Assembly: GCF_002288105.1 (NCBI RefSeq)
Contig: NZ_CP016774.1
Coordinates: 186,001-250,000, forward strand
Reading direction: 5' to 3'
Source of the DNA: Candidatus Planktophila versatilis
GTDB taxonomy: Bacteria; Actinomycetota; Actinomycetes; Nanopelagicales; Nanopelagicaceae
DNA length: 64,000 nucleotides
Part shown: in pieces, positions 1 to 64,000 of the stretch
Layout of the letters: each line of letters opens with the position of its first letter
Numbering within the stretch: the first letter of the stretch is position 1
Position numbers and translations under genes: made by a program
The notes under the pieces: generated by a model
Seen by the model: only the letters and a program-made list of their open reading frames with translations
What the model was told of the DNA's origin: nothing
Database searches by the model: none

Positions 1-30
1 ACTCTTGACCGGTTAAATCAACTGAGTAAG

Positions 31-3000
31 TCATCGTGTAAATGCCTCATCTAGTAAAGCCTTTGCTTCATCTTCGTGCAGGTGATGACTTCCGGTTGCA
101 GGAGATGCCGCTGCGCGACGAGAGATGCGACGCAATACTCGTGAATCAACACCAGTTCCGCCAATTGATTCAGTCGTGCTTAAGGCAACATGTGGCCAGG
201 CACCTTGATTTGCAGGCTCATCTTGCACCCAGAGCAAGTTAGCATTTGGATGCTTCTTCGCTTCAACTTCCATCTGGGCAACGGGGAATGGATATAAACG
301 CTCAACTCGAACTATTGCAGTGCTGCTGTCATTTAAGCGATTGCGCTCTGCAACGAGGTCGTGATAAATCTTTCCGGAACAGAAAATTATACGAGAAGCA
401 TTATTAACGGTTGGATCGCCGATGACTGGCAAGAAAGTTCCCGATGTGAAGTCACTGATAGATGAGGCAGCTGCCTTCAGACGTAACATCGACTTTGGTG
501 TGAAGACAACCATTGGCCGACGCTTTGGATTCGCTGCGTGAAAACGCAGAAGGTGGAAGTAAGAGGCAGGAGTTGATGGTTGGGCCACAGTCATATTCTT
601 CTCGGCACAAAGTGCCAGGAATCGCTCGATACGAGCAGATGAGTGATCCGGGCCTTGGCCTTCATATCCGTGTGGAAGTAAGAGCACTACAGATGAACGC
701 TCACCCCACTTTTGAAGTGCTGATGAGATGAACTCATCGATGATTGTCTGCGCACCATTTGCGAAGTCTCCGAACTGGCCTTCCCACAGGACAAGAGCAT
801 CTTCGCGAACAACGGAGTATCCGTATTCAAATCCCATTGCTGCATATTCACTGAGCAATGAATCAACAACAAAGAACTGATTAGCATCTGAAATTAGTGA
901 ACGTAGTGGGGTCCACTCACTGCCATTTTCTTTATCAATAATGACAGCGTGACGATTTGAGAATGTTCCGCGACGTGAATCTTGTCCCGCTAACCGAACT
1001 GGGTGACCTTCTTTAAGAAGTGAACCGAAGGCGAGCATTTCACCCGTAGACCAGTCGATAGTTCCATCGTTGATGGACTCTGCCCGCTTTTGAAGCTGTG
1101 GCAGCAGTTTTGGATGGATATGGAATCCTTCTGGTACCGCAGTTTGGGTTGCTGCAATTTCGCGAACTAGCTGCTCAGAGATAAAGGTTGGTACATCTTC
1201 TGCATTGGGAACAATAGGGACTACGAAGTTTGGATCGCTATGTTCTTCATAGTTAGCAACGGATGCAAAGACCTCTTCGAGTTGGACCTGGTAATCGCGA
1301 GCAATTTCATCTGCCTCTTCTGGAGTGATATCTCCACGACCAACGAGAGCTTCGGTATATAAAGTACGTGTGGTGCGCTTGGCATCTATGAGCTTGTACA
1401 TCAACGGCTGTGTAAAGCTTGGCTCATCACCTTCGTTGTGACCACGTCTGCGGTAACAGACCATGTCAATGACAATATCTTTATTAAATGCTTGGCGATA
1501 TTCAAATGCCATACGTGCAACACGCACACAAGCCTCGGGATCATCACCATTAACGTGAAGAACCGGTGCTTCGATTAACTTAGCAACATCTGTTGAATAA
1601 CGAGATGTACGTGAAGCATGAGGCGAGGTAGTAAATCCAACTTGGTTGTTAACAACGATATGAATAGTTCCACCCGTGCGATAGCCCGGAAGTTGCGATA
1701 GCTGAAGTGTTTCAGCGTTGATACCTTGACCAGCAAATGATGCATCACCATGGAGCAGTATTGGCAAGACTGTGTAAGCACCCTTTGTATTTAAGCGATC
1801 TTGCTTAGCGCGAACAATTCCCTCGAGTACTGGGTTAACCGCTTCCAGGTGTGATGGGTTTGCAGCTAAATAAATCTTGGTCTTTGCACCAGATTCTGTT
1901 GTGAAGATTCCTTCCGTACCTAAGTGGTACTTCACATCTCCTGAACCATGTACTTGGTTCTCGGCATAGTGCCCTTGGAATTCCTGGAAAATTTGACCGA
2001 CAGACTTACCCGCAATATTTGCCAGCATATTCAGGCGTCCACGGTGTGGCATGCCGATACATACTTCATCTAGCCCGCGTTCTGCCGCTGCAGAAACAAT
2101 CGCATCTGTCAGTGGAATTACAGATTCTCCACCTTCAAGTGAGAAGCGCTTTTGCCCGACGAACTTTGTCTGTAAGAAAGATTCAAATGCTTCAGCGCTA
2201 TTGAGTTTACGTAATATTCGAAGTTGCTCTACGCGATCTGGAACTTCAGAAACACCTTCGACATGTTGCTGGAACCACTGACGCTCTGCCGGGTTTGAAA
2301 TGTGCATGTACTCAAGTCCGATTGAGCGACAGTATGCATCGCGGAGAATTCCAAGAATCTTACGTAGCGGCAGGAACTTCTTTCCGCCAAATCCACCTGT
2401 TGCAAATTCACGATCAAGATCCCAGAGTGTGAGTCCATGTGTGCGCACATCGAGGTCCGGATGATTTCGCTGGATATAAACAAGCGGATCAATATCGGCC
2501 ATGAGATGTCCCCAGGTGCGATAAGCGTGAATCAGCTGCTGAACGCGCGCTGTCTTATCAATCTCTTCATCTTTGGTTACGGCAAAATCTGATGCCCATC
2601 GAATTGGCTCATAGGGAATACGAAGTGCGGTAAAGATTTCGTCATAGAAATCATCTGCGCCAAGAAGATATTCGTTGATACGGCGCAAGAAATCACCAGA
2701 TTGTGCACCTTGAATAACGCGGTGATCGTAAGTACTTGTCAGTGTTATCACCTTGCTTATTGCAAGACGAGCAAGAGTTTCCGCACTTGCTCCTTGGAAC
2801 TCTGCTGGGTAATCCATCGCTCCCACACCGAGAATCAGTCCTTGTCCCTGCACTAAACGTGGAACAGAGTGAACAGTTCCAATGGTTCCTGGGTTAGTCA
2901 GCGAAACAGTTGTTCCGGCGTAATCTTCAACGGTGAGAGTTCCGGCGCGAGCCTTCTTCACAATCGCTTCATAGGCCGACCAGAACTGCCCGAATTCAAG

Positions 3001-3747
3001 TTCCTCGCAACCTTTAATTGATGGAACTAGCAATTGACGTGTTCCATCGGGCTTTGCTAAATCAATCGCGATTCCCAAATTGATATGTTCTGGTTTACCA
3101 AGTGCTGGCTTTCCTTCGAGTTCACCGTAGAAAGCATTCATCTCTGGCATCGCGCGCAGCGCTTTAATCATCGCGTAGGCAATGATGTGAGTAAATGAAA
3201 CTTTTCCACCACGGCCACGCTTTAAGTGATTGTTAATGACAATTCGATTATCAATCATGAGCTTTGCCGGAATTGCACGAACAGAAGTTGCTGTTGGAAC
3301 GGTTAGCGATGCTTCCATGCTCTGGACAACGCGAGCAGATACTCCGCGAATTGGTTCGAGCGTCGAAGCACTTGGTGTTACTAAAGTTGGAATTGGTTTA
3401 GCAATCGGATCTGCTGGTGTTGCGGGAGTCGTCGAAAGAGTGCGAACGATTGGTTGCGTTGCAGGAGCCGAAGCCACGGGAGTTGGCTGTGCGACAACTG
3501 GAGCTGCAACCGGCGCTACTGGTGCAGCCGGAGTTGGTTGTGCTGAACCTTGAACAGAAATATTTGGGGGAGTAACTGGCTTTGGTGTTGGTGGTGTTCC
3601 GGCCTTTGGTTTGTCAGCTATCTGCGGATTATTTTGGAAGTGTGCAATCCACTCACTTGGTACAGACGATGGATCGGCTTGGTATCGCTCAAACATTTCT
3701 TCAACGAGCCAATCATTTGCTCCAAAGTCTTGTCCTGATTGCGACAC
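31..3747 (-). CDS. kgd: Multifunctional 2-oxoglutarate decarboxylase/dehydrogenase (Kgd/OdhA type)
   Basis: This 1238-residue protein fuses a short N-terminal E1-type helix (about 8-40), an Ala/Pro linker (45-130), an E2-type succinyltransferase domain (about 130-370) with the DHRVIQG active-site motif, and a complete ThDP-dependent E1 domain (about 400-1238) with the MPHRGRLN and GHNEGDEPSF motifs. No lipoyl domain is present. This is the actinobacterial Kgd/OdhA architecture, which acts on 2-oxoglutarate at the TCA branch point, either in a dehydrogenase complex or as a decarboxylase/carboligase. The start is a GTG preceded by AGGGAG at normal spacing. It stands alone, divergent from the SDR gene. 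Identification is firm; which reaction dominates cannot be read from sequence. Confidence 0.97.
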   Translation of the reverse strand: MSQSGQDFGANDWLVEEMFERYQADPSSVPSEWIAHFQNNPQIADKPKAGTPPTPKPVTPPNISVQGSAQPTPAAPVAPVAAPVVAQPTPVASAPATQPIVRTLSTTPATPADPIAKPIPTLVTPSASTLEPIRGVSARVVQSMEASLTVPTATSVRAIPAKLMIDNRIVINNHLKRGRGGKVSFTHIIAYAMIKALRAMPEMNAFYGELEGKPALGKPEHINLGIAIDLAKPDGTRQLLVPSIKGCEELEFGQFWSAYEAIVKKARAGTLTVEDYAGTTVSLTNPGTIGTVHSVPRLVQGQGLILGVGAMDYPAEFQGASAETLARLAISKVITLTSTYDHRVIQGAQSGDFLRRINEYLLGADDFYDEIFTALRIPYEPIRWASDFAVTKDEEIDKTARVQQLIHAYRTWGHLMADIDPLVYIQRNHPDLDVRTHGLTLWDLDREFATGGFGGKKFLPLRKILGILRDAYCRSIGLEYMHISNPAERQWFQQHVEGVSEVPDRVEQLRILRKLNSAEAFESFLQTKFVGQKRFSLEGGESVIPLTDAIVSAAAERGLDEVCIGMPHRGRLNMLANIAGKSVGQIFQEFQGHYAENQVHGSGDVKYHLGTEGIFTTESGAKTKIYLAANPSHLEAVNPVLEGIVRAKQDRLNTKGAYTVLPILLHGDASFAGQGINAETLQLSQLPGYRTGGTIHIVVNNQVGFTTSPHASRTSRYSTDVAKLIEAPVLHVNGDDPEACVRVARMAFEYRQAFNKDIVIDMVCYRRRGHNEGDEPSFTQPLMYKLIDAKRTTRTLYTEALVGRGDITPEEADEIARDYQVQLEEVFASVANYEEHSDPNFVVPIVPNAEDVPTFISEQLVREIAATQTAVPEGFHIHPKLLPQLQKRAESINDGTIDWSTGEMLAFGSLLKEGHPVRLAGQDSRRGTFSNRHAVIIDKENGSEWTPLRSLISDANQFFVVDSLLSEYAAMGFEYGYSVVREDALVLWEGQFGDFANGAQTIIDEFISSALQKWGERSSVVLLLPHGYEGQGPDHSSARIERFLALCAEKNMTVAQPSTPASYFHLLRFHAANPKRRPMVVFTPKSMLRLKAAASSISDFTSGTFLPVIGDPTVNNASRIIFCSGKIYHDLVAERNRLNDSSTAIVRVERLYPFPVAQMEVEAKKHPNANLLWVQDEPANQGAWPHVALSTTESIGGTGVDSRVLRRISRRAAASPATGSHHLHEDEAKALLDEAFTR

Positions 3748-3945
3748 TGAGCGCTCCCTTGCGTCCTTGCGTACATATCTATTACTTACAAACTAGATAT
3801 AAATCCTGTAACTGAACGTGGCTAAGACTATCGGCTCCACGCACCGCAAATAAATGGCATTTCCCACACAACCAGCGCGAGATTGAGCACAGTTTCCTCA
3901 CGCTCCCGAGAGGCGGCAGTATCCATTTTTTGAGACAGTTGCCCC

Positions 3946-4707
3946 ATGCACGCAGCAGATACGCGCCCCCTAGCCATCATCACTGGTGGCAGCCGTGGCT
4001 TGGGTTTTGAGAGCGCCAAAGCTCTGGCGCTTCGAGGTTTTGATCTGGCGCTAATTGCCAAAGATTCAGAGCGATTAACATCGGCGGCGCAATCAATCCG
4101 CGCAGCTTCAGATGGCAGCCAGATCAACATCTCCACATTTACCTGCGATCTCGAACAACCTCATCTTGTACGCAAAGTCATTGATTCAATCAATCAATCT
4201 CTGCCTACTCCGCAACTTCTTATTCTTGCTCACGGAGTGATGAGTGAGAAAATGTCGAAGACTCTTAAGACAAATGATGCTGAGTGGCGCAGAGTGATGG
4301 CAATTAATCTTGACTCTGTCTTTCAACTTGTCAATGGAATAGCTCCGGCCATGGCAGATGCCCGAAACGGCCGCGTCATTATCTTCTCTGCTTGTTTAGG
4401 TCGCATGTCTGGTCCTGGAAATGCCGGAGGGCTTGCGCCGTATCGAATCAGTAAAGCTGGTGTGAACGCATTGGTGCGAAACCTTGCACATGAGACCGGA
4501 CTTGGCGCTCGCGGATTTCTTGTTGATGCAATCTGTCCTAATCATTCACGAACGGATATGGGTGGTGCGGATGCGCCACGTTCTGCAGAAGAAGGTGCTG
4601 CTACTGCAGTTTGGTTAGCGACAAGAGCATTTGATTCAGCCGGTTCAACAGATGCTCAAAAAATTACCGGAGTGCTTTGGGAAGACAACCAGATAGTTCC
4701 TTGGTAA
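3946..4707 (+). CDS. Short-chain dehydrogenase/reductase (SDR family)
   Basis: A 253-residue classical SDR. The N-terminal dinucleotide-binding motif is GGSRGLG (about residues 14-20), and the catalytic Tyr-Lys pair lies in YRISK, with the upstream Ser in the IFSACLG strand. It should use NAD(P)H to reduce or oxidise a small carbonyl/alcohol substrate in the cytoplasm, in the manner of FabG-like enzymes, but the substrate cannot be assigned. Start is an ATG without a clear Shine-Dalgarno; a weak GACAGT hexamer sits 6 bases upstream. It is convergent with the next gene, with only 7 bases between stop codons. Confidence 0.88.
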   Translation: MHAADTRPLAIITGGSRGLGFESAKALALRGFDLALIAKDSERLTSAAQSIRAASDGSQINISTFTCDLEQPHLVRKVIDSINQSLPTPQLLILAHGVMSEKMSKTLKTNDAEWRRVMAINLDSVFQLVNGIAPAMADARNGRVIIFSACLGRMSGPGNAGGLAPYRISKAGVNALVRNLAHETGLGARGFLVDAICPNHSRTDMGGADAPRSAEEGAATAVWLATRAFDSAGSTDAQKITGVLWEDNQIVPW

Positions 4708-4714
4708 TTAGCTC

Positions 4715-5107
4715 TTAACCTTCTTCTTTGGCAATCATAAAAGCGAAGTAAAGCGTTGGAAGTGCAAGTGCCAGAATAACTACCGCACCGATATAGAACT
4801 GTCCTTGTATTTGATAGTAGGCCACTCCCACTGCAATTAAGTTGGCCAAGATAGTGGGAGATCTTCCGAAACTCTTTCCGTTTACATATCCGCGAGCTGA
4901 TGCGAAGAGTCCAATAGCCCCAAGAACTGCAAAGACAACCACTCCAATCAGTGGCGGTAGCTCTTTCTTCTCGTGAGTAAAACCAAGCACAACTAGCCAC
5001 ACACCTAGGGCGAGTACGAGACTTGCCTCGATATAGAGGAGTGCTGCCACTGTTGAACGCTTAGGGGAGAGGTTGGGATTTTCATCTTTTCTTGATTTCC
5101 CAGTCAT
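4715..5107 (-). CDS. Small integral membrane protein, function unknown
   Basis: 130 residues with a basic polar N terminus (about 1-20) followed by four hydrophobic segments (about 22-44, 53-70, 84-100, 105-123) and a short charged tail. I do not recognise a family. The ATG start is supported by a TACAGT hexamer (5115-5120, minus) ending 7 bases upstream, the leaderless pattern seen throughout this window. It is divergent from the zinc-ribbon gene and convergent with the SDR gene, so it is probably monocistronic. Confidence 0.75.
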   Translation of the reverse strand: MTGKSRKDENPNLSPKRSTVAALLYIEASLVLALGVWLVVLGFTHEKKELPPLIGVVVFAVLGAIGLFASARGYVNGKSFGRSPTILANLIAVGVAYYQIQGQFYIGAVVILALALPTLYFAFMIAKEEG

Positions 5108-5114
5108 ATCGCCG

Positions 5115-5120
5115 ACTGTA
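5115..5120 (-). promoter_or_regulatory. -10 hexamer of leaderless promoter for the small membrane protein
   Basis: TACAGT on the minus strand, 7 bases before the ATG. The spacing predicts transcription starting at or next to the start codon. Confidence 0.6.
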
Positions 5121-5161
5121 GCATTTCAATTGAGCTTCTTCACGACGTCAGTCGTGCCCAA

Positions 5162-5167
5162 TATCCT
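5162..5167 (+). promoter_or_regulatory. -10 hexamer of leaderless promoter for the zinc-ribbon/GIY-YIG gene
   Basis: TATCCT ending 7 bases before the GTG at 5175, the same hexamer as used by prfB. A TTCACG -35-like element lies 17 bases upstream (5139-5144). This is the main reason for choosing the 5175 start. Confidence 0.55.
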
Positions 5168-5174
5168 TATTGCC

Positions 5175-7118
5175 GTGCCCGGTAAAAAGGAAAAGCTTCC
5201 GCTATCTGTAACTCATCCTGAGTTGGCCAAAGAAGCTGATGGTTGGGATCCGAGAAAAACCAGTCACGGCGCACGAGGCAAGTTTGCTTGGGTTTGTCCA
5301 CTTTCCCATAGATACACAACCTCTATGTCTCTCAGAACACATCGCGGAACTGGCTGCCCAATATGTGCAAACAGAAAAGTATTAAAAGGATTCAATGACT
5401 TAGCCACAACCCATCCAGACTTGGCGAAAGAAGCAGTTGACTGGGATCCATCAACAGTAATTGCAGGAAGTCATAAGAAGCTGAAGTGGAGATGTAAATA
5501 CCTGCACATTTTCGAAACGACTGTCGGAAGTCGGTCTGGTAAACACAAATCTGGCTGCCCAGTTTGTGTAAATCAAAAACTATTTGTTGGATTCAACGAT
5601 ATTGGAACTACGCGTCCTGATTTGGCCATAGAAGCAGACGGTTGGGACCCAGCAACTGTCATCACAGGTAGCAATAAGAAATTTACTTGGAAATGCAAGC
5701 TAGGACATCGCTATAGTGCGACCATTTCAGATCGAATGGGTAATGAAAAAAAACAACATAAAGGAACAGATTGTCCCTTTTGTGCAAATCAAAAGGTATT
5801 AATTGGATTTAATGATCTGAAAACAACACATCCACAGATTGCGAAAGAGGCTGATGGTTGGGATCCATCAACAGTAATTGCAGGTACCTCTCAAAAAAGA
5901 AATTGGCGTTGCCCACAAAACCATACATATTCAACTGGGGTCAGTTTACGAGCTTTGCGCGGTTACCAATGTCCTGTTTGTGCAAACAAAAATGTTCTTC
6001 CAGGCTTTAATGATCTAGCGACAACAGATCCAGAGGTCGCCGTAAGTGCATTTAATTGGGACCCTCGTACTGTCACGCGGGGTAGTAGCAAAAAAAGGCA
6101 ATGGACTTGCTCAGAAGGGCATATTTTTGAATCGCCTCCGATGGCTCGTACAGGCGAAAATAGAAGCAACTGCCCTTATTGTGCGCACCAAAAAGTTTTT
6201 GCAGGCTTTAATGATTTTGTAACAACTAATCCGGAAGCTGCAAAAGAGGCGGATGGTTGGGATCCTACTGAGTTGATCGGTGGAAGTAAGGTTGTTAAAG
6301 ATTGGAAGTGTTCAAAAGGGCACTCATATAGAATGTCTATCTTCAATAGGAATCGCGCCCAAATCGGATGCCCATTTTGTGGAAATCGAAAAGCTCTTAA
6401 AAATTTTAATGACTTAGCTACCACTCACCCTAAGTTGGCACTAGAAGCAGATGGTTGGGATCCCACAACCGTTATTGCGAGTAGTGAACAAAAGTTTAAG
6501 TGGAAGTGCAGCAAAGGGCACTCCTACTCCTCTGTGCTTTCTAGCCGAGCGTATGCAGGGAATGGATGCCCTGTGTGCGCAAACAGAATAGTTGTATCTG
6601 GTATTAATGACTTAGCAACAACCCATCCAGAAATTGCAAAACAGGCTGATGGTTGGGACCCCTCTATTGTTTCTTATGGAAATGAAACCAAAAAATGGTG
6701 GCTCTGCTCCGAAGGGCATCGATTCAAGAACTCACCAAATGGTCGAACAATGGGCAGAGGCTGCCCATCTTGTGCTGAGTCAGGTTTTGACCCAAATAAA
6801 GATGCCTTTTTATATTTTCTTGAACACCCTAACTGGGTGATGTATCAAATTGGAATCACAAACACCCCAGAAAGCCGATTCAAAAAGCACAAAAGGTTGG
6901 GCTGGAACGTTTTAGAACTCCGAGGCCCAATGGACGGACATCTTACGCAACAATGGGAGTCAGCAATACTTCGAATGCTTAAAGCAAGAGGCGCTGATTT
7001 ATCTAACGCCAAAATTGCTGGAAAGTTTGACGGTTACTCAGAGGCTTGGAGCAAGTCCACTTTTGAGGTTAAGTCCATCAAAGAGCTAATGCGGTTAACT
7101 GAAGAGTTTGAGGCTTAA
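5175..7118 (+). CDS. Eight-fold zinc-ribbon repeat protein with C-terminal GIY-YIG-like nuclease domain
   Basis: About 647 residues. Eight tandem units of 63-72 residues each carry a HPxLAxEADGWDP-like segment, a WxC...H half-site and a CPxCA half-site, giving a C-H-C-C metal-binding set per unit. This matches the probable zinc-ribbon type known as DUF4379. The last 110 residues contain LYFLEH, YQIGIT, ESRFKKH and QQWESAI, which match the Tyr, Tyr-x-Gly, Arg/His and Glu positions of GIY-YIG nucleases (Y547, Y557, R568, H572, E595 from this start). A multi-finger nucleic-acid-binding endonuclease is inferred; its biological role is unknown. A TTG at 5073 with an AGGGGAG upstream would extend it into the divergent neighbour and is less likely. 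Base composition is more AT-rich than in prfB next door. Confidence 0.8.
   Translation: MPGKKEKLPLSVTHPELAKEADGWDPRKTSHGARGKFAWVCPLSHRYTTSMSLRTHRGTGCPICANRKVLKGFNDLATTHPDLAKEAVDWDPSTVIAGSHKKLKWRCKYLHIFETTVGSRSGKHKSGCPVCVNQKLFVGFNDIGTTRPDLAIEADGWDPATVITGSNKKFTWKCKLGHRYSATISDRMGNEKKQHKGTDCPFCANQKVLIGFNDLKTTHPQIAKEADGWDPSTVIAGTSQKRNWRCPQNHTYSTGVSLRALRGYQCPVCANKNVLPGFNDLATTDPEVAVSAFNWDPRTVTRGSSKKRQWTCSEGHIFESPPMARTGENRSNCPYCAHQKVFAGFNDFVTTNPEAAKEADGWDPTELIGGSKVVKDWKCSKGHSYRMSIFNRNRAQIGCPFCGNRKALKNFNDLATTHPKLALEADGWDPTTVIASSEQKFKWKCSKGHSYSSVLSSRAYAGNGCPVCANRIVVSGINDLATTHPEIAKQADGWDPSIVSYGNETKKWWLCSEGHRFKNSPNGRTMGRGCPSCAESGFDPNKDAFLYFLEHPNWVMYQIGITNTPESRFKKHKRLGWNVLELRGPMDGHLTQQWESAILRMLKARGADLSNAKIAGKFDGYSEAWSKSTFEVKSIKELMRLTEEFEA
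5196..6779 (+). repeat. Eight tandem coding repeats of roughly 200 bases (zinc-ribbon units)
   Basis: The units recur at 189-216 base spacing, each with a TGGGATCC/TGGGACCC-like segment (encoding GWDP) and a TGCCC...TGTGCAAA segment (encoding CPxCAN). Units differ at many silent and replacement sites, so they are old, diverged duplications rather than a recent expansion. Confidence 0.85.
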
Positions 7119-7171
7119 TTCCCCGCATTGTCCGTCTAAGCAAGTGATTAGTTCATATATATTCATTCAAC

Positions 7172-7177
7172 TATCCT
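7172..7177 (+). promoter_or_regulatory. -10 hexamer of leaderless prfB promoter
   Basis: TATCCT ends 6 bases before the prfB ATG and no Shine-Dalgarno is present. Confidence 0.6.
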
Positions 7178-7183
7178 TAACCC

Positions 7184-8287
7184 ATGGCTCGCGACTATAT
7201 CCTCGAAATAAATGAGACGAGTGCGACCCTGACTTCTATTGAAAAAGTCTTGGACCTGCCGAAGCTTGAAGCCGAAGTGGTCGAACTTGAAGCAGCTGCA
7301 GGCGTTCCGAATTTATGGGATGACCCTGATAAAGCTCAAGCAGTTACGAGCAAGCTATCTCGCGTGCAATCAACAATTTCAAGACTTACTGGGTTGCGCC
7401 GTCGGGTTGATGAGCTTCCGCTTCTCTTTGAATTAGCAGCGGGTGAACCGGATGGATCAGCCCTTACGGATGCCGAAGGTGAATTGGATTCAGCAAAGAA
7501 AGCAATTAGTGAATTAGAAGTAACGACGTTACTTAACGGCGAGTACGACGCACGTGATGCGCTGATAACTATTCGTTCTGAAGCAGGTGGCGTAGAAGCT
7601 GCCGACTGGGCTGAGATGTTGATGCGTATGTATTTACGTTATTGCGAACGTCACGAATTTAAAGTTGACGTGTTAGAAACTTCCTTTGCTGAAGAAGCGG
7701 GGATTAAATCGACAACATTTAGAGTCAGCGCCCCGTATGCATATGGCACGCTTTCAGTAGAGCAGGGAACTCATCGCCTAGTGAGAATTTCTCCGTTCGA
7801 CTCTCAATCACGTAGACATACATCATTTGCTGGCGTGGAAATTGTTCCTGTTGTCGAACAGAGTGATCACATTGAAATTGATGAGAAAGAAGTGCGCGTA
7901 GATGTCTATCGCTCATCTGGTCCGGGCGGACAGGGAGTCAATACAACAGACTCTGCTGTGCGCTTGACCCACGTTCCGACCGGGATTGTTGTGTCATGTC
8001 AGAACGAACGCTCACAGATCCAAAATAAAGCAACGGCGATGGCTGTTTTACAATCAAAGTTATTGGAACGTCGTCGCCAGGAAGAGCAGGCGAAGATAAA
8101 TGCGCTCAAGGGCGATAATTCGGGCTCATGGGGAAACCAGATGCGTTCCTATGTATTAGCGCCGTATCAAATGGTGAAAGATCTCCGTAATAACCATGAA
8201 ACGGGAAATACTTCAGCGGTGTTAAATGGAGAAATTGATGATTTCATCGAAGCGGGAATTCGCTGGCGCCGTAGCGCGTCACAATAA
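7184..8287 (+). CDS. prfB: Peptide chain release factor 2
   Basis: 367 residues. It has the GGQ peptidyl-tRNA hydrolysis motif (in SGPGGQGVN) and the SPF stop-codon-recognition tripeptide (ISPFDSQ) diagnostic of RF2, which reads UGA and UAA. The second factor of the window (prfA, 41650) has the PxT motif instead. The whole protein is encoded in a single frame, so the programmed +1 frameshift that autoregulates prfB in many bacteria is absent. The ATG is preceded by a TATCCT hexamer at leaderless spacing. It lies upstream of ftsE-ftsX-smpB, a conserved actinobacterial neighbourhood. Confidence 0.98.
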
Positions 8288-8447
8288 TTCTCGGCAATAA
8301 CCAGCTGATTCACGCGTAATGTGATTCTTATTTCCTCTGTGAATTCCCATAAAAACCCCGAATCAACCCTAAATTCCCAGCTTGCCTACCTAAACTAGGC
8401 CTAGGTCTCACGAGCGCATCACCATGCGCCTATATAAGGAGCAGATA

Positions 8448-9137
8448 GTGATTAAGTTTGAGAATGTCACCAAGGTTTACTCGGGTCAGGATCGTCCTGC
8501 CCTCGAGAATGTCACGCTCGAAATTACCAAAGGTGAATTTGTTTTCTTGGTAGGTATGTCAGGTTCTGGTAAATCAACATTCTTGCGTTTGATTCTGCGC
8601 GAAGAGCGCCCAACATCTGGCGTCATACACGTTGCGGGCAAAGATTTAGGAACTCTTGCAAACCATAAAGTGCCTGAGCTTCGTCGCCAACTAGGCACTG
8701 TTTTTCAGGATTTTAGACTGCTTCCCAATAAAACGATTTCAGAGAACATTGCATTCTCATTACACGTGCTCGGCTATTCGCAGAAGGAGATTAATCGCGA
8801 AGTTCCGGAGATGCTTGAACTTGTTGGCCTGGAAGATAAGGGTGATCGCTTACCTTCTGAAATCTCAGGTGGAGAGCAACAGCGCGTTGCGATTGCTCGT
8901 GCTTATGTCACACGCCCTGCAATCATCATCGCGGATGAGCCAACTGGAAACCTAGACCCGGCACTCTCTGTGGGAATTATGAAGTTACTCGACCGCATCA
9001 ACCGTGAGGGTACGACCGTATTGATGGCTACCCACGATTCTGGAATTGTTGATCAGATGCGCAAGCGAGTCATTGAACTTGATGGTGGCCATGTTATTCG
9101 CGATCAAATTCGCGGCGTCTACGGATACACAGGATAA
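8448..9137 (+). CDS. ftsE: Cell division ATP-binding protein FtsE
   Basis: 229 residues from a GTG start that has AAGGAG six bases upstream (8436-8441); an upstream in-frame ATG at 8424 lies before that site and is rejected. Walker A is GMSGSGKS (36-43), the ABC signature is ISGGEQQR and Walker B is IIADEPTG. FtsE pairs with the membrane protein FtsX to couple ATP hydrolysis to septal peptidoglycan hydrolysis. The ftsX gene follows after 10 bases, so the two are co-transcribed. Confidence 0.97.
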   Translation: MIKFENVTKVYSGQDRPALENVTLEITKGEFVFLVGMSGSGKSTFLRLILREERPTSGVIHVAGKDLGTLANHKVPELRRQLGTVFQDFRLLPNKTISENIAFSLHVLGYSQKEINREVPEMLELVGLEDKGDRLPSEISGGEQQRVAIARAYVTRPAIIIADEPTGNLDPALSVGIMKLLDRINREGTTVLMATHDSGIVDQMRKRVIELDGGHVIRDQIRGVYGYTG

Positions 9138-9147
9138 GAGGAAAACA

Positions 9148-10050
9148 ATGCGCGCAGGATTTCTCTTCAGTGAAGTTCGAATAGGACTTCGACGTAACCT
9201 CACAATGACATTTGCCGTCATCGTCACCGTTGCAATTTCACTTTCTCTTCTCGGCATTGGCTTACTCTCAAATTCACAAGTAAATGCGATGAAAGATTAT
9301 TGGTATGACAAGATTGAAGTATCTGTATTTCTCTGCGGATCACTCTCCGAGTCACCGTCATGTAGCGGTGGGGTTGTTACTCCCGAACAGCGCACATCAA
9401 TCAAATCAGATTTAGAGGCTCTGCCAGTTGTGCAGAGCGTCTTCTATGAATCACAAACTGAAGCCTTTGCTCGCTTTAAAGAGCGTTTTAAGAGTTCGGC
9501 AATTGCACAGAACGTTACTGCCGATCAATTACCAGAATCCTTCCGCGTTAAGTTAAAAGACCCAACGCAATTCGATGTCGTCGTCAGTGCATTTAGCGGT
9601 CGACCTGGTGTTGATGTAGTGCAAGATCAGCGCAGCATTCTCGAGAAGTTCTTCCAGCTCCTTGCCGTACTGCGCAATGGTGCATTGATTGTCGGCCTTC
9701 TTTCAGTGCTCACTGCAGCGTTGCTGATTAGCAACACTCTTCGAATTGCGGCATTTAATCGTCGTCGTGAAACTGGTGTGATGCGACTTGTAGGTGCTTC
9801 CTCGTGGTCAATTCAACTTCCATTCTTACTGGAAGGTGTTTTCGCGGCATTTATTGGATGGATGCTTGCCAGTGGATTGCTCGCCGCACTTAAGTATGTC
9901 GTCGAAACTAAAGTCGCCCCGTTACTTACCTTTACTAAGTTCTTTGGCTGGGGAGAAGTGGCGCTAGCTTCTGGTTGGCTACTTCTCACAGGCCTCGTGG
10001 TCTCAACTATTGCATCTGTAGTAACACTGCGCCGATACCTCAAGGTGTAA
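9148..10050 (+). CDS. ftsX: Cell division protein FtsX, ABC permease-like
   Basis: 300 residues from an ATG preceded by AAGAGG. A longer ORF reading back into ftsE is not used. Topology follows the family: a cytoplasmic N terminus with the [13 protein letters not shown] motif, one membrane helix (about 20-41), an extracellular domain (45-165) and three C-terminal helices. Two extracellular cysteines (C63, C72) bracket a short loop and could form a disulfide. FtsX transmits FtsE activity to extracellular peptidoglycan hydrolases. smpB begins 4 bases after its stop. Confidence 0.96.
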
Positions 10051-10054
10051 TTTT

Positions 10055-10534
10055 ATGGTCAAAGAGCTCGGACGAAAGCTGATTGCACAGAACAAAAAGG
10101 CTCGTCACGACTTTGCAATAGAAGATGTCTATGAGTGCGGGATTGTGCTTACAGGTACTGAAGTGAAATCACTTCGTGCTGGGCGTGCCTCACTCATTGA
10201 TGGTTTTGCCATGATTGAAAATGGCGAACTCTGGCTACATGGTGTTCACATTCCTGAATACACAGAAGGTACGTGGACTAATCACACCCCGCGTCGCAAG
10301 CGAAAGCTGCTCGTTAATAAGATTGAAATTCGCAAGATTGCCGCCCGCACCAAAGACTCAGGAATCACACTGGTGCCATTGCAGCTCTACTTTAAGGATG
10401 GAAAAGCCAAGGTTGAAGTTGCTATTGCAAAGGGCAAGAAGGCTCATGACAAGCGATCAACTCTGATGGAACAGCAAGCTAAGCGCGAGGTAAATCGCGA
10501 ACTTTCCCGCCGCCAATCTGGGAAAGACAGTTAA
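10055..10534 (+). CDS. smpB: SsrA-binding protein SmpB
   Basis: 159 residues with the conserved [16 protein letters not shown] and GKKAHDKR motifs and a basic C-terminal tail, the usual length for SmpB. It binds the tRNA-like domain of tmRNA and brings it to stalled ribosomes. It is last in the ftsE-ftsX-smpB transcript, is followed by an intrinsic terminator, and has its RNA partner ssrA immediately downstream. Confidence 0.98.
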
Positions 10535-10536
10535 TC

Positions 10537-10558
10537 AATGCCCCCAAGCGGGCATTTT
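10537..10558 (+). terminator. Intrinsic terminator after smpB
   Basis: An AATGCCC arm and a GGGCATT arm enclose a six-base loop and run into TTTT. It begins 2 bases after the smpB stop. Confidence 0.7.
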
Positions 10559-10729
10559 GAGGAAGTCGTAACCTTCTCTATACTTATCTCATACCGTTTG
10601 GCTCGATCGAGTTTGGCAGACAAGAATGCCGCTCCATACCTCGCCAAATAACTAATTCACACAAAATCTTTCCTCACGGAAATCAACGGGTGAATTGTCG
10701 AAAAAATAGGAAATACAACTACATAGTGT

Positions 10730-10752
10730 GAATTACGTTTTCCACGTAATTC
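10730..10752 (+). repeat. Perfect 9-base inverted repeat upstream of ssrA
   Basis: GAATTACGT and ACGTAATTC enclose five bases, 13 bases before the mature tmRNA 5' end. The left arm overlaps GTGTGAATT (10726-10734), which can pair instead with AATTCACAC at 10654-10662. This could be an operator or a structure in the pre-tmRNA leader. Confidence 0.55.
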
Positions 10753-10765
10753 CCCATTTCAACTT

Positions 10766-11136
10766 GGGGGTGAACGGTCTCGACTTTAGTTGTTGAGGCA
10801 GGGGAAGCGGGCCGAGGAAGCCGGGATGATCTCGTAAACCATGAAACCTGTGCAAAAATAACTGCAGACAACAGTCGCAGTGATTTCGCCCTAGCTGCAT
10901 AAGCTAGTTCCGAATCCGTCAGCCCGGGCGCGCTCTCGTCCCGGAATCTGGCGTCGCTAGAGAGCTCTTCATCGAGATAGCGTTGCGAATATCTCGAGAG
11001 AACAGTTTCGCAAATGAGTTCGTTGAATACTTGTGTGTAAGAGATTCAGAACTGAGAAAACGATAAACGCACTACGCCCGTAGAAGCCCTGTTTTAATTC
11101 TGAAGGACCCGGGTTCGATTCCCGGCACCTCCACCA
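10766..11136 (+). ncRNA. ssrA: Transfer-messenger RNA (tmRNA), one-piece
   Basis: 371 bases. The 5' GGGGGTG pairs with CACCTCC before an encoded ACCA 3' end, forming the acceptor stem with one G-U pair. The 3' part has a T-arm with GGTTCGATTCC, and the 5' part has the conserved TGAACGGTCTCGAC. The tag frame at 10864-10902 starts with GCA and reads ADNSRSDFALAA then TAA, ending in the usual ALAA degron. It rescues stalled ribosomes with SmpB, and the tagged proteins are degraded. The RNA is continuous, not the two-piece permuted form. Confidence 0.97.
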
Positions 11137-11191
11137 GCTCGGCAAGTTTGGCACGAATGTATCCAGGAAGAATACTTCAATTAGTAATTGA

Positions 11192-11653
11192 TTATTGTTT
11201 GTAAAGTTCCTTGTATCCCTTTGGGCATTTCGGACTTGTGGATTCTACTTTTGTGATTTTTCCTTTCATTTCACAAGTCAAAGTTACTGTGGGTAGAAAT
11301 TTGTACTTAGTTACAATACTTTTTAATTCAGTATTAGCGCTTTTAATTGCAGAGATATAATCTTTTTTCATGGCTTTCCAAGTTTTCATATCAATTTTGT
11401 CGCAGTCAATTAATACTTGCCCTGGCGTCAACTGTTCTTTGTCAATCTCTACCCTGGCTAAATCTCTGTTTTTACTTAATGGCGCCTTCAAATAGAGAAA
11501 AAAAGAAGCACTATCGTAAGTTTCATTGATGGCTTCACAATCCTTCATAACTTTTAGATCTGACTTATTTTGAGCTTGGGCAGTGCTTACTGAAACAATC
11601 ACAATCGATATCCCAATTAGGAGGCATATATACCCCTTTGGAACTTTTCTCAT
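11192..11653 (-). CDS. Secreted hypothetical protein with C-terminal KCPKGYK motif
   Basis: About 153 residues: a typical signal peptide (basic start, hydrophobic core, cleavage near AQA) followed by a small hydrophilic domain with four cysteines. The C terminus, with LTCEMKGKITK then SPKCPKGYK, resembles the tail of a set of secreted proteins of unknown role that I associate with acI-type actinobacteria; that link is from memory. An ATG at 11677 would add eight polar residues before the signal peptide; 11653 gives the better signal sequence. The gene is more AT-rich than its neighbours. No function can be assigned. Confidence 0.65.
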   Translation of the reverse strand: MRKVPKGYICLLIGISIVIVSVSTAQAQNKSDLKVMKDCEAINETYDSASFFLYLKAPLSKNRDLARVEIDKEQLTPGQVLIDCDKIDMKTWKAMKKDYISAIKSANTELKSIVTKYKFLPTVTLTCEMKGKITKVESTSPKCPKGYKELYKQ

Positions 11654-11689
11654 GTTCTTAGTATCCCAAGTCTTCACATTAAGACCAAG

Positions 11690-11965
11690 TTACTTGTCTC
11701 CATCTTCGGAGCCAGGTTTTAGACCTTCAAAAATTTCTTTGCAGATTGGACAGACAGGATATTTCTGCGGATCGCGAGAAGGAACCCATTTCTTCCCGCA
11801 TAGCGCTCTCACAGATTTGCCGGTCATTGCTGATTCAACAATTTTTTCTTTCTTTATGTAATGTGCAAATCGATCATGGCCGCCATCATCTTCTTGTTCA
11901 ACTGGGCGCGTGAGGGTGTCTGTATCGCTCTCAAGGGAAGGAGTACCGCGACCAAAAAGTGGCAT
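11690..11965 (-). CDS. DUF3039 domain protein, small putative zinc-binding protein
   Basis: 91 residues from an ATG; a TTG 18 bases upstream is possible but unnecessary. It carries the acidic DRFAHYIKK region, then ALCGKKWVP and YPVCPICKE, the CxxC/C pattern of the actinobacterial DUF3039 family, probably a metal-binding fold. Function is unknown. It is divergent from argF and followed by the secreted orphan on the same strand. Confidence 0.8.
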   Translation of the reverse strand: MPLFGRGTPSLESDTDTLTRPVEQEDDGGHDRFAHYIKKEKIVESAMTGKSVRALCGKKWVPSRDPQKYPVCPICKEIFEGLKPGSEDGDK

Positions 11966-12014
11966 GCGCGTAGTATCTAACAAAAACTAGCCACATAGCC
12001 ATCTCGCCTTCCGG

Positions 12015-12020
12015 TAGAAT
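12015..12020 (+). promoter_or_regulatory. -10 hexamer of leaderless argF promoter
   Basis: TAGAAT ends 7 bases before the ATG at 12028, with no Shine-Dalgarno between. Confidence 0.65.
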
Positions 12021-12027
12021 TTTGCCG

Positions 12028-12966
12028 ATGAAAGACTTACTGCGCACCGAGCATTTATCGCGTGCTGATGTCGAATTACTCCTCGACACCGCTGCAGATT
12101 TCGCGCAGAGCCCACTTCGCTCCCACACCGCGCTCCACAACAAGAGCGTTGCCATCTATATGACTAAGCCATCCACCCGTACTCGCCTGGCATCTGAAAC
12201 GGCCGTGGCACATTTGGGCGGAACACCAATCTTTATTCGCGGTGATGAACTACAACTTGGCCGCGGGGAAACAATTGCGGATACCGCCAAGATTATTAGT
12301 GGATATTGCGATGCACTGATAGTTCGAACCTTTGCGCAATCAGATATCGATGAACTCGGCGCACACGCCAGCATTCCCGTGATTAACGGCTTGAGCGATG
12401 ACGACCACCCAACACAGTTGCTCGCTGATTGGTTAACAATTCGTGAAAATTTTGGCGCTGACATAACAGGCCGCAAATTTGTTTATCTCGGTGATGGAAA
12501 TAATATGAGTCACGCATGGTTGATTATGGGCGCAATCATGGGCGCACACGTTGTGACAGCGACGCCAGATGGCGAATGGGCACCTGATGCGGCGGTGGTT
12601 AGCAAAGCAAGAGCGATTGCTAGAACTAGCGGAGCGACGATTGAGGTAACAAACGATCCTGAATCTGCAGCGAGAGGTGCATCTGTTCTCTATACAGATG
12701 TGTGGATGTCGATGGGTGATCCCGAAGCTGAACGCGCTAAAAAAACAAAGGCTCTCGAACCATTTGCAATTACAAAAGAATTAATGTCGCTAACAGAAAA
12801 AGATTCAATTTTTATGCATTGTCTTCCAGCTCATCGAGGAGAAGAAGTTTCGGGCTTTGTTATTGATGGGCCAAAGTCGGTAATCTGGCGTGAAGCATTT
12901 CACCGTCGTACAACCATTCAGGCATTGCTCTATCACTTAACTCGCGGTGAAATTAAGGGCAATTAA
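12028..12966 (+). CDS. argF: Ornithine carbamoyltransferase
   Basis: 312 residues. The carbamoyl-phosphate motif STRTR, the HPTQLLAD motif and the ornithine/catalytic HCLPAHRG motif are all present, so it should make citrulline from ornithine and carbamoyl phosphate in arginine synthesis. The ATG at 12028 follows a TAGAAT box at leaderless spacing; a TTG two codons upstream would fall between the box and the transcription start. It stands alone here, with no other arg biosynthesis genes adjacent. Confidence 0.96.
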   Translation: MKDLLRTEHLSRADVELLLDTAADFAQSPLRSHTALHNKSVAIYMTKPSTRTRLASETAVAHLGGTPIFIRGDELQLGRGETIADTAKIISGYCDALIVRTFAQSDIDELGAHASIPVINGLSDDDHPTQLLADWLTIRENFGADITGRKFVYLGDGNNMSHAWLIMGAIMGAHVVTATPDGEWAPDAAVVSKARAIARTSGATIEVTNDPESAARGASVLYTDVWMSMGDPEAERAKKTKALEPFAITKELMSLTEKDSIFMHCLPAHRGEEVSGFVIDGPKSVIWREAFHRRTTIQALLYHLTRGEIKGN

Positions 12967-13003
12967 CCAAGATTTTGTATTCTTTTGAGTGGCTGTTGCT
13001 CTG

Positions 13004-13017
13004 AGATACATGTATCT
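13004..13017 (+). promoter_or_regulatory. 14-base perfect palindrome over the pntAA -10 region
   Basis: AGATACATGTATCT is its own reverse complement and shares five bases with the TATCTT -10 hexamer (13013-13018), which ends 7 bases before the pntAA ATG. The position fits a repressor site that would block polymerase. Confidence 0.5.
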
Positions 13018-13025
13018 TTTCCCCC

Positions 13026-14171
13026 ATGAGAGTTGCAGTCCCGAGAGAAATTAGAGATGGCGAGAAGCGCGTAGCGCTAGTCCCAGACATCATCAACAAA
13101 TTAACCAAATTAGGTTATGAAGTTGTCATTGAATCTGGAGCGGGTGTTCATGCTCAAGCTACAGATGAGCTGTTCATAGCAGCAGGGGCAACAATCAAAA
13201 GCGGCAATGTCATTGGTGATGCCGACGTTGTTCTCTGCGTTACTTCACTTACTCCAGCACAGATATCGTCCTTAAAAAAGGGCGCAGTCACAATCTCTTT
13301 CTTATCTCCAGTAACGGCCATAGATTCAATCGATGCAGCGGTCACAGCGGGTGTCACAGCTTTCTCACTTGAACTAGTCCCACGTATTTCACGTGCACAG
13401 TCAATGGATGCGCTGACATCTCAAGCACTCTGTGCTGGTTATCGAGCAGCACTCGTTGGCGCAGAACTTTCTCCGCGCTTTTTCCCAATGCTCATGACCG
13501 CCGCAGGAACCGTTACTCCCGCGCAAGTACTTGTTCTGGGTGCTGGTGTGGCAGGACTACAGGCAATTGCAACCGCTCGCCGACTTGGCGCCGTTGTATC
13601 TGCCTACGATGTTCGCCCATCTTCTGCTGATGAAGTGAAATCAATGGGCGCAACATTTATTGATTTGGAACTTGAGGCACTTGAAGGTGCTGGTGGTTAT
13701 GCACGTGAAATGACGGAAGAGCGTGCAGCAAAGCAACGCGAACTCTTGACTCCATATATTGCCAAATCGCATCTTGTTATTACAACTGCTGCAGTTCCAG
13801 GACGAGCAGCACCGCGTTTGATGACTGCAGCCATGATTGATGCGATGGAGGCAGGAACAATCATCGTTGATCTCGCTGCCGAAACTGGTGGAAATGCTGA
13901 AGGTTCAAAGCCGGGAGAGATTGTCACTACCGCCAAGGGTGTTCAGATTTGGGGCGGTAAAGATGTGCCGAGCCAGTTGCCGTTCCATGCTTCAAGTCTG
14001 TATTCACGTAACGTGGTCAACTTACTTACCTTGATGACAACTGCAGCAAAGGATGGCGAAAAAGTAGCACTAAATATTGACTTCACAGATGAAATTATTG
14101 ATAAGGCCGCACTTACACATGCAGGTGCCAAGCACACACCTGGAGCTAGTGAAAAAGGAGGCAGCAACTAA
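13026..14171 (+). CDS. pntAA: NAD(P) transhydrogenase alpha subunit, part 1 (PntAA)
   Basis: 381 residues forming the NAD(H)-binding domain I, similar to alanine dehydrogenase. It opens with MRVAVPREIRDGEKRVAL and carries the nucleotide motif GAGVAGLQA with YDVRP downstream. It lacks the membrane part, which is encoded by the next gene. The complex exchanges hydride between NADH and NADP+, driven by the proton gradient, giving NADPH. The stop overlaps the next ATG by one base. Leaderless start after TATCTT. Confidence 0.96.
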   Translation: MRVAVPREIRDGEKRVALVPDIINKLTKLGYEVVIESGAGVHAQATDELFIAAGATIKSGNVIGDADVVLCVTSLTPAQISSLKKGAVTISFLSPVTAIDSIDAAVTAGVTAFSLELVPRISRAQSMDALTSQALCAGYRAALVGAELSPRFFPMLMTAAGTVTPAQVLVLGAGVAGLQAIATARRLGAVVSAYDVRPSSADEVKSMGATFIDLELEALEGAGGYAREMTEERAAKQRELLTPYIAKSHLVITTAAVPGRAAPRLMTAAMIDAMEAGTIIVDLAAETGGNAEGSKPGEIVTTAKGVQIWGGKDVPSQLPFHASSLYSRNVVNLLTLMTTAAKDGEKVALNIDFTDEIIDKAALTHAGAKHTPGASEKGGSN

Positions 14172-14461
14172 TGGATGCAATTGCCGTTATCTCAATCTTC
14201 ACCCTTGCAGTATTCGTGGGGTTTGAAGTTGTATCAAAGGTTTCATCAACGCTACACACGCCCCTGATGTCTGGCGCTAACGCAATTCACGGTGTCATCC
14301 TTGTTGGTGCAATCATCGTTGCAGATCACAGTGAGAGTAACCTAGAGCTTGGACTCTCACTGGCCGCAATTGTTTTAGCAACAATCAATATGGTTGGTGG
14401 CTTTGTAGTTACCGATCGCATGCTTGAGATGTTCAAGCCTAAGAAGGGAGACCAGAAGTGA
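14171..14461 (+). CDS. pntAB: NAD(P) transhydrogenase alpha subunit, part 2 (PntAB)
   Basis: 96 residues with three hydrophobic helices, corresponding to the C-terminal membrane part of the alpha subunit in species where it is split. The motif SGANAIHGV is typical. It overlaps pntAA by one base and pntB by four, so the three are translationally coupled. Together with PntB it forms the proton channel. Confidence 0.94.
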   Translation: MDAIAVISIFTLAVFVGFEVVSKVSSTLHTPLMSGANAIHGVILVGAIIVADHSESNLELGLSLAAIVLATINMVGGFVVTDRMLEMFKPKKGDQK

Positions 14462-15867
14462 GTAGCACTCTCTATAGCTTGGTAGGTCTCGCTGCCGGTG
14501 TGGCATTTATCTTGGCACTTAAAGGACTCTCGCATCCAAAGACTGCACGCCGCGGTAACTTAATTGGTGCCTTTGGTGCAACAGTCGCAACTCTTTCAGT
14601 CTTTCTCTATGTCACTCCGAGCGGAGACGGTGCAGAGACACATTCACTGCCAATTCATAACTTGGGTTGGATCTTGGGTGCAATCGCAGTGGGTCTGATT
14701 ATTGGAGTACCTGCGGCTCGCAAAGTTGAGATGACTCAGATGCCACAGCTTGTCGCACTCTTTAATGGTGTGGGCGGTGGCGCTGCAGCACTTGTTGCAA
14801 TCGTGGAGTACTTAAATCTTGGCGATAGCGCAACGACAGCAGAAGTAATCTTCACTGTCTTTACCGTTGTTGTGGGCTGCGTATCTTTCAGCGGTTCCAT
14901 CATTACATTTATGAAGCTACAAGAACTTATGACTACGCGCCCAGTGGTATTTCCTGGCGGTAGATTTGTTATCGCTGCCACCCTCGCTGCAGTACTTGGG
15001 GTCAGCGTCTGGGTTGTAATTGCCCTTGGAACAACTCCACTACTAGTTCTTGCAGTGATCTCGTTGCTCTTTGGTGTGCTCTTTGTACTCCCAGTGGGTG
15101 GTGCAGATGTACCTATCGTGATCTCACTGCTCAACGCATTCACAGGTCTGACTGTTGCAGCAAGTGGTTATGTGCTCTCATCAACACTTTTGATTATTGC
15201 AGGAACTCTTGTCGGTGCTTCAGGAACAATTCTGACTCGCTTGATGGCAGAGGCGATGGGACGCTCACTCTTTGGAACTCTCTTCGGTGCATTTACTGCA
15301 AAACCACAGGCAGCAACTGGCACAGCAGAAGAACGTCCAGTTCGCTCAGGATCTCCTGATGACGTTGCGATTCTTCTTAATTATGCCCGACGTGTAGTTA
15401 TCGTTCCTGGCTTCGGACTTGCCGTTGCGCAGGCGCAACACACAGTGCGCGAACTTGCCGACCTTATGCTTTCAAAAGGTATTGATGTTGCATATGGAAT
15501 TCACCCGGTAGCTGGTCGTATGCCAGGACATATGAACGTACTTCTTGCTGAAGCAAATGTTCCTTATGATCAATTAGCTGAAATGGATGAAGTCAATCCA
15601 ACATTTGGTCAGACAGATGTCGCCATTGTTATTGGAGCAAATGACGTTGTGAATCCTGCAGCACAAACAACTCCAGGTTGCCCAATCTACGGAATGCCTA
15701 TCTTGGAAGTAAATCACGCTGCCAACATCATCTTCCTGAAGCGCTCTATGCGCCCAGGATTTGCTGGCATCGAAAATGAACTTCTCTATGACCCAAAGAC
15801 AATGCTTCTCTTCGGTGATGCCAAAGCATCGCTGACTAAAGTTGTCTCAGCACTGAAAGCGCTATAA
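14458..15867 (+). CDS. pntB: NAD(P) transhydrogenase beta subunit
   Basis: 469 residues from a GTG overlapping the pntAB stop (GTGA). The first 260 or so residues hold about eight or nine membrane helices, and the rest is the NADP(H)-binding domain III with VPGFGLAVAQAQ and HPVAGRMPGHMNVLLAEA. This completes a proton-translocating transhydrogenase. It converges on the pirin gene with three bases between the stops. Confidence 0.96.
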   Translation: MSSTLYSLVGLAAGVAFILALKGLSHPKTARRGNLIGAFGATVATLSVFLYVTPSGDGAETHSLPIHNLGWILGAIAVGLIIGVPAARKVEMTQMPQLVALFNGVGGGAAALVAIVEYLNLGDSATTAEVIFTVFTVVVGCVSFSGSIITFMKLQELMTTRPVVFPGGRFVIAATLAAVLGVSVWVVIALGTTPLLVLAVISLLFGVLFVLPVGGADVPIVISLLNAFTGLTVAASGYVLSSTLLIIAGTLVGASGTILTRLMAEAMGRSLFGTLFGAFTAKPQAATGTAEERPVRSGSPDDVAILLNYARRVVIVPGFGLAVAQAQHTVRELADLMLSKGIDVAYGIHPVAGRMPGHMNVLLAEANVPYDQLAEMDEVNPTFGQTDVAIVIGANDVVNPAAQTTPGCPIYGMPILEVNHAANIIFLKRSMRPGFAGIENELLYDPKTMLLFGDAKASLTKVVSALKAL

Positions 15868-15870
15868 GAA

Positions 15871-16899
15871 CTAGCTTTCTTGTAGGTCAGTTGGAGCGTT
15901 GTGCACATCCAAAATCTTGGTGCGGTTCACCGGACGCTTGGCATCGTCCTTGTATATCGCTGGAATTGAGCCAAGTAGGCCCTTCTGGAAATCTTCAAAC
16001 GCTTGCAGAACTTCACTCTTTGTATTCATCACAAAGGGACCCATCCAGGCAACAGGTTCCTTAATCGGTTGCCCGCCAAGAATGAAGAGCTCCAAGTTTG
16101 GAGAACGCGACTCTTGTTGATTTGCGGCGCGAACAACAATGCAATCACCTTCACCGAAGACGGTGAGTTGACCCATTGAAATCGGACGCTGTTCATCTCC
16201 GACAAAACCCTGACCTGACATTGAGTAAACAAGTGCGTTGTAATCCTTGCGCCAAGGAAGTCTAAGTTCGGCACCAGGTGCAACGGTTGCGTGAATGAGA
16301 GTAATCGGAGTCTGGGTTGATCCTGGCCCAACGTGACCATCGAGTTCACCAGCAATAATTCGAATAAGTGATCCACCATCAGTTGATGTTAGAAGTGCGA
16401 CATCTTTTGCTCGCACATCTTGATATGCAGGAGGCGACCACTTCTTCACAGCAGGAAGATTTACCCAGAGTTGGAAGCCATGAAATAAACCGCCAGAGAC
16501 CACTAAATGTTCTGGGGGAGTTTCGATGTGAAGAATTCCACCACCAGCTGTCATCCATTGCGTGTCGCCATCTGTAATCGAGCCACCACCACCATTGGAA
16601 TCTTTATGATCGAAGATGCCGTCAATAATGTATGTGACAGTTTCAAAACCACGGTGTGGATGCCACGGAGTACCTTTTGGTTCACCTGGCGCGTATTCAA
16701 CTTCTCCCATTTGGTCTAAGTGAATAAAAGGATCTAACTCCGCAAGATCAACACCGGCAAATGCACGTCGAACAGGAAAACCTTCGCCCTCAAATCCTTG
16801 CGGCGCAGTTGTAATGCTCTTGATGCCTCGCGCACGCAGATGTGAAGCATCGGTGATGCGAGGAAGAATTGTTATATCGCTAACGGTTACTGCTGGCAT
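15871..16899 (-). CDS. Pirin family protein
   Basis: 342 residues from an ATG with AAGGAG upstream; a longer reading adding 14 residues lacks such a site. It has the bicupin pirin features: the metal-binding HPHRGFETVTY segment, followed by DGDTQWMTAGGGILH and a C-terminal cupin half. Pirins are iron-binding proteins, some with quercetinase activity and some with redox-linked regulation; the role here is open. A palindromic operator-like site lies exactly in its promoter spacer, suggesting induction by a stress or ligand. Confidence 0.92.
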   Translation of the reverse strand: MPAVTVSDITILPRITDASHLRARGIKSITTAPQGFEGEGFPVRRAFAGVDLAELDPFIHLDQMGEVEYAPGEPKGTPWHPHRGFETVTYIIDGIFDHKDSNGGGGSITDGDTQWMTAGGGILHIETPPEHLVVSGGLFHGFQLWVNLPAVKKWSPPAYQDVRAKDVALLTSTDGGSLIRIIAGELDGHVGPGSTQTPITLIHATVAPGAELRLPWRKDYNALVYSMSGQGFVGDEQRPISMGQLTVFGEGDCIVVRAANQQESRSPNLELFILGGQPIKEPVAWMGPFVMNTKSEVLQAFEDFQKGLLGSIPAIYKDDAKRPVNRTKILDVHNAPTDLQES

Positions 16900-16922
16900 T
16901 GGTGCTCCTTTGTGATGAGCCA

Positions 16923-16951
16923 AATGTAGTTGAACTTTCAACTACCTGCAA
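16923..16951 (-). promoter_or_regulatory. Promoter and operator-like palindrome of the pirin gene
   Basis: On the minus strand TTGCAG (-35, 16946-16951) and TACATT (-10, 16923-16928) are 17 bases apart. The palindrome GTAGTTGA-4-TCAACTAC (16926-16945) fills the whole spacer and enters the -10. The form and position resemble MarR-family operators. Confidence 0.6.
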
Positions 16952-17017
16952 CTTGGCCATTTTTTGTGGCGTGGATGCTTAAGTCAGAGCGAAAATCGAT
17001 GAGCCCCGCAAGCGGTC

Positions 17018-17023
17018 TAGAAT
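17018..17023 (+). promoter_or_regulatory. -10 hexamer of leaderless trhO promoter
   Basis: TAGAAT ends 6 bases before the GTG at 17030. The ATG at 17024 abuts the hexamer and would lie upstream of the expected transcript start. Confidence 0.55.
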
Positions 17024-17029
17024 ATGGTC

Positions 17030-17953
17030 GTGAATAAGCACGCACCGAAGCTCAACAAAGTGGTTCTGTATTACGGCTTCACCCCTGTTGCAGATCCCGA
17101 GGCGATGCGTCTATGGCAGAAACAACTCTGCGAATCCTTAAATCTCAAAGGTCGCATCTTGATTTCTCCACATGGAATTAACGGAACTGTTGGCGGTGAG
17201 ATGGCCGAAGTGAAGAAGTATGTGCGCGAAACCCGTCGCTATCAAGGTTTCAAAAACATCACTTTTAAATGGTCAGATGGAACTGGAACTGAGTTTCCAC
17301 GGCTTCGGGTGGTCGTCAAAGATGAACTCGTAGCCTTTGGAAACCCTGATGAGATAAAAGTTGACGAAAATGGTGTCATTGGCGGCGGAGTTCATCTTCG
17401 CCCAGAACAGGTAGAAGAACTTGTCAAAGAGCGCGGCGATGAAGTTGTCTTTTTTGATGGAAGAAATGCGTATGAAGCAAAAATTGGCAAGTTCAAAAAT
17501 GCAGTTGTTCCAGATGTTGAGTCTTCCCGCGACTTTGTGAAGGAAATTGAAAGCGGAAAATACGATCACTTGAAGGATAAGCCGGTTGTTACATATTGCA
17601 CAGGAGGGATTCGATGTGAAATTCTCTCTGTGGTCATGAAAAACCGAGGATTTAACGAGGTCTATCAAATAGATGGTGGCATTGTGAAGTATGGCGATCG
17701 CTTCGGCGATGAGGCTTCTTGGGAAGGTTCGCTCTATATTTTTGATGATCGCATCTCTATGGATTTTTCAGATAAGGCAAAAGTCATCGGAGAATGCGAT
17801 AAGTGCAAAGCTCCAACCAAGGATTTTCGAAACTGCAACACAGCATCTTGTCATCAGTTGATTTTGCTCTGCGATAGCTGTGCAGCACTGCCATCTAATT
17901 TAAGTTGCACCCACGACCAGAGTCGTCACCGCGATTCTGAATTGATTGGCTAA
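17030..17953 (+). CDS. trhO: Rhodanese-type tRNA uridine(34) hydroxylase TrhO
   Basis: 307 residues. The N-terminal part has the [13 protein letters not shown] motif of the YceA family, and the rhodanese domain carries the catalytic loop [10 protein letters not shown]-terminal cysteine-rich region (CDKCKAP ... CNTASCHQ ... LCDSC) could bind zinc. Members hydroxylate wobble uridine in tRNA using oxygen. The GTG start is chosen from the TAGAAT box. It is monocistronic by spacing, and the next gene has its own promoter. Confidence 0.9.
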
Positions 17954-17993
17954 CACTTCAAGCGTTCGTCCCCTGATTAACTTACCTCTGCCA

Positions 17994-17999
17994 TAAGAT
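17994..17999 (+). promoter_or_regulatory. -10 hexamer of leaderless GNAT promoter
   Basis: TAAGAT ends 6 bases before the ATG at 18006. It would drive a five-gene run reaching the DUF2017 gene. Confidence 0.6.
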
Positions 18000-18005
18000 T
18001 GAGTA

Positions 18006-18572
18006 ATGATTTGGTGGCCGGCGCAGATACCAACTCTTTCGCATGGACTGATTACCCTTCGTCCAAGCACTGAGGAAGATGTTGATGCGATTTTTAAGGC
18101 CTGCCAGGACCCGCTCATTCCAGCATTTACGACAGTGCCTTCGAACTACACGATTGATCACGCAATCGAATTTGTGCGCAATGTCCCATTCGCTTTTGCA
18201 GAGCGCCGCGAAATGTTATTTATTATTGATTACGGAAATGGTGCTGATAAGAAATTTGCTGGAGAGATCTCACTTCATTCGGTCAATATTCGAAACCACA
18301 CAGCTGAGATTGGTTACTGGATTGATTCCACTCAGCGTAGTAAGGGAATTGGCACTACCGCCACACAAATGATTACCGAACTTGGATTACGTGAAATTGG
18401 ATTCAAGCGGATTGAAGCACTGGTTGATGTTGATAACCACGCATCTCAGAAGTTGTTAATTAGCGCAGGCTATGAAAAAGAAGGAATCATGCGCAAGAAA
18501 GTCACCCGCGAGGATCGCGGGCAGATAGATATGGCACTCTTTGCGGCAACCGATTCAACATGGGGGAGGTAG
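18006..18572 (+). CDS. GNAT-family N-acetyltransferase (RimJ/RimL-like)
   Basis: 188 residues. The acetyl-CoA motif region reads IGYWIDSTQRSKGIGTTA, and the downstream RIEALVDVDNHASQKLL segment is typical of the RimJ/RimL branch that acetylates protein N termini or small amines. The substrate is unknown. It heads a tight run of genes: the next starts 2 bases after its stop, and the GH18, clpS and DUF2017 genes follow with overlaps. Confidence 0.88.
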   Translation: MIWWPAQIPTLSHGLITLRPSTEEDVDAIFKACQDPLIPAFTTVPSNYTIDHAIEFVRNVPFAFAERREMLFIIDYGNGADKKFAGEISLHSVNIRNHTAEIGYWIDSTQRSKGIGTTATQMITELGLREIGFKRIEALVDVDNHASQKLLISAGYEKEGIMRKKVTREDRGQIDMALFAATDSTWGR

Positions 18573-18574
18573 AT

Positions 18575-18892
18575 ATGGAATCACTTGTCCTACTTGTCTC
18601 TGTCTTAGTTTCCGTAGTTCTATTCAGTGCACCTATTTCGATTCTCCTCTCAAGCCGAATAGCGCAATCGCTGACTGGCAATCTGGTGGCAAAGATTCTG
18701 CGTCGAGCCTTGATGGCCTTTGTCAGCGCTGTGGGTTCTGTTTTTTCCTTCTTCTTTATCATCAGCCCAATTCCTATGTTGCTGAAGATAATTTCACTGG
18801 CAGCTCTGCTTTTGAACATCTGGTCGGTCGACCGTGAATACGGTGGGCGATTGATGACTCGCTTTAAATCTATATTTGGAAAATCGGCATGA
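18575..18892 (+). CDS. Small membrane protein, function unknown
   Basis: 105 residues with about three hydrophobic segments (3-27, 46-66, 70-88) and a basic C-terminal tail. The ATG at 18575 has GGGAGG upstream inside the end of the GNAT gene; an ATG five codons earlier lies on that site. Its stop overlaps the GH18 start by four bases, so it may be co-produced with that secreted enzyme. No recognised domain. Confidence 0.7.
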   Translation: MESLVLLVSVLVSVVLFSAPISILLSSRIAQSLTGNLVAKILRRALMAFVSAVGSVFSFFFIISPIPMLLKIISLAALLLNIWSVDREYGGRLMTRFKSIFGKSA

Positions 18893-20661
18893 AGAAGTTT
18901 TCACGCGTTAGTCTCACATTTACTCTTTTATTTTCACTTCTTGCCAGCACCCCTTTTCTGCCTTCTACACACGCCGAAGAGAATGTGCCACGCAAGATTC
19001 TTACCGGATGGATCCCTTATTACTCAATGAAAACAGCGCTTCCAGATGTGCTCAACAATGTAGATCTCATAAAAGAGGTAATGCCATTCTGGTACACACT
19101 TAAATACAACGGGAAGACTAAGGCCCCCGAAATTACCGACCTTTACGCACCGGCAAATCCAAGCGTGCCGATTTCGGTGCCCCTGACCGCACTTCGCAAT
19201 GCCAATCTCCAGATTATTCCTACGATTACCGATGGAACCAGTGAAGGTGTTCTCGCAGGATTACTTAAGAGCCCGACATCTCGCACGCAAGTAGTCAATG
19301 CAATTATGAATCTAGTGCGTGTCAATAACTACGATGGAATTGATCTTGATTTTGAAGGATTCGCATTTGTTGATAAAAACACAACCTGGAAGGCCACTGC
19401 TCCGCTATGGACCGCATTTGTCAAAGAGTTAAGCGTTGCACTGCATGCGGAAGAGAAGCTTCTCTCGGTAACTACGCCTTATGTGTTAAATCCTGCAGAT
19501 AAGCAGAAGGGTTATTACGTATACGCCTGGGCTGCAATCGCGGATTCAATCGACAAATTGCGCATCATGACGTACGACTATTCGCCAGCAAGAGTTGGTC
19601 CACAGGGACCAATTACGTGGGTTGAACGGACATTGCAATATGCCATCTCAATCATGCCTGCATCGAAGGTGTTTGTGGGTATCCCTGGCTATGGGCGAGA
19701 CTGGGTAACGGCTGTTTCGGGAGTATGCCCAGCAAACGTTGCTAATTCAGTAAAGGTGGGAGCCAAAGCTGCAACATTCGTGATGCGTGATGCGCAATCA
19801 CTTGCAGCTACTTATGGGGCAATACCAACCTATAACGAGCAGTTTGGTGAGGTCACTTTTACTTATCAAAAGGTTTATAACGGAACCACGGCCGGCGGGC
19901 TCGCGACAACTTGCACGGCATCGCGCACAGCGTGGTATCAAGACAATCGCAGTTGGGCGCTTCGAGCCGCACTTGTTACCAAATACCGCATAGGTGGAAT
20001 AACAGCGTGGACATTTGGCATGGAAGAGCCACTCGCAATGGAAGCTATTCGAACAGTTGCAAAATCAATCGCTCCAGATCAAGTCAACGTTGTGACATCA
20101 GTTGATAAGAGTGAGATGAGCTATGGAACGCCATTCACAATTACTGGACAATTGAGCATTAAAGATAAGTCACCTATTGCCAATCTTGCTGTCCGAGTCG
20201 AAGGAAAGTCTGTGGGTGAAAGCACCTGGCGCACCTTGGCAAATGCAATCACAAACGCGGAAGGCAACTTTGAAAAGTCATTGATTCTCGGCAAATCAAC
20301 GTCGATCCGTGTTTATTCAGATGCAACGTGGGATAGGAGTGAAGGTCTTTCAGTTGAGATCCCAATCACCATCAGTAGACAGTTAAATCTCAGTGCCCCA
20401 ACGACTGCTAAGTCTGGAACAGAATTCCAGATTAGTGGCAATGTGCTTCCTCGCAGCGCTGATGCCATGGTGACCCTCGAGAAACTAACCGGGAAAGAGT
20501 GGCAATCTATTACTGAAAGTGTACTCACTGATGCTCAAGGTAACTTTGTCATCACGGTCGCACCACAAAATCGTGGCGTGTATACCTTGCGAACCACTGT
20601 GAGCGAAGATGCAAATTGGGCTGCCTTAACAAGTCAAACATTCAATATCATTATCCGGTGA
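18889..20661 (+). CDS. Secreted glycoside hydrolase family 18 protein with Ig-like repeats
   Basis: 590 residues: a signal peptide (1-29), a GH18 barrel (about 37-390) with the catalytic DGIDLDFE motif (D149-E156, E156 as acid), then two roughly 90-residue beta-rich repeats of bacterial Ig type (about 405-495 and 497-590). The barrel resembles YaaH-like enzymes acting on peptidoglycan or other GlcNAc polymers more than classic chitinases; the substrate is inferred. No anchor is seen, so it is probably exported to the wall or medium. clpS starts on its last base. Confidence 0.88.
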
Positions 20662-20954
20662 TGGTGAAAACGGCAGATAAGGTCGAGGAAGAGATTCGCG
20701 CAATCTTTTCTAGTGATACGCCATGGGTCACCATTGTTTGGGATGACCCAGTTAACTTGCAGACCTATGTCACCTATGTGTTTATGGAACTTTTCAACTA
20801 TTCCAAAGCTCGCGCCACTGAGCTGATGCTGCAAGTTCATAATGAGGGCAAAGCTATTGTTTCCACAGGAAGTCGAGAAGAGATGGAACATGATGTCGCG
20901 CGCCTACATGAATATGGATTGTGGGCCACATTGCAACGCGGTGATCAGCTGTGA
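20661..20954 (+). CDS. clpS: ATP-dependent Clp protease adaptor ClpS
   Basis: 97 residues with [18 protein letters not shown] and the LQVHNEGKA motif, the ClpS core that binds N-degron substrates and delivers them to ClpC/ClpA. The ATG overlaps the GH18 stop (TGATG), which fixes the start; an upstream reading inside GH18 is rejected. It overlaps the next gene by four bases, the classical actinobacterial clpS-DUF2017 pair. Confidence 0.95.
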
Positions 20955-21535
20955 CCGCTACGGAAGGTTTTAAGCGCCACGGGGATCATTCATACGTTGC
21001 ACAATTTGCTGACAGTGAGAAAGAAGTGCTCCTGAATTTGTGTGAACAAATAATTGAACTTTTAGCAGAGCGTACAGACCATGGAAATGATGATCCACTG
21101 GCGGCAATGGTTGGAATTACATCCCATGATTCTCCACCCGAAGATGACGTGCTGCACCGTCTCTTGCCTAATGCATATGCCGATTCTGTCGATTCATCTG
21201 AATTTCGCAGATATACCGAATCAACTCTGCGTGCAAAAAAGCAAGCACATGCAGTTGTGATGCGCATACATTTAAAATCATCAGAGGATGGCACTATTGA
21301 TTTAGATCACGACAATGCCAATGCCTGGCTTGGCGCGATAAACGATATTCGATTGGCACTGGGTGTGCGCCTTAAGGTGGAGAGTAATTCCAATGAACAT
21401 CTTGAAATTCTCGCACCCGATGATCCGCTTCGAGGTGTCTATGCTGTCTACACCTGGCTAGGTTGGTTACAAGAAAGCCTTCTCTCAGCCCTGATTGATG
21501 ATGCAGATTCGAAATCGCAACCTGAGAATTCTTAA
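20951..21535 (+). CDS. DUF2017 family protein (AosR-like)
   Basis: 194 residues from a GTG overlapping the clpS stop. Helical, with the [22 protein letters not shown]-terminal segment typical of DUF2017. The Mycobacterium homologue in the same position (AosR) is described as a redox sensor that promotes the neighbouring mec-cysO-cysM genes; whether this one senses redox is unknown, and I see no CxxxC pair in it. That missing pair argues against a simple transfer of function. Confidence 0.85.
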
Positions 21536-21547
21536 GATGACTTCTTG

Positions 21548-21553
21548 TAAGAT
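21548..21553 (+). promoter_or_regulatory. -10 hexamer of leaderless mec promoter
   Basis: TAAGAT ends 6 bases before the ATG at 21560. Confidence 0.6.
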
Positions 21554-21559
21554 ACACAC

Positions 21560-21976
21560 ATGACTCTAGAAATCTCTCGCACATTAGTCGATGCGATTCT
21601 TGAACAATCACGCGTTGAATATCCAGATGAATGCTGTGGTGTGATCTTGGGGCCAGTGGGTTCAGATAAAGCTATTCGGCATAAGCCAATGATCAATGCA
21701 GCACATTCGCCTACTTTTTATGAGTTTGATCCAAAAGATCTTTTAGCACTTTACCGCGAGGTCGATGATAATGATGAAGAGATTATTGTTATTTATCATT
21801 CCCATACAGAGACAGAGGCTTATCCCTCTCGAACCGATATCGCCTACGCCGGCGAACCGGGTGCACACTACGTCTTGGTTTCTACCCGCAAAGAGATTGC
21901 AACAACTCCAGAATTCCGTTCATATCGCATCATTGATGGGGTAGTGACCGAAGAGCCGGTCACCATTCTCGAGTAG
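21560..21976 (+). CDS. mec: Mec-type JAMM metallopeptidase (M67)
   Basis: 138 residues with the complete JAMM zinc site: E24 in the DECCGVILG segment and HSHTETEAYPSRTD (H80, H82, S90, D93). In Mycobacterium, Mec removes newly made cysteine from the sulfur-carrier protein CysO. The cysO and cysM genes follow directly, supporting this role rather than a ubiquitin-like or siderophore role. It has its own leaderless promoter. Confidence 0.92.
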   Translation: MTLEISRTLVDAILEQSRVEYPDECCGVILGPVGSDKAIRHKPMINAAHSPTFYEFDPKDLLALYREVDDNDEEIIVIYHSHTETEAYPSRTDIAYAGEPGAHYVLVSTRKEIATTPEFRSYRIIDGVVTEEPVTILE

Positions 21977-22010
21977 GAATTCTCGATTAGAGATAGCGCC
22001 GATTTTTCGA

Positions 22011-22016
22011 CATAAT
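22011..22016 (+). promoter_or_regulatory. Probable -10 hexamer of cysO promoter
   Basis: CATAAT ends 6 bases before the ATG at 22023; it departs from TANNNT only at the first base. Confidence 0.45.
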
Positions 22017-22022
22017 TACGCC

Positions 22023-23248
<1,226 letters not shown>

Positions 23249-23262
23249 TCCGTTCTCGCCGT

Positions 23263-23268
23263 TAGACT
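23263..23268 (+). promoter_or_regulatory. -10 hexamer of leaderless murI promoter
   Basis: TAGACT ends 6 bases before the ATG at 23275; TTGGGC lies 18 bases upstream (23239-23244) as a possible -35. Confidence 0.6.
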
Positions 23269-23274
23269 CATCCC

Positions 23275-24072
23275 ATGAGTTCTGCGCCAATCGGTATCTT
23301 CGATTCTGGTGTTGGCGGTTTAACGGTTGCTAGAGCAATTCTTGATCAATTACCCAATGAATCCACTTTATATATAGGTGACACAGCGCGCGGACCATAT
23401 GGTCCTAGGCCTCTGGCAGAAGTTCGCGACTTCGCTCTAGAAACTCTAGATTTCCTCGTCGAGCAAGGAGTCAAAGCCCTCGTTATCGCATGCAATACCG
23501 CAAGTGCTGCCATGTTGCGCGATGCAAGAGAGCGATATTCGATACCAGTTATTGAGGTAATTCAACCGGCTGTTCGTCGAGCCGTTGCTGCAACACGATC
23601 AGGTCGAGTTGGAGTTATTGGAACTCGAGCAACAATTGAATCAAAGGCATATCTCGATGCCTTTGCCGCTGCTACGCAATTAAGAATTGAATCCATTGCT
23701 TGCCCGCTCTTTGTGGAGTTTGTAGAGCGCGGTGAAACCTCTGGAGAAGCAATCACAAAAATTGCTCGCGAATATCTCAAGCCAATGATTGATGCCGATA
23801 TCGACACATTAGTCTTAGGTTGCACCCACTACCCACTTCTTACCGGCGTCATTTCCTATGTTATGGGTAACGATGTTTCCCTCGTTTCAAGTGCCGAAGA
23901 AACTGCAAAGGATCTATACCGAGTATTGGTTGAGAATAATTTGCTTCGGGGCGGTTCTGAGAGCCCATCCACTCATAAGTTCCTAGCCACAGGAGATGCT
24001 CAAGCATTTGAATTACTTGCACGACGCTTCCTAGGGCCAGAAGTTGGTTCGGTGCAGCACCAAGATTTGTGA
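23275..24072 (+). CDS. murI: Glutamate racemase
   Basis: 265 residues with [11 protein letters not shown] at the N terminus and the two catalytic cysteines in ACNTASA and GCTHYPLL. It makes D-glutamate for peptidoglycan in the cytoplasm. It has a leaderless promoter between cysM and murI, so it can be expressed apart from the cysteine genes. Confidence 0.97.
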
Positions 24073-24128
24073 GCAATAAACTTTAATTCTAGCTTTATCC
24101 GCAGAACTAATAGAGAACGAGGAATGTA

Positions 24129-24854
24129 ATGGCACGCAACGATGGACGCACAGTAGATCAACTCCGCGATATCAAGATAACTCGTGGCTGGTTGGATTAC
24201 GCCGAAGGTTCAGTACTTGTTGAATTCGGAAAGACTCGCGTGCTCTGCGTTGCATCTTTCACCCCAGGTGTTCCTCGCTGGCTAAAAGATTCAGGTAACG
24301 GATGGGTCACCTCTGAATATTCAATGCTGCCTAGAGCTACCCATACGCGCTCTGATCGTGAGAGCGTGAAAGGAAAGCTAGGGGGTCGCACGCAAGAGAT
24401 TTCGCGCCTGGTCGGCCGCTCATTGCGTGGAATTGTTGATATGAAAGAGCTTGGCGAAAACACAATCGTTATCGATTGCGATGTGCTGCAAGCCGATGGC
24501 GGAACTCGCACAGCTGCAATCACTGGTGCATATGTTGCACTGGCAGATGCAATTGCCTGGGCTCAAAAAGAAGGTCATGTAAAGGCAAGTGCAAAACCAC
24601 TTGCGGACTCAGTAGCTGCGGTCAGCGTCGGAATTGTCGATGGCGTTCCGATGCTTGATATCTGTTATGAAGAAGATGTGCGGGCAGAGACAGATATGAA
24701 TGTTGTGTGCGCCGGTGATGGAAGATTTATCGAAGTCCAGGGCACTGCAGAAGGGGCACCTTTTGATCGCGCACTGCTTGATTCTTTACTCAATCTTGCT
24801 GTCGCTGGATGCGCCGAACTTACCAACTTGCAGAAACAAGCACTCGCTCGCTAA
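24129..24854 (+). CDS. rph: Ribonuclease PH
   Basis: 241 residues with the family features [36 protein letters not shown] and the [16 protein letters not shown] active-site region. It trims tRNA 3' ends by phosphorolysis. The ATG has GAGGA upstream. The next gene starts on the base after its stop, so rph and rdgB form one transcript. Confidence 0.97.
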
Positions 24855-25472
24855 ATGTCACACACGTTATTACTTGCCACTCGCAACAAAGGAAAGATTG
24901 AAGAGTTCCGCCGAATTCTTGAAGCCATTGCACCTGGGGCAATAAACCTGGTAGGTCTTGATCAATTTCCAGATCTTGCTGATGTCATAGAAGATGGCGC
25001 AACTTTCGAAGAAAATGCGCTCAAGAAGGCGCGAGAAATGTCGATGGCAACGGGGCTACCTGCAATTGCCGATGACAGTGGACTCTGTGTTGATCACTTA
25101 AATGGCGACCCAGGAATTTTCTCTGCGCGATGGGCAGGTTCCCATGGTGATGATGCAGCAAATACTGAAAAAGTTCTACAACAGTTGCGCAATATTCCAG
25201 ATGAGAAAAGGGGAGCACATTTCACCTGTGTCGCGGCCCTCTATCTGCCTGATGGCAGGAGCCACTGGGAAGAGGCAGAGTTCCACGGCTCAATATTGCG
25301 CGCACCAGTGGGTGAATTTGGATTCGGGTATGACCCCATATTTCTACCCCATGGTTTCGCGCAGTCGAGTGCGCAAATGAGCGCAGAAACCAAGGATGCA
25401 ATCAGTCATCGGGGAAAATCGCTTCGAGCCATTGCACCGCATGTGATTACATTGCTTGAAAACCTGGGTTAA
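24855..25472 (+). CDS. rdgB: RdgB/HAM1 non-canonical purine NTP pyrophosphatase
   Basis: 205 residues with LLATRNKGKIEEF, the DDSGLCVD metal/catalytic motif, and FGYDPIF near the C terminus. It removes ITP, dITP and XTP from the nucleotide pool. It directly abuts rph, as in many actinobacteria. Confidence 0.96.
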   Translation: MSHTLLLATRNKGKIEEFRRILEAIAPGAINLVGLDQFPDLADVIEDGATFEENALKKAREMSMATGLPAIADDSGLCVDHLNGDPGIFSARWAGSHGDDAANTEKVLQQLRNIPDEKRGAHFTCVAALYLPDGRSHWEEAEFHGSILRAPVGEFGFGYDPIFLPHGFAQSSAQMSAETKDAISHRGKSLRAIAPHVITLLENLG

Positions 25473-25522
25473 ACTTTGCCTGTATCTATCATCTTTGAAC
25501 GTCAACTATCTAGGAGATTACA

Positions 25523-26404
25523 GTGGCAGTAAAGAAGAAGTCAGCAGCGAAGAAAGCTGCGCCAAAGAAGTCAACCGCTAAGAAGAGCACAGCTAAAAAG
25601 TCTCCTGCGAAAAAGAGCGCAGCGAAGAAGAGTGCGCCTAAGAGAGCAGTCAAGAAGGCCGTTGTAAAGAAGAAGACTGCGAAGAAGGTTGCCAAGAAGT
25701 CAACCGCAAAGAAGTCAACGGCTAAAAAGACAGCAAAGAAGTCTGCAGCGCGTAAGAAGATTGCATCACAGGTTGTCATCCCGCCAGTTCCATCAGTTGG
25801 TGGATCTCGTGTAAATGTTTCAACAACCCCATCACCTGCTGCGCCGCGTACTTCAGCAGCAAGTGCTAAACCAGCGGCTGCTTCAAAGCCAGCGACGAGT
25901 CCGAACAGCAAGTCGTCATCAAAGGCCCTCTTTGCAGTTCTACTTGGAATTCTCCTAGTTGGTGCATTCGTTATTACTAATTCAAGTAAAGATAGCGATG
26001 AGATGGCAACTGAAACACCTGCAGCAACAGAATCTGCAGCACCCGAGGAAACTCCGGCTGTAACAGAATCTGCAGCACCTGAGGAAACTCCAGTTGTAAC
26101 AGATCCTGCTAACACAACAGGTGAGGCACCATCACGTTTCATTGGAAACTGGAAGGACAGTTCAAAGTCTGTCATGGTTATTACTTGGAAAGCACCAGCT
26201 GGAGAAGTAAAGGGTTACTCAATAGAGACTCGTGCAAACCTCGGTGAGTGGAAAGTCGTATCAGAAGTTTCTGCAACAACATATGCTGCAGAGTTTGCTA
26301 AGACTGCAACTGAAGGTTCAACTTCATTCCGCGTATCAGCTGTTTATGCAGATGGTTCACTCGGAGTTGCAGTTCCATTCGGTTTTGCCGGCCAGTTCGA
26401 ATAA
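25523..26404 (+). CDS. Membrane protein with histone-H1-like basic tail and extracellular fibronectin-III-like domain
   Basis: 293 residues from a GTG with AGGAG upstream. Residues 1-80 are almost only Lys, Ala, Ser, Thr and Pro in AAKKS/TAKKS repeats, like bacterial H1-type DNA-binding tails. Residues 81-133 are a Pro/Ser/Ala linker, 135-152 a single membrane helix, and 154-200 an acidic Glu/Thr/Pro stretch with two exact 12-residue-scale copies. The rest (about 203-293) resembles a fibronectin-III domain. The positive-inside rule puts the basic tail in the cytoplasm, so it could tether DNA or another polyanion to the membrane; that is inference. A strong terminator follows. Confidence 0.75.
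   Translation: MAVKKKSAAKKAAPKKSTAKKSTAKKSPAKKSAAKKSAPKRAVKKAVVKKKTAKKVAKKSTAKKSTAKKTAKKSAARKKIASQVVIPPVPSVGGSRVNVSTTPSPAAPRTSAASAKPAAASKPATSPNSKSSSKALFAVLLGILLVGAFVITNSSKDSDEMATETPAATESAAPEETPAVTESAAPEETPVVTDPANTTGEAPSRFIGNWKDSSKSVMVITWKAPAGEVKGYSIETRANLGEWKVVSEVSATTYAAEFAKTATEGSTSFRVSAVYADGSLGVAVPFGFAGQFE
26027..26098 (+). repeat. Tandem pair of 36-base repeats in the acidic linker
   Basis: Two units starting ACAGAATCTGCAGCACC differ at only a few bases and encode ESAAPEETP twice. This suggests a recent in-frame duplication lengthening the extracellular linker. Confidence 0.85.
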
Positions 26405-26414
26405 AAGTTATCGG

Positions 26415-26446
26415 AAAAACCCCGACCATAATTGGTCGGGGTTTTT
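26415..26446. terminator. Bidirectional intrinsic terminator
   Basis: A perfect 14-base stem (AAAAACCCCGACCA / TGGTCGGGGTTTTT) with a TAAT loop and T-runs on both strands. It serves the H1-like gene and the convergent acyltransferase gene, whose stop begins at its edge. Confidence 0.92.
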
Positions 26447-28191
26447 CATTTCAGATTCTTGAGAATTTCACCAACATAGATGGCAACCCCTGTCGGCGCT
26501 AGATGAATTCCATCGGGTGCAAAGTATTCGGGATGGCCCATAGAAATTGCATTCCAATCAATTAGCGTGACTGTGGAATATTGCTGGGCAACTTCGGCGA
26601 CTAGTGCATTATTTCCATCTCGCCAAGGTCTTGATACTGCAGTGTTGACCACAATCACTTGCGGCTGATCTTTTACAAGTTCGAATATTGCCTGGACATC
26701 ATCACGAGTTAATACTCCGTTGTTGCCTAGATTAAAGATAATGGGTGAATTACCGACCTCAGTCTTATCGCTTTGCATGACTTCTAACAGTTCAGGTGCC
26801 TGTCGTCCAATTCGTGCATTCATCACTGATATTGGCTTTTGCGCATCAAGTGAGGCGCGAATTCCTAAGATGATCGAATCACCTGTCACCCAGAGCCCAT
26901 CTACTTCCGGTGCACTGATTGAAATTTCTGGAGCGGTGAGAGCTTTCTCAATCGCAGTGCGTTGTTCATTTCCTATCGAGATTGCACGAACGCTCACAAC
27001 TGCAGCAAGTGCTAGTACGACAAAGAAAACCGCCGCAAAGGCCCGTGTTTGTTGCGTGCGCTCTCGCTTTGTTCTGTACTTAAGTCCTTTAATCCAAAGC
27101 TTGAGAGCTCCTCGACGAATTGGCTGTTCCACATATCGCAAAGAAATATCAGCTAGAGCAAAAACAATAAGAATACGAAGTGCATAAAGCGCCCACATCT
27201 GACCAGCTAGATCAACGCTTGGGCGAGTAACTTGGAAAATTATCCAATGCCATAAATACATCGCATATGAACGTTGACCAATCCACACCAGAATAGGATT
27301 TTGCAGAATCGGTGCGAAGCGAGATGCCGGATGAACGACAGACATAATTATTGAGGCTCCGAAGAGTCCAGCAAGCGGGAAGGCAATTTTATATAAGGTC
27401 GGTTTGGATTCATCAATGAGTAAAAAAGTTGCGATGATTCCAATGAAACCAAAGACACCAATTCCGTCGATGAAGTCCTGAGCCTTCTTACTGACATTGA
27501 TCGTGAAATTCTGTGGAATCCAACTCACGGCAAGTGCTGCACCTAAGAACAATCCAATGCTGTGCGTGTCCGTTCCGAAGTACACATGGCTGACTTTCGA
27601 GGCATTTGAGGCATCGAGTGAGAATGAAACAAGAAGCAGCGTGATACCGGAGGCTGCGGCAATAACAAGTGCGGCAATTGGTATCCGACTTTTACCTAAT
27701 CGCTTAAGGATAAAGTAGAGGATGAGCGGCCAAAGAAGATAAAACTGTGCCTCAACTGCAAGTGACCATGTGTGCTGAAGAAGAGGCGGCCTGCCGATAC
27801 TTTCGAAATAATCTTGGTGACGCGCTACCAGCCACCAATTCATAGTGCCTGTGAGTGAAAATGGCATATCTGTGAGAAGTCGCTTGATGGTATCGGGCGC
27901 CCAAATACCAATTGCAATCGTTGTCGTGGTGACGGTAAAGATAAGGGCTGGCAGCAATCGCCGAGCTCGCGCAAGGTAAAAGCCGCGTAGATCAAGACCA
28001 CCGCTCTGCTCAATAGAATCAAGGAGCAAGCGCGTTATTACATATCCAGAGATGACAAAGAAGAGATCAACACCGAGAAATCCACCCGGAATCCAAGTAA
28101 AGCCCAGGTGATAAAGCATCACCGCAATTACTGCCAGTGCACGAAGCCCATCGATTGCAGGGATGTATTGGATACCGCGATTGGCAGCCAT
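26446..28191 (-). CDS. Acyltransferase-3 family protein with SGNH-like C-terminal domain (OafA type)
   Basis: 581 residues. The N terminus, with PAIDGLRALAVIAVMLYH and FFVISGYVITRLL, is typical of acyltransferase-3 membrane enzymes with about ten helices, followed after about residue 400 by an extracellular SGNH-hydrolase-like domain with a GDSI motif and a C-terminal APDGIHLAPTG (Asp-x-x-His). Members O-acetylate cell-surface glycans, peptidoglycan or lipids; the target is unknown. It begins 5 bases after the coiled-coil gene stop, so they are co-transcribed. Confidence 0.92.
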   Translation of the reverse strand: MAANRGIQYIPAIDGLRALAVIAVMLYHLGFTWIPGGFLGVDLFFVISGYVITRLLLDSIEQSGGLDLRGFYLARARRLLPALIFTVTTTTIAIGIWAPDTIKRLLTDMPFSLTGTMNWWLVARHQDYFESIGRPPLLQHTWSLAVEAQFYLLWPLILYFILKRLGKSRIPIAALVIAAASGITLLLVSFSLDASNASKVSHVYFGTDTHSIGLFLGAALAVSWIPQNFTINVSKKAQDFIDGIGVFGFIGIIATFLLIDESKPTLYKIAFPLAGLFGASIIMSVVHPASRFAPILQNPILVWIGQRSYAMYLWHWIIFQVTRPSVDLAGQMWALYALRILIVFALADISLRYVEQPIRRGALKLWIKGLKYRTKRERTQQTRAFAAVFFVVLALAAVVSVRAISIGNEQRTAIEKALTAPEISISAPEVDGLWVTGDSIILGIRASLDAQKPISVMNARIGRQAPELLEVMQSDKTEVGNSPIIFNLGNNGVLTRDDVQAIFELVKDQPQVIVVNTAVSRPWRDGNNALVAEVAQQYSTVTLIDWNAISMGHPEYFAPDGIHLAPTGVAIYVGEILKNLK

Positions 28192-28196
28192 ATCAA

Positions 28197-29006
28197 TTAC
28201 TTGCGCTTAGTAGCAGATTTCTTAACAGGGCGCTTTGCAGCAGATTTTTTAGTACGTTTAGGTGCGCTAATAGCTGCGCGTGTGCGCTTACTCTCCACGG
28301 CAATAGGAGCAGATCTTTTAATAGTTCCATCTTCATTTATTGCACTAGCAACTACATCGCTCATCTTACTTAAGCGAGCAAAGGCAGAATCTAATCGGTC
28401 ACGAGATTGTGCGATTGCACTCTCGGCAGCAGATAACGCTTGAGTTTGCGAGCGATAGAGACGTTCAGTATCTGTGATGATCTCGGCAAGCCATGCTCGA
28501 TACTCATTGACGTTCTCAGATGCTTCACCGATTACTCTCTCGGCTTCACGACGCGCAGCTGTGGCAAGTGCAGCAGCTTCGCGGCGTTTACTCTCCATAA
28601 CTAGATCTGCCTCACGACTTGCCTCACGAATCAGTTCGGCAGCTTCAACTTCAGCTGCAGAAATATATTTACGCCCACGGGTTTCAGCTCCAGCTAGGAC
28701 GCTTCGAGCCTTATTTTCAGCACCTTCAAGAACATCTTTAGCGGTACGTGATGATTCAGAAATGACACGGTCGGCAGTGGCATGTGCCTTTGCTTCGCGA
28801 CCTTGGGCAGAGCGAATCATCGCCATTGCAGTTTCGGTGGCTAGGATTTCAAACTCTTCGCGCGAAAGACCAGTGATGTCGCGGCGTGAGCGTAGATCAG
28901 CTAATTGAGACTCAAGATCACGAATGCGATCAACAGGGTTAGCAATTGGTTCACGATCAGTTTCTTCGCGGAAACCCACCCAGTTGCGGAAATTCTTTTC
29001 TGCCAT
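28197..29006 (-). CDS. Coiled-coil protein with basic C-terminal tail (DivIVA/Wag31-like organisation)
   Basis: 269 residues from the second ATG; an ATG at 29021 would add five residues. Residues about 25-230 are strongly helical with Ala/Glu/Arg heptads, and the last 30 residues are a Lys/Arg/Ala tail (KKSAAKRPVKKSATKRK). The layout resembles DivIVA-like scaffolds but I see no clear membrane-binding N-terminal DivIVA motif, so the family is unproven. Co-transcription with a surface-glycan acyltransferase suggests an envelope role. The basic tail resembles that of the protein at 25523. Confidence 0.7.
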   Translation of the reverse strand: MAEKNFRNWVGFREETDREPIANPVDRIRDLESQLADLRSRRDITGLSREEFEILATETAMAMIRSAQGREAKAHATADRVISESSRTAKDVLEGAENKARSVLAGAETRGRKYISAAEVEAAELIREASREADLVMESKRREAAALATAARREAERVIGEASENVNEYRAWLAEIITDTERLYRSQTQALSAAESAIAQSRDRLDSAFARLSKMSDVVASAINEDGTIKRSAPIAVESKRTRAAISAPKRTKKSAAKRPVKKSATKRK

Positions 29007-29091
29007 TGTGAGAACTCTCATTCGCGGTATCGACTCGGATATTTATCACTAGGCTTCCCACCCGGTGAGAAACCTAGATTAGGGCATTGCG

Positions 29092-29739
29092 CTACTTTCG
29101 GTAAATGGCGAAAGAGACCGCTAGGTACTGCGAAATCCATGCGGCGAGCACAAAGATGTGAAAAAGCTCGTGGAAACCAAAGTATTTGGCGTTGCGGCCC
29201 GGCAATTTCAAGGCGTAAAAAATCGCCCCGATGGAGTAGAGCAGCCCCCCGATAAGAATAGGAATTAACACCCATAAACCACCCTCGCGATAAAGCTGGG
29301 GGGTATAGATCACGGCAACCCAGCCGAGTACTAAGTAGTTGGCAACATAGAGCCAACGCGGTGCGCCCACCCAAAAAACGCGGATGGCCACGCCAAATAT
29401 TGCGCCAATCCAAATCACTGCCAGCAAAATATTTCTATCGCGGGCGCCAAGAAGAGCAACGGCAAAGGGCGTGTAAGAACCAGCAATCAGTAAATTGATA
29501 TTGGCATGATCCCAGCGGCGCCATATCTTCTTCTTCCTAGGCACCCAGGGCACGCGGTGATACACAGCCGAAACGCTAAAGAGCATAATTGCCGTAATGG
29601 AGTAGAGCGCGACAGCAAACCGCAAGGATTCACGGCTGAGAATAAAGAGAACGAGTGAAGCGATGATGACTACCGGGGTGGCACCGAGGTGAAACCAACC
29701 GCGCAGTTTGGGAGGCCGGACTTCGGGATCGGCACTCAT
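29092..29739 (-). CDS. Hemolysin III / PAQR family membrane protein (TrhA-like)
   Basis: 215 residues and seven hydrophobic segments. The family signature residues are present: SAVYHR in helix 2, DHANINLLIAGSYTP, and the C-terminal HELFHIFV, with histidines and aspartate placed as in PAQR metal-dependent hydrolases. Bacterial members influence membrane lipid energetics. The start ATG follows TAGGCT at leaderless spacing. It is divergent from actinorhodopsin. Confidence 0.92.
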   Translation of the reverse strand: MSADPEVRPPKLRGWFHLGATPVVIIASLVLFILSRESLRFAVALYSITAIMLFSVSAVYHRVPWVPRKKKIWRRWDHANINLLIAGSYTPFAVALLGARDRNILLAVIWIGAIFGVAIRVFWVGAPRWLYVANYLVLGWVAVIYTPQLYREGGLWVLIPILIGGLLYSIGAIFYALKLPGRNAKYFGFHELFHIFVLAAWISQYLAVSFAIYRK

Positions 29740-29746
29740 AGTAGGA

Positions 29747-29752
29747 AGCCTA
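29747..29752 (-). promoter_or_regulatory. -10 hexamer of leaderless hemolysin-III promoter
   Basis: TAGGCT on the minus strand ends 7 bases before the ATG. Confidence 0.6.
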
Positions 29753-30021
29753 GGGCTTTTATCGGCAATCTACTTACCCACCAGTAATGCAGGGCTAGCT
29801 GGGAGGGTGAGCGGTAAATTATGGATTTATTTTACTAAATCACGCTCAGAAGCCTTAAAAAAATGCGAAACACTTGCACGTAAGGGGTGCGTATTCGCCC
29901 GGTTTGGCGCACAATATTGTCTGTCGGTGGTCGCTGGGGTTCCTCGAGGATTCCAATTGCCATATCCCGAACGTGCGGACCGCCCGGTCTGCATAGATAA
30001 GCACTCACGGAGGCTTAATAC
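29753..30021 (+). other. Upstream region of actinorhodopsin, no gene recognised
   Basis: About 270 bases between divergent genes. It holds the actinorhodopsin Shine-Dalgarno (CGGAGG, 30008-30013) and a GC-rich imperfect inverted repeat (GCGGACC / GGTCTGC near 29976-29993). I could not find a convincing -35/-10 pair, so the promoter is unassigned. Confidence 0.5.
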
Positions 30022-30783
30022 ATGTCAGTAACACTCGACAGCAACCAATGGAACCTCGTTTATAACGTATTTTCATTCGGTTTGATCTCAATGATCGCAT
30101 GCACAATCTATACCCTCGTATCACAGTCACGCGTACTTCCTAAGTACCGTAACGCTCTTGTAATGTCATCAATGGTTACATTCATTGCTGGCTACCACTA
30201 CTGGCGTATCTTCAACTCATTTGGTGAGTCATCAGAAGGCATGATGGTTAACGTTTCAGGTGAGCAGGGCGCATTCAACGAGGCATACCGCTACGTTGAC
30301 TGGCTTCTAACTGTTCCACTACTTCTAGTTGAAGTTATTGCTGTATTGGCACTTGCTAAGGAACTTTCAAAGTCACTTATCACTCGCCTTGTACCAGCTT
30401 CAGCTGCGATGATCGCACTTGGTTACCCAGGTGAAATTTCATCAGACCAGAACACACAGGTTCTTTACGGTGTTCTTTCAACAATCCCATTCATCTACAT
30501 CCTCTACGTACTATTCGTAGAGCTTGGTAAGTCACTCGATCGCCAGCCAGCTGGCGTTGCTGAGACAGTTGGACGTCTACGTCTGCTTCTCATCGCAACA
30601 TGGGGTGTTTACCCAATCGCGTACATCTTCAACATCGTTGGTGATGCTTCAGCATCATCATTCGTAACTGTTCAGGTTGGATACACAATCGCAGACGTTC
30701 TTGCGAAGTGCGTATTCGGTCTAACAATCTTGAAGATCGCTCGCATGAAGTCACATGCTGAAGGCATGCCAGCAGATCACTAA
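30022..30783 (+). CDS. actR: Actinorhodopsin, light-driven proton pump
   Basis: 253 residues, seven helices. The pump residues are all visible: H59 and D93 (proton-acceptor pair with the 34-residue spacing of xanthorhodopsin), T97, E104 (proton donor, 11 after D93) and K229 (retinal Schiff base) in IADVLAKCVFG. L101, at the position equivalent to residue 105 of proteorhodopsin, predicts green absorption. The ATG has CGGAGG 8 bases upstream. Codon choice is strikingly uniform (TCA, GTT, ATC, CTT), as in highly expressed genes. It sits alone; no retinal or carotenoid genes are in the window, so chromophore genes must lie elsewhere. A terminator follows. Confidence 0.97.
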   Translation: MSVTLDSNQWNLVYNVFSFGLISMIACTIYTLVSQSRVLPKYRNALVMSSMVTFIAGYHYWRIFNSFGESSEGMMVNVSGEQGAFNEAYRYVDWLLTVPLLLVEVIAVLALAKELSKSLITRLVPASAAMIALGYPGEISSDQNTQVLYGVLSTIPFIYILYVLFVELGKSLDRQPAGVAETVGRLRLLLIATWGVYPIAYIFNIVGDASASSFVTVQVGYTIADVLAKCVFGLTILKIARMKSHAEGMPADH

Positions 30784-30801
30784 TTACTCATACTAATTAG
30801 G

Positions 30802-30834
30802 GAAGGGCGTCGGGAAACCGGCGCCCTTCTGCTT
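30802..30834 (+). terminator. Intrinsic terminator after actinorhodopsin
   Basis: GAAGGGCG-T-CGG and CCG-G-CGCCCTTC form a 12-pair-position stem around a GAAA tetraloop with one internal mismatch, followed by TGCTTT. Confidence 0.8.
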
Positions 30835-30852
30835 TCCCAGCACAACCTGCAT

Positions 30853-30858
30853 TACTAT
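30853..30858 (+). promoter_or_regulatory. -10 hexamer of leaderless promoter, 83-residue protein
   Basis: TACTAT ends 6 bases before the ATG at 30865, so this gene is transcribed separately from actinorhodopsin. Confidence 0.55.
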
Positions 30859-30864
30859 CAAGGC

Positions 30865-31116
30865 ATGAACATTGCACGAGTAAATAATTTCCGAATGGGC
30901 GCTTATGCCGCCCTCGCTATTGGCCTCATCAATCTGCGATATCAAACTGGGGCTGATGGAAATCTTCTTAAGAGCTTCGTTTTATTTGGACCAGGACTTG
31001 CACTACTTCTCATTTCATTTACACAGCCCGGCAAAATGTGGCTACAAAGCAAGACCGCCGCAGCGATCGGAATCGTATGCGGCGGCCTGCTTCTTGCTTA
31101 CAGTTTTTTAATCTAG
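30865..31116 (+). CDS. Small membrane protein, function unknown
   Basis: 83 residues with three hydrophobic segments (about 11-24, 36-51, 62-82) and no recognised domain. It follows actinorhodopsin but has its own promoter, with the rhodopsin terminator between them, so a link to phototrophy is not shown. It is convergent with metY, with three bases between the stops. Confidence 0.65.
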   Translation: MNIARVNNFRMGAYAALAIGLINLRYQTGADGNLLKSFVLFGPGLALLLISFTQPGKMWLQSKTAAAIGIVCGGLLLAYSFLI

Positions 31117-31119
31117 TTC

Positions 31120-32433
31120 CTAACCCTTTGTCGCTTTAAATCCAGCTTCAAGGTCAGCCTTGATATCAATAATGTTTTCAAGTCCAAGGCTTAGACGTAC
31201 AAGTCCTGGAGTTACTCCTGCTTCCAACTGCTCTTGCGGTGAGAGCTGAGAGTGTGTAGTTGTTGCAGGATGGATAACAAGTGAGCGCACATCACCAATA
31301 TTGGCAACATGGCTAAAGAGTTCAAGTGACTCAACGAACTTCTTGCCAGCTTCAATTCCGGCTTTGAGTTCGAATGAAAGCACCGCACCTGATCCTTTTG
31401 GTGTGTACTTCTTCGCAAGTGCATGCCATGGTGAGGATGCCAGGCTTGCATAGTGAACTTTCTCAACATCTGGGTGTGCTTCAAGCCATGTTGCAACAGC
31501 CTGAGCATTTTCTAGATGGCGCTCCATGCGCAGTGAAAGAGTTTCAAGTCCTTGCGCGAGCAACCATGCATTAAATGGTGATACTGCAGCTCCTACATCG
31601 CGTAGCAACTGAAGACGTATCTTGAAGATATATGAAAGGTTTGCACCAAATGCTGAACCTACACCGAGTGCTTGAGAGAAGACCAAGCCGTGATAACTTG
31701 GATCTGGCTTATTAAAGCCAGGGAAGCGATCTTGATGTTGCGCGTAGTCAAACTTTCCAGCATCAATGATTGCGCCAACAACTGCATTTCCGTGACCAGA
31801 TAGGAACTTAGTCGCTGAGTGCACCACTACATCTGCACCAAATTCAATTGGCTTAATGAGGTATGGAGTTGCAACCGTATTATCAACAATCAGTGGAACC
31901 CCAACTGAGTGAGCGATATCGGCAATCGTCTTAATATCGAGAATTTCATTCTTAGGGTTGGCAATTGTCTCGCCGAAGAACGCCTTGGTATTTGGCTTTA
32001 CCGCCTTCTTCCATGACTCTGGATTATTTGGATCATCAACGAAAGTTACTTCGATACCAAACTTTGGAAGTGTGTAGTGGAAGAGGTTATATGTTCCGCC
32101 ATACAAGCTTGGGCTAGAGACGATGTGGTCTCCGGCTTCGGCAACGTTAAGAACTGCAAATGTAGTTGCAGCAGAACCTGATGCGAGTAGCAGTGCTGCT
32201 ACACCACCTTCAAGTGCGGCAAGTCTTTGCTCCACTGCATCTTGAGTTGGATTCATGATGCGGGTGTAAATATTTCCTAGTTCAGCGAGTCCAAAGAGGT
32301 TTGCCGCATGTGTTGTATCGCGGAACTGATAGGCCGTAGTTTGATAAAGCGGAAGTGCACGTGCACCTGTTGCTGGATCTGCCGTTTGCCCTGCATGAAT
32401 CTGCAGAGTTTCAAATGACCAATTGTTAGACAT
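31120..32433 (-). CDS. metY: O-acetylhomoserine/O-acetylserine sulfhydrylase
   Basis: 437 residues of the Cys/Met metabolism PLP family. The Schiff-base lysine is in HSATKFLSGHG, and the N-terminal YTRIMNPTQDAVEQRLAALEGG motif is typical. The ATG at 32433 has GGAGAT upstream; four extra residues from an earlier ATG are unlikely. It makes homocysteine (or cysteine) from the O-acetyl ester and sulfide. A SAM-IV riboswitch in its leader indicates repression when SAM is abundant, which favours the methionine pathway role. Confidence 0.93.
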   Translation of the reverse strand: MSNNWSFETLQIHAGQTADPATGARALPLYQTTAYQFRDTTHAANLFGLAELGNIYTRIMNPTQDAVEQRLAALEGGVAALLLASGSAATTFAVLNVAEAGDHIVSSPSLYGGTYNLFHYTLPKFGIEVTFVDDPNNPESWKKAVKPNTKAFFGETIANPKNEILDIKTIADIAHSVGVPLIVDNTVATPYLIKPIEFGADVVVHSATKFLSGHGNAVVGAIIDAGKFDYAQHQDRFPGFNKPDPSYHGLVFSQALGVGSAFGANLSYIFKIRLQLLRDVGAAVSPFNAWLLAQGLETLSLRMERHLENAQAVATWLEAHPDVEKVHYASLASSPWHALAKKYTPKGSGAVLSFELKAGIEAGKKFVESLELFSHVANIGDVRSLVIHPATTTHSQLSPQEQLEAGVTPGLVRLSLGLENIIDIKADLEAGFKATKG

Positions 32434-32456
32434 AGTTATCTCCATCGCAGTAGATG

Positions 32457-32557
32457 TCAGATGATTATTCTGACCAGTTCGTCACCCGGAGCACCCCACC
32501 GCGGTGGAGGGTTGCCGTCTACTAAGCCGGGGCTAATACGTAGAACTCGTGAACTAG
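32457..32557 (-). promoter_or_regulatory. SAM-IV riboswitch upstream of metY
   Basis: Read on the minus strand, CTAGTTC (32551-32557) pairs with GAACTGG (32474-32480) as P1. Between them are AGCCCCGGCT, GGCAACCCTCC, CCGCGGTGGGGTGC and CCGGGTGA, the conserved SAM core blocks in the order of the actinobacterial SAM-IV class. A TCAGA-7-TCTGA hairpin follows (32457-32473) as the extra downstream element. It lies between the metY promoter and start. Confidence 0.88.
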
Positions 32558-32561
32558 CAGA

Positions 32562-32589
32562 ATATTATCTCGGAAGAAATCAAATGCAA
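32562..32589 (-). promoter_or_regulatory. metY promoter
   Basis: On the minus strand TTGCAT (32584-32589) and TAATAT (32562-32567) are 16 bases apart, directly upstream of riboswitch P1. This is the clearest two-element promoter in the window. Confidence 0.65.
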
Positions 32590-32635
32590 AGTTGCGAGTA
32601 TCTGCTCTTTGCAAACCCCTCGCAACTCCTTTGCA
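32585..32635. repeat. Large inverted repeat overlapping the metY -35
   Basis: TGCAAA-GTTGCGAG (32585-32598) pairs with CTCGCAAC-TCC-TTTGCA (32619-32635), 14 pairs with one three-base bulge. It could terminate the HhH/tRNA-side transcript or act as an operator; there is no clean T-run. Confidence 0.5.
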
Positions 32636-32641
32636 GGAGAC

Positions 32642-32974
32642 TTATTTTCTAAAGGAGAGGTCTTTCTTCTTCATCTCTGCGATGAGTATTCGTATTGCAT
32701 TGGGCCCCAGGCCATCTAAATCCTTGACCAGATCGAGCGAGACTTTTCGCAAGTCACTTAATTTATAGAGACCTTCATCAATGAGTGCTCGTCGTGCTGG
32801 AGCTGCTAACCCGATTTCTCGCCATGGCCCATCGACTTCGGCATAGGCATCGAGATCTGCTTCACCGCGCACATTCTCGTTCTGGCTTGCAGCTCGAGCC
32901 GCTTTTCTTGCAGCGGCCGCGCGCATGGCTTCACCGCGTAACTTTTTGATTTTTGCCGGTGATTGTTTAGCCAT
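32642..32974 (-). CDS. Small basic protein with helix-hairpin-helix / RNAP alpha-CTD-like domain
   Basis: 110 residues from an ATG with AGGA upstream; longer readings run into the tRNA. Residues 1-30 are Lys/Arg/Ala-rich, and residues about 50-103 (IGLAAPARRALIDEG then LDGLGPNAIRIL) resemble the helix-hairpin-helix fold shared with the RNA polymerase alpha C-terminal domain. DNA binding is inferred, target unknown. It lies just downstream of tRNA-Leu and could be expressed with it. Confidence 0.7.
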   Translation of the reverse strand: MAKQSPAKIKKLRGEAMRAAAARKAARAASQNENVRGEADLDAYAEVDGPWREIGLAAPARRALIDEGLYKLSDLRKVSLDLVKDLDGLGPNAIRILIAEMKKKDLSFRK

Positions 32975-33001
32975 GGCTAATCCTGATACTCCTGATAGAT
33001 C

Positions 33002-33083
33002 TGGTGCGGGAGGCGGGACTTGAACCCGCACGCCGAAGCACAAGTTCCTAAGACTTGCGTGTCTGCCATTTCACCACTCCCGC
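33002..33083 (-). tRNA. tRNA-Leu (anticodon UAG)
   Basis: 82 bases including an encoded CCA. The acceptor stem GCGGGAG pairs with CTCCCGC. The anticodon arm CAAGT-CTTAGGA-ACTTG gives TAG in the loop, the variable arm is long as required for leucine, and the T-loop is TTCAAGT. It reads CUA-family codons. Confidence 0.95.
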
Positions 33084-33175
33084 GTATCGCAAAGATTTCT
33101 CATCGCGATATGGGAGAAGGTTACGGGCAACTGGCCCTTGTCACCAAATAACGACGAGCCTAAGCGTGCAACCGG

Positions 33176-33181
33176 TAACCT
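33176..33181 (+). promoter_or_regulatory. -10 hexamer of leaderless argS promoter
   Basis: TAACCT ends 6 bases before the argS ATG; it would start the argS-lysA-hom-thrC-thrB run. Confidence 0.55.
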
Positions 33182-33187
33182 TGCACA

Positions 33188-34858
33188 ATGTCGCGCAATG
33201 AAAATTCTTCAGCAGCCTCACTTGCCGACCAACTTGCCCTCGATATCCAGGCGGTCATAGCCGCATCATTTGCCCGAGGAGAAATCTCCGGCCAGGTTCC
33301 GGCTGTCATCACACTGGAGCGCCCAAAGAATCGTGATCACGGCGATTACGCCACATCAATCGCGCTGCAGTTAGCAAAGGCAGCCGGCAAGAACCCGCGT
33401 GAGATTGCCACAATTTTGCAGGCAGCGATCACATCGATTGCAGGTGTAGTCAAAGTTGATATCGCAGGACCTGGCTTCATCAATATCACTCTTGACCGCG
33501 CAAGCCAGGCTGAACTTGTTCGCACAATTCTTAGCGCTGGCAGCAAGTACGGCCGCGGCTCTGTCCTGCAGGGTGTGAGAATTAACCTTGAGTTTATTAG
33601 CGCTAACCCAACCGGGCCACTGCACCTTGGTCACACCAGATGGGCAGCAGTCGGTGATGCACTAGGTCGAGTATTAAGTGCGGCCGGGGCAGATGTCACG
33701 CGCGAGTTTTATATCAATGACCGCGGACGCCAGATGGATTTATTTGGCCAATCTGTGCAAGCCGCAGCCCAAGGAAATCCGATTCCAGAAGATGGATATC
33801 AGGGGCAATACATTGGAGATCTGGCGAAGGAAGTCGTTGCTGCCAATCCTGGCATAACTTCATCAGAAGAGTTTCGGGAAGCTGCTTATCAGGTGCAGTT
33901 AGCCCAACAACAGCAAGTCTTAGAAACTTTTCACACTTCCTTTGATGTGTGGTTCTCAGAGCGTTCGTTACACGAATCTGGCGCGGTTGAACATGGAGTT
34001 GATAAATTGCGCTCGCAAGGACATGTCTTTGAAGTAGATGGCGCAGTGTGGCTTCGCACGACAGATTTCGGCGATGATAAAGACCGCGTCATTATTAAGG
34101 CAGATGGTGAGCTCACATACTTTGCATCTGATACTGCTTATTACATCAACAAGCGAGAACGCGGATTTGATATCTGTATTTATATGCTGGGCGCAGACCA
34201 TCACGGATATATCCAACGCTTGAAAGCCACCGCTGCATGCGCAGGGGATAACCCCGAATACAACATTGATGTTCTTATTGGTCAGCTGGTAAAAATTATG
34301 GAAGGTGGGCAAGAGGTAAAGCTTTCTAAGCGCGCCGGCACCATCATCACGCTCGAAGAACTTGTGGAGAAAGTGGGCGTTGATGCGGCGAGATACACAC
34401 TCATTCGTTATCCGGTAGATACGCCGATGGTGATGGATATCGATGTGCTGCGCCGAAACACTAATGAGAATCCTGTTTATTACGTGCAGTACGCACATGC
34501 AAGAATTGCTGCGGTATTGCGTAATACTGCCGAACTTGGCATTAAATCTGACCTTGCTTCCTTTGATCCATCGCAACTCACACACGATCGCGAAAATGAG
34601 CTTCTTGGCGCCCTCTCAGATTTCCCACGCATCGTTGCTAGCGCTGCAGAATTCCGTGAGCCACATCGGGTTGCGCGTTATCTCGAAGAGTTAGCCGGCG
34701 TTTATCACGGCTTCTATGCCGATTGCCGCGTGCTTCCGCTGGGCGATGAAGCAATCGCACCTATTCATTCTGCGCGAGCAGCGCTCTGTGCTGCGACAAT
34801 GCAGGTACTTGCAAATGGTCTTGATCTCCTAGGTGTATCAGCACCGGAAAGGATGTAA
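33188..34858 (+). CDS. argS: Arginyl-tRNA synthetase
   Basis: 556 residues, class I. The HIGH equivalent is in NPTGPLHLGHTR and the KMSK equivalent in VKLSKRAGTI. A C-terminal DALR-type anticodon domain follows. It is first in argS-lysA-hom-thrC-thrB-rho, the order also found in Mycobacterium. lysA begins 3 bases after its stop. Confidence 0.97.
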   Translation: MSRNENSSAASLADQLALDIQAVIAASFARGEISGQVPAVITLERPKNRDHGDYATSIALQLAKAAGKNPREIATILQAAITSIAGVVKVDIAGPGFINITLDRASQAELVRTILSAGSKYGRGSVLQGVRINLEFISANPTGPLHLGHTRWAAVGDALGRVLSAAGADVTREFYINDRGRQMDLFGQSVQAAAQGNPIPEDGYQGQYIGDLAKEVVAANPGITSSEEFREAAYQVQLAQQQQVLETFHTSFDVWFSERSLHESGAVEHGVDKLRSQGHVFEVDGAVWLRTTDFGDDKDRVIIKADGELTYFASDTAYYINKRERGFDICIYMLGADHHGYIQRLKATAACAGDNPEYNIDVLIGQLVKIMEGGQEVKLSKRAGTIITLEELVEKVGVDAARYTLIRYPVDTPMVMDIDVLRRNTNENPVYYVQYAHARIAAVLRNTAELGIKSDLASFDPSQLTHDRENELLGALSDFPRIVASAAEFREPHRVARYLEELAGVYHGFYADCRVLPLGDEAIAPIHSARAALCAATMQVLANGLDLLGVSAPERM

Positions 34859-34861
34859 GTA

Positions 34862-36190
34862 ATGAGTACACACATGTGGTCGCAGAACGCATCCTTATCT
34901 GGTGGAACACTGTCTCTTGCTGGAATTTCAGCGGCGCAATTAGCAAAAGAATTCGGCACACCAACATTCTTCCTCGATGAAGGTGCGTATCGTGCCCGCG
35001 CACTTGCCTGGCATAACGGCCTGCAAAGTGAATTTGGGCCACAGGCCGGAACTATCTACTACGCAGCAAAGTCATTTATCTGTACTGCTGTTGCGCAATG
35101 GATCAGTGAAATCGGAATTGGTATCGATGTCTGCACTGGCGGGGAACTCGCAGTTGCCCTCGCTGGCGGAATCAATCCAGCAAAGATTGAAGTACATGGC
35201 AACAATAAATCTGTTGCGGAAATCGACCGCGCAGTTTCTATTGGAGTTAAGACAATTGTGATGGATTCACTCTTTGAAATTGAGCGCGTGGCAGCGGCTG
35301 CTCGCAAGCACGGCGTGCGCCAAGGGGTCATGCTTCGGCTCACACCTGGCATCGAAGCCCACACTCACGAAAAGATTTCTACCGCTCATGAAGATGTGAA
35401 GTTTGGTTTCTCGATTGCATCAGGGGCGGCATGGCAGGCAGTGCAAGCTGTCGCAGAACATCCAGAGCTAGAGCTGCGTGGTGTGCATTGCCATATCGGT
35501 TCACAGATATTTGGAGTAGAGGCGCACGAGATAGCAACCGACCGACTTCTTGCCTTCATGGGTAAGTATCGCGACTCATATGGCGCACAACTTCCCGAAC
35601 TTGATTTAGGCGGCGGATTCGGAATCGCTTATATAGATGGTGAAGTAACGGTTGAACCATCAGATGTATTGCCCGCGATTGGTGCTGCGGTGCGAGCGGC
35701 ATGTGCCAAGTATTCACTTGATATTCCCGTGATCTCGCTGGAACCGGGTCGAAATATTGTGGGCCCAACAATGTTTACACTCTATGAAGTTGGCACTGTC
35801 AAAGATGTTGAACTAGAGGGTGGCACAGTGCGTAAATATGTTTCAGTCGATGGTGGCATGAGTGAAAATGCACGTACCGCACTTTACGATGCCGAATACA
35901 CCGCTGTTATTGCCCAACGTGCATCAGCTGCGCCACATGTCTTATCAAGGCTTGTTGGAAAGCATTGCGAAACTGGCGACATCATTATTGCCAATATCCA
36001 ACTTCCTTCAGATATTGCCCCAGGAGATCTCATTGCTACCCCGGCAACAGGTGCATATGGGCGCAGCATGGCGAGTAATTACAATCATGTGCCTAGACCA
36101 CCAGTTGTTGCTGTAAAAGATGGAAAAGCACGCGTAATTGTTCGTCGAGAAAATGAGGCAGATCTGCTTGCTCTCGATGTGAAAGAATAG
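34862..36190 (+). CDS. lysA: Diaminopimelate decarboxylase
   Basis: 442 residues of alanine-racemase-like PLP fold. The Schiff-base lysine is in YYAAKSF, with HCHIGSQ and EPGRNIVGPTM as further family motifs. It makes lysine from meso-diaminopimelate. Placement between argS and hom is the normal actinobacterial arrangement. hom follows after 4 bases. Confidence 0.97.
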   Translation: MSTHMWSQNASLSGGTLSLAGISAAQLAKEFGTPTFFLDEGAYRARALAWHNGLQSEFGPQAGTIYYAAKSFICTAVAQWISEIGIGIDVCTGGELAVALAGGINPAKIEVHGNNKSVAEIDRAVSIGVKTIVMDSLFEIERVAAAARKHGVRQGVMLRLTPGIEAHTHEKISTAHEDVKFGFSIASGAAWQAVQAVAEHPELELRGVHCHIGSQIFGVEAHEIATDRLLAFMGKYRDSYGAQLPELDLGGGFGIAYIDGEVTVEPSDVLPAIGAAVRAACAKYSLDIPVISLEPGRNIVGPTMFTLYEVGTVKDVELEGGTVRKYVSVDGGMSENARTALYDAEYTAVIAQRASAAPHVLSRLVGKHCETGDIIIANIQLPSDIAPGDLIATPATGAYGRSMASNYNHVPRPPVVAVKDGKARVIVRRENEADLLALDVKE

Positions 36191-36194
36191 GCAG

Positions 36195-37490
36195 ATGAGC
36201 CCAGCAGATAAACCCGTTCGCGTCGGCATGCTCGGCTGCGGTGTTGTGGGCAGCCAAGTAGCGCGTCTTCTCCTGGAAGATACTGCCGAACTCTCAACTC
36301 GTGCTGGGGTAAAGATTGAACTTACTCGTATCGCGGTGCGCACACTTAAGCCTTATCCAGGTTTAGATCCAGCGCTCTTTACAACCGATCCATTTTCTAT
36401 TGTTAACGATCCTGAAATTGATCTCATAGTTGAAGTCATGGGTGGCATTGAGCCTGCCCGTGAACTTGCCATGTTGGCAATCAATAATCGCAAATCAATT
36501 GTGACAGCCAATAAAGCACTTCTTGCCAGCCATGGCGCAGACCTCTTTACTGCCGCTTATGCGAAAGGTGAAGACATCTACTACGAGGCATCGGTGGCTG
36601 GTGCGATTCCAATTATTCGACCACTCCGCGATTCTTTAGCCGGTGACTTTGTTACCCGCCTGATGGGAATTGTTAACGGCACAACAAATTACATTCTTAC
36701 AAAGATGCATGAAGATAATCGCGAATTTGCTGATGCCCTAAAAGAGGCACAGGCACTTGGTTATGCCGAAGCAGATCCCACAGCAGATATTGAGGGATTC
36801 GATGCGGCTGCAAAGGCGGCAATTTTATCTGGACTTGCCTTCCACACTCGCGTCACTGTCGATGATGTTTATCGCGAGGGCATCTCACATATCACTCTGG
36901 AAGATGTCTCGATTGCAAAATCAATGAATCACGTTATTAAGTTACTTGCCATTGCAGAGCTCACACCGGCAGATGAAATCTCCGTGCGTGTTCACCCTGT
37001 CATGATTGATAAGAGTCACCCGCTTGCATCAGTGCGCGATGCCTTTAACGCAGTCTTTATCGAGGCAGAATCTGCTGGACCTCTCATGTTCTATGGCCGC
37101 GGTGCAGGTGGACAACCAACAGCATCAGCAATCTTGGGAGATATCGTTGCTGTGTCGCGCCATATTGCCCTGAATTCAATTGGGCAACGCGAAACTGATT
37201 ATGCAGATCGCAATATAGCTCCGATTGAAACAACTAAGACAAAGTTCCTCATTCGCCTAGAAGTTGCCGATAAACCAGGTGTTCTAGCTGCAATCGCAAA
37301 GGTCTTTGCCGACCAAGGGGTATCGATTCAAACTGTCGATCAAAATGGCCGCAACGATGATGCTGAACTCATTGTCGTTACTCATAGAGCAACAGAAGGT
37401 GAACTCAAAGCAACTGTTGAAGCCTTAAAGAAGATGCCAATGGTGACAAAGATTTCAAGTGTGATTCGGGTAGAGGGAGCGATCTCCTAA
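36195..37490 (+). CDS. hom: Homoserine dehydrogenase
   Basis: 431 residues. The NAD(P) motif [12 protein letters not shown] is at the N terminus, the catalytic domain carries NGTTNYIL, and a C-terminal ACT domain (about 345-425, beginning [15 protein letters not shown]) indicates feedback control, usually by threonine. Its stop overlaps the thrC ATG by one base. Confidence 0.97.
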
Positions 37491-38578
37491 TGGGAATCTT
37501 CGCTAAGAAATCTGGCGCCCACCAGTGGCGCGGAGTGATTGAGGAATATCGCCATCGCCTGCCAGTCACTGCTAAGACTCCAATTTTTACTTTGCGCGAG
37601 GGTGGAACACCACTTATCTATGCCTGCGTGCTCTCGGAAATGCTCGGCAATAACGTCTGGGTAAAGTTTGAAGGCATTAATCCAACCGGTTCATTTAAAG
37701 ATCGCGGAATGACAATGGCGATATCGAAGGCTGCCGAAGAGGGAGCTAAAGCTGTTATTTGTGCATCAACTGGAAATACATCTGCCGCAGCCGCTGCCTA
37801 CGCCGTCAAAGCTGGCATGGTTCCGGCAGTTCTAATTCCCGAAGGCAAGATTGCACTCGGAAAACTGGCACAAGCTGTTGTGCATGGTGCAAAGTTGTTA
37901 CAAGTCGATGGAAACTTTGATGATTGCTTGGTTTTAGCGCGCGATCTTTCCGAGCACTATCCAGTATCGCTAGTGAACTCCGTTAATCCCTATCGCATCG
38001 AAGGACAAAAGACAGCCGCTTTTGAAGTAGTCGATATGTTGGGTGATGCGCCAGATATTCACACAATGCCAGTCGGTAATGCCGGAAATATCACTGCATA
38101 TTGGAAGGGCTATAACGAATATCGCAACGACAAGATTTCATCGAGATTGCCACAGATGTGGGGATTTCAAGCAGCAGGGGCGGCGCCTCTTGTGACCGGA
38201 ACTCCGGTAGCAAAGCCAGAGACAATTGCCACTGCAATCAGAATTGGTAACCCTGCGTCATGGGATCAAGCAATCGCTGCCCGCGATGAATCAGGTGGGC
38301 TTATTGATTCGGTCACAGATGAAGAAATTCTCGCTGCCTATCACTTGCTAGCAGCGCGCGAAGGAATCTTCTGCGAGCCATCTTCGGCAGCTGGCCTTGC
38401 TGGACTTATCAAGTATAAGAACGCAGGAAAGCTGCCGAAAGATAAAACAATTGTTATTACCTGCACAGGTAACGGTCTTAAAGATATTCCGTGGGCCCTT
38501 GAGGGCGCATCAGATCCTGTAGTAGTTCCGGTAAACGCTGATGCTGCCGCAAAAGCGCTCGGCTTGGTAAAGAAGTAA
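37490..38578 (+). CDS. thrC: Threonine synthase
   Basis: 362 residues, PLP fold-type II, with the Schiff-base lysine in [10 protein letters not shown] and the ASTGNTSAA loop. It converts O-phosphohomoserine to threonine and is coupled to hom upstream and thrB downstream. Confidence 0.97.
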
Positions 38579-38581
38579 CTC

Positions 38582-39508
38582 ATGGCTAAACCAACTTTTA
38601 AAGCGAATCCGATTCAGGTACAGGTTCCGGCAACTTCTGCCAACGTGGGTCCGGGATTTGATTCCATCGCCTTAGCCTTTGCTATGCACGATCGTTATGT
38701 CGCGCAGGTTCTTGATGAACCAGGCCTTGATATTGATGTCACTGGCGAAGGCGCTGACGACGTTCCGCGCACAGATAAGAACTTACTTGTGAAAGCAATC
38801 TATAAAGGTTTTGATTTCTTAGGTGGAAGACCAAAAGGCGTTGCAGTTCGTGCACTCAATGTCATTCCTCATGGTCGCGGACTTGGTTCCTCGGCATCTG
38901 CAATTATCGGCGGGCTTGTTTTAGCAAGAGCGCTCGTGCTCACTGGCACAGATAAAATGAGCGATGAGGCACTTCTTAACCTTGCAAGCGAGATGGAAGG
39001 CCATCCGGATAATGTGGCAGCTGCTCTCTATGGTGGCGCAACTGTTGCCTGGAAAGACATTGTGAATGGAAAAGAAGTAGCGCACGCAATTCAGATCCCG
39101 GTAGATCTTCGTATTCGTGCCATGGCATTCATCCCGAGTACAACTCTTGCAACTAAGAAAGCCCGCACACTCTTGCCTGCATCAATTCCATTTGCTGATG
39201 CTCAACGCAACAGCACCAATACAGCGCTACTCATGCACGCCCTGACCATTCGTCCAGATCTATTGTTTTCAGCTACAGCGGATTTCTTGCATCAGTCATA
39301 TCGAAGTGATGCCATGCCAGCCTCATTTGCACTGATGACAAAGTTACGTGCTGCCGGAGTTGCAGCCTTTATCTCTGGCGCGGGTCCGACAGTGATGGCT
39401 TTACACACAGGCGACCAGGAAGAGAGTGAACAGCTCGCCCGTGCTGGAGGCGCTACATTTGAAGGTAAATCTCTGGAAATTGCTCCTCGTGGAGCCAGCC
39501 TGCTATAG
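38582..39508 (+). CDS. thrB: Homoserine kinase
   Basis: 308 residues, GHMP kinase family, with the ATP loop HGRGLGSSASA and a C-terminal SGAGPTVMAL. It phosphorylates homoserine, completing hom-thrC-thrB. The last codons contain the -10 box of the rho promoter. Confidence 0.97.
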   Translation: MAKPTFKANPIQVQVPATSANVGPGFDSIALAFAMHDRYVAQVLDEPGLDIDVTGEGADDVPRTDKNLLVKAIYKGFDFLGGRPKGVAVRALNVIPHGRGLGSSASAIIGGLVLARALVLTGTDKMSDEALLNLASEMEGHPDNVAAALYGGATVAWKDIVNGKEVAHAIQIPVDLRIRAMAFIPSTTLATKKARTLLPASIPFADAQRNSTNTALLMHALTIRPDLLFSATADFLHQSYRSDAMPASFALMTKLRAAGVAAFISGAGPTVMALHTGDQEESEQLARAGGATFEGKSLEIAPRGASLL

Positions 39509-39509
39509 T
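39480..39509 (+). promoter_or_regulatory. rho promoter embedded in the end of thrB
   Basis: TTGCTC (39480-39485) and TATAGT (39504-39509) are 18 bases apart; TATAGT contains the thrB stop. It predicts an untranslated leader of a little over 110 bases before the rho ATG. Confidence 0.6.
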
Positions 39510-39628
39510 TTTACCATCAGTTCGACCCGGTAAGTAAGGGCAGAGTAAGAATTGATAAATCCAAGAAGCTAAAGAAATTAACCCTGGGTTTCACTTATGT
39601 AGGTAAGCCCCAAACTGAAAAGAAATAC
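39510..39628 (+). other. rho leader region
   Basis: Long for this compact genome. It holds a possible weak hairpin (GGGTTT / AAGCCC near 39589-39610) and no recognised riboswitch. Rho genes are often autoregulated through their leaders, so this is a candidate site. Confidence 0.4.
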
Positions 39629-41197
39629 ATGACAACAACAGAACCAATTCGTTCCAGCAGCCCAGAGCTCTCAGCGATGACCCTTCCTAAATTAAAGGAA
39701 GTTGCGTCTCAACTCGGTATTGATAACGCTGCCAAGCTAAAAAAGGATGCACTCGTAACAGCAATCGCAGATCTCCAGGCGTCAAACCGCGAGGCAGCTA
39801 AGGCTGAGCGCGAAGCACGCCGGGAAGCTCGCAATGCAAAGAAGGGCAACCGCGAGAATAAGAATTCCGATAATTCAAATAACTCAGATGATGATGACGA
39901 TGAAGATTCATCAGATAACAGCGCACCTCAGGACCGTAATTCAGGTGAGCGCGAAGACCGTGGTGGCCGTAACCGTGGACGCGACCGTAACCGTGGACGC
40001 GACCGCAATCGCGACCGTGGAAACCGAGAAGAGCGCGAACCGGTAGTTGGTGAAGATGATGTTTTGGTTCCAGTAGGCGGACTCGTCGACATTATGGATA
40101 ACTACTCATTTATTCGTACCGGTGGATACCTGCCAGGGCCAAATGATGTTTATGTTTCACAGGGACAAGTACGTAAGTACGGTCTTCGTAAAGGTGATGT
40201 TGTCACCGGACAGGTTCGCCAAGCACGTGAAGGTGAAACTCGTCAGAAGTACAACCCACTGATCACTCTTGAAACAATCAATGGCGCACCATATGAAGAA
40301 GCTCGCAACCGAGTTGAATTCGGCAAGCTTGTTCCGCTCTACCCACAAGAGCGTCTTCGCCTTGAGACAGAGCCAAATATTCTTACCACTCGCGTGATTG
40401 ACTTGATCGCTCCGATTGGAAAAGGTCAGCGCGGACTTATTGTTTCGCCTCCTAAGGCGGGTAAGACCATGGTCTTGCAGGCAATTGCCAACGCAATTAC
40501 AACAAACAACCCTGAGTGTCACCTCATGGTTGTGCTCGTTGATGAACGTCCAGAAGAAGTTACCGATATGCAGCGCAGCGTGAAGGGTGAAGTAATTGCT
40601 TCAACTTTCGACCGTCCTGCTGATGACCACACAACAATTGCCGAGCTTGCAATCGAGCGCGCGAAGCGTCTGGTTGAAATGGGTCACGATGTCGTAGTAC
40701 TTCTTGACTCAATCACACGTCTTGGTCGCGCCTATAACATCGCAGCTCCAGCATCTGGCCGAATTCTCTCCGGTGGCGTTGATTCAGCAGCTCTCTATCC
40801 ACCAAAGAAGTTCTTCGGTGCAGCTCGTAATATTGAAGATGGCGGTTCGCTTACCATTCTTGCAACAGCTCTGGTTGATACCGGATCTCGTATGGATGAA
40901 GTGATCTTCGAAGAGTTCAAGGGAACCGGAAACATGGAACTCATCCTTGATCGCAGAATGGCCGATAAGCGCATCTTCCCGGCAGTTAACGTTGTTGCAT
41001 CAGGTACACGTAAGGAAGAAATCCTTATGGGAACGGAAGAGCTCAACATTGTCTGGAAACTACGTCGTGTTCTGCACGCACTTGAACCACAGGCAGCACT
41101 TGAACTCTTGCTCGAGAAGATGAAGGGCACAAAGTCCAACGTTGAATTCTTGATGCAGATTCAGAAGACAACATCAGGACCGGACGACAGTAAGTAA
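39629..41197 (+). CDS. rho: Transcription termination factor Rho
   Basis: 522 residues. A helical N-terminal Rho domain (about 14-50) is followed by an Asn/Asp/Glu/Arg-rich insert (about 55-138) typical of actinobacterial Rho, then the RNA-binding OB domain (GGLVDIMDNYSFIRT), Walker A in PPKAGKT and Walker B in VVLLDSITR. The ATG lacks a good Shine-Dalgarno. The insert contains 18-base DNA repeats encoding RNRGRD. Few intrinsic terminators are visible in the window, consistent with heavy dependence on Rho. Confidence 0.96.
   Translation: MTTTEPIRSSSPELSAMTLPKLKEVASQLGIDNAAKLKKDALVTAIADLQASNREAAKAEREARREARNAKKGNRENKNSDNSNNSDDDDDEDSSDNSAPQDRNSGEREDRGGRNRGRDRNRGRDRNRDRGNREEREPVVGEDDVLVPVGGLVDIMDNYSFIRTGGYLPGPNDVYVSQGQVRKYGLRKGDVVTGQVRQAREGETRQKYNPLITLETINGAPYEEARNRVEFGKLVPLYPQERLRLETEPNILTTRVIDLIAPIGKGQRGLIVSPPKAGKTMVLQAIANAITTNNPECHLMVVLVDERPEEVTDMQRSVKGEVIASTFDRPADDHTTIAELAIERAKRLVEMGHDVVVLLDSITRLGRAYNIAAPASGRILSGGVDSAALYPPKKFFGAARNIEDGGSLTILATALVDTGSRMDEVIFEEFKGTGNMELILDRRMADKRIFPAVNVVASGTRKEEILMGTEELNIVWKLRRVLHALEPQAALELLLEKMKGTKSNVEFLMQIQKTTSGPDDSK
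39968..40003 (+). repeat. Two perfect 18-base repeats in the rho insert
   Basis: CGTAACCGTGGACGCGAC occurs twice in tandem, with a degenerate third unit after it, encoding Arg-Asn/Arg-Gly-Arg-Asp repeats. Confidence 0.9.
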
Positions 41198-41323
41198 GCT
41201 CACTTTCCCGCGTGGATTTTGTGGATTACTGCTTTTAAGAGAAGATTGACCCCTATTGCCACCCCATGGCGATGAACTGGTTCACCGTTAATCACGGACC
41301 CAGCCATAGAAAAGGAAAAGAAG

Positions 41324-41539
41324 ATGAAGAAAGATATTCACCCAGAATATAAAGAGACCCAAGTAACCTGTGGTTGCGGTGAAAAGTTTGTCACCCGCTC
41401 AACAGTTGCAAGTGGATCTATCTACGTTGAAGTTTGCTCAGTCTGCCACCCGTTCTACACAGGTAAGCAGCGCATCCTTGACACCGGTGGACGCGTCGCT
41501 AAGTTCGAAGAGCGTTTCGGTAAAAAAGCAGCTAACTAG
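41324..41539 (+). CDS. rpmE: Ribosomal protein L31, zinc-binding (C+) form
   Basis: 71 residues with TCGCGEKF and [10 protein letters not shown], giving the cysteines of the zinc-containing L31 form. The ATG has AAAGGAAAAG upstream. It lies between rho and prfA as in Mycobacterium and is followed by an intrinsic terminator. Confidence 0.96.
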
Positions 41540-41549
41540 CTTTCTAAAG

Positions 41550-41590
41550 AGACCGCATCGCAGCCGAAAGGTTGCGGCGCGGTCTTTTTA
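41550..41590 (+). terminator. Intrinsic terminator after rpmE
   Basis: AGACCGC pairs with GCGGTCT around an inner GCAGCC-GAAA-GGTTGC hairpin, followed by TTTTTATTT. It separates rpmE from prfA. Confidence 0.9.
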
Positions 41591-41649
41591 TTTCTCCAAA
41601 GAAACAAAAAGAGTTATTCAAAATTACGAGCGAGAAAGGATGAGGTCAT

Positions 41650-42732
41650 ATGGCTAACGATCGTTTTGCATCAGCACATGAGATGGTGCGTGAATATCAA
41701 GAACTTGAAACAAAGATGGCTGACCCATCCATCCATGAAGATCAAGGCAACGCCCGTAAATTGGGTCGTCGCTATGCCCAGCTTGGCCCAGTCGTTGCCG
41801 GATTTAATGCATGGAAATCTGCCGCAGATGATTTAGAGGCAGCTAAAGAGATGGCAGAAGATGATGCATCTTTCGCCGCTGAAATTCCGGCAATGCAGGC
41901 AGTTGTTGAGGCAGCGGCGCAGAAGTTAGAAGAGTTGTTATTGCCGCGTGATCCCAACGATGACCGAGATGTCATCATTGAAGTCAAAGCTGGTGCAGGC
42001 GGAGATGAATCGGCGCTCTTTGCTGGCGATTTAGTACGTATGTATCAGCGCTATGCCGAAAAGCGTGGTTGGAAAATTGAAATTCTTGATATGAACGAAT
42101 CAGAACTCGGTGGTTATAAAGATATTTCGATGGCGGTGAAATCAAAAGGAACGCCAGAGCCTGGAACAACACCGTATGCACGACTTAAATTTGAGGGCGG
42201 AGTACATCGCGTGCAACGCGTGCCAGAGACTGAGAGCCAAGGACGTATCCACACTTCGGCTGCCGGTGTACTTGTCTTGCCGGAAGCAGAAGAAGTTGAT
42301 GTTGAGCTCAATATGAATGATGTGCGCGTAGATGTCTATCGCTCATCTGGTCCCGGAGGACAGTCGGTAAACACCACTGACTCTGCGGTGCGACTTACTC
42401 ACGTTCCAACTGGCATTGTGGTTTCCTGTCAGAACGAGAAATCTCAACTACAGAATAAAGAATCTGCCCTTCGTATTCTGCGTGCTCGCTTACTAGCCGA
42501 TGCGCAGGAGAAAGCTGAAGCTGCTGCAATGGCCGAGCGCAAAAGCCAGGTGCGCACAGTTGATCGTTCTGAGCGAATTCGCACATATAACTACCCAGAG
42601 AATCGCCTCAGTGATCACCGCGTGAATTACAAAGCCAATAACTTAGATGCGGTCCTTAACGGTGAGCTAGATGAGGTTGTGCAAGCACTCCTCGATGCCG
42701 ACAGAGCAGCAAAGCTCTCCGCTACTAACTAA
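41650..42732 (+). CDS. prfA: Peptide chain release factor 1
   Basis: 360 residues with the GGQ motif (SGPGGQSVN) and the PxT recognition motif as PET in RVPETESQ, diagnostic of RF1, which reads UAG and UAA. The prmC gene, whose product methylates the GGQ glutamine, follows after 21 bases. Confidence 0.98.
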
Positions 42733-42753
42733 AGACAAAGCCTGGCGAAAACA

Positions 42754-43608
42754 ATGGAACTTACCTTCAAAGAATTCTTACGAGGCGGTAAGGAGCAGTT
42801 ATCAGCTGCAGGCTTTGCTGAGGTCGAAGCCGAACATCTACTTGCACACACACTTGGCTTAACTCGCATGGATCTACATAACCCGCTCACAGTTGAAAAT
42901 GCACTGACTGCAATTGGAGATATTTCAATTGTGGAAGAGACTTTCTGGAAGCTACTTGATCGCAGATGTGCCAACGAGCCGCTGCAATATCTCACTGGTG
43001 TTGCCTATTTCAGACATCTAGAGATCAAAGTCGGCCCTGGCGTTCTAGTGCCACGGCCCGAGAGTGAATTGCTTGTCGAGTCAGTTCTTACTCATATTGA
43101 AAAGTTAAGTGGCGCCATCAGTGTTGTTGATCTCGGTGCGGGTTCTGGCGCCCTTGCGCTAGCAATTGCCACTGAAGCGCCCAACACTCATGTGATTGCA
43201 GTAGAAAAGAGCGCTGAAGCAATTTACTGGCTGAAAGAGAACATCTCTTTTATTGATGAAAAAGTGCGCATAGTTGAATCAGATGTATCGACTGCACTCG
43301 ATGGCGTGAAATGCGATGTGGTCATTGCAAATCCGCCATATATTGCTGATGGACAAGAGTTGCCAGCTGATGTGCGCGAGCACGAACCTGCAATCGCCCT
43401 CTTTGGTGGGGCAGATGGAATGAAAGCTCCAAGGCTTTTTATTGCAGCCAGTGCGCGGCTGCTTAAGCCTGGAGGATTCCTTGCAATTGAACATCATGAA
43501 TCACAGGGTGATGAAATTGCTGCCGTACTTAATATAGATTTCCAAGATATTCTTCTGCATCAGGATTTGACTGGACGTCCGCGCTTTACCACCGCGGTGA
43601 GGAGATAA
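42754..43608 (+). CDS. prmC: Release factor glutamine methyltransferase PrmC
   Basis: 284 residues: an N-terminal helical domain, then a SAM-binding domain with VVDLGAGSGALALAIA and the catalytic NPPY in IANPPYIADG. It methylates the GGQ glutamine of RF1 and RF2. It is placed directly after prfA and 2 bases before the tsaC-like gene. Confidence 0.96.
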   Translation: MELTFKEFLRGGKEQLSAAGFAEVEAEHLLAHTLGLTRMDLHNPLTVENALTAIGDISIVEETFWKLLDRRCANEPLQYLTGVAYFRHLEIKVGPGVLVPRPESELLVESVLTHIEKLSGAISVVDLGAGSGALALAIATEAPNTHVIAVEKSAEAIYWLKENISFIDEKVRIVESDVSTALDGVKCDVVIANPPYIADGQELPADVREHEPAIALFGGADGMKAPRLFIAASARLLKPGGFLAIEHHESQGDEIAAVLNIDFQDILLHQDLTGRPRFTTAVRR

Positions 43609-43610
43609 CG

Positions 43611-44252
43611 ATGGCTCCTCGTATTGACCTAAAAAAAGGTGACTCAAAGAACCATATTGCCAAAGCTCTTAAATCTATTCGCGATGGTTACGTCATTGTT
43701 GTACCAGCAGAGCATGGCTACATTTATCTAGCTGATGCGTTCTCGCATTTTGCTGTGCGTGCGATGCATGTCTTGCGTGGTGATGAGCTAGGAATATCTG
43801 CCCAAGTTCTCTGTCATTCAGCCCAGACCGTGCAAGGAATTACGCGGGATGTGCGGGGCGATGCACAGAAATTAATGGATGAATTCTGGCCGGGCTTACT
43901 CTCACTTAATCTGGCACCTAACCGAGGACTTAACTGGGATCTTGGTGATGACAACTCACTTGATTTAATTAGCATCAGAGTTCCAAAATCACGCTTCCTG
44001 CGCGCTCTGCTTAAAGAGTCGGGTCCACTTGCCGCAGCCAGTGCTTCACCGGCAGGAGATGCGCCGATGCTCGCAATTGATCGCAGTGCAATCAAGAGCT
44101 GGGATGTTGCAACCGTATTTGATAACGGGGTGCTGAAATCAGGCCAGCCCACAACTGTGATTGCACAGAGAAATGGCGGACTTCACATCCTGCGCGAAGG
44201 CGCAATTTCGGCTGCCCAAGTGAGAAAAATCGCCCCGAGCGTTTCTGAATAG
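43611..44252 (+). CDS. Divergent TsaC/Sua5/YrdC-like protein
   Basis: 213 residues in the place of sua5 after prmC. The fold is recognisable from FWPGLLSLNLAP, the DLISIRVP strand and GPLAAASASPAG. However, the usual P-T-D/E-T near the N terminus is PAEH (32-35), the KxR motif that binds ATP/threonine is replaced by RGDE (56-59), and the SxN motif is SAS (144-146). Standard members make threonylcarbamoyl-AMP for the essential t6A tRNA modification. It may be an altered or inactive paralogue, with a canonical copy elsewhere, or a divergent active enzyme. Confidence 0.75.
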   Translation: MAPRIDLKKGDSKNHIAKALKSIRDGYVIVVPAEHGYIYLADAFSHFAVRAMHVLRGDELGISAQVLCHSAQTVQGITRDVRGDAQKLMDEFWPGLLSLNLAPNRGLNWDLGDDNSLDLISIRVPKSRFLRALLKESGPLAAASASPAGDAPMLAIDRSAIKSWDVATVFDNGVLKSGQPTTVIAQRNGGLHILREGAISAAQVRKIAPSVSE

Positions 44253-44273
44253 TCACTACCTACCAAGAACTAT

Positions 44274-44279
44274 TAGGCT
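44274..44279 (+). promoter_or_regulatory. -10 hexamer of leaderless glyA promoter
   Basis: TAGGCT ends 7 bases before the glyA ATG. Confidence 0.6.
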
Positions 44280-44286
44280 GACGCCC

Positions 44287-45549
44287 ATGTCCGAAACCTT
44301 CTATGGCCCAGATTTCACACTTCTTTCCAAGCAAGACCCTGATATTGCTGCGGTGTTGCTCTCGGAACTCAAGCGTCAACAGACCAATCTGCAACTGATT
44401 GCTTCCGAGAACTTCACATCACGGGCGGTACTTGCAGCTCTCGGTTCAACGCTATCGAATAAATATGCGGAAGGTTATCCGGGCAAGCGTTACTACGGTG
44501 GGTGTGAAGAAGTTGATAAGGCCGAGAATATTGCGATCGAGCGCGCACAGTCTCTCTTTGGTGCAGAGCATGCAAATGTGCAACCCCATTCAGGTGCGAG
44601 TGCAAATATCGCTGTCTATCAAGCATTTACCAAGCCAGGAGATACCGTCCTTGCGATGTCACTTCCACATGGTGGCCACCTGACCCACGGATCCAAAGTT
44701 AACTTTTCCGGTAAATGGTTCAACATCGTTTCTTACGGCGTGCGTCAAGACAATGAACTTATTGATTACGACGAACTGCGCGACTTAGCGATTGCCAACA
44801 AGCCGAAGATGATCTGTTCTGGAGCAACTGCCTATCCATCATTAATTGACTTCGAGAAGGTGCGCGCGATTTGTGATGAAGTTGGGGCAATCATGTGGGT
44901 AGATGCTGCTCACTTCATTGGACTCGTTGCCGGTAAAGCGATTCCTTCACCTGTGCCATATGCAGATGTAGTTTCATTTACTACTCACAAAGTACTGCGC
45001 GGCCCACGTGGTGGAATGATTTTATCCAAGGCAGAGCACGCAGCGGCGATTGATAAGGCAGTCTTTCCTGGCATGCAGGGTGGTCCGATCATGTCGGCAG
45101 TTGCAGGCAAAGCGATCGCACTTGCAGAGTGTGCAACTCCGGCCTATCAAAAGTATGCAAAAGATGTCATCGTCAACGCACAATCATTGGCCGCCGCCCT
45201 TGAAGCAGAAGGCATGCGCGCAGTTTCTGGTGGAACCCAGACCCACTTGGCGCTCATTGATATTCGCTCCACCGGAGTTAATGGAAAAGTAGCTGACGAG
45301 CGTTGTGGCGCAGCCGGCATAGTTCTTAATAAGAACTCAATTCCTTATGATCCAGAAGCACCATCAGTCACATCAGGTATTCGCGTGGGAACACCAGCAA
45401 CTACAACGCAGGGAATGGGAACAGGGGAGATGAAGACAATCGCATCTCTGATTGCTCGCGCCATTAAGACAGATGATGCATCGGCACATGCTGCGATTAA
45501 ATCTGAAGTCCACGCTCTTACCGCACGTTTTCCTATCTACGAGGCGTAA
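44287..45549 (+). CDS. glyA: Serine hydroxymethyltransferase
   Basis: 420 residues, PLP fold-type I, with the Schiff-base lysine in FTTHKVLRGPRGG and the NKYAEGYPGKRYYGG motif. It interconverts serine and glycine and supplies one-carbon units. It has a leaderless promoter and is followed after 13 bases by wecA. Confidence 0.98.
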   Translation: MSETFYGPDFTLLSKQDPDIAAVLLSELKRQQTNLQLIASENFTSRAVLAALGSTLSNKYAEGYPGKRYYGGCEEVDKAENIAIERAQSLFGAEHANVQPHSGASANIAVYQAFTKPGDTVLAMSLPHGGHLTHGSKVNFSGKWFNIVSYGVRQDNELIDYDELRDLAIANKPKMICSGATAYPSLIDFEKVRAICDEVGAIMWVDAAHFIGLVAGKAIPSPVPYADVVSFTTHKVLRGPRGGMILSKAEHAAAIDKAVFPGMQGGPIMSAVAGKAIALAECATPAYQKYAKDVIVNAQSLAAALEAEGMRAVSGGTQTHLALIDIRSTGVNGKVADERCGAAGIVLNKNSIPYDPEAPSVTSGIRVGTPATTTQGMGTGEMKTIASLIARAIKTDDASAHAAIKSEVHALTARFPIYEA

Positions 45550-45562
45550 GTAACCCACTGCA

Positions 45563-46654
45563 ATGCGTGAGTACTTAGTAACTCTGCTCTTAGCGGCAGC
45601 GCTGTGCTATGTAATCACTCCATTTGTGCGCACCTTGGCAATTAAGGTCGGCGCCGTTGCTCATATTCGTACTCGCGATATTCACACAACTCCAACTCCA
45701 CGTTGGGGCGGCCTTGCGATGTGGATAGCCATGGCGCTCACCTTTGCCATAGTCAATCATTTATCACTTGTTGGAAAATCTTTCGGTCGTGAAACAGTTG
45801 GAATATTTCTTGCCGCCACGCTATTGGTTGCAATTGGATTAGTTGATGATCGTTTTGAACTCGATGCCCTCACCAAATTAGCAGGCCAAGCACTTGCTGC
45901 AGGAATATTGCTTCTCTTCGGTATTCAAGTTTTGTGGTTACCTATTAATGGCGTCATCACCTTGCCACCCAGCATTGGTCAATTAGTGACTGTCTTGATA
46001 GTCCTGGTAACAATTAATGCAGTGAACTTTATTGATGGGCTAGATGGTTTGGCAGCTGGCATCGTGGCAATTTCAGGGGCCGCTTTCTTTGCCTTTGCCT
46101 ACCTGCTCGCCGTTGTCTATGGCTTTAATCGCGCAGGTGCACCATCTCTGATTACCGCAGTCATTATTGGTGTCTGTATTGGATTTCTGCCACACAATGC
46201 CCATCCAGCCAAGATTTTTATGGGCGATTCCGGCTCGATGTTCCTTGGCTTATTACTTGCCGCCTCTGCAATCACATTAACCGGACAGATTGATCCCAAT
46301 GCAATCTCTGCGGAGAAGTTAGGGCCCACACTGCTTCCACTCGCTCTTCCCTTTGCAGTCCTTGCTATTCCACTTATTGACCTATTTTCGGCCATCATCC
46401 GCAGATTACGTGCGGGTCAATCTCCATTTAGTTCAGATAAAGAGCATATTCATCACCGATTATTGCGTGCTGGAAATTCACATTTGCGCACTGCGCTGAT
46501 TATGTATGTGTGGACCGCGACTATTGCACTTCCTGTTGTGGTTTCAGCATTTGAACCGCTCTGGGTCTCAGCACTCGTTGCTGGCCTCATGCTGGCATTC
46601 GCGATTTACTTCACAAGAAGTGGAGGGCGTAAATATGAGCAAGCAAAAAAGTAA
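45563..46654 (+). CDS. wecA: Undecaprenyl-phosphate GlcNAc-1-phosphate transferase family (WecA/TagO-like)
   Basis: 363 residues with about ten membrane helices. Family motifs are DDRFELD, NAVNFIDGLDGLAAG, the catalytic MGDSGSMFLG and HIHHRLLR. It starts lipid-linked glycan synthesis at the inner membrane face. Placement before the atp operon equals the Mycobacterium rfe position. Its last 20 bases overlap the next gene. Confidence 0.94.
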   Translation: MREYLVTLLLAAALCYVITPFVRTLAIKVGAVAHIRTRDIHTTPTPRWGGLAMWIAMALTFAIVNHLSLVGKSFGRETVGIFLAATLLVAIGLVDDRFELDALTKLAGQALAAGILLLFGIQVLWLPINGVITLPPSIGQLVTVLIVLVTINAVNFIDGLDGLAAGIVAISGAAFFAFAYLLAVVYGFNRAGAPSLITAVIIGVCIGFLPHNAHPAKIFMGDSGSMFLGLLLAASAITLTGQIDPNAISAEKLGPTLLPLALPFAVLAIPLIDLFSAIIRRLRAGQSPFSSDKEHIHHRLLRAGNSHLRTALIMYVWTATIALPVVVSAFEPLWVSALVAGLMLAFAIYFTRSGGRKYEQAKK

Positions 46655-47063
46655 TGAAGCGCAGCTACTCCGAGGTGCTCTCGTTCCAACGCTCATAGTT
46701 GGTCTGATTGCAATTGTGATTTTCTCTTTCATTCAAGGACTTTCTGGATTTTATGGAGCACTCCTTGCGCAAGCAGTCGTGCTGATTTATTTCTTAGTGC
46801 ATATCTTCGTTTCCAAAATTTCACGCAATCTTGATCCCATGAGCACCATGGCACTGGCGATGTTCTCCTACTTTGCCAAGTTCTTACTTCTCGGAGCTTT
46901 TTTATGGGCGCTGACTACCTACACTGATCGTTCCAGTATCGACCGAACCAGCTTTGGCGTCACTGCTATCGCCCTGACCTTCGCCTGGCTAGGCGGAGAA
47001 ATCGCCAGTTATTTGAAGTTGAAAACTCATCTACCATTACCCCATGACCAACGAACCAGCTAA
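46635..47063 (+). CDS. AtpI-like small membrane protein
   Basis: 142 residues with four hydrophobic segments, starting at an ATG with GGAGGG upstream inside wecA; a longer reading in that frame is discarded. The position right before the ATP synthase genes matches the poorly conserved ATP synthase protein I of actinobacteria, thought to assist assembly of the c ring. Sequence similarity is too weak for a firm name. It overlaps the next gene by 20 bases. Confidence 0.75.
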   Translation: MSKQKSNEAQLLRGALVPTLIVGLIAIVIFSFIQGLSGFYGALLAQAVVLIYFLVHIFVSKISRNLDPMSTMALAMFSYFAKFLLLGAFLWALTTYTDRSSIDRTSFGVTAIALTFAWLGGEIASYLKLKTHLPLPHDQRTS

Positions 47064-47247
47064 CCGCCGCGATGAGAACGCCCTATGGTCGATCTTCGGC
47101 TATCTCATATCAGGGCTTCTTTTCTGGGGGGGAGCTGGCTGGGCGGCAGACCATTTTCTTGAGACCAATTACCTGACCCTTGTGGGTCTTCTGGTGGGAG
47201 CCGGAGGGGCGCTTTACCTCATCTGGCTGCGATTCGGCCGCGAGTAA
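47044..47247 (+). CDS. AtpZ/AtpI family small membrane protein
   Basis: 67 residues with two helices and the W-x-GY-x-SGLLFWGGAGW motif plus a C-terminal LVGLLVGAGGALYLIW helix, typical of the AtpZ group encoded at the head of atp operons. AtpZ/AtpI pairs have been linked to cation transport or c-ring assembly. It overlaps the upstream gene. Confidence 0.82.
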   Translation: MTNEPANRRDENALWSIFGYLISGLLFWGGAGWAADHFLETNYLTLVGLLVGAGGALYLIWLRFGRE

Positions 47248-47376
47248 GTGAGCCGAAGCATATAAATCCCCAGGATTTGGATTTCACAGGGAGCCGGTTT
47301 TGCCCATAAGGTAAGCCTGCTTTACCGCTTCCCCAGCGACTGATTTACAACCCTTTTAGAGTTTCAAGGAGTGTGT

Positions 47377-48168
47377 GTGCGCGCGTTTGTTAACTTATAC
47401 GCAGCTGGTGATGGATTCGTCCCACCAAGCACTAACGACTTCAACCTTCCTCCACTTACTGAATCAATTCCTTGGCTGACTAAGCCCGTTCTACTTGTTT
47501 TTCTCTCCGTAATTCTCGTTTCAGTTTTCTTCATTCTCTCTGCCCGCAAAGCGGCAGTAGTTCCTTCGAAGCTGCAATTTGCTGGTGAAAGCATCTACGC
47601 CTTTGTCCGTAATGATCTTGCTCGCGATGTTATCGGCCATGAATTCATGCGCTTTGTGCCATACCTATTCACCCTCTTTACCTTTGTACTCACCAACAAC
47701 ATCTTTGGAATCGTTCCATTCTTGCAATTCCCAGCAATGTCTCACGTTGCCTTCCCATACGTGCTTGCGATCTTCTCATTCGGAGTCTTTCACTACGTTG
47801 GTATTCGCAAAAAGGGTCTGGGCGCATACCTGAAAGAGATTGCCTTTATGCCAGGTGTTCCTAAGCCGGTTTACATCTTGCTGACACCGATTGAAATTGC
47901 CACATTCTTCCTCGTGCGTCCATTGACGCTCTCACTTCGTCTCTTTGCAAATATGTTCGCGGGCCACTTGCTCTTGCTCGTATTCATTATGGGTGGTGAC
48001 TACATGTTGCATGATTCACATCTGATCATGAAGTTGTTTAGCCCATTCTCATTTGCATTCGGTATTGCCCTTACATTCTTCGAATTTATGGTGCAATGCC
48101 TTCAGGCATATATCTTCACCCTGCTTACAGCTCTCTACATCGCCGGCGCCCTTGCCGACGAGCACTAA
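47377..48168 (+). CDS. atpB: ATP synthase subunit a
   Basis: 263 residues. The start is a GTG five bases after AAGGAG (47366-47371), chosen over GTGs within that site. The essential proton-channel arginine is in LTLSLRLFANMFAGH, with about six helices. It heads the structural part of the operon after a 129-base gap that may hold a promoter. Confidence 0.95.
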   Translation: MRAFVNLYAAGDGFVPPSTNDFNLPPLTESIPWLTKPVLLVFLSVILVSVFFILSARKAAVVPSKLQFAGESIYAFVRNDLARDVIGHEFMRFVPYLFTLFTFVLTNNIFGIVPFLQFPAMSHVAFPYVLAIFSFGVFHYVGIRKKGLGAYLKEIAFMPGVPKPVYILLTPIEIATFFLVRPLTLSLRLFANMFAGHLLLLVFIMGGDYMLHDSHLIMKLFSPFSFAFGIALTFFEFMVQCLQAYIFTLLTALYIAGALADEH

Positions 48169-48209
48169 ACGCACCACCTAATGAATAACCAAACGAAAGG
48201 TAAGAAAAA

Positions 48210-48413
48210 ATGACAGGCACACTCAACCTGGTCGGTTTTGGCCTATCAGCAATTGGTCCAGCAATTGCAACAGGAATGATCTTCGCCGCTTATATCAACG
48301 GCGTAGCTCGTCAGCCAGAAGCACGTAGCGTTCTCCAGCCAATCGCGTTCCTCGGATTCGCACTTGCTGAAGCACTCGCACTCTTCGGTCTCGTACTCGC
48401 ATTCGTTCTCTAA
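48210..48413 (+). CDS. atpE: ATP synthase subunit c
   Basis: 67 residues, two helices joined by the polar loop ARQPEA. The ion-binding carboxylate is E54 in [12 protein letters not shown], without the extra polar ligands of sodium-binding rings, so it should be proton-driven. Very short and codon-biased, as expected for the most abundant subunit. Confidence 0.97.
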
Positions 48414-48438
48414 AAACTAAGAAGGATTAGGAAGACTA

Positions 48439-48972
48439 ATGCGCTCAATTAATTTGCTTGCCGGGGGAGAACCACTCAACCCATTAATTCCGCACACCGC
48501 TGAATTAATCGTTGGTGCAATTGCCTTCACCCTGCTATTCCTAGTGCTTCGCAAGGCGGTAGTGCCAAAGTTTGAAAAGGCATTTACTGACCGCACCGAA
48601 GCAATTCAAGGCGGTTTAGAGCGAGCCGAAAAAGCGCAGGAAGAAGCACAGCGCGCTCTCGTTCAATACAACGAACAACTTTCATCTGCGCAAGGTGAAG
48701 CATCACGACTTCGGGAAGAGGCGCGCGTTCAAGGCGCAGCGATTATCGAAGAGCTTCGCACAAAGGCGCAAGAGGAAGCGGCTCGCATCACAGCAGCAGC
48801 ACATGCATCTATTGAGGCAGAACGTCAGCAAGCAGTGACATCACTTCGTAATGAAGTGGGCGCACTTGCCGTCGAGCTCGCATCAAAGATTGTCGGGGAA
48901 GCGCTAGATGACCAGGCCCGTCAATCACGGATCGTGGATCGCTTTATCGAAGACCTCGAGAAGAGTAAGTAA
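48439..48972 (+). CDS. atpF: ATP synthase subunit b
   Basis: 177 residues: a membrane helix near 20-42 then a long charged coiled coil rich in Ala, Glu and Arg forming the peripheral stalk. The ATG has GGAAG upstream. atpH begins 6 bases after its stop. Confidence 0.95.
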   Translation: MRSINLLAGGEPLNPLIPHTAELIVGAIAFTLLFLVLRKAVVPKFEKAFTDRTEAIQGGLERAEKAQEEAQRALVQYNEQLSSAQGEASRLREEARVQGAAIIEELRTKAQEEAARITAAAHASIEAERQQAVTSLRNEVGALAVELASKIVGEALDDQARQSRIVDRFIEDLEKSK

Positions 48973-48978
48973 GGAAAA

Positions 48979-49812
48979 ATGAGAATTCACCTCGGAGGAA
49001 GTAGCCGTCAATCACTCGTGGTTGCACGCGCCGCACTTGATGCTGCCGTTAAAGGCGCAAGCGCTGCAACTTCATCTGAGCTCTCTTCTCAACTTTTCTT
49101 TGCCGCCGACGTTCTGGCTAAAAACACTTCAATTCGCCGTGCCTTTGCCGACCCTGCTCGCGATGCCGCCTCAAAGGGTGCACTCGTGAAGGATCTCTTT
49201 GCAAAATCACTCTCAGCGCCAGCGCTAGAAATACTCACAGATGTATCAACACTTCGTTGGTCAGCTGCAGGAGACCTAGTGCATGTGCTGGAGCAGCTGG
49301 CGATTGAAGCAGAAGCATCAGCTGCAAATGTAAGCAATGAACTCGATCGCGTAGAAGATGAGCTCTTTGAGACATCTGAACTCGTGGTCGATAACTTCGA
49401 GCTGCGCAAGGCGCTGGTAGGGGCTGGAACAGTGCAAGCTAAGTCAGCTCTTGTTACTGAAGTACTTGGCAAGAAAGCATCAGCATCAACTGTGAAGTTA
49501 GCAGTTGCGCTGGTATCAAGTCTTCGCGGTCGCAGTATTGAAGCAGCATTTGCTGACTATCTCTTTGGCCTGGCAAATCGTCGCAATCGTTTGATTGCAG
49601 TGATTCGGGTAGCAACACAGATAACAGAAGCACAGAAATCACGCCTAGCAACGGCGATTGAAAAGCAGGTTGGGCAACCAATCCGCGTCAACATTGAGGT
49701 AGAGCCATCAATTCTTGGTGGAGTCTCAGTGAAGTTTGCAGATGAACTTGTAGATGGAAGCGTTTCACATCGACTTGCAAGTGCCGGACGTGCACTTGCT
49801 GGAAATAAATAG
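48979..49812 (+). CDS. atpH: ATP synthase subunit delta
   Basis: 277 residues, somewhat longer than the roughly 180 of E. coli. The C-terminal part has the family segment [19 protein letters not shown]. It is not the mycobacterial b-delta fusion, because atpF is complete and separate and no second b-type helix is seen. It links the stalk to F1. Confidence 0.94.
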
Positions 49813-49829
49813 GAATAAAGGGGAAACTC

Positions 49830-51470
49830 ATGGCAGAGCTCAAGATCCAACCGAATGAAATTCGGGATGCCTTAGCGAACTTCGTTAAGTCATACGATCC
49901 AGGCACCGCGGCTCGTGACGAAGTCGGAACAGTAAGCCAGGCAGGCGATGGAATCGCCCGTGTTGAAGGTCTTCCTTCAACAATGGCTAACGAACTACTT
50001 CAGTTCGAGAACGGAACGTTAGGTCTGGCGCTTAACCTCGACGTGCGCGAAATCGGTGTTGTTATCTTGGGCGATTACGCAGGCATTGAGGAAGGAACCT
50101 CTGTACGTCGTACAGGTGAAGTTCTCTCTGTTCCTGTCGGTGATGGATTCCTCGGTCGCGTTGTTGACCCACTCGGTCGACCAATCGATGGCAAAGGTGA
50201 GATCACTCCTGATGCCCGTCGTGCGCTAGAACTTCAGGCACCATCTGTTGTACAGCGCCAACCTGTTAAGGAGCCAATGGCCACAGGTATAAAGGCAATC
50301 GATGCGATGACAGCAATCGGTCGTGGACAGCGTCAGCTCATCATTGGTGACCGTCAGACTGGAAAGACTGCAGTTGCAATCGACACAATTATTAACCAGC
50401 GCGAAAACTGGCTGACTGGCGATAAGAAGAAGCAGGTTAAATGCATCTACGTCGCTATCGGTCAGAAGGGTTCAACGATTGCATCCGTTAAGGGCGCACT
50501 CGAAGAAGCTGGCGCGATGGAATACACAACAATCGTTGCATCTCCGGCATCAGACCCAGCAGGCTTTAAGTACCTCGCGCCATATACCGGTTCTGCAATT
50601 GGTCAGCACTGGATGTATAAAGGCGAGCACGTTCTGATTGTTTTTGATGATCTTTCCAAGCAAGCTGAGGCTTATCGTTCAGTCTCACTTCTCCTTCGTC
50701 GCCCACCAGGCCGCGAAGCTTACCCAGGCGATGTTTTCTACTTACACTCACGTTTGCTAGAACGTTGCGCAAAGCTTTCCGATGAACTCGGTGGCGGTTC
50801 CATGACCGGCCTGCCAATCATTGAAACTAAGGGAAATGACGTTTCCGCGTTTATTCCGACAAACGTAATTTCGATTACTGACGGACAGTGCTTCCTTGAA
50901 ACAGATCTCTTTAACGCAGGTGTACGCCCAGCGATTAACGTAGGTATCTCAGTATCTCGCGTGGGTGGTTCAGCTCAGACTAAGGCGATGAAGAAGATCG
51001 CTGGTCGTCTTCGTCTTGACCTCGCTCAGTTCCGTGAGTTAGAAGCATTCGCTGCTTTCGGTTCAGATCTTGATGCGGCATCAAAGGCTCAGCTAGAGCG
51101 TGGTGCACGTATGGTGGAACTACTTAAGCAGGGTCAGTACTCACCATATTCACTCGAGCGTCAGATTGTTTCAATCTGGGCCGGAACTTCCGGTGCGCTA
51201 GATGATGTTGCTGTTGCTGATATCCGTCGCTTTGAAGGCGAACTACTGGACTTCATCGGCCGCGAACGTAAAGAGATCTTTACCGTGATCTCTGAGACTA
51301 AGCAGCTCGAAGATGACACTGTGGCCAAGATGGTTTCTGCAGTTGCTGATTTCAAGAAGCAATTTAAGTCATCAGTGGCTCCAGCACTGAATGAAGCTGC
51401 GGCAAAGGCGCTTGAGGGCGAAGCTGCAGAAGCAATCACAAAGCACGTCCCACCGGCGGTGAAGAAGTAA
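49830..51470 (+). CDS. atpA: ATP synthase subunit alpha
   Basis: 546 residues with the P-loop GDRQTGKT and the family signature in [22 protein letters not shown]-terminal extension beyond the E. coli length is rich in Ala, Glu and Lys, as in other actinobacteria. It forms the non-catalytic nucleotide sites of F1. Confidence 0.98.
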
Positions 51471-51473
51471 CTC

Positions 51474-53806
<2,333 letters not shown>

Positions 53807-53820
53807 GTAAGGGAAAAATA

Positions 53821-54072
53821 ATGGCTCTTAATGTCGCACTAGTATCGCCAACACAGAAGGTGTGGTCAGGCGAGGCAACATTTGTCTCTGCTCGCACCAC
53901 AGAAGGAGACCTTGGAGTTCTTCCAGGTCACTCACCTTTGTTTGGCGTACTAGTCGATGGAGCTGTCAGCATTAAGGGCACTGATGGAACAACACAGGAA
54001 TTTACTGTGAGCGGCGGCTTCTTATCTGTTTCAAATGATCGCGTATCGATTCTTACTGAGAGCGTTAACTAA
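53821..54072 (+). CDS. atpC: ATP synthase subunit epsilon, short form
   Basis: 83 residues, covering only the N-terminal beta-sandwich (with GDLGVLPGHSPL and the GGFLSV strand). The two C-terminal helices that inhibit ATP hydrolysis in E. coli and others (total about 130-140 residues) are absent, with a clean stop and a convergent gene 4 bases later. The coupling role is kept, but self-inhibition by epsilon should be lost or much reduced. Confidence 0.93.
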   Translation: MALNVALVSPTQKVWSGEATFVSARTTEGDLGVLPGHSPLFGVLVDGAVSIKGTDGTTQEFTVSGGFLSVSNDRVSILTESVN

Positions 54073-54076
54073 AGAA

Positions 54077-55342
54077 CTATTCGCGAGTAACTTTCGCACC
54101 TAGCCCAACCAACTGCTCAGCGAAATTTGGATATCCACGATCAATGTGGAAAGCGCCATCGACTGTTGTTTCACCTTCTGAAACCAACGCTGCCAATACA
54201 AGGCCTGCACCTGCGCGAATATCCGTTGCTTCAACGGGAGCGCCAGATAGCTGTGGGATCCCGTCGATAGAGGCATGGTGGCCATCTACGGTGATTTGAG
54301 CACCTAATCGCACTAGTTCGTTGACGAACATAAAGCGGGATTCAAAGACATTTTCAGTGACTATTGAATGGCCATCTGCAATTGCGTTCATTCCGATGAT
54401 AAATGGCAAGAGATCTGTTGCAAATCCAGGATAGGGCAGGGTTGCCACATCAATTGCTTGTGGTCGTTGATTCATCTGCACGCGAAATCCATCTTTAGTT
54501 GAGGTGATGATTGCCCCGGCTGTTGTGAGCTTTTCAAGCATGACTTCCATGTGATCGGCGCGACCACCATGAATAGTGATATCACCTTGCGTCATTGCGG
54601 CGGCAAATGCCCACGTGCCAGCAATGATGCGGTCTGTAATGGTGGTGTGGTCAGTTGGCTTGAGTTCTTTAACGCCAGTGATAGTAATTGTTGGCGAACC
54701 AAGACCATCAATTTTTGCCCCCATGCCAATCAGGAATTCACCGAGATCGACAAGGTCAGGTTCGCGGGCGGCGTTATCAATAGTTGTCACACCATTTGCT
54801 AGAACGGCTGCGGTCATGAGGTTCTCTGTTGCACCCACTGATGGGAAATCTAAATCTATAGAGGTGCCTGAAAGTCCATTCGGAGCCTCGGCAACTATGT
54901 AACCATGTTGGACATGTGCTTTGGCGCCAAGTGATTCAAGACCTTTAACATGAAAATCAAGGCCGCGTGAGCCAATTGCATCCCCGCCAGGAAGTGCGAC
55001 TTCTGCTCTTCCGACGCGAGCAACAAGTGGACCGAGCACGTTAATTGATGCCCTCATCTTGCGCACGAGGTCATAATCTGCGCGATGTAATGGAGTAGCT
55101 GGAACATCAATCGTGACGGTGTCGGCGGTGTGAATAACGGTGCAACCAAGACGTGTGAGCAGGTCGGACATGATTTCTACATCGGCAATATCTGGAACAT
55201 TGCGGATGGTCGATTTTCCAACGGCTAAAAGCGAAGCGGCCATCAGTTTAAGGACTGAATTCTTGGCTCCTGTGACCGATACTTCACCGACCAGGCGGCT
55301 GCCACCGGTGATCCGGAAGCGGTCGTGGGACGAAGATGCCAT
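54077..55342 (-). CDS. murA: UDP-N-acetylglucosamine 1-carboxyvinyltransferase
   Basis: 421 residues with [15 protein letters not shown] at the N terminus. The active-site loop reads [10 protein letters not shown], with aspartate (D121) where most MurA enzymes have the cysteine alkylated by fosfomycin. The same change makes mycobacterial MurA resistant. It performs the first committed step of peptidoglycan synthesis. The ATG follows TAGACT at leaderless spacing; the promoter is back to back with that of cobO. Confidence 0.97.
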
Positions 55343-55348
55343 ATCCGA

Positions 55349-55364
55349 AGTCTACTTATAGGCT
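55349..55364. promoter_or_regulatory. Back-to-back -10 boxes of divergent leaderless murA and cobO
   Basis: TAGACT on the minus strand (55349-55354) ends 6 bases before murA, and TAGGCT on the plus strand (55359-55364) ends 6 bases before cobO. Only four bases separate the boxes, so each -35 region must lie in the other gene. Confidence 0.65.
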
Positions 55365-55370
55365 AGGGAC

Positions 55371-55943
55371 ATGGTTAATTTAACGCGTATTTACACAAAG
55401 ACAGGCGATGACGGAACTACATCCCTTGGAGATATGAGCCGCACATCAAAAAATGACCCTCGCCTAGAAGCATATGCAACTGTTGATGAAGCAAACTCCA
55501 CAATCGGTGTTGTGCTCGCAACTGATGAATTAGCCGATGATGTTCGCGCGCTATTGGTGCGAATCCAAAATGATATGTTCGATGTGGGAGCAGACCTCTG
55601 CACCCCAGTAGTTGATGCACCTGCATTTGAACCACTTCGCGTGCTTGAATCTCAAATTGTCTATCTAGAAGAACAGATTGATAAATACAACGCAGATCTT
55701 GAAGCGTTGCGCTCATTTGTATTACCTTCTGGAACATCTGCTGCGGCCCATCTTCACGTTGCTCGCACAGTGGTTCGTCGCGCAGAGCGTTGCACCTGGG
55801 CTGCAATCCATGCATTTGGCGGGGGAGTAAATCCACTGACTGCTAAGTACCTCAACCGTTGCTCTGATTTACTCTTTGTTCTTGCTCGTCATGCAAACAA
55901 AGAGATTGGTGATCAGCTCTGGGTTCCTGGAGCAAATCGCTAG
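55371..55943 (+). CDS. cobO: Cob(I)alamin adenosyltransferase, PduO type
   Basis: 190 residues with the TRIYTKTGDDGTTSLGD ATP-binding start and the VARTVVRRAERC segment of PduO-type adenosyltransferases. It makes adenosylcobalamin from cob(I)alamin. Fold-wise it is not the CobA/BtuR type, although annotation often uses the symbol cobO. Divergent from murA as in Mycobacterium. Its stop shares CTAG with the convergent gene. Confidence 0.93.
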   Translation: MVNLTRIYTKTGDDGTTSLGDMSRTSKNDPRLEAYATVDEANSTIGVVLATDELADDVRALLVRIQNDMFDVGADLCTPVVDAPAFEPLRVLESQIVYLEEQIDKYNADLEALRSFVLPSGTSAAAHLHVARTVVRRAERCTWAAIHAFGGGVNPLTAKYLNRCSDLLFVLARHANKEIGDQLWVPGANR

Positions 55944-56266
55944 TTAAAGCTTTTCAAGTGCGCCCTGGCAGCGCTCTCTTCCTTCGGAAATACAAATAAA
56001 CGAGGACCTTGCTTAGTCTGGGTCAGAGTTGCCTTAATTCCAACTGCAATCAACTTCTGACGCAGTATTTCGCCTTCAATGTGATTGTTTGGCTCTGCGA
56101 CCGCAACGAGAGTTCCGTATTCATCTTCTGAACCAATCGATGGGCTGCGTTCGACTAGTGACTTACCTTTAGCCGAGGTCCACTTTAAAATGAAAATCAG
56201 GAATAAGACAACCGGAAATCCGGCAAGACTCATTAAAAAGAGCTGATTGTTGACGCCGCCTAGCAT
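55940..56266 (-). CDS. Membrane-anchored protein with DUF2007-like domain
   Basis: 108 residues: one membrane helix (about 8-28), a linker, then a small alpha/beta domain (about 47-105, LVAVAEPNNHIEGEILRQKL onward) resembling DUF2007, a putative signalling domain. The match is by eye only. It begins on the base before the stop of the upstream secreted-protein gene, so it is last in a four-gene minus-strand operon. Confidence 0.65.
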   Translation of the reverse strand: MLGGVNNQLFLMSLAGFPVVLFLIFILKWTSAKGKSLVERSPSIGSEDEYGTLVAVAEPNNHIEGEILRQKLIAVGIKATLTQTKQGPRLFVFPKEESAARAHLKSFN

Positions 56267-56992
56267 TTACTCGACCACCTTTGTATATGTAGCAGCCGAT
56301 GCTCCTTCAGGTCGTGGATCTTGATGGCAAATCACTTCAATATTGCTGATGTATTCAAGAGTTTCAATGGGTTCTGGTGAGATTAAGAGAATGGTCTTAA
56401 TCTCTTTAACTGCGCTAGGCGTTGATATTGTGCGCAAGTCACCAAGTATGACGCCCTCTTTAGATAGGACCTGAGAATTAACTTCCCACCACACACATCC
56501 AGTCTCAGCGGCAACCTGGACTGCGCCACAAACAAATTCGCTGCATGCCTTCACTTGGGAAGCCAGATTGGTCTTTGCAGAAATAACGCTCACCAACTCT
56601 TTGCTTGTCGGCACCTTGGCATAGATTCCTGATTCAAACTCAAAGTCCACCGGTGGCCACTTTGGTTTTGGTGATGGAGTAAGGCGAATCTTCTTTCGAG
56701 GTTTTGGCTTCGGTTTTGGCTTTGGCTTTGGTTTGGCAGAGACAGTGGGCTCAGCTGACGCAGTGGGCTTGGCAGTTGTTGGAGCAGTCGACTTTACTGT
56801 TGGCTTAGAAGTTGCTTTAGAAGTGGGCTTAGCTGTTGGCTTTGGCTTCACTGTCGCTTTGGGTGAAGCCTTCACACTTGCCTTGGCAGTCGGCGTTGGT
56901 GTTGGCTTCTTAGTTGCAGCGTCGGCACTGGTTGCAGAAAAGGCAAGGCAGAGTGCAAGTACAAGTGCTGACTTTTTCAGTCGCGCTCCCAC
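56267..56992 (-). CDS. Secreted protein with Thr/Lys/Pro-rich stalk
   Basis: 241 residues from a GTG inside the end of the permease gene. A signal peptide (to about ADAA) is followed by about 100 residues of Pro, Lys, Thr, Ser and Ala repeats, ending in a run of KP dipeptides, then a C-terminal domain with four cysteines (ACSEFVCGA, TGCVWW, VICHQD). The stalk is suited to cross the cell wall. Function is unknown. Overlap with the ABC permease gene suggests it works with that exporter. Confidence 0.7.
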   Translation of the reverse strand: MGARLKKSALVLALCLAFSATSADAATKKPTPTPTAKASVKASPKATVKPKPTAKPTSKATSKPTVKSTAPTTAKPTASAEPTVSAKPKPKPKPKPKPRKKIRLTPSPKPKWPPVDFEFESGIYAKVPTSKELVSVISAKTNLASQVKACSEFVCGAVQVAAETGCVWWEVNSQVLSKEGVILGDLRTISTPSAVKEIKTILLISPEPIETLEYISNIEVICHQDPRPEGASAATYTKVVE

Positions 56993-57768
56993 TTGAAACT
57001 GCGAATTGCCCAGATTAATCCCAGTACGAGCCATGCGGTAATAATGGCAAAGGTGCGCCCAGTTTCCCAATTGCCGGCAACTTCACGCGTAGCAAATGAT
57101 TCAGGTAAGAAGACTGAACGGGCGCCTTGGGTCATCCATTTGAGTGGAAAGATTGCGGCAACTTGCTGCATCCACTGCGGCAGATCGGTAAAGATAAAAA
57201 AGACGCCACTGAAGAATTGCAGAACAATGACAACGGGGGAGACGACAGCGGAAGCTCCACGGCCAGATTTAGGAACATTGGAGAATGCAATTCCCAGCAC
57301 CGTTGAACATGCACTGCCAAGAATTAGTAGAGCAGCTAAGAGCAACCATTTATCAGCGCTCTGCGGCAGGTTAACGCCAAAGAAGGCAACGCCAGCAGCC
57401 AATAAGAGCGCTACTTGCACCAGCATGCTGACAGTGACAAGGATGGCTTTTCCAAGGAAGTAACTACTTGCTGGCATCGGAGTTCCACGTAGTCGCTTGA
57501 GCGTTCCAAAGTCGCGCTCCATCGGAATCATGATTGCTAGTTGCTGAAAACCCGTATTAACAAGTCCTGATGCAATCATTCCCGCCACAAAATATTGACT
57601 AAAGGTAACACCGTCGGCGATCGTGTTAGAAAATACTGATCCAAAGATGGCAAGCAAGATGAGTGGGAATAACATGGTGAAGACAACTGATTCACGCTGT
57701 CGCATAAATTGTTTAATCTCTAACTTGCCTCGCTGCATACCAATGGAGAGCGCGGTGGGCTTATTCAT
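56977..57768 (-). CDS. ABC-2 type transporter permease
   Basis: 263 residues with six hydrophobic segments and a cytoplasmic FGTLKRLRGTPMPASSYFLG motif typical of ABC-2 export permeases (drug, lipid or polysaccharide). The ATG overlaps the ATPase gene stop (ATGAATAA), indicating coupling. Substrate unknown. Confidence 0.9.
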   Translation of the reverse strand: MNKPTALSIGMQRGKLEIKQFMRQRESVVFTMLFPLILLAIFGSVFSNTIADGVTFSQYFVAGMIASGLVNTGFQQLAIMIPMERDFGTLKRLRGTPMPASSYFLGKAILVTVSMLVQVALLLAAGVAFFGVNLPQSADKWLLLAALLILGSACSTVLGIAFSNVPKSGRGASAVVSPVVIVLQFFSGVFFIFTDLPQWMQQVAAIFPLKWMTQGARSVFLPESFATREVAGNWETGRTFAIITAWLVLGLIWAIRSFKWERD

Positions 57769-58615
57769 CGTGACCACCAATCATTTCCAGGTAGATATCT
57801 TCTAGTGATGCTCGCTTAATGCTCAGCTCTGGAATTTCTCCACCAAATTGGGCCGCTAGCTCCGTGACGCGTTCAGTGGGGTTGGCACTCTTCTCACTGC
57901 GCACTTGTGCACCATCTCGCCAGGAAATAGTGGCAAGTGATGTTGCGCGCCCGCCAAGTTCTGCAGGTGGTGCGATTTCAACAATCCGTCCCTTGATAAT
58001 GACTGCCACCCGATCTGCCAGTGCTTCTGCTTCATCAAGGTAGTGAGTGGTAAGAACGATGGTGGCTCCTTCATCGCGCAAGGTGCGAATCAAATTCCAG
58101 AATGCTCTACGCGCTTCCGGATCAAAACCTGTAGTGGGCTCATCTAAAAAGATTAGTTCCGGACTACCAATAATTCCCAGTGCGACATCTAGGCGACGTC
58201 GCTGCCCACCAGAAAGAGTGCGACCAAGCGCATCAGATTTCTCTGTGAGTCCCACTAATTCAATTACCTCGCGGGCATCTTTCGGATTCTTGTAATAAGT
58301 GGCAAAGTGCGAGACGGACTCATAGACAGTTAAGTCGCCGGCATCTTGAGTTGATTGAAGAACAATGCCGATGCGATCACGCCATCCTTGTCCGGCGCTG
58401 CCTTTAGTTGCTGGGTCAAAACCGAGAACTTTCACATCACCGGAATCGCGATCACGAAATCCTTCGAGTATCTCCACCGTCGTGGTCTTGCCAGCGCCAT
58501 TAGGGCCAAGGAGTGCGAAGATTTCGCCCTGTTCGATTTCAAGGTCAAGCCCATCGACTGCCTGCGTCTGGCCATATTTCTTATGGAGCTGGGAAACGCT
58601 GATGACCTTGCTCAT
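57761..58615 (-). CDS. ABC transporter ATP-binding protein
   Basis: 284 residues with Walker A GPNGAGKT, signature LSGGQRRR, Walker B LIFLDEPT and a C-terminal extension typical of DrrA-like exporters. It pairs with the permease downstream. It heads the minus-strand operon and is divergent from the small zinc protein gene, with only 47 bases between. Confidence 0.94.
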   Translation of the reverse strand: MSKVISVSQLHKKYGQTQAVDGLDLEIEQGEIFALLGPNGAGKTTTVEILEGFRDRDSGDVKVLGFDPATKGSAGQGWRDRIGIVLQSTQDAGDLTVYESVSHFATYYKNPKDAREVIELVGLTEKSDALGRTLSGGQRRRLDVALGIIGSPELIFLDEPTTGFDPEARRAFWNLIRTLRDEGATIVLTTHYLDEAEALADRVAVIIKGRIVEIAPPAELGGRATSLATISWRDGAQVRSEKSANPTERVTELAAQFGGEIPELSIKRASLEDIYLEMIGGHDE

Positions 58616-58662
58616 AGTGTCATCTTCTCACTTTGTGGGGCAAAGTGCGAGAAAATGAAGCC

Positions 58663-58980
58663 ATGAGCCCACGTAAGAACTACCCGAAGAATCGTCGGCC
58701 GAAGAATAACGATGAAGACCGTGAGATTAATCCTTCCAATCAAAGTTTCGAAGAAGATGAAAATGGTTTATGGACTGTTCGTAAATTAACCGGTTCATCT
58801 GCAAATAAACCATATCGCTGCCCTGGTTGTGATCAACTGATCCCGATGGCAACGCCACATACCGTTGCCTGGCTAGATGGCGAAGAAGATAATCGCAGGC
58901 ATTGGCATAACGCTTGCTGGAGTAAGCGAAATAATCGTGGCCCGCGCACTGAACGCACGCGCAATGCGCCCCGTTACTAA
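58663..58980 (+). CDS. Small basic putative zinc-binding protein, actinobacterial
   Basis: 105 residues with a charged N terminus and a conserved core, WTVRKLTGSSANKPYRCPGC followed by HTVAWL and HWHNACW. The C-x-x-C and H-x(n)-C set suggests one zinc site. I recognise the pattern as a conserved actinobacterial protein without known function. The ATG lies 6 bases after GAAAAT, a weak version of the leaderless box. Confidence 0.75.
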   Translation: MSPRKNYPKNRRPKNNDEDREINPSNQSFEEDENGLWTVRKLTGSSANKPYRCPGCDQLIPMATPHTVAWLDGEEDNRRHWHNACWSKRNNRGPRTERTRNAPRY

Positions 58981-58987
58981 GTCGAAG

Positions 58988-58993
58988 TAGACT
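58988..58993 (+). promoter_or_regulatory. -10 hexamer of leaderless alpha/beta hydrolase promoter
   Basis: TAGACT ends 7 bases before the ATG at 59001. Confidence 0.55.
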
Positions 58994-59000
58994 CACACCA

Positions 59001-59711
59001 ATGTCCGAGCCAATCCGCCCCAGCACCGTGCTTGCCGCAACGCGCACGCCATTTACTGTGCTTACCGCTGATGGCCAAACACTTGTAGGAGAAGTTGCTA
59101 CTCCGATTTCTAATCCAACAACTGCAATTTTATGTTGCCACCCCAACCCAACGGGTGGCGGAATGATGGATAGCCACATCTATAAAAAGGCTGCTAACCG
59201 ATTACCTACAATGGCTGGAGTTACAGTCGTGCGCTTTAACACTCGTGGAACAAGTAGTGAAGCTGGGACAAGCACGGGTAGTTATGACAATGGAGGCGCA
59301 GAAAAATACGATGTGGAAGCGATGATTGCATACTGCTTTGACACTCTTGGCATCAAAGAGTTATGGGTTATTGGGTGGTCATTTGGAACAAGTATTGCAA
59401 TTAGCCATGCCCGTGATGTGCGAGTGAAGGGCTTGATACTGCTGAGCCCCACCTTGCTCGAGATTGTGGATAGCGATCTTGAATTTTGGGCTGCTGATGG
59501 CAGACCAGTAGTTGCACTGATTCCCGAGCATGATGATTACTTAAAGCCAGAGCAAGCACGACTGCGTTTTAGTGTGATCCCGCAAACCAAGCTGATTGCT
59601 GTTGATGGCGCTAAACACCTATGGGTAGGTGAACCATTTGTGCATAGAGTCTTAAGTGAAATCGTTGCGGTCATTGCCCCGCAGCGATTACCGCTACCTA
59701 CTGAGATTTAA
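59001..59711 (+). CDS. Alpha/beta hydrolase
   Basis: 236 residues. The nucleophile elbow is GWSFG (S127), the oxyanion region is CHPNPTGGG, and the DGAKHLW histidine lies near the C terminus, giving a full Ser-Asp-His set. It resembles the COG2945 group of small hydrolases. Substrate unknown. Its stop overlaps that of the convergent AI-2E gene through TTAA. Confidence 0.9.
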   Translation: MSEPIRPSTVLAATRTPFTVLTADGQTLVGEVATPISNPTTAILCCHPNPTGGGMMDSHIYKKAANRLPTMAGVTVVRFNTRGTSSEAGTSTGSYDNGGAEKYDVEAMIAYCFDTLGIKELWVIGWSFGTSIAISHARDVRVKGLILLSPTLLEIVDSDLEFWAADGRPVVALIPEHDDYLKPEQARLRFSVIPQTKLIAVDGAKHLWVGEPFVHRVLSEIVAVIAPQRLPLPTEI

Positions 59712-60823
59712 GACTTTTCTGCGCGAGGGATAACTACTTCTTCCAAAATTAAGATTATGGAAGCGGCAATTGGTACTGCAAGTAGCCCGCCAACTAGCCC
59801 AAGAAGTGATGTACCAATGAGGGCGGCGATGATTGTTACCGCACCTGGCAGGTTCAGGGTCCGCTTCATGATTTTAGGAGTGAGAATGTAATTCTCAATC
59901 TGCACGTAAATGATGTATCCGACGAAGGCCGCGATACCTATCGTGATGGATTGCGTCAGCGCAAGTATCGTAAAGATTGCAGCGCCGATGAAGTGTCCAA
60001 TAAGTGGCACAAGTCCGCAGACAAAGATAATAACTCCGATTGCCACAGGCGAAGGAAGACCCAGGATTACTCCGAATATCGTTAAAAAGATCGCAGCCAA
60101 GGAAGAGATTAAAACCTGACTTCCAACAAATGCTCCCACGCGAGCGATAATTGCATCGGTGAGCAGTGCCACCCGTGGGCGACGACTGGCCGGAACTAGT
60201 TTAAGGCCGAGCCCAGTCATCTGATTAAGTGATGTGATGAAGTAAAGCGTAAGCACCAAAATTGTTAACGCGGTAAAGGTGCCAGAAAGAACAGTCTTTC
60301 CAACGCCAACGACTCCACCGAAGGCAGAGAACAAGAGCGCGCCATCGGAAGTGACCGAGCTCAATCTTTTTTCTAGGGTATCGATGATCCCGTAGTTTTC
60401 ATTGATATTTGCGATTGCTGGGTTATCTTTTAATTGGCTAAGCAGTGATGGCGCTATCTCAATCAGGTTCGTGCCTTGCGAAATAAGCGGAGGAACAATA
60501 AGTGCGCCAAAAAGAACGACTGCGATTAGCACCGATACAAAGATTATGGCAACGGCTGAAATACGTGAGAGGCCACGCTTGCGAATAGCCTCAACTGCTG
60601 GGTTTAGACCCATGGCTAAGAAGAGGGCAACGATGATTAGTACAAATACCTGACTTGCACTTGCAAGTGCCCGCATTAAAACAAATGCACTTAAGGCACC
60701 TACTGTTGCGACAAATCCGAAATAAAATGGATGAGCGCGGTCCACCGGCGCTCCAGCTGCACCAAAATCTTGTGAAGTGGGTGAATCTTTGACTTTTCGC
60801 TTCATTCGCTCTGAAATTGCCAT
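59708..60823 (-). CDS. AI-2E family transporter
   Basis: 371 residues with about eight membrane helices and the C-terminal QIENYILTPKIMKRTL and PGAVTIIAALIGTSLLGLVGGLLAVP motifs of this family. Members export diverse small solutes or act as Na+/H+ antiporters, so the name says little about substrate. A TACAAT box ends 5 bases before its ATG. It is divergent from the DUF4032 gene. Confidence 0.9.
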   Translation of the reverse strand: MAISERMKRKVKDSPTSQDFGAAGAPVDRAHPFYFGFVATVGALSAFVLMRALASASQVFVLIIVALFLAMGLNPAVEAIRKRGLSRISAVAIIFVSVLIAVVLFGALIVPPLISQGTNLIEIAPSLLSQLKDNPAIANINENYGIIDTLEKRLSSVTSDGALLFSAFGGVVGVGKTVLSGTFTALTILVLTLYFITSLNQMTGLGLKLVPASRRPRVALLTDAIIARVGAFVGSQVLISSLAAIFLTIFGVILGLPSPVAIGVIIFVCGLVPLIGHFIGAAIFTILALTQSITIGIAAFVGYIIYVQIENYILTPKIMKRTLNLPGAVTIIAALIGTSLLGLVGGLLAVPIAASIILILEEVVIPRAEKS

Positions 60824-60857
60824 GCTTTATTGTAAAGCGTAAGAGAGAATAACTCCC

Positions 60858-62105
60858 ATGGCGCTTCGAATAACGGGACTGGGTGAAGAGATTGCTGCCG
60901 TCACTGGACTTTCGTGGAACCTGCCGCTGGAGCAATGGCCAGAAGATCCGATGCTGGCCGAAAAACGAGGCATCTCCCGCCACGTAGTGCGCTTGGTGCG
61001 CTCTACCGATGACCCCGAATCCGAGGTCTATGCCGTCAAAGAGACGGTGGCAGAGTTTGCAAACCGCGAATACAAGATTTTGCGAGAGCTTACACATCTG
61101 AATTCTCCTAGCGTTCAATCGATTGCCGTCATTGAGGGTCGCACCGATAACAACGGTGAAGAACTTCCCTGCGCCCTCGTCACTAGGTTCTTGCCGTACT
61201 CATTGCCCTACCGCGTTGTACTCAGTGATAAGAACGTTACTGGTGAAGAAGTAACGCTGATGGCCAATGCACTGGCGCTGTTGCTGGTGCGCCTGCACCT
61301 GCTTGGTTTCTGGTGGGGCGATTGTTCACTTTCCAATACTTTATTTCGCAGAGATGCTGAAGCCTATGCCGCCTATCTAGTCGATGCGGAAACGGGTGAG
61401 TTTCAAAAAACTTTAACGGCTGGACAGCGCGAACATGATTTAGAGATTGCCCACTTTAACGTTGCGGCAGAGTTAGAAGATCTACAACTGTCGGGTGTTC
61501 TCTATCCGGGTATGGACCCGATTCGTGCAAGTACGGCGCTGATTAACCGTTATCACCGGCTGTGGTCTGCACTAAAAGATCGCCAAGTGCTTGATCCCAC
61601 TGATCGCCACGCAGTTGAACGTGCCATGCGTCAGCTACATGACCTCGGTTTTGCAGTGGAAGAAGTCTCAGTTTCTATGGAAGAAGGCGAAGATGCAGGA
61701 CGCTTAGTCTTTCAACCCAAACTTGTCGCCGCCGGTTATCACAAGAATCGATTACGCGAGCTAATTGGGCTAGAAACAGAAGAGCTACAAGCAAAAAGAC
61801 TACTTGCCTCCTTTGATCGTTTTCGCGGCCGCGAGAAATCTCCGAAACCACCGGTAGCTGATTCAGCCAAGCGATGGCTTGATGAAGTCTTTAGACCAAC
61901 AGTTAATTTGATTCCACCAGAGCACGAGGGAAGAATTGAACTTGCTCAGTTTTTTCATGAGACGCTAGAGCACCGTTGGTACTTAAGTGAAAAAGCAGGA
62001 CATGACGTAGGTCTGGAATTTGCAGCAAAGGCCTATATTGCTGATGTTTTGCCCTTTCGCCGCGATTCTGGCGTCACGGTACGAGTTGATGGCATGATTC
62101 AGTAA
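60858..62105 (+). CDS. DUF4032 protein with kinase-like N-terminal domain
   Basis: 415 residues. The N-terminal half has a full set of kinase-type residues in order: K61 (VYAVKET), E71 (NREYKIL), D155 and N160 (GDCSLSN) and D176 (LVDAETG). The C-terminal half (about 220-340 is the DUF4032 proper) is specific to actinobacteria. It may phosphorylate a lipid, sugar or protein, but no substrate is known. Its stop overlaps the next ATG (TAATG), so it is coupled to the thioredoxin/TPR gene. Confidence 0.85.
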   Translation: MALRITGLGEEIAAVTGLSWNLPLEQWPEDPMLAEKRGISRHVVRLVRSTDDPESEVYAVKETVAEFANREYKILRELTHLNSPSVQSIAVIEGRTDNNGEELPCALVTRFLPYSLPYRVVLSDKNVTGEEVTLMANALALLLVRLHLLGFWWGDCSLSNTLFRRDAEAYAAYLVDAETGEFQKTLTAGQREHDLEIAHFNVAAELEDLQLSGVLYPGMDPIRASTALINRYHRLWSALKDRQVLDPTDRHAVERAMRQLHDLGFAVEEVSVSMEEGEDAGRLVFQPKLVAAGYHKNRLRELIGLETEELQAKRLLASFDRFRGREKSPKPPVADSAKRWLDEVFRPTVNLIPPEHEGRIELAQFFHETLEHRWYLSEKAGHDVGLEFAAKAYIADVLPFRRDSGVTVRVDGMIQ

Positions 62106-62965
62106 TGAGCTTGCCACCTAATTTTTCTCAGGCAGTAGATTTAAGTTCACTGGGTAAACCAGCGCCAGATACTTCTATTGCGATGCCAGGAATAGTTGTC
62201 ACTACTGAGAATCTGCAGTCAGAGATACTTCCACTATCAAATACGAAACCAGTAGTAATCATCTGTTGGTCAAATCGTTCTGCCGAATCTGTCACCGTGC
62301 TTCGATCACTGGCAAATCTGGAAGCGGCAGATAACGGAAAGTGGGCGCTAGCAACAGTTGATATCGACACCCAGGCACCTGTTGCCCAAGCCCTGCAAGC
62401 GCGCACGATTCCCTATGGCGTTGTCTTTATCGCAGGCCAAGCAATCCCTTTTCTTGAGCAAGTACTGACTGAAACCCAACTTCGGGAAGTGATGAACAAA
62501 ATTCTCACCATTGCCGCAAAGCAAGGAATCGGTGAAGAGCCAGCAGAAAGTTCGGAGCCAGAAGAAGATGAAGCGCTGGCAGCCCTTGATAAGGGAGATT
62601 ATGAAAGTGCCGAAGCTGCTTATAAGAAGTTGCTTGCTCGTAAACCGAACGATAATTTTGCAAAGCTCGGACTTGCGCAAGTGCAACTACTTCTTCGCAC
62701 CGAAGGCATTGATGCTCATCAAGTCATGGAGTCGGCGGTGAAGAACCCAGGTGATATTTCTATTCAGATGCAGTGTGCTGATGTGGAAGTGATGAGTGGA
62801 TATCTTGAGCCAGGCTTTGAACGCCTACTTCGTTTAGTTCAGATTCTGGAAGCAGATGAGCAGAAGATGGTCAAAGATCGCCTCCTTGAACTATTTGCTT
62901 TAGTTGATCCTGCTGATCCACGAGTCATTAAAGCTCGAGCGCAATTAGCAAACGCGCTCTTCTGA
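62105..62965 (+). CDS. Thioredoxin-like/TPR protein (CnoX/YbbN-like)
   Basis: 286 residues: a thioredoxin fold (about 25-135) followed by TPR-type helices (about 140-285). In the active-site place the sequence is CWSNRSAES, so both cysteines of WCxxC are serines and redox activity is not expected. YbbN/CnoX proteins act as holdases that pass clients to DnaK or GroEL. Its stop overlaps the MFS start (TGATG). Confidence 0.85.
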   Translation: MSLPPNFSQAVDLSSLGKPAPDTSIAMPGIVVTTENLQSEILPLSNTKPVVIICWSNRSAESVTVLRSLANLEAADNGKWALATVDIDTQAPVAQALQARTIPYGVVFIAGQAIPFLEQVLTETQLREVMNKILTIAAKQGIGEEPAESSEPEEDEALAALDKGDYESAEAAYKKLLARKPNDNFAKLGLAQVQLLLRTEGIDAHQVMESAVKNPGDISIQMQCADVEVMSGYLEPGFERLLRLVQILEADEQKMVKDRLLELFALVDPADPRVIKARAQLANALF

Positions 62966-64000
62966 TGTCATCAGTAATTGACCACAGCAAAGAGAAGAAA
63001 CTCCTTCACACACTCTTTGCTTGTTTTGGTTTTGGCATCATGGCCTGGCTCCCGCGCTTTCCAGAGGTAAAGGCCAATCTGCAATTAGATAATGGGGCTT
63101 TCGGTTCGATTGTGAGCACAGGTGGAATTGGTGCATTTCTTGGACTTCTCACCGTTGGGCATATCATCCACAAATTCGGAGCCTTTCGGGTCACGATTAC
63201 TTCAATTCTTTTACTGTTTTCATCTCTAGCTTTATTGGTACAGGTGAACTCATCTCTGCTTTTTCTATTCTTTAATGTTTCATTTGGTTTCGGAATTACT
63301 GCGGTTCATGTCTGCCTGAATTCACATGGCTTTCACCTCCTTGAACGGGGAAAACTCAATGTAATCACCAGTGGAGCCGGTTACTGGAGTGCGGGATCAC
63401 TTGTCACATCAATCCTCTCCGGGCTATTAGTAGGCCGGGTGGCGCTTACGACCCACATCACCATCCTTTCTGTTCTTCTTACTGTGATCATGCTTTCAAT
63501 AGTGATTCGACTTAAAGCGGTGCTGCTTGAACCTAATACAAGCACTGATCATGACTACACAATTAAAGACATTTTTACCTCTTTTGAAATTGATTGGCCA
63601 GTCAGCCTTGGTATGGCGTGTGTGATTTATTTAGAATTCGCACTCGGTGACTGGGGGACAATCTTTCCTAAGGAGCGGCTAGATATCTCGGCGGGCCTGA
63701 GTACGGCGCCATTTATTGTTTTCACAGCCGCCATGATTGTGGGCAGACTCCTCATTGCTCGGTTGCTTAATTTTGCACCGATTCAGATTTGGGCCAAACG
63801 TGGAGTTATCTTTGCCGGAATCGGTTTTGGTGGCTGCATTATTGTGGCAACGCATTTGCCGGCAAATCTGACGTGGTGGTCCTACTCATTGTTCATCCTT
63901 GGCTATGCAATGGCAGGCCTTGGCTCATCATTTGTGGCACCGTCTTTTTTTGCTGCAGCAAATCGTCGTTCTAAGTTACCGAGTGCTGTGGTGGTGGGTC
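62964..64000 (+). CDS. MFS transporter (partial, cut by window end)
   Basis: The frame opens with ATG overlapping the previous stop and stays open for 345 codons to the window edge. It encodes at least nine or ten hydrophobic helices, starting MSSVIDHSKEKKLLHTLFA, with the MAWLPRFPEVKANLQL and YWSAGSLVTSIL segments of the YbjJ-like major facilitator branch. Substrate unknown. The C terminus lies beyond the window. Confidence 0.88.

Follow-up and report, generated by a model that had tools for sequence, protein, structure and literature searches.

A probable DNA-cutting enzyme with eight DUF4379 zinc modules and a GIY-YIG-type domain in Nanopelagicaceae

The closest described relatives of the gene treated here are phage enzymes. 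Among phage T5orf172 nucleases, 87% have zinc fingers of the CapR, DUF723 or 'DUF4397' type, with multiple copies in many of them, and recombination of the modules has been shown (Barth et al. 2023, PMC10448857). We infer that 'DUF4397' in that paper means DUF4379. A second point of comparison is Odn (ICP1 Gp88), a T5orf172 nuclease joined to a DNA-reading RepA_N domain, for which both cleavage and target have been demonstrated (PMC8263062). A third is provided by the group II intron HEGs, in which CapR/DUF4379/DUF723-like modules occur on EDxHD/Vsr-type nucleases (PMC12350094).

The gene under study, found in a 64-kb stretch of the genome of a freshwater actinobacterium of the Nanopelagicaceae (acI), hereafter the window, probably encodes a DNA-cutting enzyme with eight zinc reading modules and a GIY-YIG-type cutter (Table 1). 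Like the phage enzymes, it is free-standing and combines an N-terminal array of zinc modules of 60-70 residues, variable in number, with a C-terminal T5orf172/GIY-YIG nuclease; tRNA-gene islands figure in both settings, there for satellites. The phage enzymes belong to phages and satellites of gammaproteobacteria, whereas the present family occurs on bacterial integrative elements of Nanopelagicaceae and picocyanobacteria, has DUF4379 as the sole module in most members, and reaches 9 modules (compare PMC10448857). With Odn the window protein would share a DNA-reading domain on a T5orf172 nuclease, although the reading would fall to zinc modules and not to a RepA_N domain. The group II intron enzymes likewise carry repeated modules of this kind on the N-terminal side of the nuclease but, unlike the window gene, are intron-borne and use an unrelated nuclease domain. 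An earlier note on this DNA had proposed the locus as its best candidate for an undescribed system; this is not supported, since zinc arrays with T5orf172/GIY-YIG nucleases were published in 2023 (PMC10448857) and the phage family phrog_681 covers unit plus nuclease. The architecture is already known; what is added concerns the hosts, the location on integrative elements and a strain-level exchange with a Tad locus. These points extend a phage-type zinc-array homing nuclease family to chromosomal integrative elements of bacteria that are among the most abundant in fresh and marine waters.

Table 1. Features of the nuclease locus, in window coordinates
Feature	Position	Strand	Remarks
Block unlike same-species genome G193	5077..7170	.	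sole non-aligning block in the 64-kb window
Promoter/operator-like sequence TTCACGACGTCAGTCGTGCNNAATATCCTT	5139..5168	+	four exact copies (NN aside) among 135 genus genomes
Inverted repeat CACGAC-GTCA-GTCGTG (may bind a repressor or form an RNA hairpin)	5141..5156	.	within TTCACGACGTCAGTCGTGCNNAATATCCTT
DUF4379 x8 - GIY-YIG endonuclease gene	5175..7118	+	647 aa, GTG start
DUF4379 unit 1	5196..5366	+	C41 H45 C61 C64
DUF4379 unit 2	5394..5567	+	C107 H111 C128 C131
DUF4379 unit 3	5595..5783	+	C174 H178 C200 C203
DUF4379 unit 4	5811..5981	+	C246 H250 C266 C269
DUF4379 unit 5	6009..6182	+	C312 H316 C333 C336
DUF4379 unit 6	6210..6380	+	C379 H383 C399 C402
DUF4379 unit 7	6408..6578	+	C445 H449 C465 C468
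DUF4379 unit 8	6606..6773	+	C511 H515 C530 C533
T5orf172-like GIY-YIG nuclease domain, residues 539-647	6789..7115	+	Y547, Q558, G560, R568, H572, E595 invariant in 14 relatives

The zinc-module array and the nuclease domain

An in-frame TTG at 5073 could lengthen the reading frame upstream. The GTG is favoured as the start, because relatives begin at the same point (MPSKKEKLPLSVTHPELAKEA, versus VPGKKEKLPLSVTHPELAKEA in the window protein) and an identical promoter sequence, known in four copies, lies just upstream. The protein has eight Pfam matches to DUF4379 ('probable treble clef zinc finger'; E = 5e-74), in units of the form W-x-C-x(3)-H...C-x-x-C that follow each other at 66, 67, 72, 66, 67, 66 and 66 residues. 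The eight zinc units reported in the earlier note are therefore present, with a spacing of 66-72 rather than 63-72 residues. Not one of 2000 shuffled versions of the protein contains even two such zinc motifs. In the 108 units compared, taken from 16 relatives, neither the Trp nor any of the C, H, C and C ligands varies, with many other columns strongly variable, and complete genes, the window gene included, hold from 4 to 9 units.

Homogenised repeats are ruled out, as evidenced by unit identities of 46.5% within one protein and 46.0% between proteins. Because units of one protein are no closer to each other than to those of other proteins, the array is old and shuffled, not recently duplicated. 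By comparison, the closest relatives share 69-82% identity with the window protein in the nuclease domain, which implies a much faster rate of change in the array than in the cutter. Retargeting would explain this, but relaxed constraint would look similar. In a hybrid gene of one relative (L116 1665-2798), which lies directly after another array nuclease gene, a CapR-like module and a DUF4379 unit precede the same nuclease, so that the two kinds of module appear interchangeable. With 4-9 modules attached to one conserved nuclease, these arrays lend themselves to the question of whether DUF4379 reads DNA modularly, and no test of this was found in the literature searched, where few papers name DUF4379. 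DUF4379-like domains also occur in the trypanosomatid mitoribosome/assembly proteins mt-SAF33 and mS66 (PDB 6sga_Fd, 7aor_at, 6yxx_E2), which makes RNA contact possible for the fold.

In a single-sequence search the window nuclease domain alone falls below the Pfam cut-off (PF01541, E = 0.079). Among 14 relatives, GIY-YIG (PF01541) is matched by eight (best 1.4e-4) and T5orf172 (PF10544) by five (best 4.6e-4). The PHROGs phage 'endonuclease' family phrog_681 matches unit 8 plus nuclease at E = 1e-55 and the nuclease domain alone at E = 1.4e-7. Its HMM spans unit and nuclease, as here, but tblastn identity to the phage relatives, of which there are hundreds, is only about 22-28%, and a search of viral contigs for close relatives found none. 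An hhalign comparison of the family profile with that of the CapR-array nucleases of the genus, of which 6/9 match T5orf172 and 4/9 GIY-YIG, gave a probability of 99.1 (E = 7e-19). Both parts of the protein are homologous to phage homing-endonuclease domains.

The catalytic residues are intact. Tyr547, Arg568, His572 and Glu595 do not vary in the 14 relatives, Prochlorococcus and Synechococcus included, and R568 and E595 are the Arg/Glu pair expected of the T5orf172-type family; the free variation of Tyr, Arg and Glu that the earlier note had named as a refuting result was not seen. The 'Tyr-x-Gly' of the motif description in that note is really Y-Q-I-G, in which Tyr557 varies and Gln558 is invariant. 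Where this family has Q-I-G, the genus CapR-type nucleases have K-I/V-G, Lys standing at the Gln558 position in T5orf172-type domains of the genus. The absence of the YIG Tyr places the domain with the T5orf172 type, not with the classical I-TevI type.

An AlphaFold2 model of the nuclease domain alone (pLDDT 90.9, pTM 0.83) has the order strand-strand-helix-strand-helix, the beta-beta-alpha-beta-alpha of a GIY-YIG core, with the first-motif Tyr, the Arg and the Glu present. Foldseek returned no match below E = 0.7 among solved structures, and a sequence search of solved structures with this domain gave nothing meaningful. A second structure aligner placed seven Slx1 entries on top (Z 4.9-5.7 over 82-91 residues, rmsd 3.5-3.9) and, lower, at Z 3.7 each, 1mk0 (catalytic domain of I-TevI) and 1zg2 (a UPF0213 protein), all of them GIY-YIG proteins; the structural signal is confined to this aligner, and the matches are modest (Z about 5). 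Slx1, I-TevI and the window domain have in common the whole-domain fold and the Tyr/Arg/His/Glu pattern, whereas the YIG Tyr is missing from the window domain and the partner domains are different. The structure check suggested for the last ~110 residues thus produced a confident model with GIY-YIG nucleases as its best known-structure matches, and the evidence for the nuclease class is stronger than that for either role, homing or interference, considered below.

A variable slot and a shared promoter sequence

The window gene is flanked by an SDR gene, a small membrane protein gene (minus strand) and prfB, with a GC content of 0.438 as opposed to 0.46-0.50 in these neighbours, so that it is indeed an AT-richer insert, if a mild one. 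Genome G193, from the same species, matches the window at 99.35% over the left 5 kb and 97.6% over the right 57 kb. In place of the nuclease gene, which it lacks at this locus, G193 has a gene set of ~4.95 kb resembling a Tad-pilus locus, including a CpaF-like ATPase (an identification by sequence appearance, not HMM). Two genomes of one species therefore differ, over 64 kb, in a single non-aligning block, with a nuclease gene in one and a Tad-pilus locus in the other, and the change is a strain-level replacement of 4.95 kb by 2.1 kb, not a clean insertion. The differing block of the window contains neither an integrase nor att repeats. The idea that the gene is part of some longer, integrase-encoding element was considered and rejected, since the block holds only the nuclease gene.

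Elsewhere in the genus, 28 other loci have both the membrane-protein gene and prfB, and 18 of these keep the full Tad set, as against ten without it. Three slots are nearly empty (271 bp in G018, 62 bp in G150 and 68 bp in G014), and that of G155 retains the first Tad gene only. G153 has a cytosine methyltransferase-like gene and a neighbouring restriction-type gene (by appearance), G018 a short adenine-methylase-like remnant, and G185, G081 and G187 have other genes. CapR-type array nucleases occupy two slots, in G079, where the gene is on the same strand and 39 bp upstream of prfB, and in G152, where it is on the opposite strand. Presence of the window gene between the SDR gene and prfB, a comparison that the earlier note had called for, is patchy. 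Counting the window, three separate array nucleases lie in this slot out of ~20 such genes genus-wide, a number higher than expected from random placement, although the slot is generally variable and was chosen beforehand, so that the count is not proof of targeting. Across the genus (the window block, L086, L075, L087, L089, L095 and L035), slot contents are Tad-like, restriction-modification-like or exonuclease-like genes, array nucleases, or nothing.

The sequence TTCACGACGTCAGTCGTGCNNAATATCCTT precedes the window gene, the second copy of the gene in the same genome (on a tRNA-Leu island) and one gene each in G086 and G175, in each case directly upstream of a DUF4379-GIY-YIG gene. No further site was found in the 135 genus genomes, even with three mismatches allowed, and a search of viral sequences gave no copy. 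For the inverted repeat within it, an RNA hairpin is stronger than in shuffled sequences (z = -3.4), and a protein-binding site is equally possible. A -10-like TATCCT box lies about 7 nt 5' of the GTG, a placement consistent with a leaderless transcript; the gene's own leaderless-type promoter, claimed earlier, is supported as a prediction by this box and by a sequence common to four family genes. The units encoded behind TTCACGACGTCAGTCGTGCNNAATATCCTT are on average only about 44-46% identical to those of the island copies. As TTCACGACGTCAGTCGTGCNNAATATCCTT is identical despite this divergence, the promoter has been retained by, or has spread with, the gene family, and it ties the window gene to the lineage on the islands.

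Relatives on integrative islands

Matches of any kind occur in 18 of the 135 genomes of the genus, a patchy distribution. The second copy in the window genome, with six units, belongs to a 7.85-kb island in tRNA-Leu(TAA) (L028 865-8818), bounded by 49-bp direct (att) repeats that overlap the tRNA 3' end. Besides this nuclease gene, the island encodes a tyrosine integrase, an HTH_36 protein and a DUF6994 protein; at the same site G193 has an intact tRNA-Leu and no island. Tyrosine integrases lie near six relatives. Pfam confirms integrases near copies at L027, L029, L030, L032 and L119, and the integrase of L112 and L115 has an N-terminus near-identical to that of L027. One island type encodes a protein with weak similarity to the replication protein G2P (E = 0.0066, which does not reach the cut-off of Pfam), and in L031 an McrBC pair precedes the nuclease gene by 63 bp. 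Picocyanobacterial relatives are found at L117, L118, L121, L123, L125 and L126. The association with mobile elements proposed in the earlier note is supported, in that relatives with 4-9 units reside on bacterial integrative elements. On one contig two array nuclease genes stand in tandem (G173:C113 2156-5228). Decayed remnants, with a stop codon or as fragments, occur at G176:C40 106239-106626 and G169:C36 3545-3691; such copies are expected of a homing cycle, but also of any mobile cargo.

Homing, interference and other roles

On balance we favour, with rather more confidence than doubt, a stand-alone, sequence-specific DNA endonuclease of the mobile-element type that spreads by homing. The eight DUF4379 modules would bind an extended site on DNA, rather than RNA, and the T5orf172-like GIY-YIG domain would cut or nick nearby, using Arg568 and Glu595 with Tyr and His. 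Repair of the break from the nuclease-bearing chromosome would then copy the gene, together with its flanks, over the rival allele, so that homing, not ordinary recombination, would account for the placement of the gene. Gain, loss and exchange of modules would shift the target. Counting against this, the exchange of 4.95 kb for 2.1 kb is not the clean short-site insertion that defines classical homing, and there is no intron or intein and no known target site. The modular nucleic-acid reader with an end cutter envisaged in the earlier note agrees, as a prediction from sequence, with the architecture, the GIY-YIG-type domain and the mobile association, whereas the repair role that it allowed for is unlikely.

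An interference or defence nuclease is possible, though the less likely of these two roles: the island, or the cell that kept the gene, would direct it at a sequence in some competing phage or element, much as PLE satellites are cut by ICP1 Odn, and homing would be unneeded. Integrative elements carry the gene as cargo, close to tyrosine integrases and, in one element type, to the G2P-like protein, one relative adjoins the McrBC pair, and the slot elsewhere holds the restriction-type and methylase-like genes of G153 and G018 and the array nucleases of G079 and G152. Odn itself is a T5orf172 nuclease guarding one element against another (PMC8263062). However, PADLOC-DB 2023 has no model for the gene, the sole match being PDC-M01B with E = 0.034 across 39 residues, the window has no adjacent methylase or immunity gene, and no target was found. 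Homing and interference can overlap, as the authors of the Odn study suggest (PMC8263062). A bolder version of the favoured homing endonuclease, which we think improbable, is an evolvable modular DNA reader, each module recognising a separate segment of DNA, whose 4-9 modules small actinobacterial and cyanobacterial integrative elements would re-assort to retarget the nuclease against rivals, the Tad-pilus allele here having been cut and replaced by the nuclease gene.

A host repair enzyme of the Slx1/UvrC/URI kind, recognising DNA structure, would suit Slx1 as the closest known structure, but the presence of any match in so few genus genomes, the free variation of array length and units, and the island-borne copies make it highly improbable. 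An RNA-binding or RNA-cutting protein is just as hard to credit. The DUF4379 relatives with solved structures do belong to mitoribosomes or to their assembly, but the nuclease branch and the relatives in phages are DNA enzymes of the homing type, and DNA binding is reported for the related CapR zinc finger (PMC10448857).

Apart from the nuclease locus, the window contains a tmRNA gene at 10766-11136, downstream of smpB, with the tag ADNSRSDFALAA.

Follow-up and report, generated by a model that had tools for sequence, protein, structure and literature searches.

t6A is an essential tRNA modification, and TsaC/Sua5 belongs to the small number of nearly universal protein families. In a survey of TsaC and Sua5, few species were found to carry both proteins, the Thr or Ser preceding the SxN motif was described as a TsaC signature, and sequences lacking the tetrad (KRSN) were removed before the signature-residue alignment and the transfer screen (PMC10321239). 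Verrucosispora maris and Microlunatus phosphovorus have been reported to carry two or three rimN (TsaC) paralogues (PMC3571937). Among PF01300 paralogues, YciO is already known and has trace activity and an unsolved function (PMC12506659). The regulatory pseudoenzymes KSR and HER3 have been brought up beside YgjD–YeaZ (PMC3695523).

Here we describe a TsaC-like protein encoded in a 64,000-nucleotide stretch (the window) of the genome of Candidatus Planktophila versatilis (contig NZ_CP016774.1, positions 186,001–250,000). The protein resembles short TsaC (YrdC) in its single-domain length, fold, place after prmC, FWPG/RxP/GPLA/RxG blocks and tree position, but differs in having the tetrad R-D-S-S, in the loss of Thr33 and the signature Ser/Thr, and in the presence of an intact Sua5 in the genome. 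With Sua5 (TsaC2) it shares a homologous catalytic domain, and its closest solved structures belong to that group; however, it contains neither Sua5_C nor the HY loop, and structural alignments give only 21–22% identity. Like YciO, which was judged non-equivalent to the synthase in vivo, it is a PF01300 paralogue found beside a real synthase, but YciO forms a separate clade and largely conserves the active-site residues (PMC12506659), whereas the window protein does not. It is also comparable to KSR and HER3 in that catalytic residues were lost, fold and constraint were kept and an active paralogue is present in the same cell; unlike for these, any partner or regulatory effect is putative. A literature search covering few subscription journals found nothing on t6A in Nanopelagicales or on Planktophila Sua5, and the texts examined in it on actinobacterial TsaC2 and on YrdC/Sua5 paralogues or pseudoenzymes contained no report of the variant.

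Locus, fold and ancestry

The host genome of the window is a single contig of 1,331,009 bases, in which the gene and its neighbours are arranged as follows (window positions).

41650..42732, + strand: prfA, peptide chain release factor 1, of the same cluster (open reading frame; GGQ region of the translation, by eye)
42754..43608, + strand: prmC, release factor glutamine methyltransferase, NPPY present, directly upstream (open reading frame, named by eye)
43611..44252, + strand: TsaC-like protein of 213 amino acids, operon TsaC orthologue with a dismantled active site (open reading frame; PF01300; tree; AlphaFold2; Foldseek)
44287..45549, + strand: glyA, serine hydroxymethyltransferase, downstream neighbour (open reading frame, identified by eye)

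The tsaC start follows the prmC stop codon by 2 nt, and glyA begins after a further 34 nt. The sequence-only reading had placed 43611–44252 in the sua5 position of a conserved gene order, and this holds: the gene is the TsaC orthologue of the prfA–prmC–tsaC cluster. Of 36 further family loci examined, 33 had a prmC relative upstream, and in 29 of the 33 family loci at which spacing was measured (from the start codon nearest the prmC stop) the tsaC start overlapped the prmC stop or followed it within 3 nt. PrmC–TsaC fusions, suggested by stop-to-stop frames of 494–546 amino acids, were dropped given that the NPPY motif is present in none of them. The family in question is f1 of our genome sample, which we infer to be Candidatus Nanopelagicaceae, where Candidatus Planktophila is classified by NCBI. 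The host group is freshwater-dwelling and abundant in that habitat, and some contigs with a relative derive from lakes and ponds.

Profile searches identified the window protein as a genuine member of PF01300 (79.5 bits, cut-off 25.1); its match to the NCBIfam equivalog for L-threonylcarbamoyladenylate synthase (TIGR00057) reached 109.1 bits, below the cut-off of 123.2. The TsaC fold is confidently predicted to be kept: an AlphaFold2 model (pLDDT 86.7, pTM 0.84) had Sua5 of Pyrococcus abyssi as its best Foldseek match (6f89, E 4.4e-16, TM 0.85), and Escherichia coli YrdC (1hru) matched with a TM of 0.68. The protein ends after the TsaC domain, with no C-terminal Sua5 domain (PF03481) or HY loop, and PF03481 was found in the genome only at the other PF01300 locus.

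A tree of 69 PF01300 proteins, built with a quick method (SH-aLRT supports), united 20 family copies in one clade (96), nested within the operon TsaC group (93), adjoining two copies from family f5 (86) and apart from the Sua5 and YciO-type rows. The five YciO-type rows, assigned by length and sequence with no family search behind the label, formed their own clade (SH-aLRT 100), which did not include the window protein. On the basis of tree and gene order, the window gene is orthologous to the actinobacterial operon TsaC, and its placement in the tree indicates that the lineage's own TsaC was altered in place and is not an acquired paralogue. A search for phage relatives found none.

Replacement of the catalytic motifs

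Four sites in the protein mark what was replaced and what was kept.

43704..43721, + strand: PAEHGY in place of PT(D/E)TVY, residues 32–37; Ala at the Thr33 position, Tyr37 kept (alignments)
43776..43784, + strand: RGD in place of KxR, residues 56–58 (alignments)
44037..44048, + strand: A-SAS in place of S-SAN, residues 143–146; the TsaC-signature Ser/Thr before SxN also gone (alignments)
44193..44195, + strand: Arg195, the threonine-site Arg, kept in 57/57 family copies read

The register was fixed by a phmmer alignment to P. abyssi Sua5 (6f89) and by MAFFT alignments. Relative to that protein, T33 is replaced by A33, K56xR58 by R56-G57-D58 and S143xN145 by S144-A145-S146, S181 becomes T181, and R195 is retained. 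The KxR/SxN tetrad accordingly reads R-D-S-S, with Ser the sole survivor; at the threonine site (P. abyssi Sua5 numbering), R195 is kept, T181 is a conservative change and A33 represents the lost T33. The signature residue before SxN is A143 in the window protein; 94% of 33 intact operon TsaC proteins have Ser there. Pairwise and multiple alignments give one register, ruling out shifted motifs, so that the replacements first noticed in the letters (PAEH, RGDE and SAS for P-T-x-T, KxR and SxN) stand exactly where those motifs would be, and the WPG and GPLA regions are retained, as had also been claimed. The window protein is thus confirmed as a TsaC orthologue with replaced catalytic motifs.

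With Lys, Arg and Asn all replaced, and Arg by an acid, synthesis of TC-AMP by the window protein is unlikely. In yeast Sua5, mutations in the ATP and threonine pockets severely impair t6A formation (PMC3695523 and PMC10321239). E. coli YciO retains trace TC-AMP synthesis in vitro, which counts against assuming inactivity (PMC12506659).

An intact Sua5 in the same genome

The genome contains a second PF01300 gene (G000:C1:1189331-1189879, 182.9 bits), which encodes a two-domain Sua5 of 334 amino acids with PTETVYG, KGR, PSAN, an HY loop and a Sua5_C domain (PF03481, 60.4 bits). Genes for TsaD, a TsaB-like protein and TsaE are located at C1:1055764-1058103. The sequence-only reading had offered two ways out of the problem posed by an essential modification, another TsaC or an altered active site, and had proposed a genome search for a second TsaC/Sua5 and for TsaD/TsaB/TsaE. 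The former proved right, and the search recovered Sua5, TsaD, the TsaB-like protein and TsaE. Its interpretation is therefore supported overall, and t6A supply is not at risk, given these intact components; Sua5 probably carries out the first-step chemistry of t6A synthesis, judging from gene content. A strong Sua5 match was present in 17/17 single-contig family genomes; every complete genome of the family whose members share the altered residues carries an intact Sua5. Among the relatives examined, no functional enzyme with the same residues was found; the proteins that share them appear, by sequence, to be the same altered family copies.

In the genome's own Sua5 (L001 1144..2148, − strand), the position of Asn62, a residue reported as Sua5-specific (PMC10321239), is apparently His (KGRPADHPL), and apparently also in the other actinobacterial Sua5 rows aligned.

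Retention and constraint across the family

The altered copy was found in 156 of 159 family genomes that were at least 85% complete (family profile, best E 1e-37 or lower) and in all 17 single-contig family genomes. In drafts G080, G092 and G104 the best profile match was far weaker, and the sole PF01300 match was Sua5. Motif positions were read in 57 family copies (36 + 20 + the window copy), which represent 14 of 16 genera. None of the 57 has the tetrad Lys, second Arg or Asn, ruling out a sequencing accident, and the tetrad Ser is kept in 51. The Lys position is occupied by R or H, position 58 by D (47 copies) or by S, A, M, V or N (10 copies), position 146 by a small residue (S, A, T, G or V) and position 35 by H, N, S or G; Thr33 is present in one copy and the TsaC-signature Ser/Thr in eight. 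Tyr37 is invariant, as is Arg195, and the FWPG, WDLG, RxP and GPLA blocks show little or no variation.

The dN/dS of family copies ranged from 0.043 to 0.125, with a median of 0.054 (Nei–Gojobori, aligned domain; 22 pairs, of which 20 were usable; some sequences recur in several pairs, so the pairs are not independent). Whole, untrimmed frames gave a median of 0.074 (21 usable of 23 pairs, one duplicated), and the family Sua5 gave 0.080–0.139 (seven untrimmed pairs). With such low values, family tsaC is under strong purifying selection and is not decaying. Reading frames are open across the whole domain in the family copies read.

At several positions (R56, D58, H53, Q65, F129 and E34) the family has exchanged one conserved residue for a different one, with E34 also being the usual letter in Sua5. 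These switches, the unvarying R195 and Y37 in 57 copies and the very low dN/dS speak for a neofunctionalized enzyme, in which the pocket would have been rebuilt around H35, R56 and D58 for another small molecule or reaction while reusing the carboxylate site (R195, S/T181). However, the new residues are not strict (D in 47/57 at position 58, with positions 35 and 146 variable), and prmC, the neighbour compared, showed no change that would hint at a pathway. We regard such a new enzyme as unlikely and favour a TsaC that became a conserved pseudoenzyme.

Some sequence features were noted alongside these counts. A two-residue insertion after WDLG (window 43947-43964, residues 113–118) is typical of the family and absent in intact TsaC, and maps to the part of the AlphaFold2 model with the lowest confidence. 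One copy (L065, G215:C3:16500-19100) ends approximately 10 residues early, with the profile match crossing a TGA stop. Draft G003 has, in addition to the usual family copy, a second, divergent TsaC-like copy (L040, G003:C13:7700-10200; PTEF/RND/SAS), which was left out of the counts. This copy likewise has no tetrad Lys, second Arg or Asn, and may be a contaminant that stems from a different lineage in which erosion was of the same kind.

Drafts apparently without Sua5

Sua5 and the tRNAs beside it look absent in many near-complete metagenome-assembled genomes, and in many near-complete family drafts PF01300 matched only once, in most cases to the weakly scoring altered copy. A PF03481 screen of 26 such drafts left 24 without a match; G208 has a truncated Sua5 at a contig edge and G083 a PF03481 match below the cut-off. 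Eighteen of the 26 were followed up (17 of the 24, plus G083). Drafts G175 and G213 each have a second, weak PF01300 match.

In complete genomes (L098–L100), Sua5 is flanked by tRNA-Lys on one side and a tRNA-Glu-Asp-Phe cluster on the other, and the genes around it vary by genome. The locus is an island hot spot, and its variable spot next to tRNA-Lys(ttt) is seen in the window's genome (L098, G000:C1:1181000-1199000) as well as in L099 and L100.

A test with two neighbouring proteins placed the first one mid-contig with no Sua5 nearby in several drafts, which spoke for a real absence of Sua5. The tRNA-Glu/Asp/Phe cluster, a better marker of the locus, was absent in 17 of the 18 followed drafts (10/10 in the window's genus), and in the eighteenth, G199, it lies 4 bases from a contig end. 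Among Sua5-bearing controls, 14 of 16 had most or all of the cluster; in control G042 the Sua5 contig ends inside it, and control G001 has only 26 identical bases of it. The comparison included no complete control for the draft genera g32, g33, g34, g41 and g45. Cells need tRNA-Glu, tRNA-Asp and tRNA-Phe, so that, where their cluster is missing, the Sua5 locus is likelier to have been lost from the assembly than from the cell. The idea that these drafts live on the altered copy alone was rejected, as 17 of the 18 without Sua5 also have no adjoining tRNA cluster and are likely assembly gaps.

These drafts bear on the reading in which the protein continues to make TC-AMP through an altered active site, as a backup to Sua5. 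The window protein does retain the overall fold, R195, S144 and Y37, and YciO is a TsaC paralogue with trace activity (PMC12506659). In contrast, three of the four tetrad residues are replaced in 57/57 copies, with an acid for Arg in 47 and Thr33 replaced in 56, and no genome was shown to rely on the altered copy, given the missing tRNA clusters. A backup synthase is therefore improbable, and a pseudoenzyme remains the reading that we prefer.

Tetrad loss outside the family

Our class sample comprised 295 genomes at least 95% complete, with a Sua5_C match in 73, of which 28 are in the family. Among non-family genomes, loss of tetrad residues from the operon-type copy was seen in 28/40 Sua5-bearing versus 0/23 Sua5-lacking genomes (Fisher p 1.7e-8, a value that ignores descent, 13 of the 28 eroded copies coming from one family, f33). 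Among 44 Sua5-bearing non-family genomes, 39 were read, three (G245, G252 and G292) were left out and two (G438 and G443) have no second copy; the fortieth genome is G052, the Sua5 of which was judged by PF01300 alone, and G432, with only a 19-bit match, was excluded from the set. The 23 Sua5-lacking genomes include 15 without a Sua5_C match and eight judged by PF01300 alone (two of these 72–78% complete). Operon place was presumed where no upstream prmC relative was found (5/40 Sua5-bearing and 2/23 Sua5-lacking), and rows taken as YciO (L082, L138, L142, L144, L157 and L159) were dropped before counting.

The eroded non-family copies lost Ser in 24 of 28, the second Arg in 14, Asn in 6 and Lys in 4. 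Family copies mostly keep Ser and always lose the other three, and erosion by such different routes fits a loss of catalysis better than convergence on one reaction. On an independent prmC tree (85 rows), a minimum of 6 changes is required to explain erosion and 7 to explain Sua5 presence; an independent-pairs test yielded 4 pairs, with 2.2 in the expected direction and 0 against (median p 0.5), too few for significance but agreeing in direction with the uncorrected count.

The whole tetrad is kept in 12 of the 40 Sua5-bearing genomes (three of f19, two of f20, 4/7 of f17, 1/3 of f37 and two of f5), and 2 of the 44 (drafts G438 and G443) have no second PF01300 gene, indicating that neither erosion nor retention is obligatory. 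Among non-family copies, the dN/dS values of eroded ones (0.15–0.31; 8 pairs, of which 5 usable) were not distinct from those of intact ones (0.12–0.43; 5 pairs). In the two f5 copies, the tetrad is kept and both Thr of PTxT are lost. These copies (L068 and L069, from genomes G079 and G052, with PADSSY and AADSSY) are the nearest non-family relatives in the tree and perhaps represent an early stage of the same erosion process.

Erosion of the same gene in multiple Sua5-bearing lineages is what relaxed selection predicts, and two Sua5-bearing drafts show no second copy; both points would suit a decaying remnant, kept only for its place inside an essential operon from which removal would harm the neighbours. 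Within the family, however, dN/dS is near 0.05–0.07, frames are open through the domain save for the early end in G215 (L065), the FWPG, WDLG, RxP and GPLA blocks are (nearly) invariant, and the gene is kept in 156/159 genomes, small as these are. We consider a remnant very improbable, and a pseudoenzyme under selection the better account. Three features go beyond what had been read from the window: the altered copy extends across the family, it is strongly conserved, and other Actinomycetia with Sua5 show parallel cases.

Proposed role and implications

The explanation that we hold to be reasonably probable is that a vertically inherited TsaC turned into a conserved pseudoenzyme, kept for a non-catalytic role while Sua5 supplies TC-AMP. 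On gene content, intact Sua5 would make TC-AMP for TsaD/B/E; with this supply secured, TsaC catalysis would have become dispensable and the ATP-binding tetrad could have been dismantled (Lys to Arg, Arg to Asp and Asn to a small residue), while the protein would have kept its fold together with some of its amino-acid side (Tyr37, Ser/Thr181 and Arg195). The old TsaC would most probably have been retained to bind or regulate a component of translation, with its production tied to that of PrmC and RF1. We infer from gene order, namely the position of the gene, its coupling to prmC and its cluster with prfA, that the role is linked to translation. Sua5 would have taken over a synthesis that the window protein would no longer perform. 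Mutations in E. coli yrdC (rimN) reportedly suppress a release-factor-1 mutant, which we treat as a lead only. Two points run counter to this explanation: the family-typical polar replacements R56, D58, H53 and Q65 would suit a new ligand or reaction better than a bare scaffold, and the prmC/prfA gene order, from which the partner and translation link is drawn, is the same whether the tsaC motifs are intact or not.

The findings describe a tetrad-less family conserved throughout a freshwater bacterial group, with tetrad loss going together with Sua5 presence across the class sample, and thereby a natural separation of TsaC catalysis from whatever else the protein does. They also carry a warning for annotation: where a Pfam match occupies the sua5 position in these genomes, the name TC-AMP synthase should be avoided. 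More tentatively, TsaC might serve throughout the Actinomycetia in a second function that does not depend on TC-AMP. If so, take-over by Sua5 would expose the second function, the catalytic residues would erode repeatedly and by different routes while the gene stays by prmC/prfA, and Candidatus Nanopelagicaceae would retain only the second function, as a dedicated pseudoenzyme.
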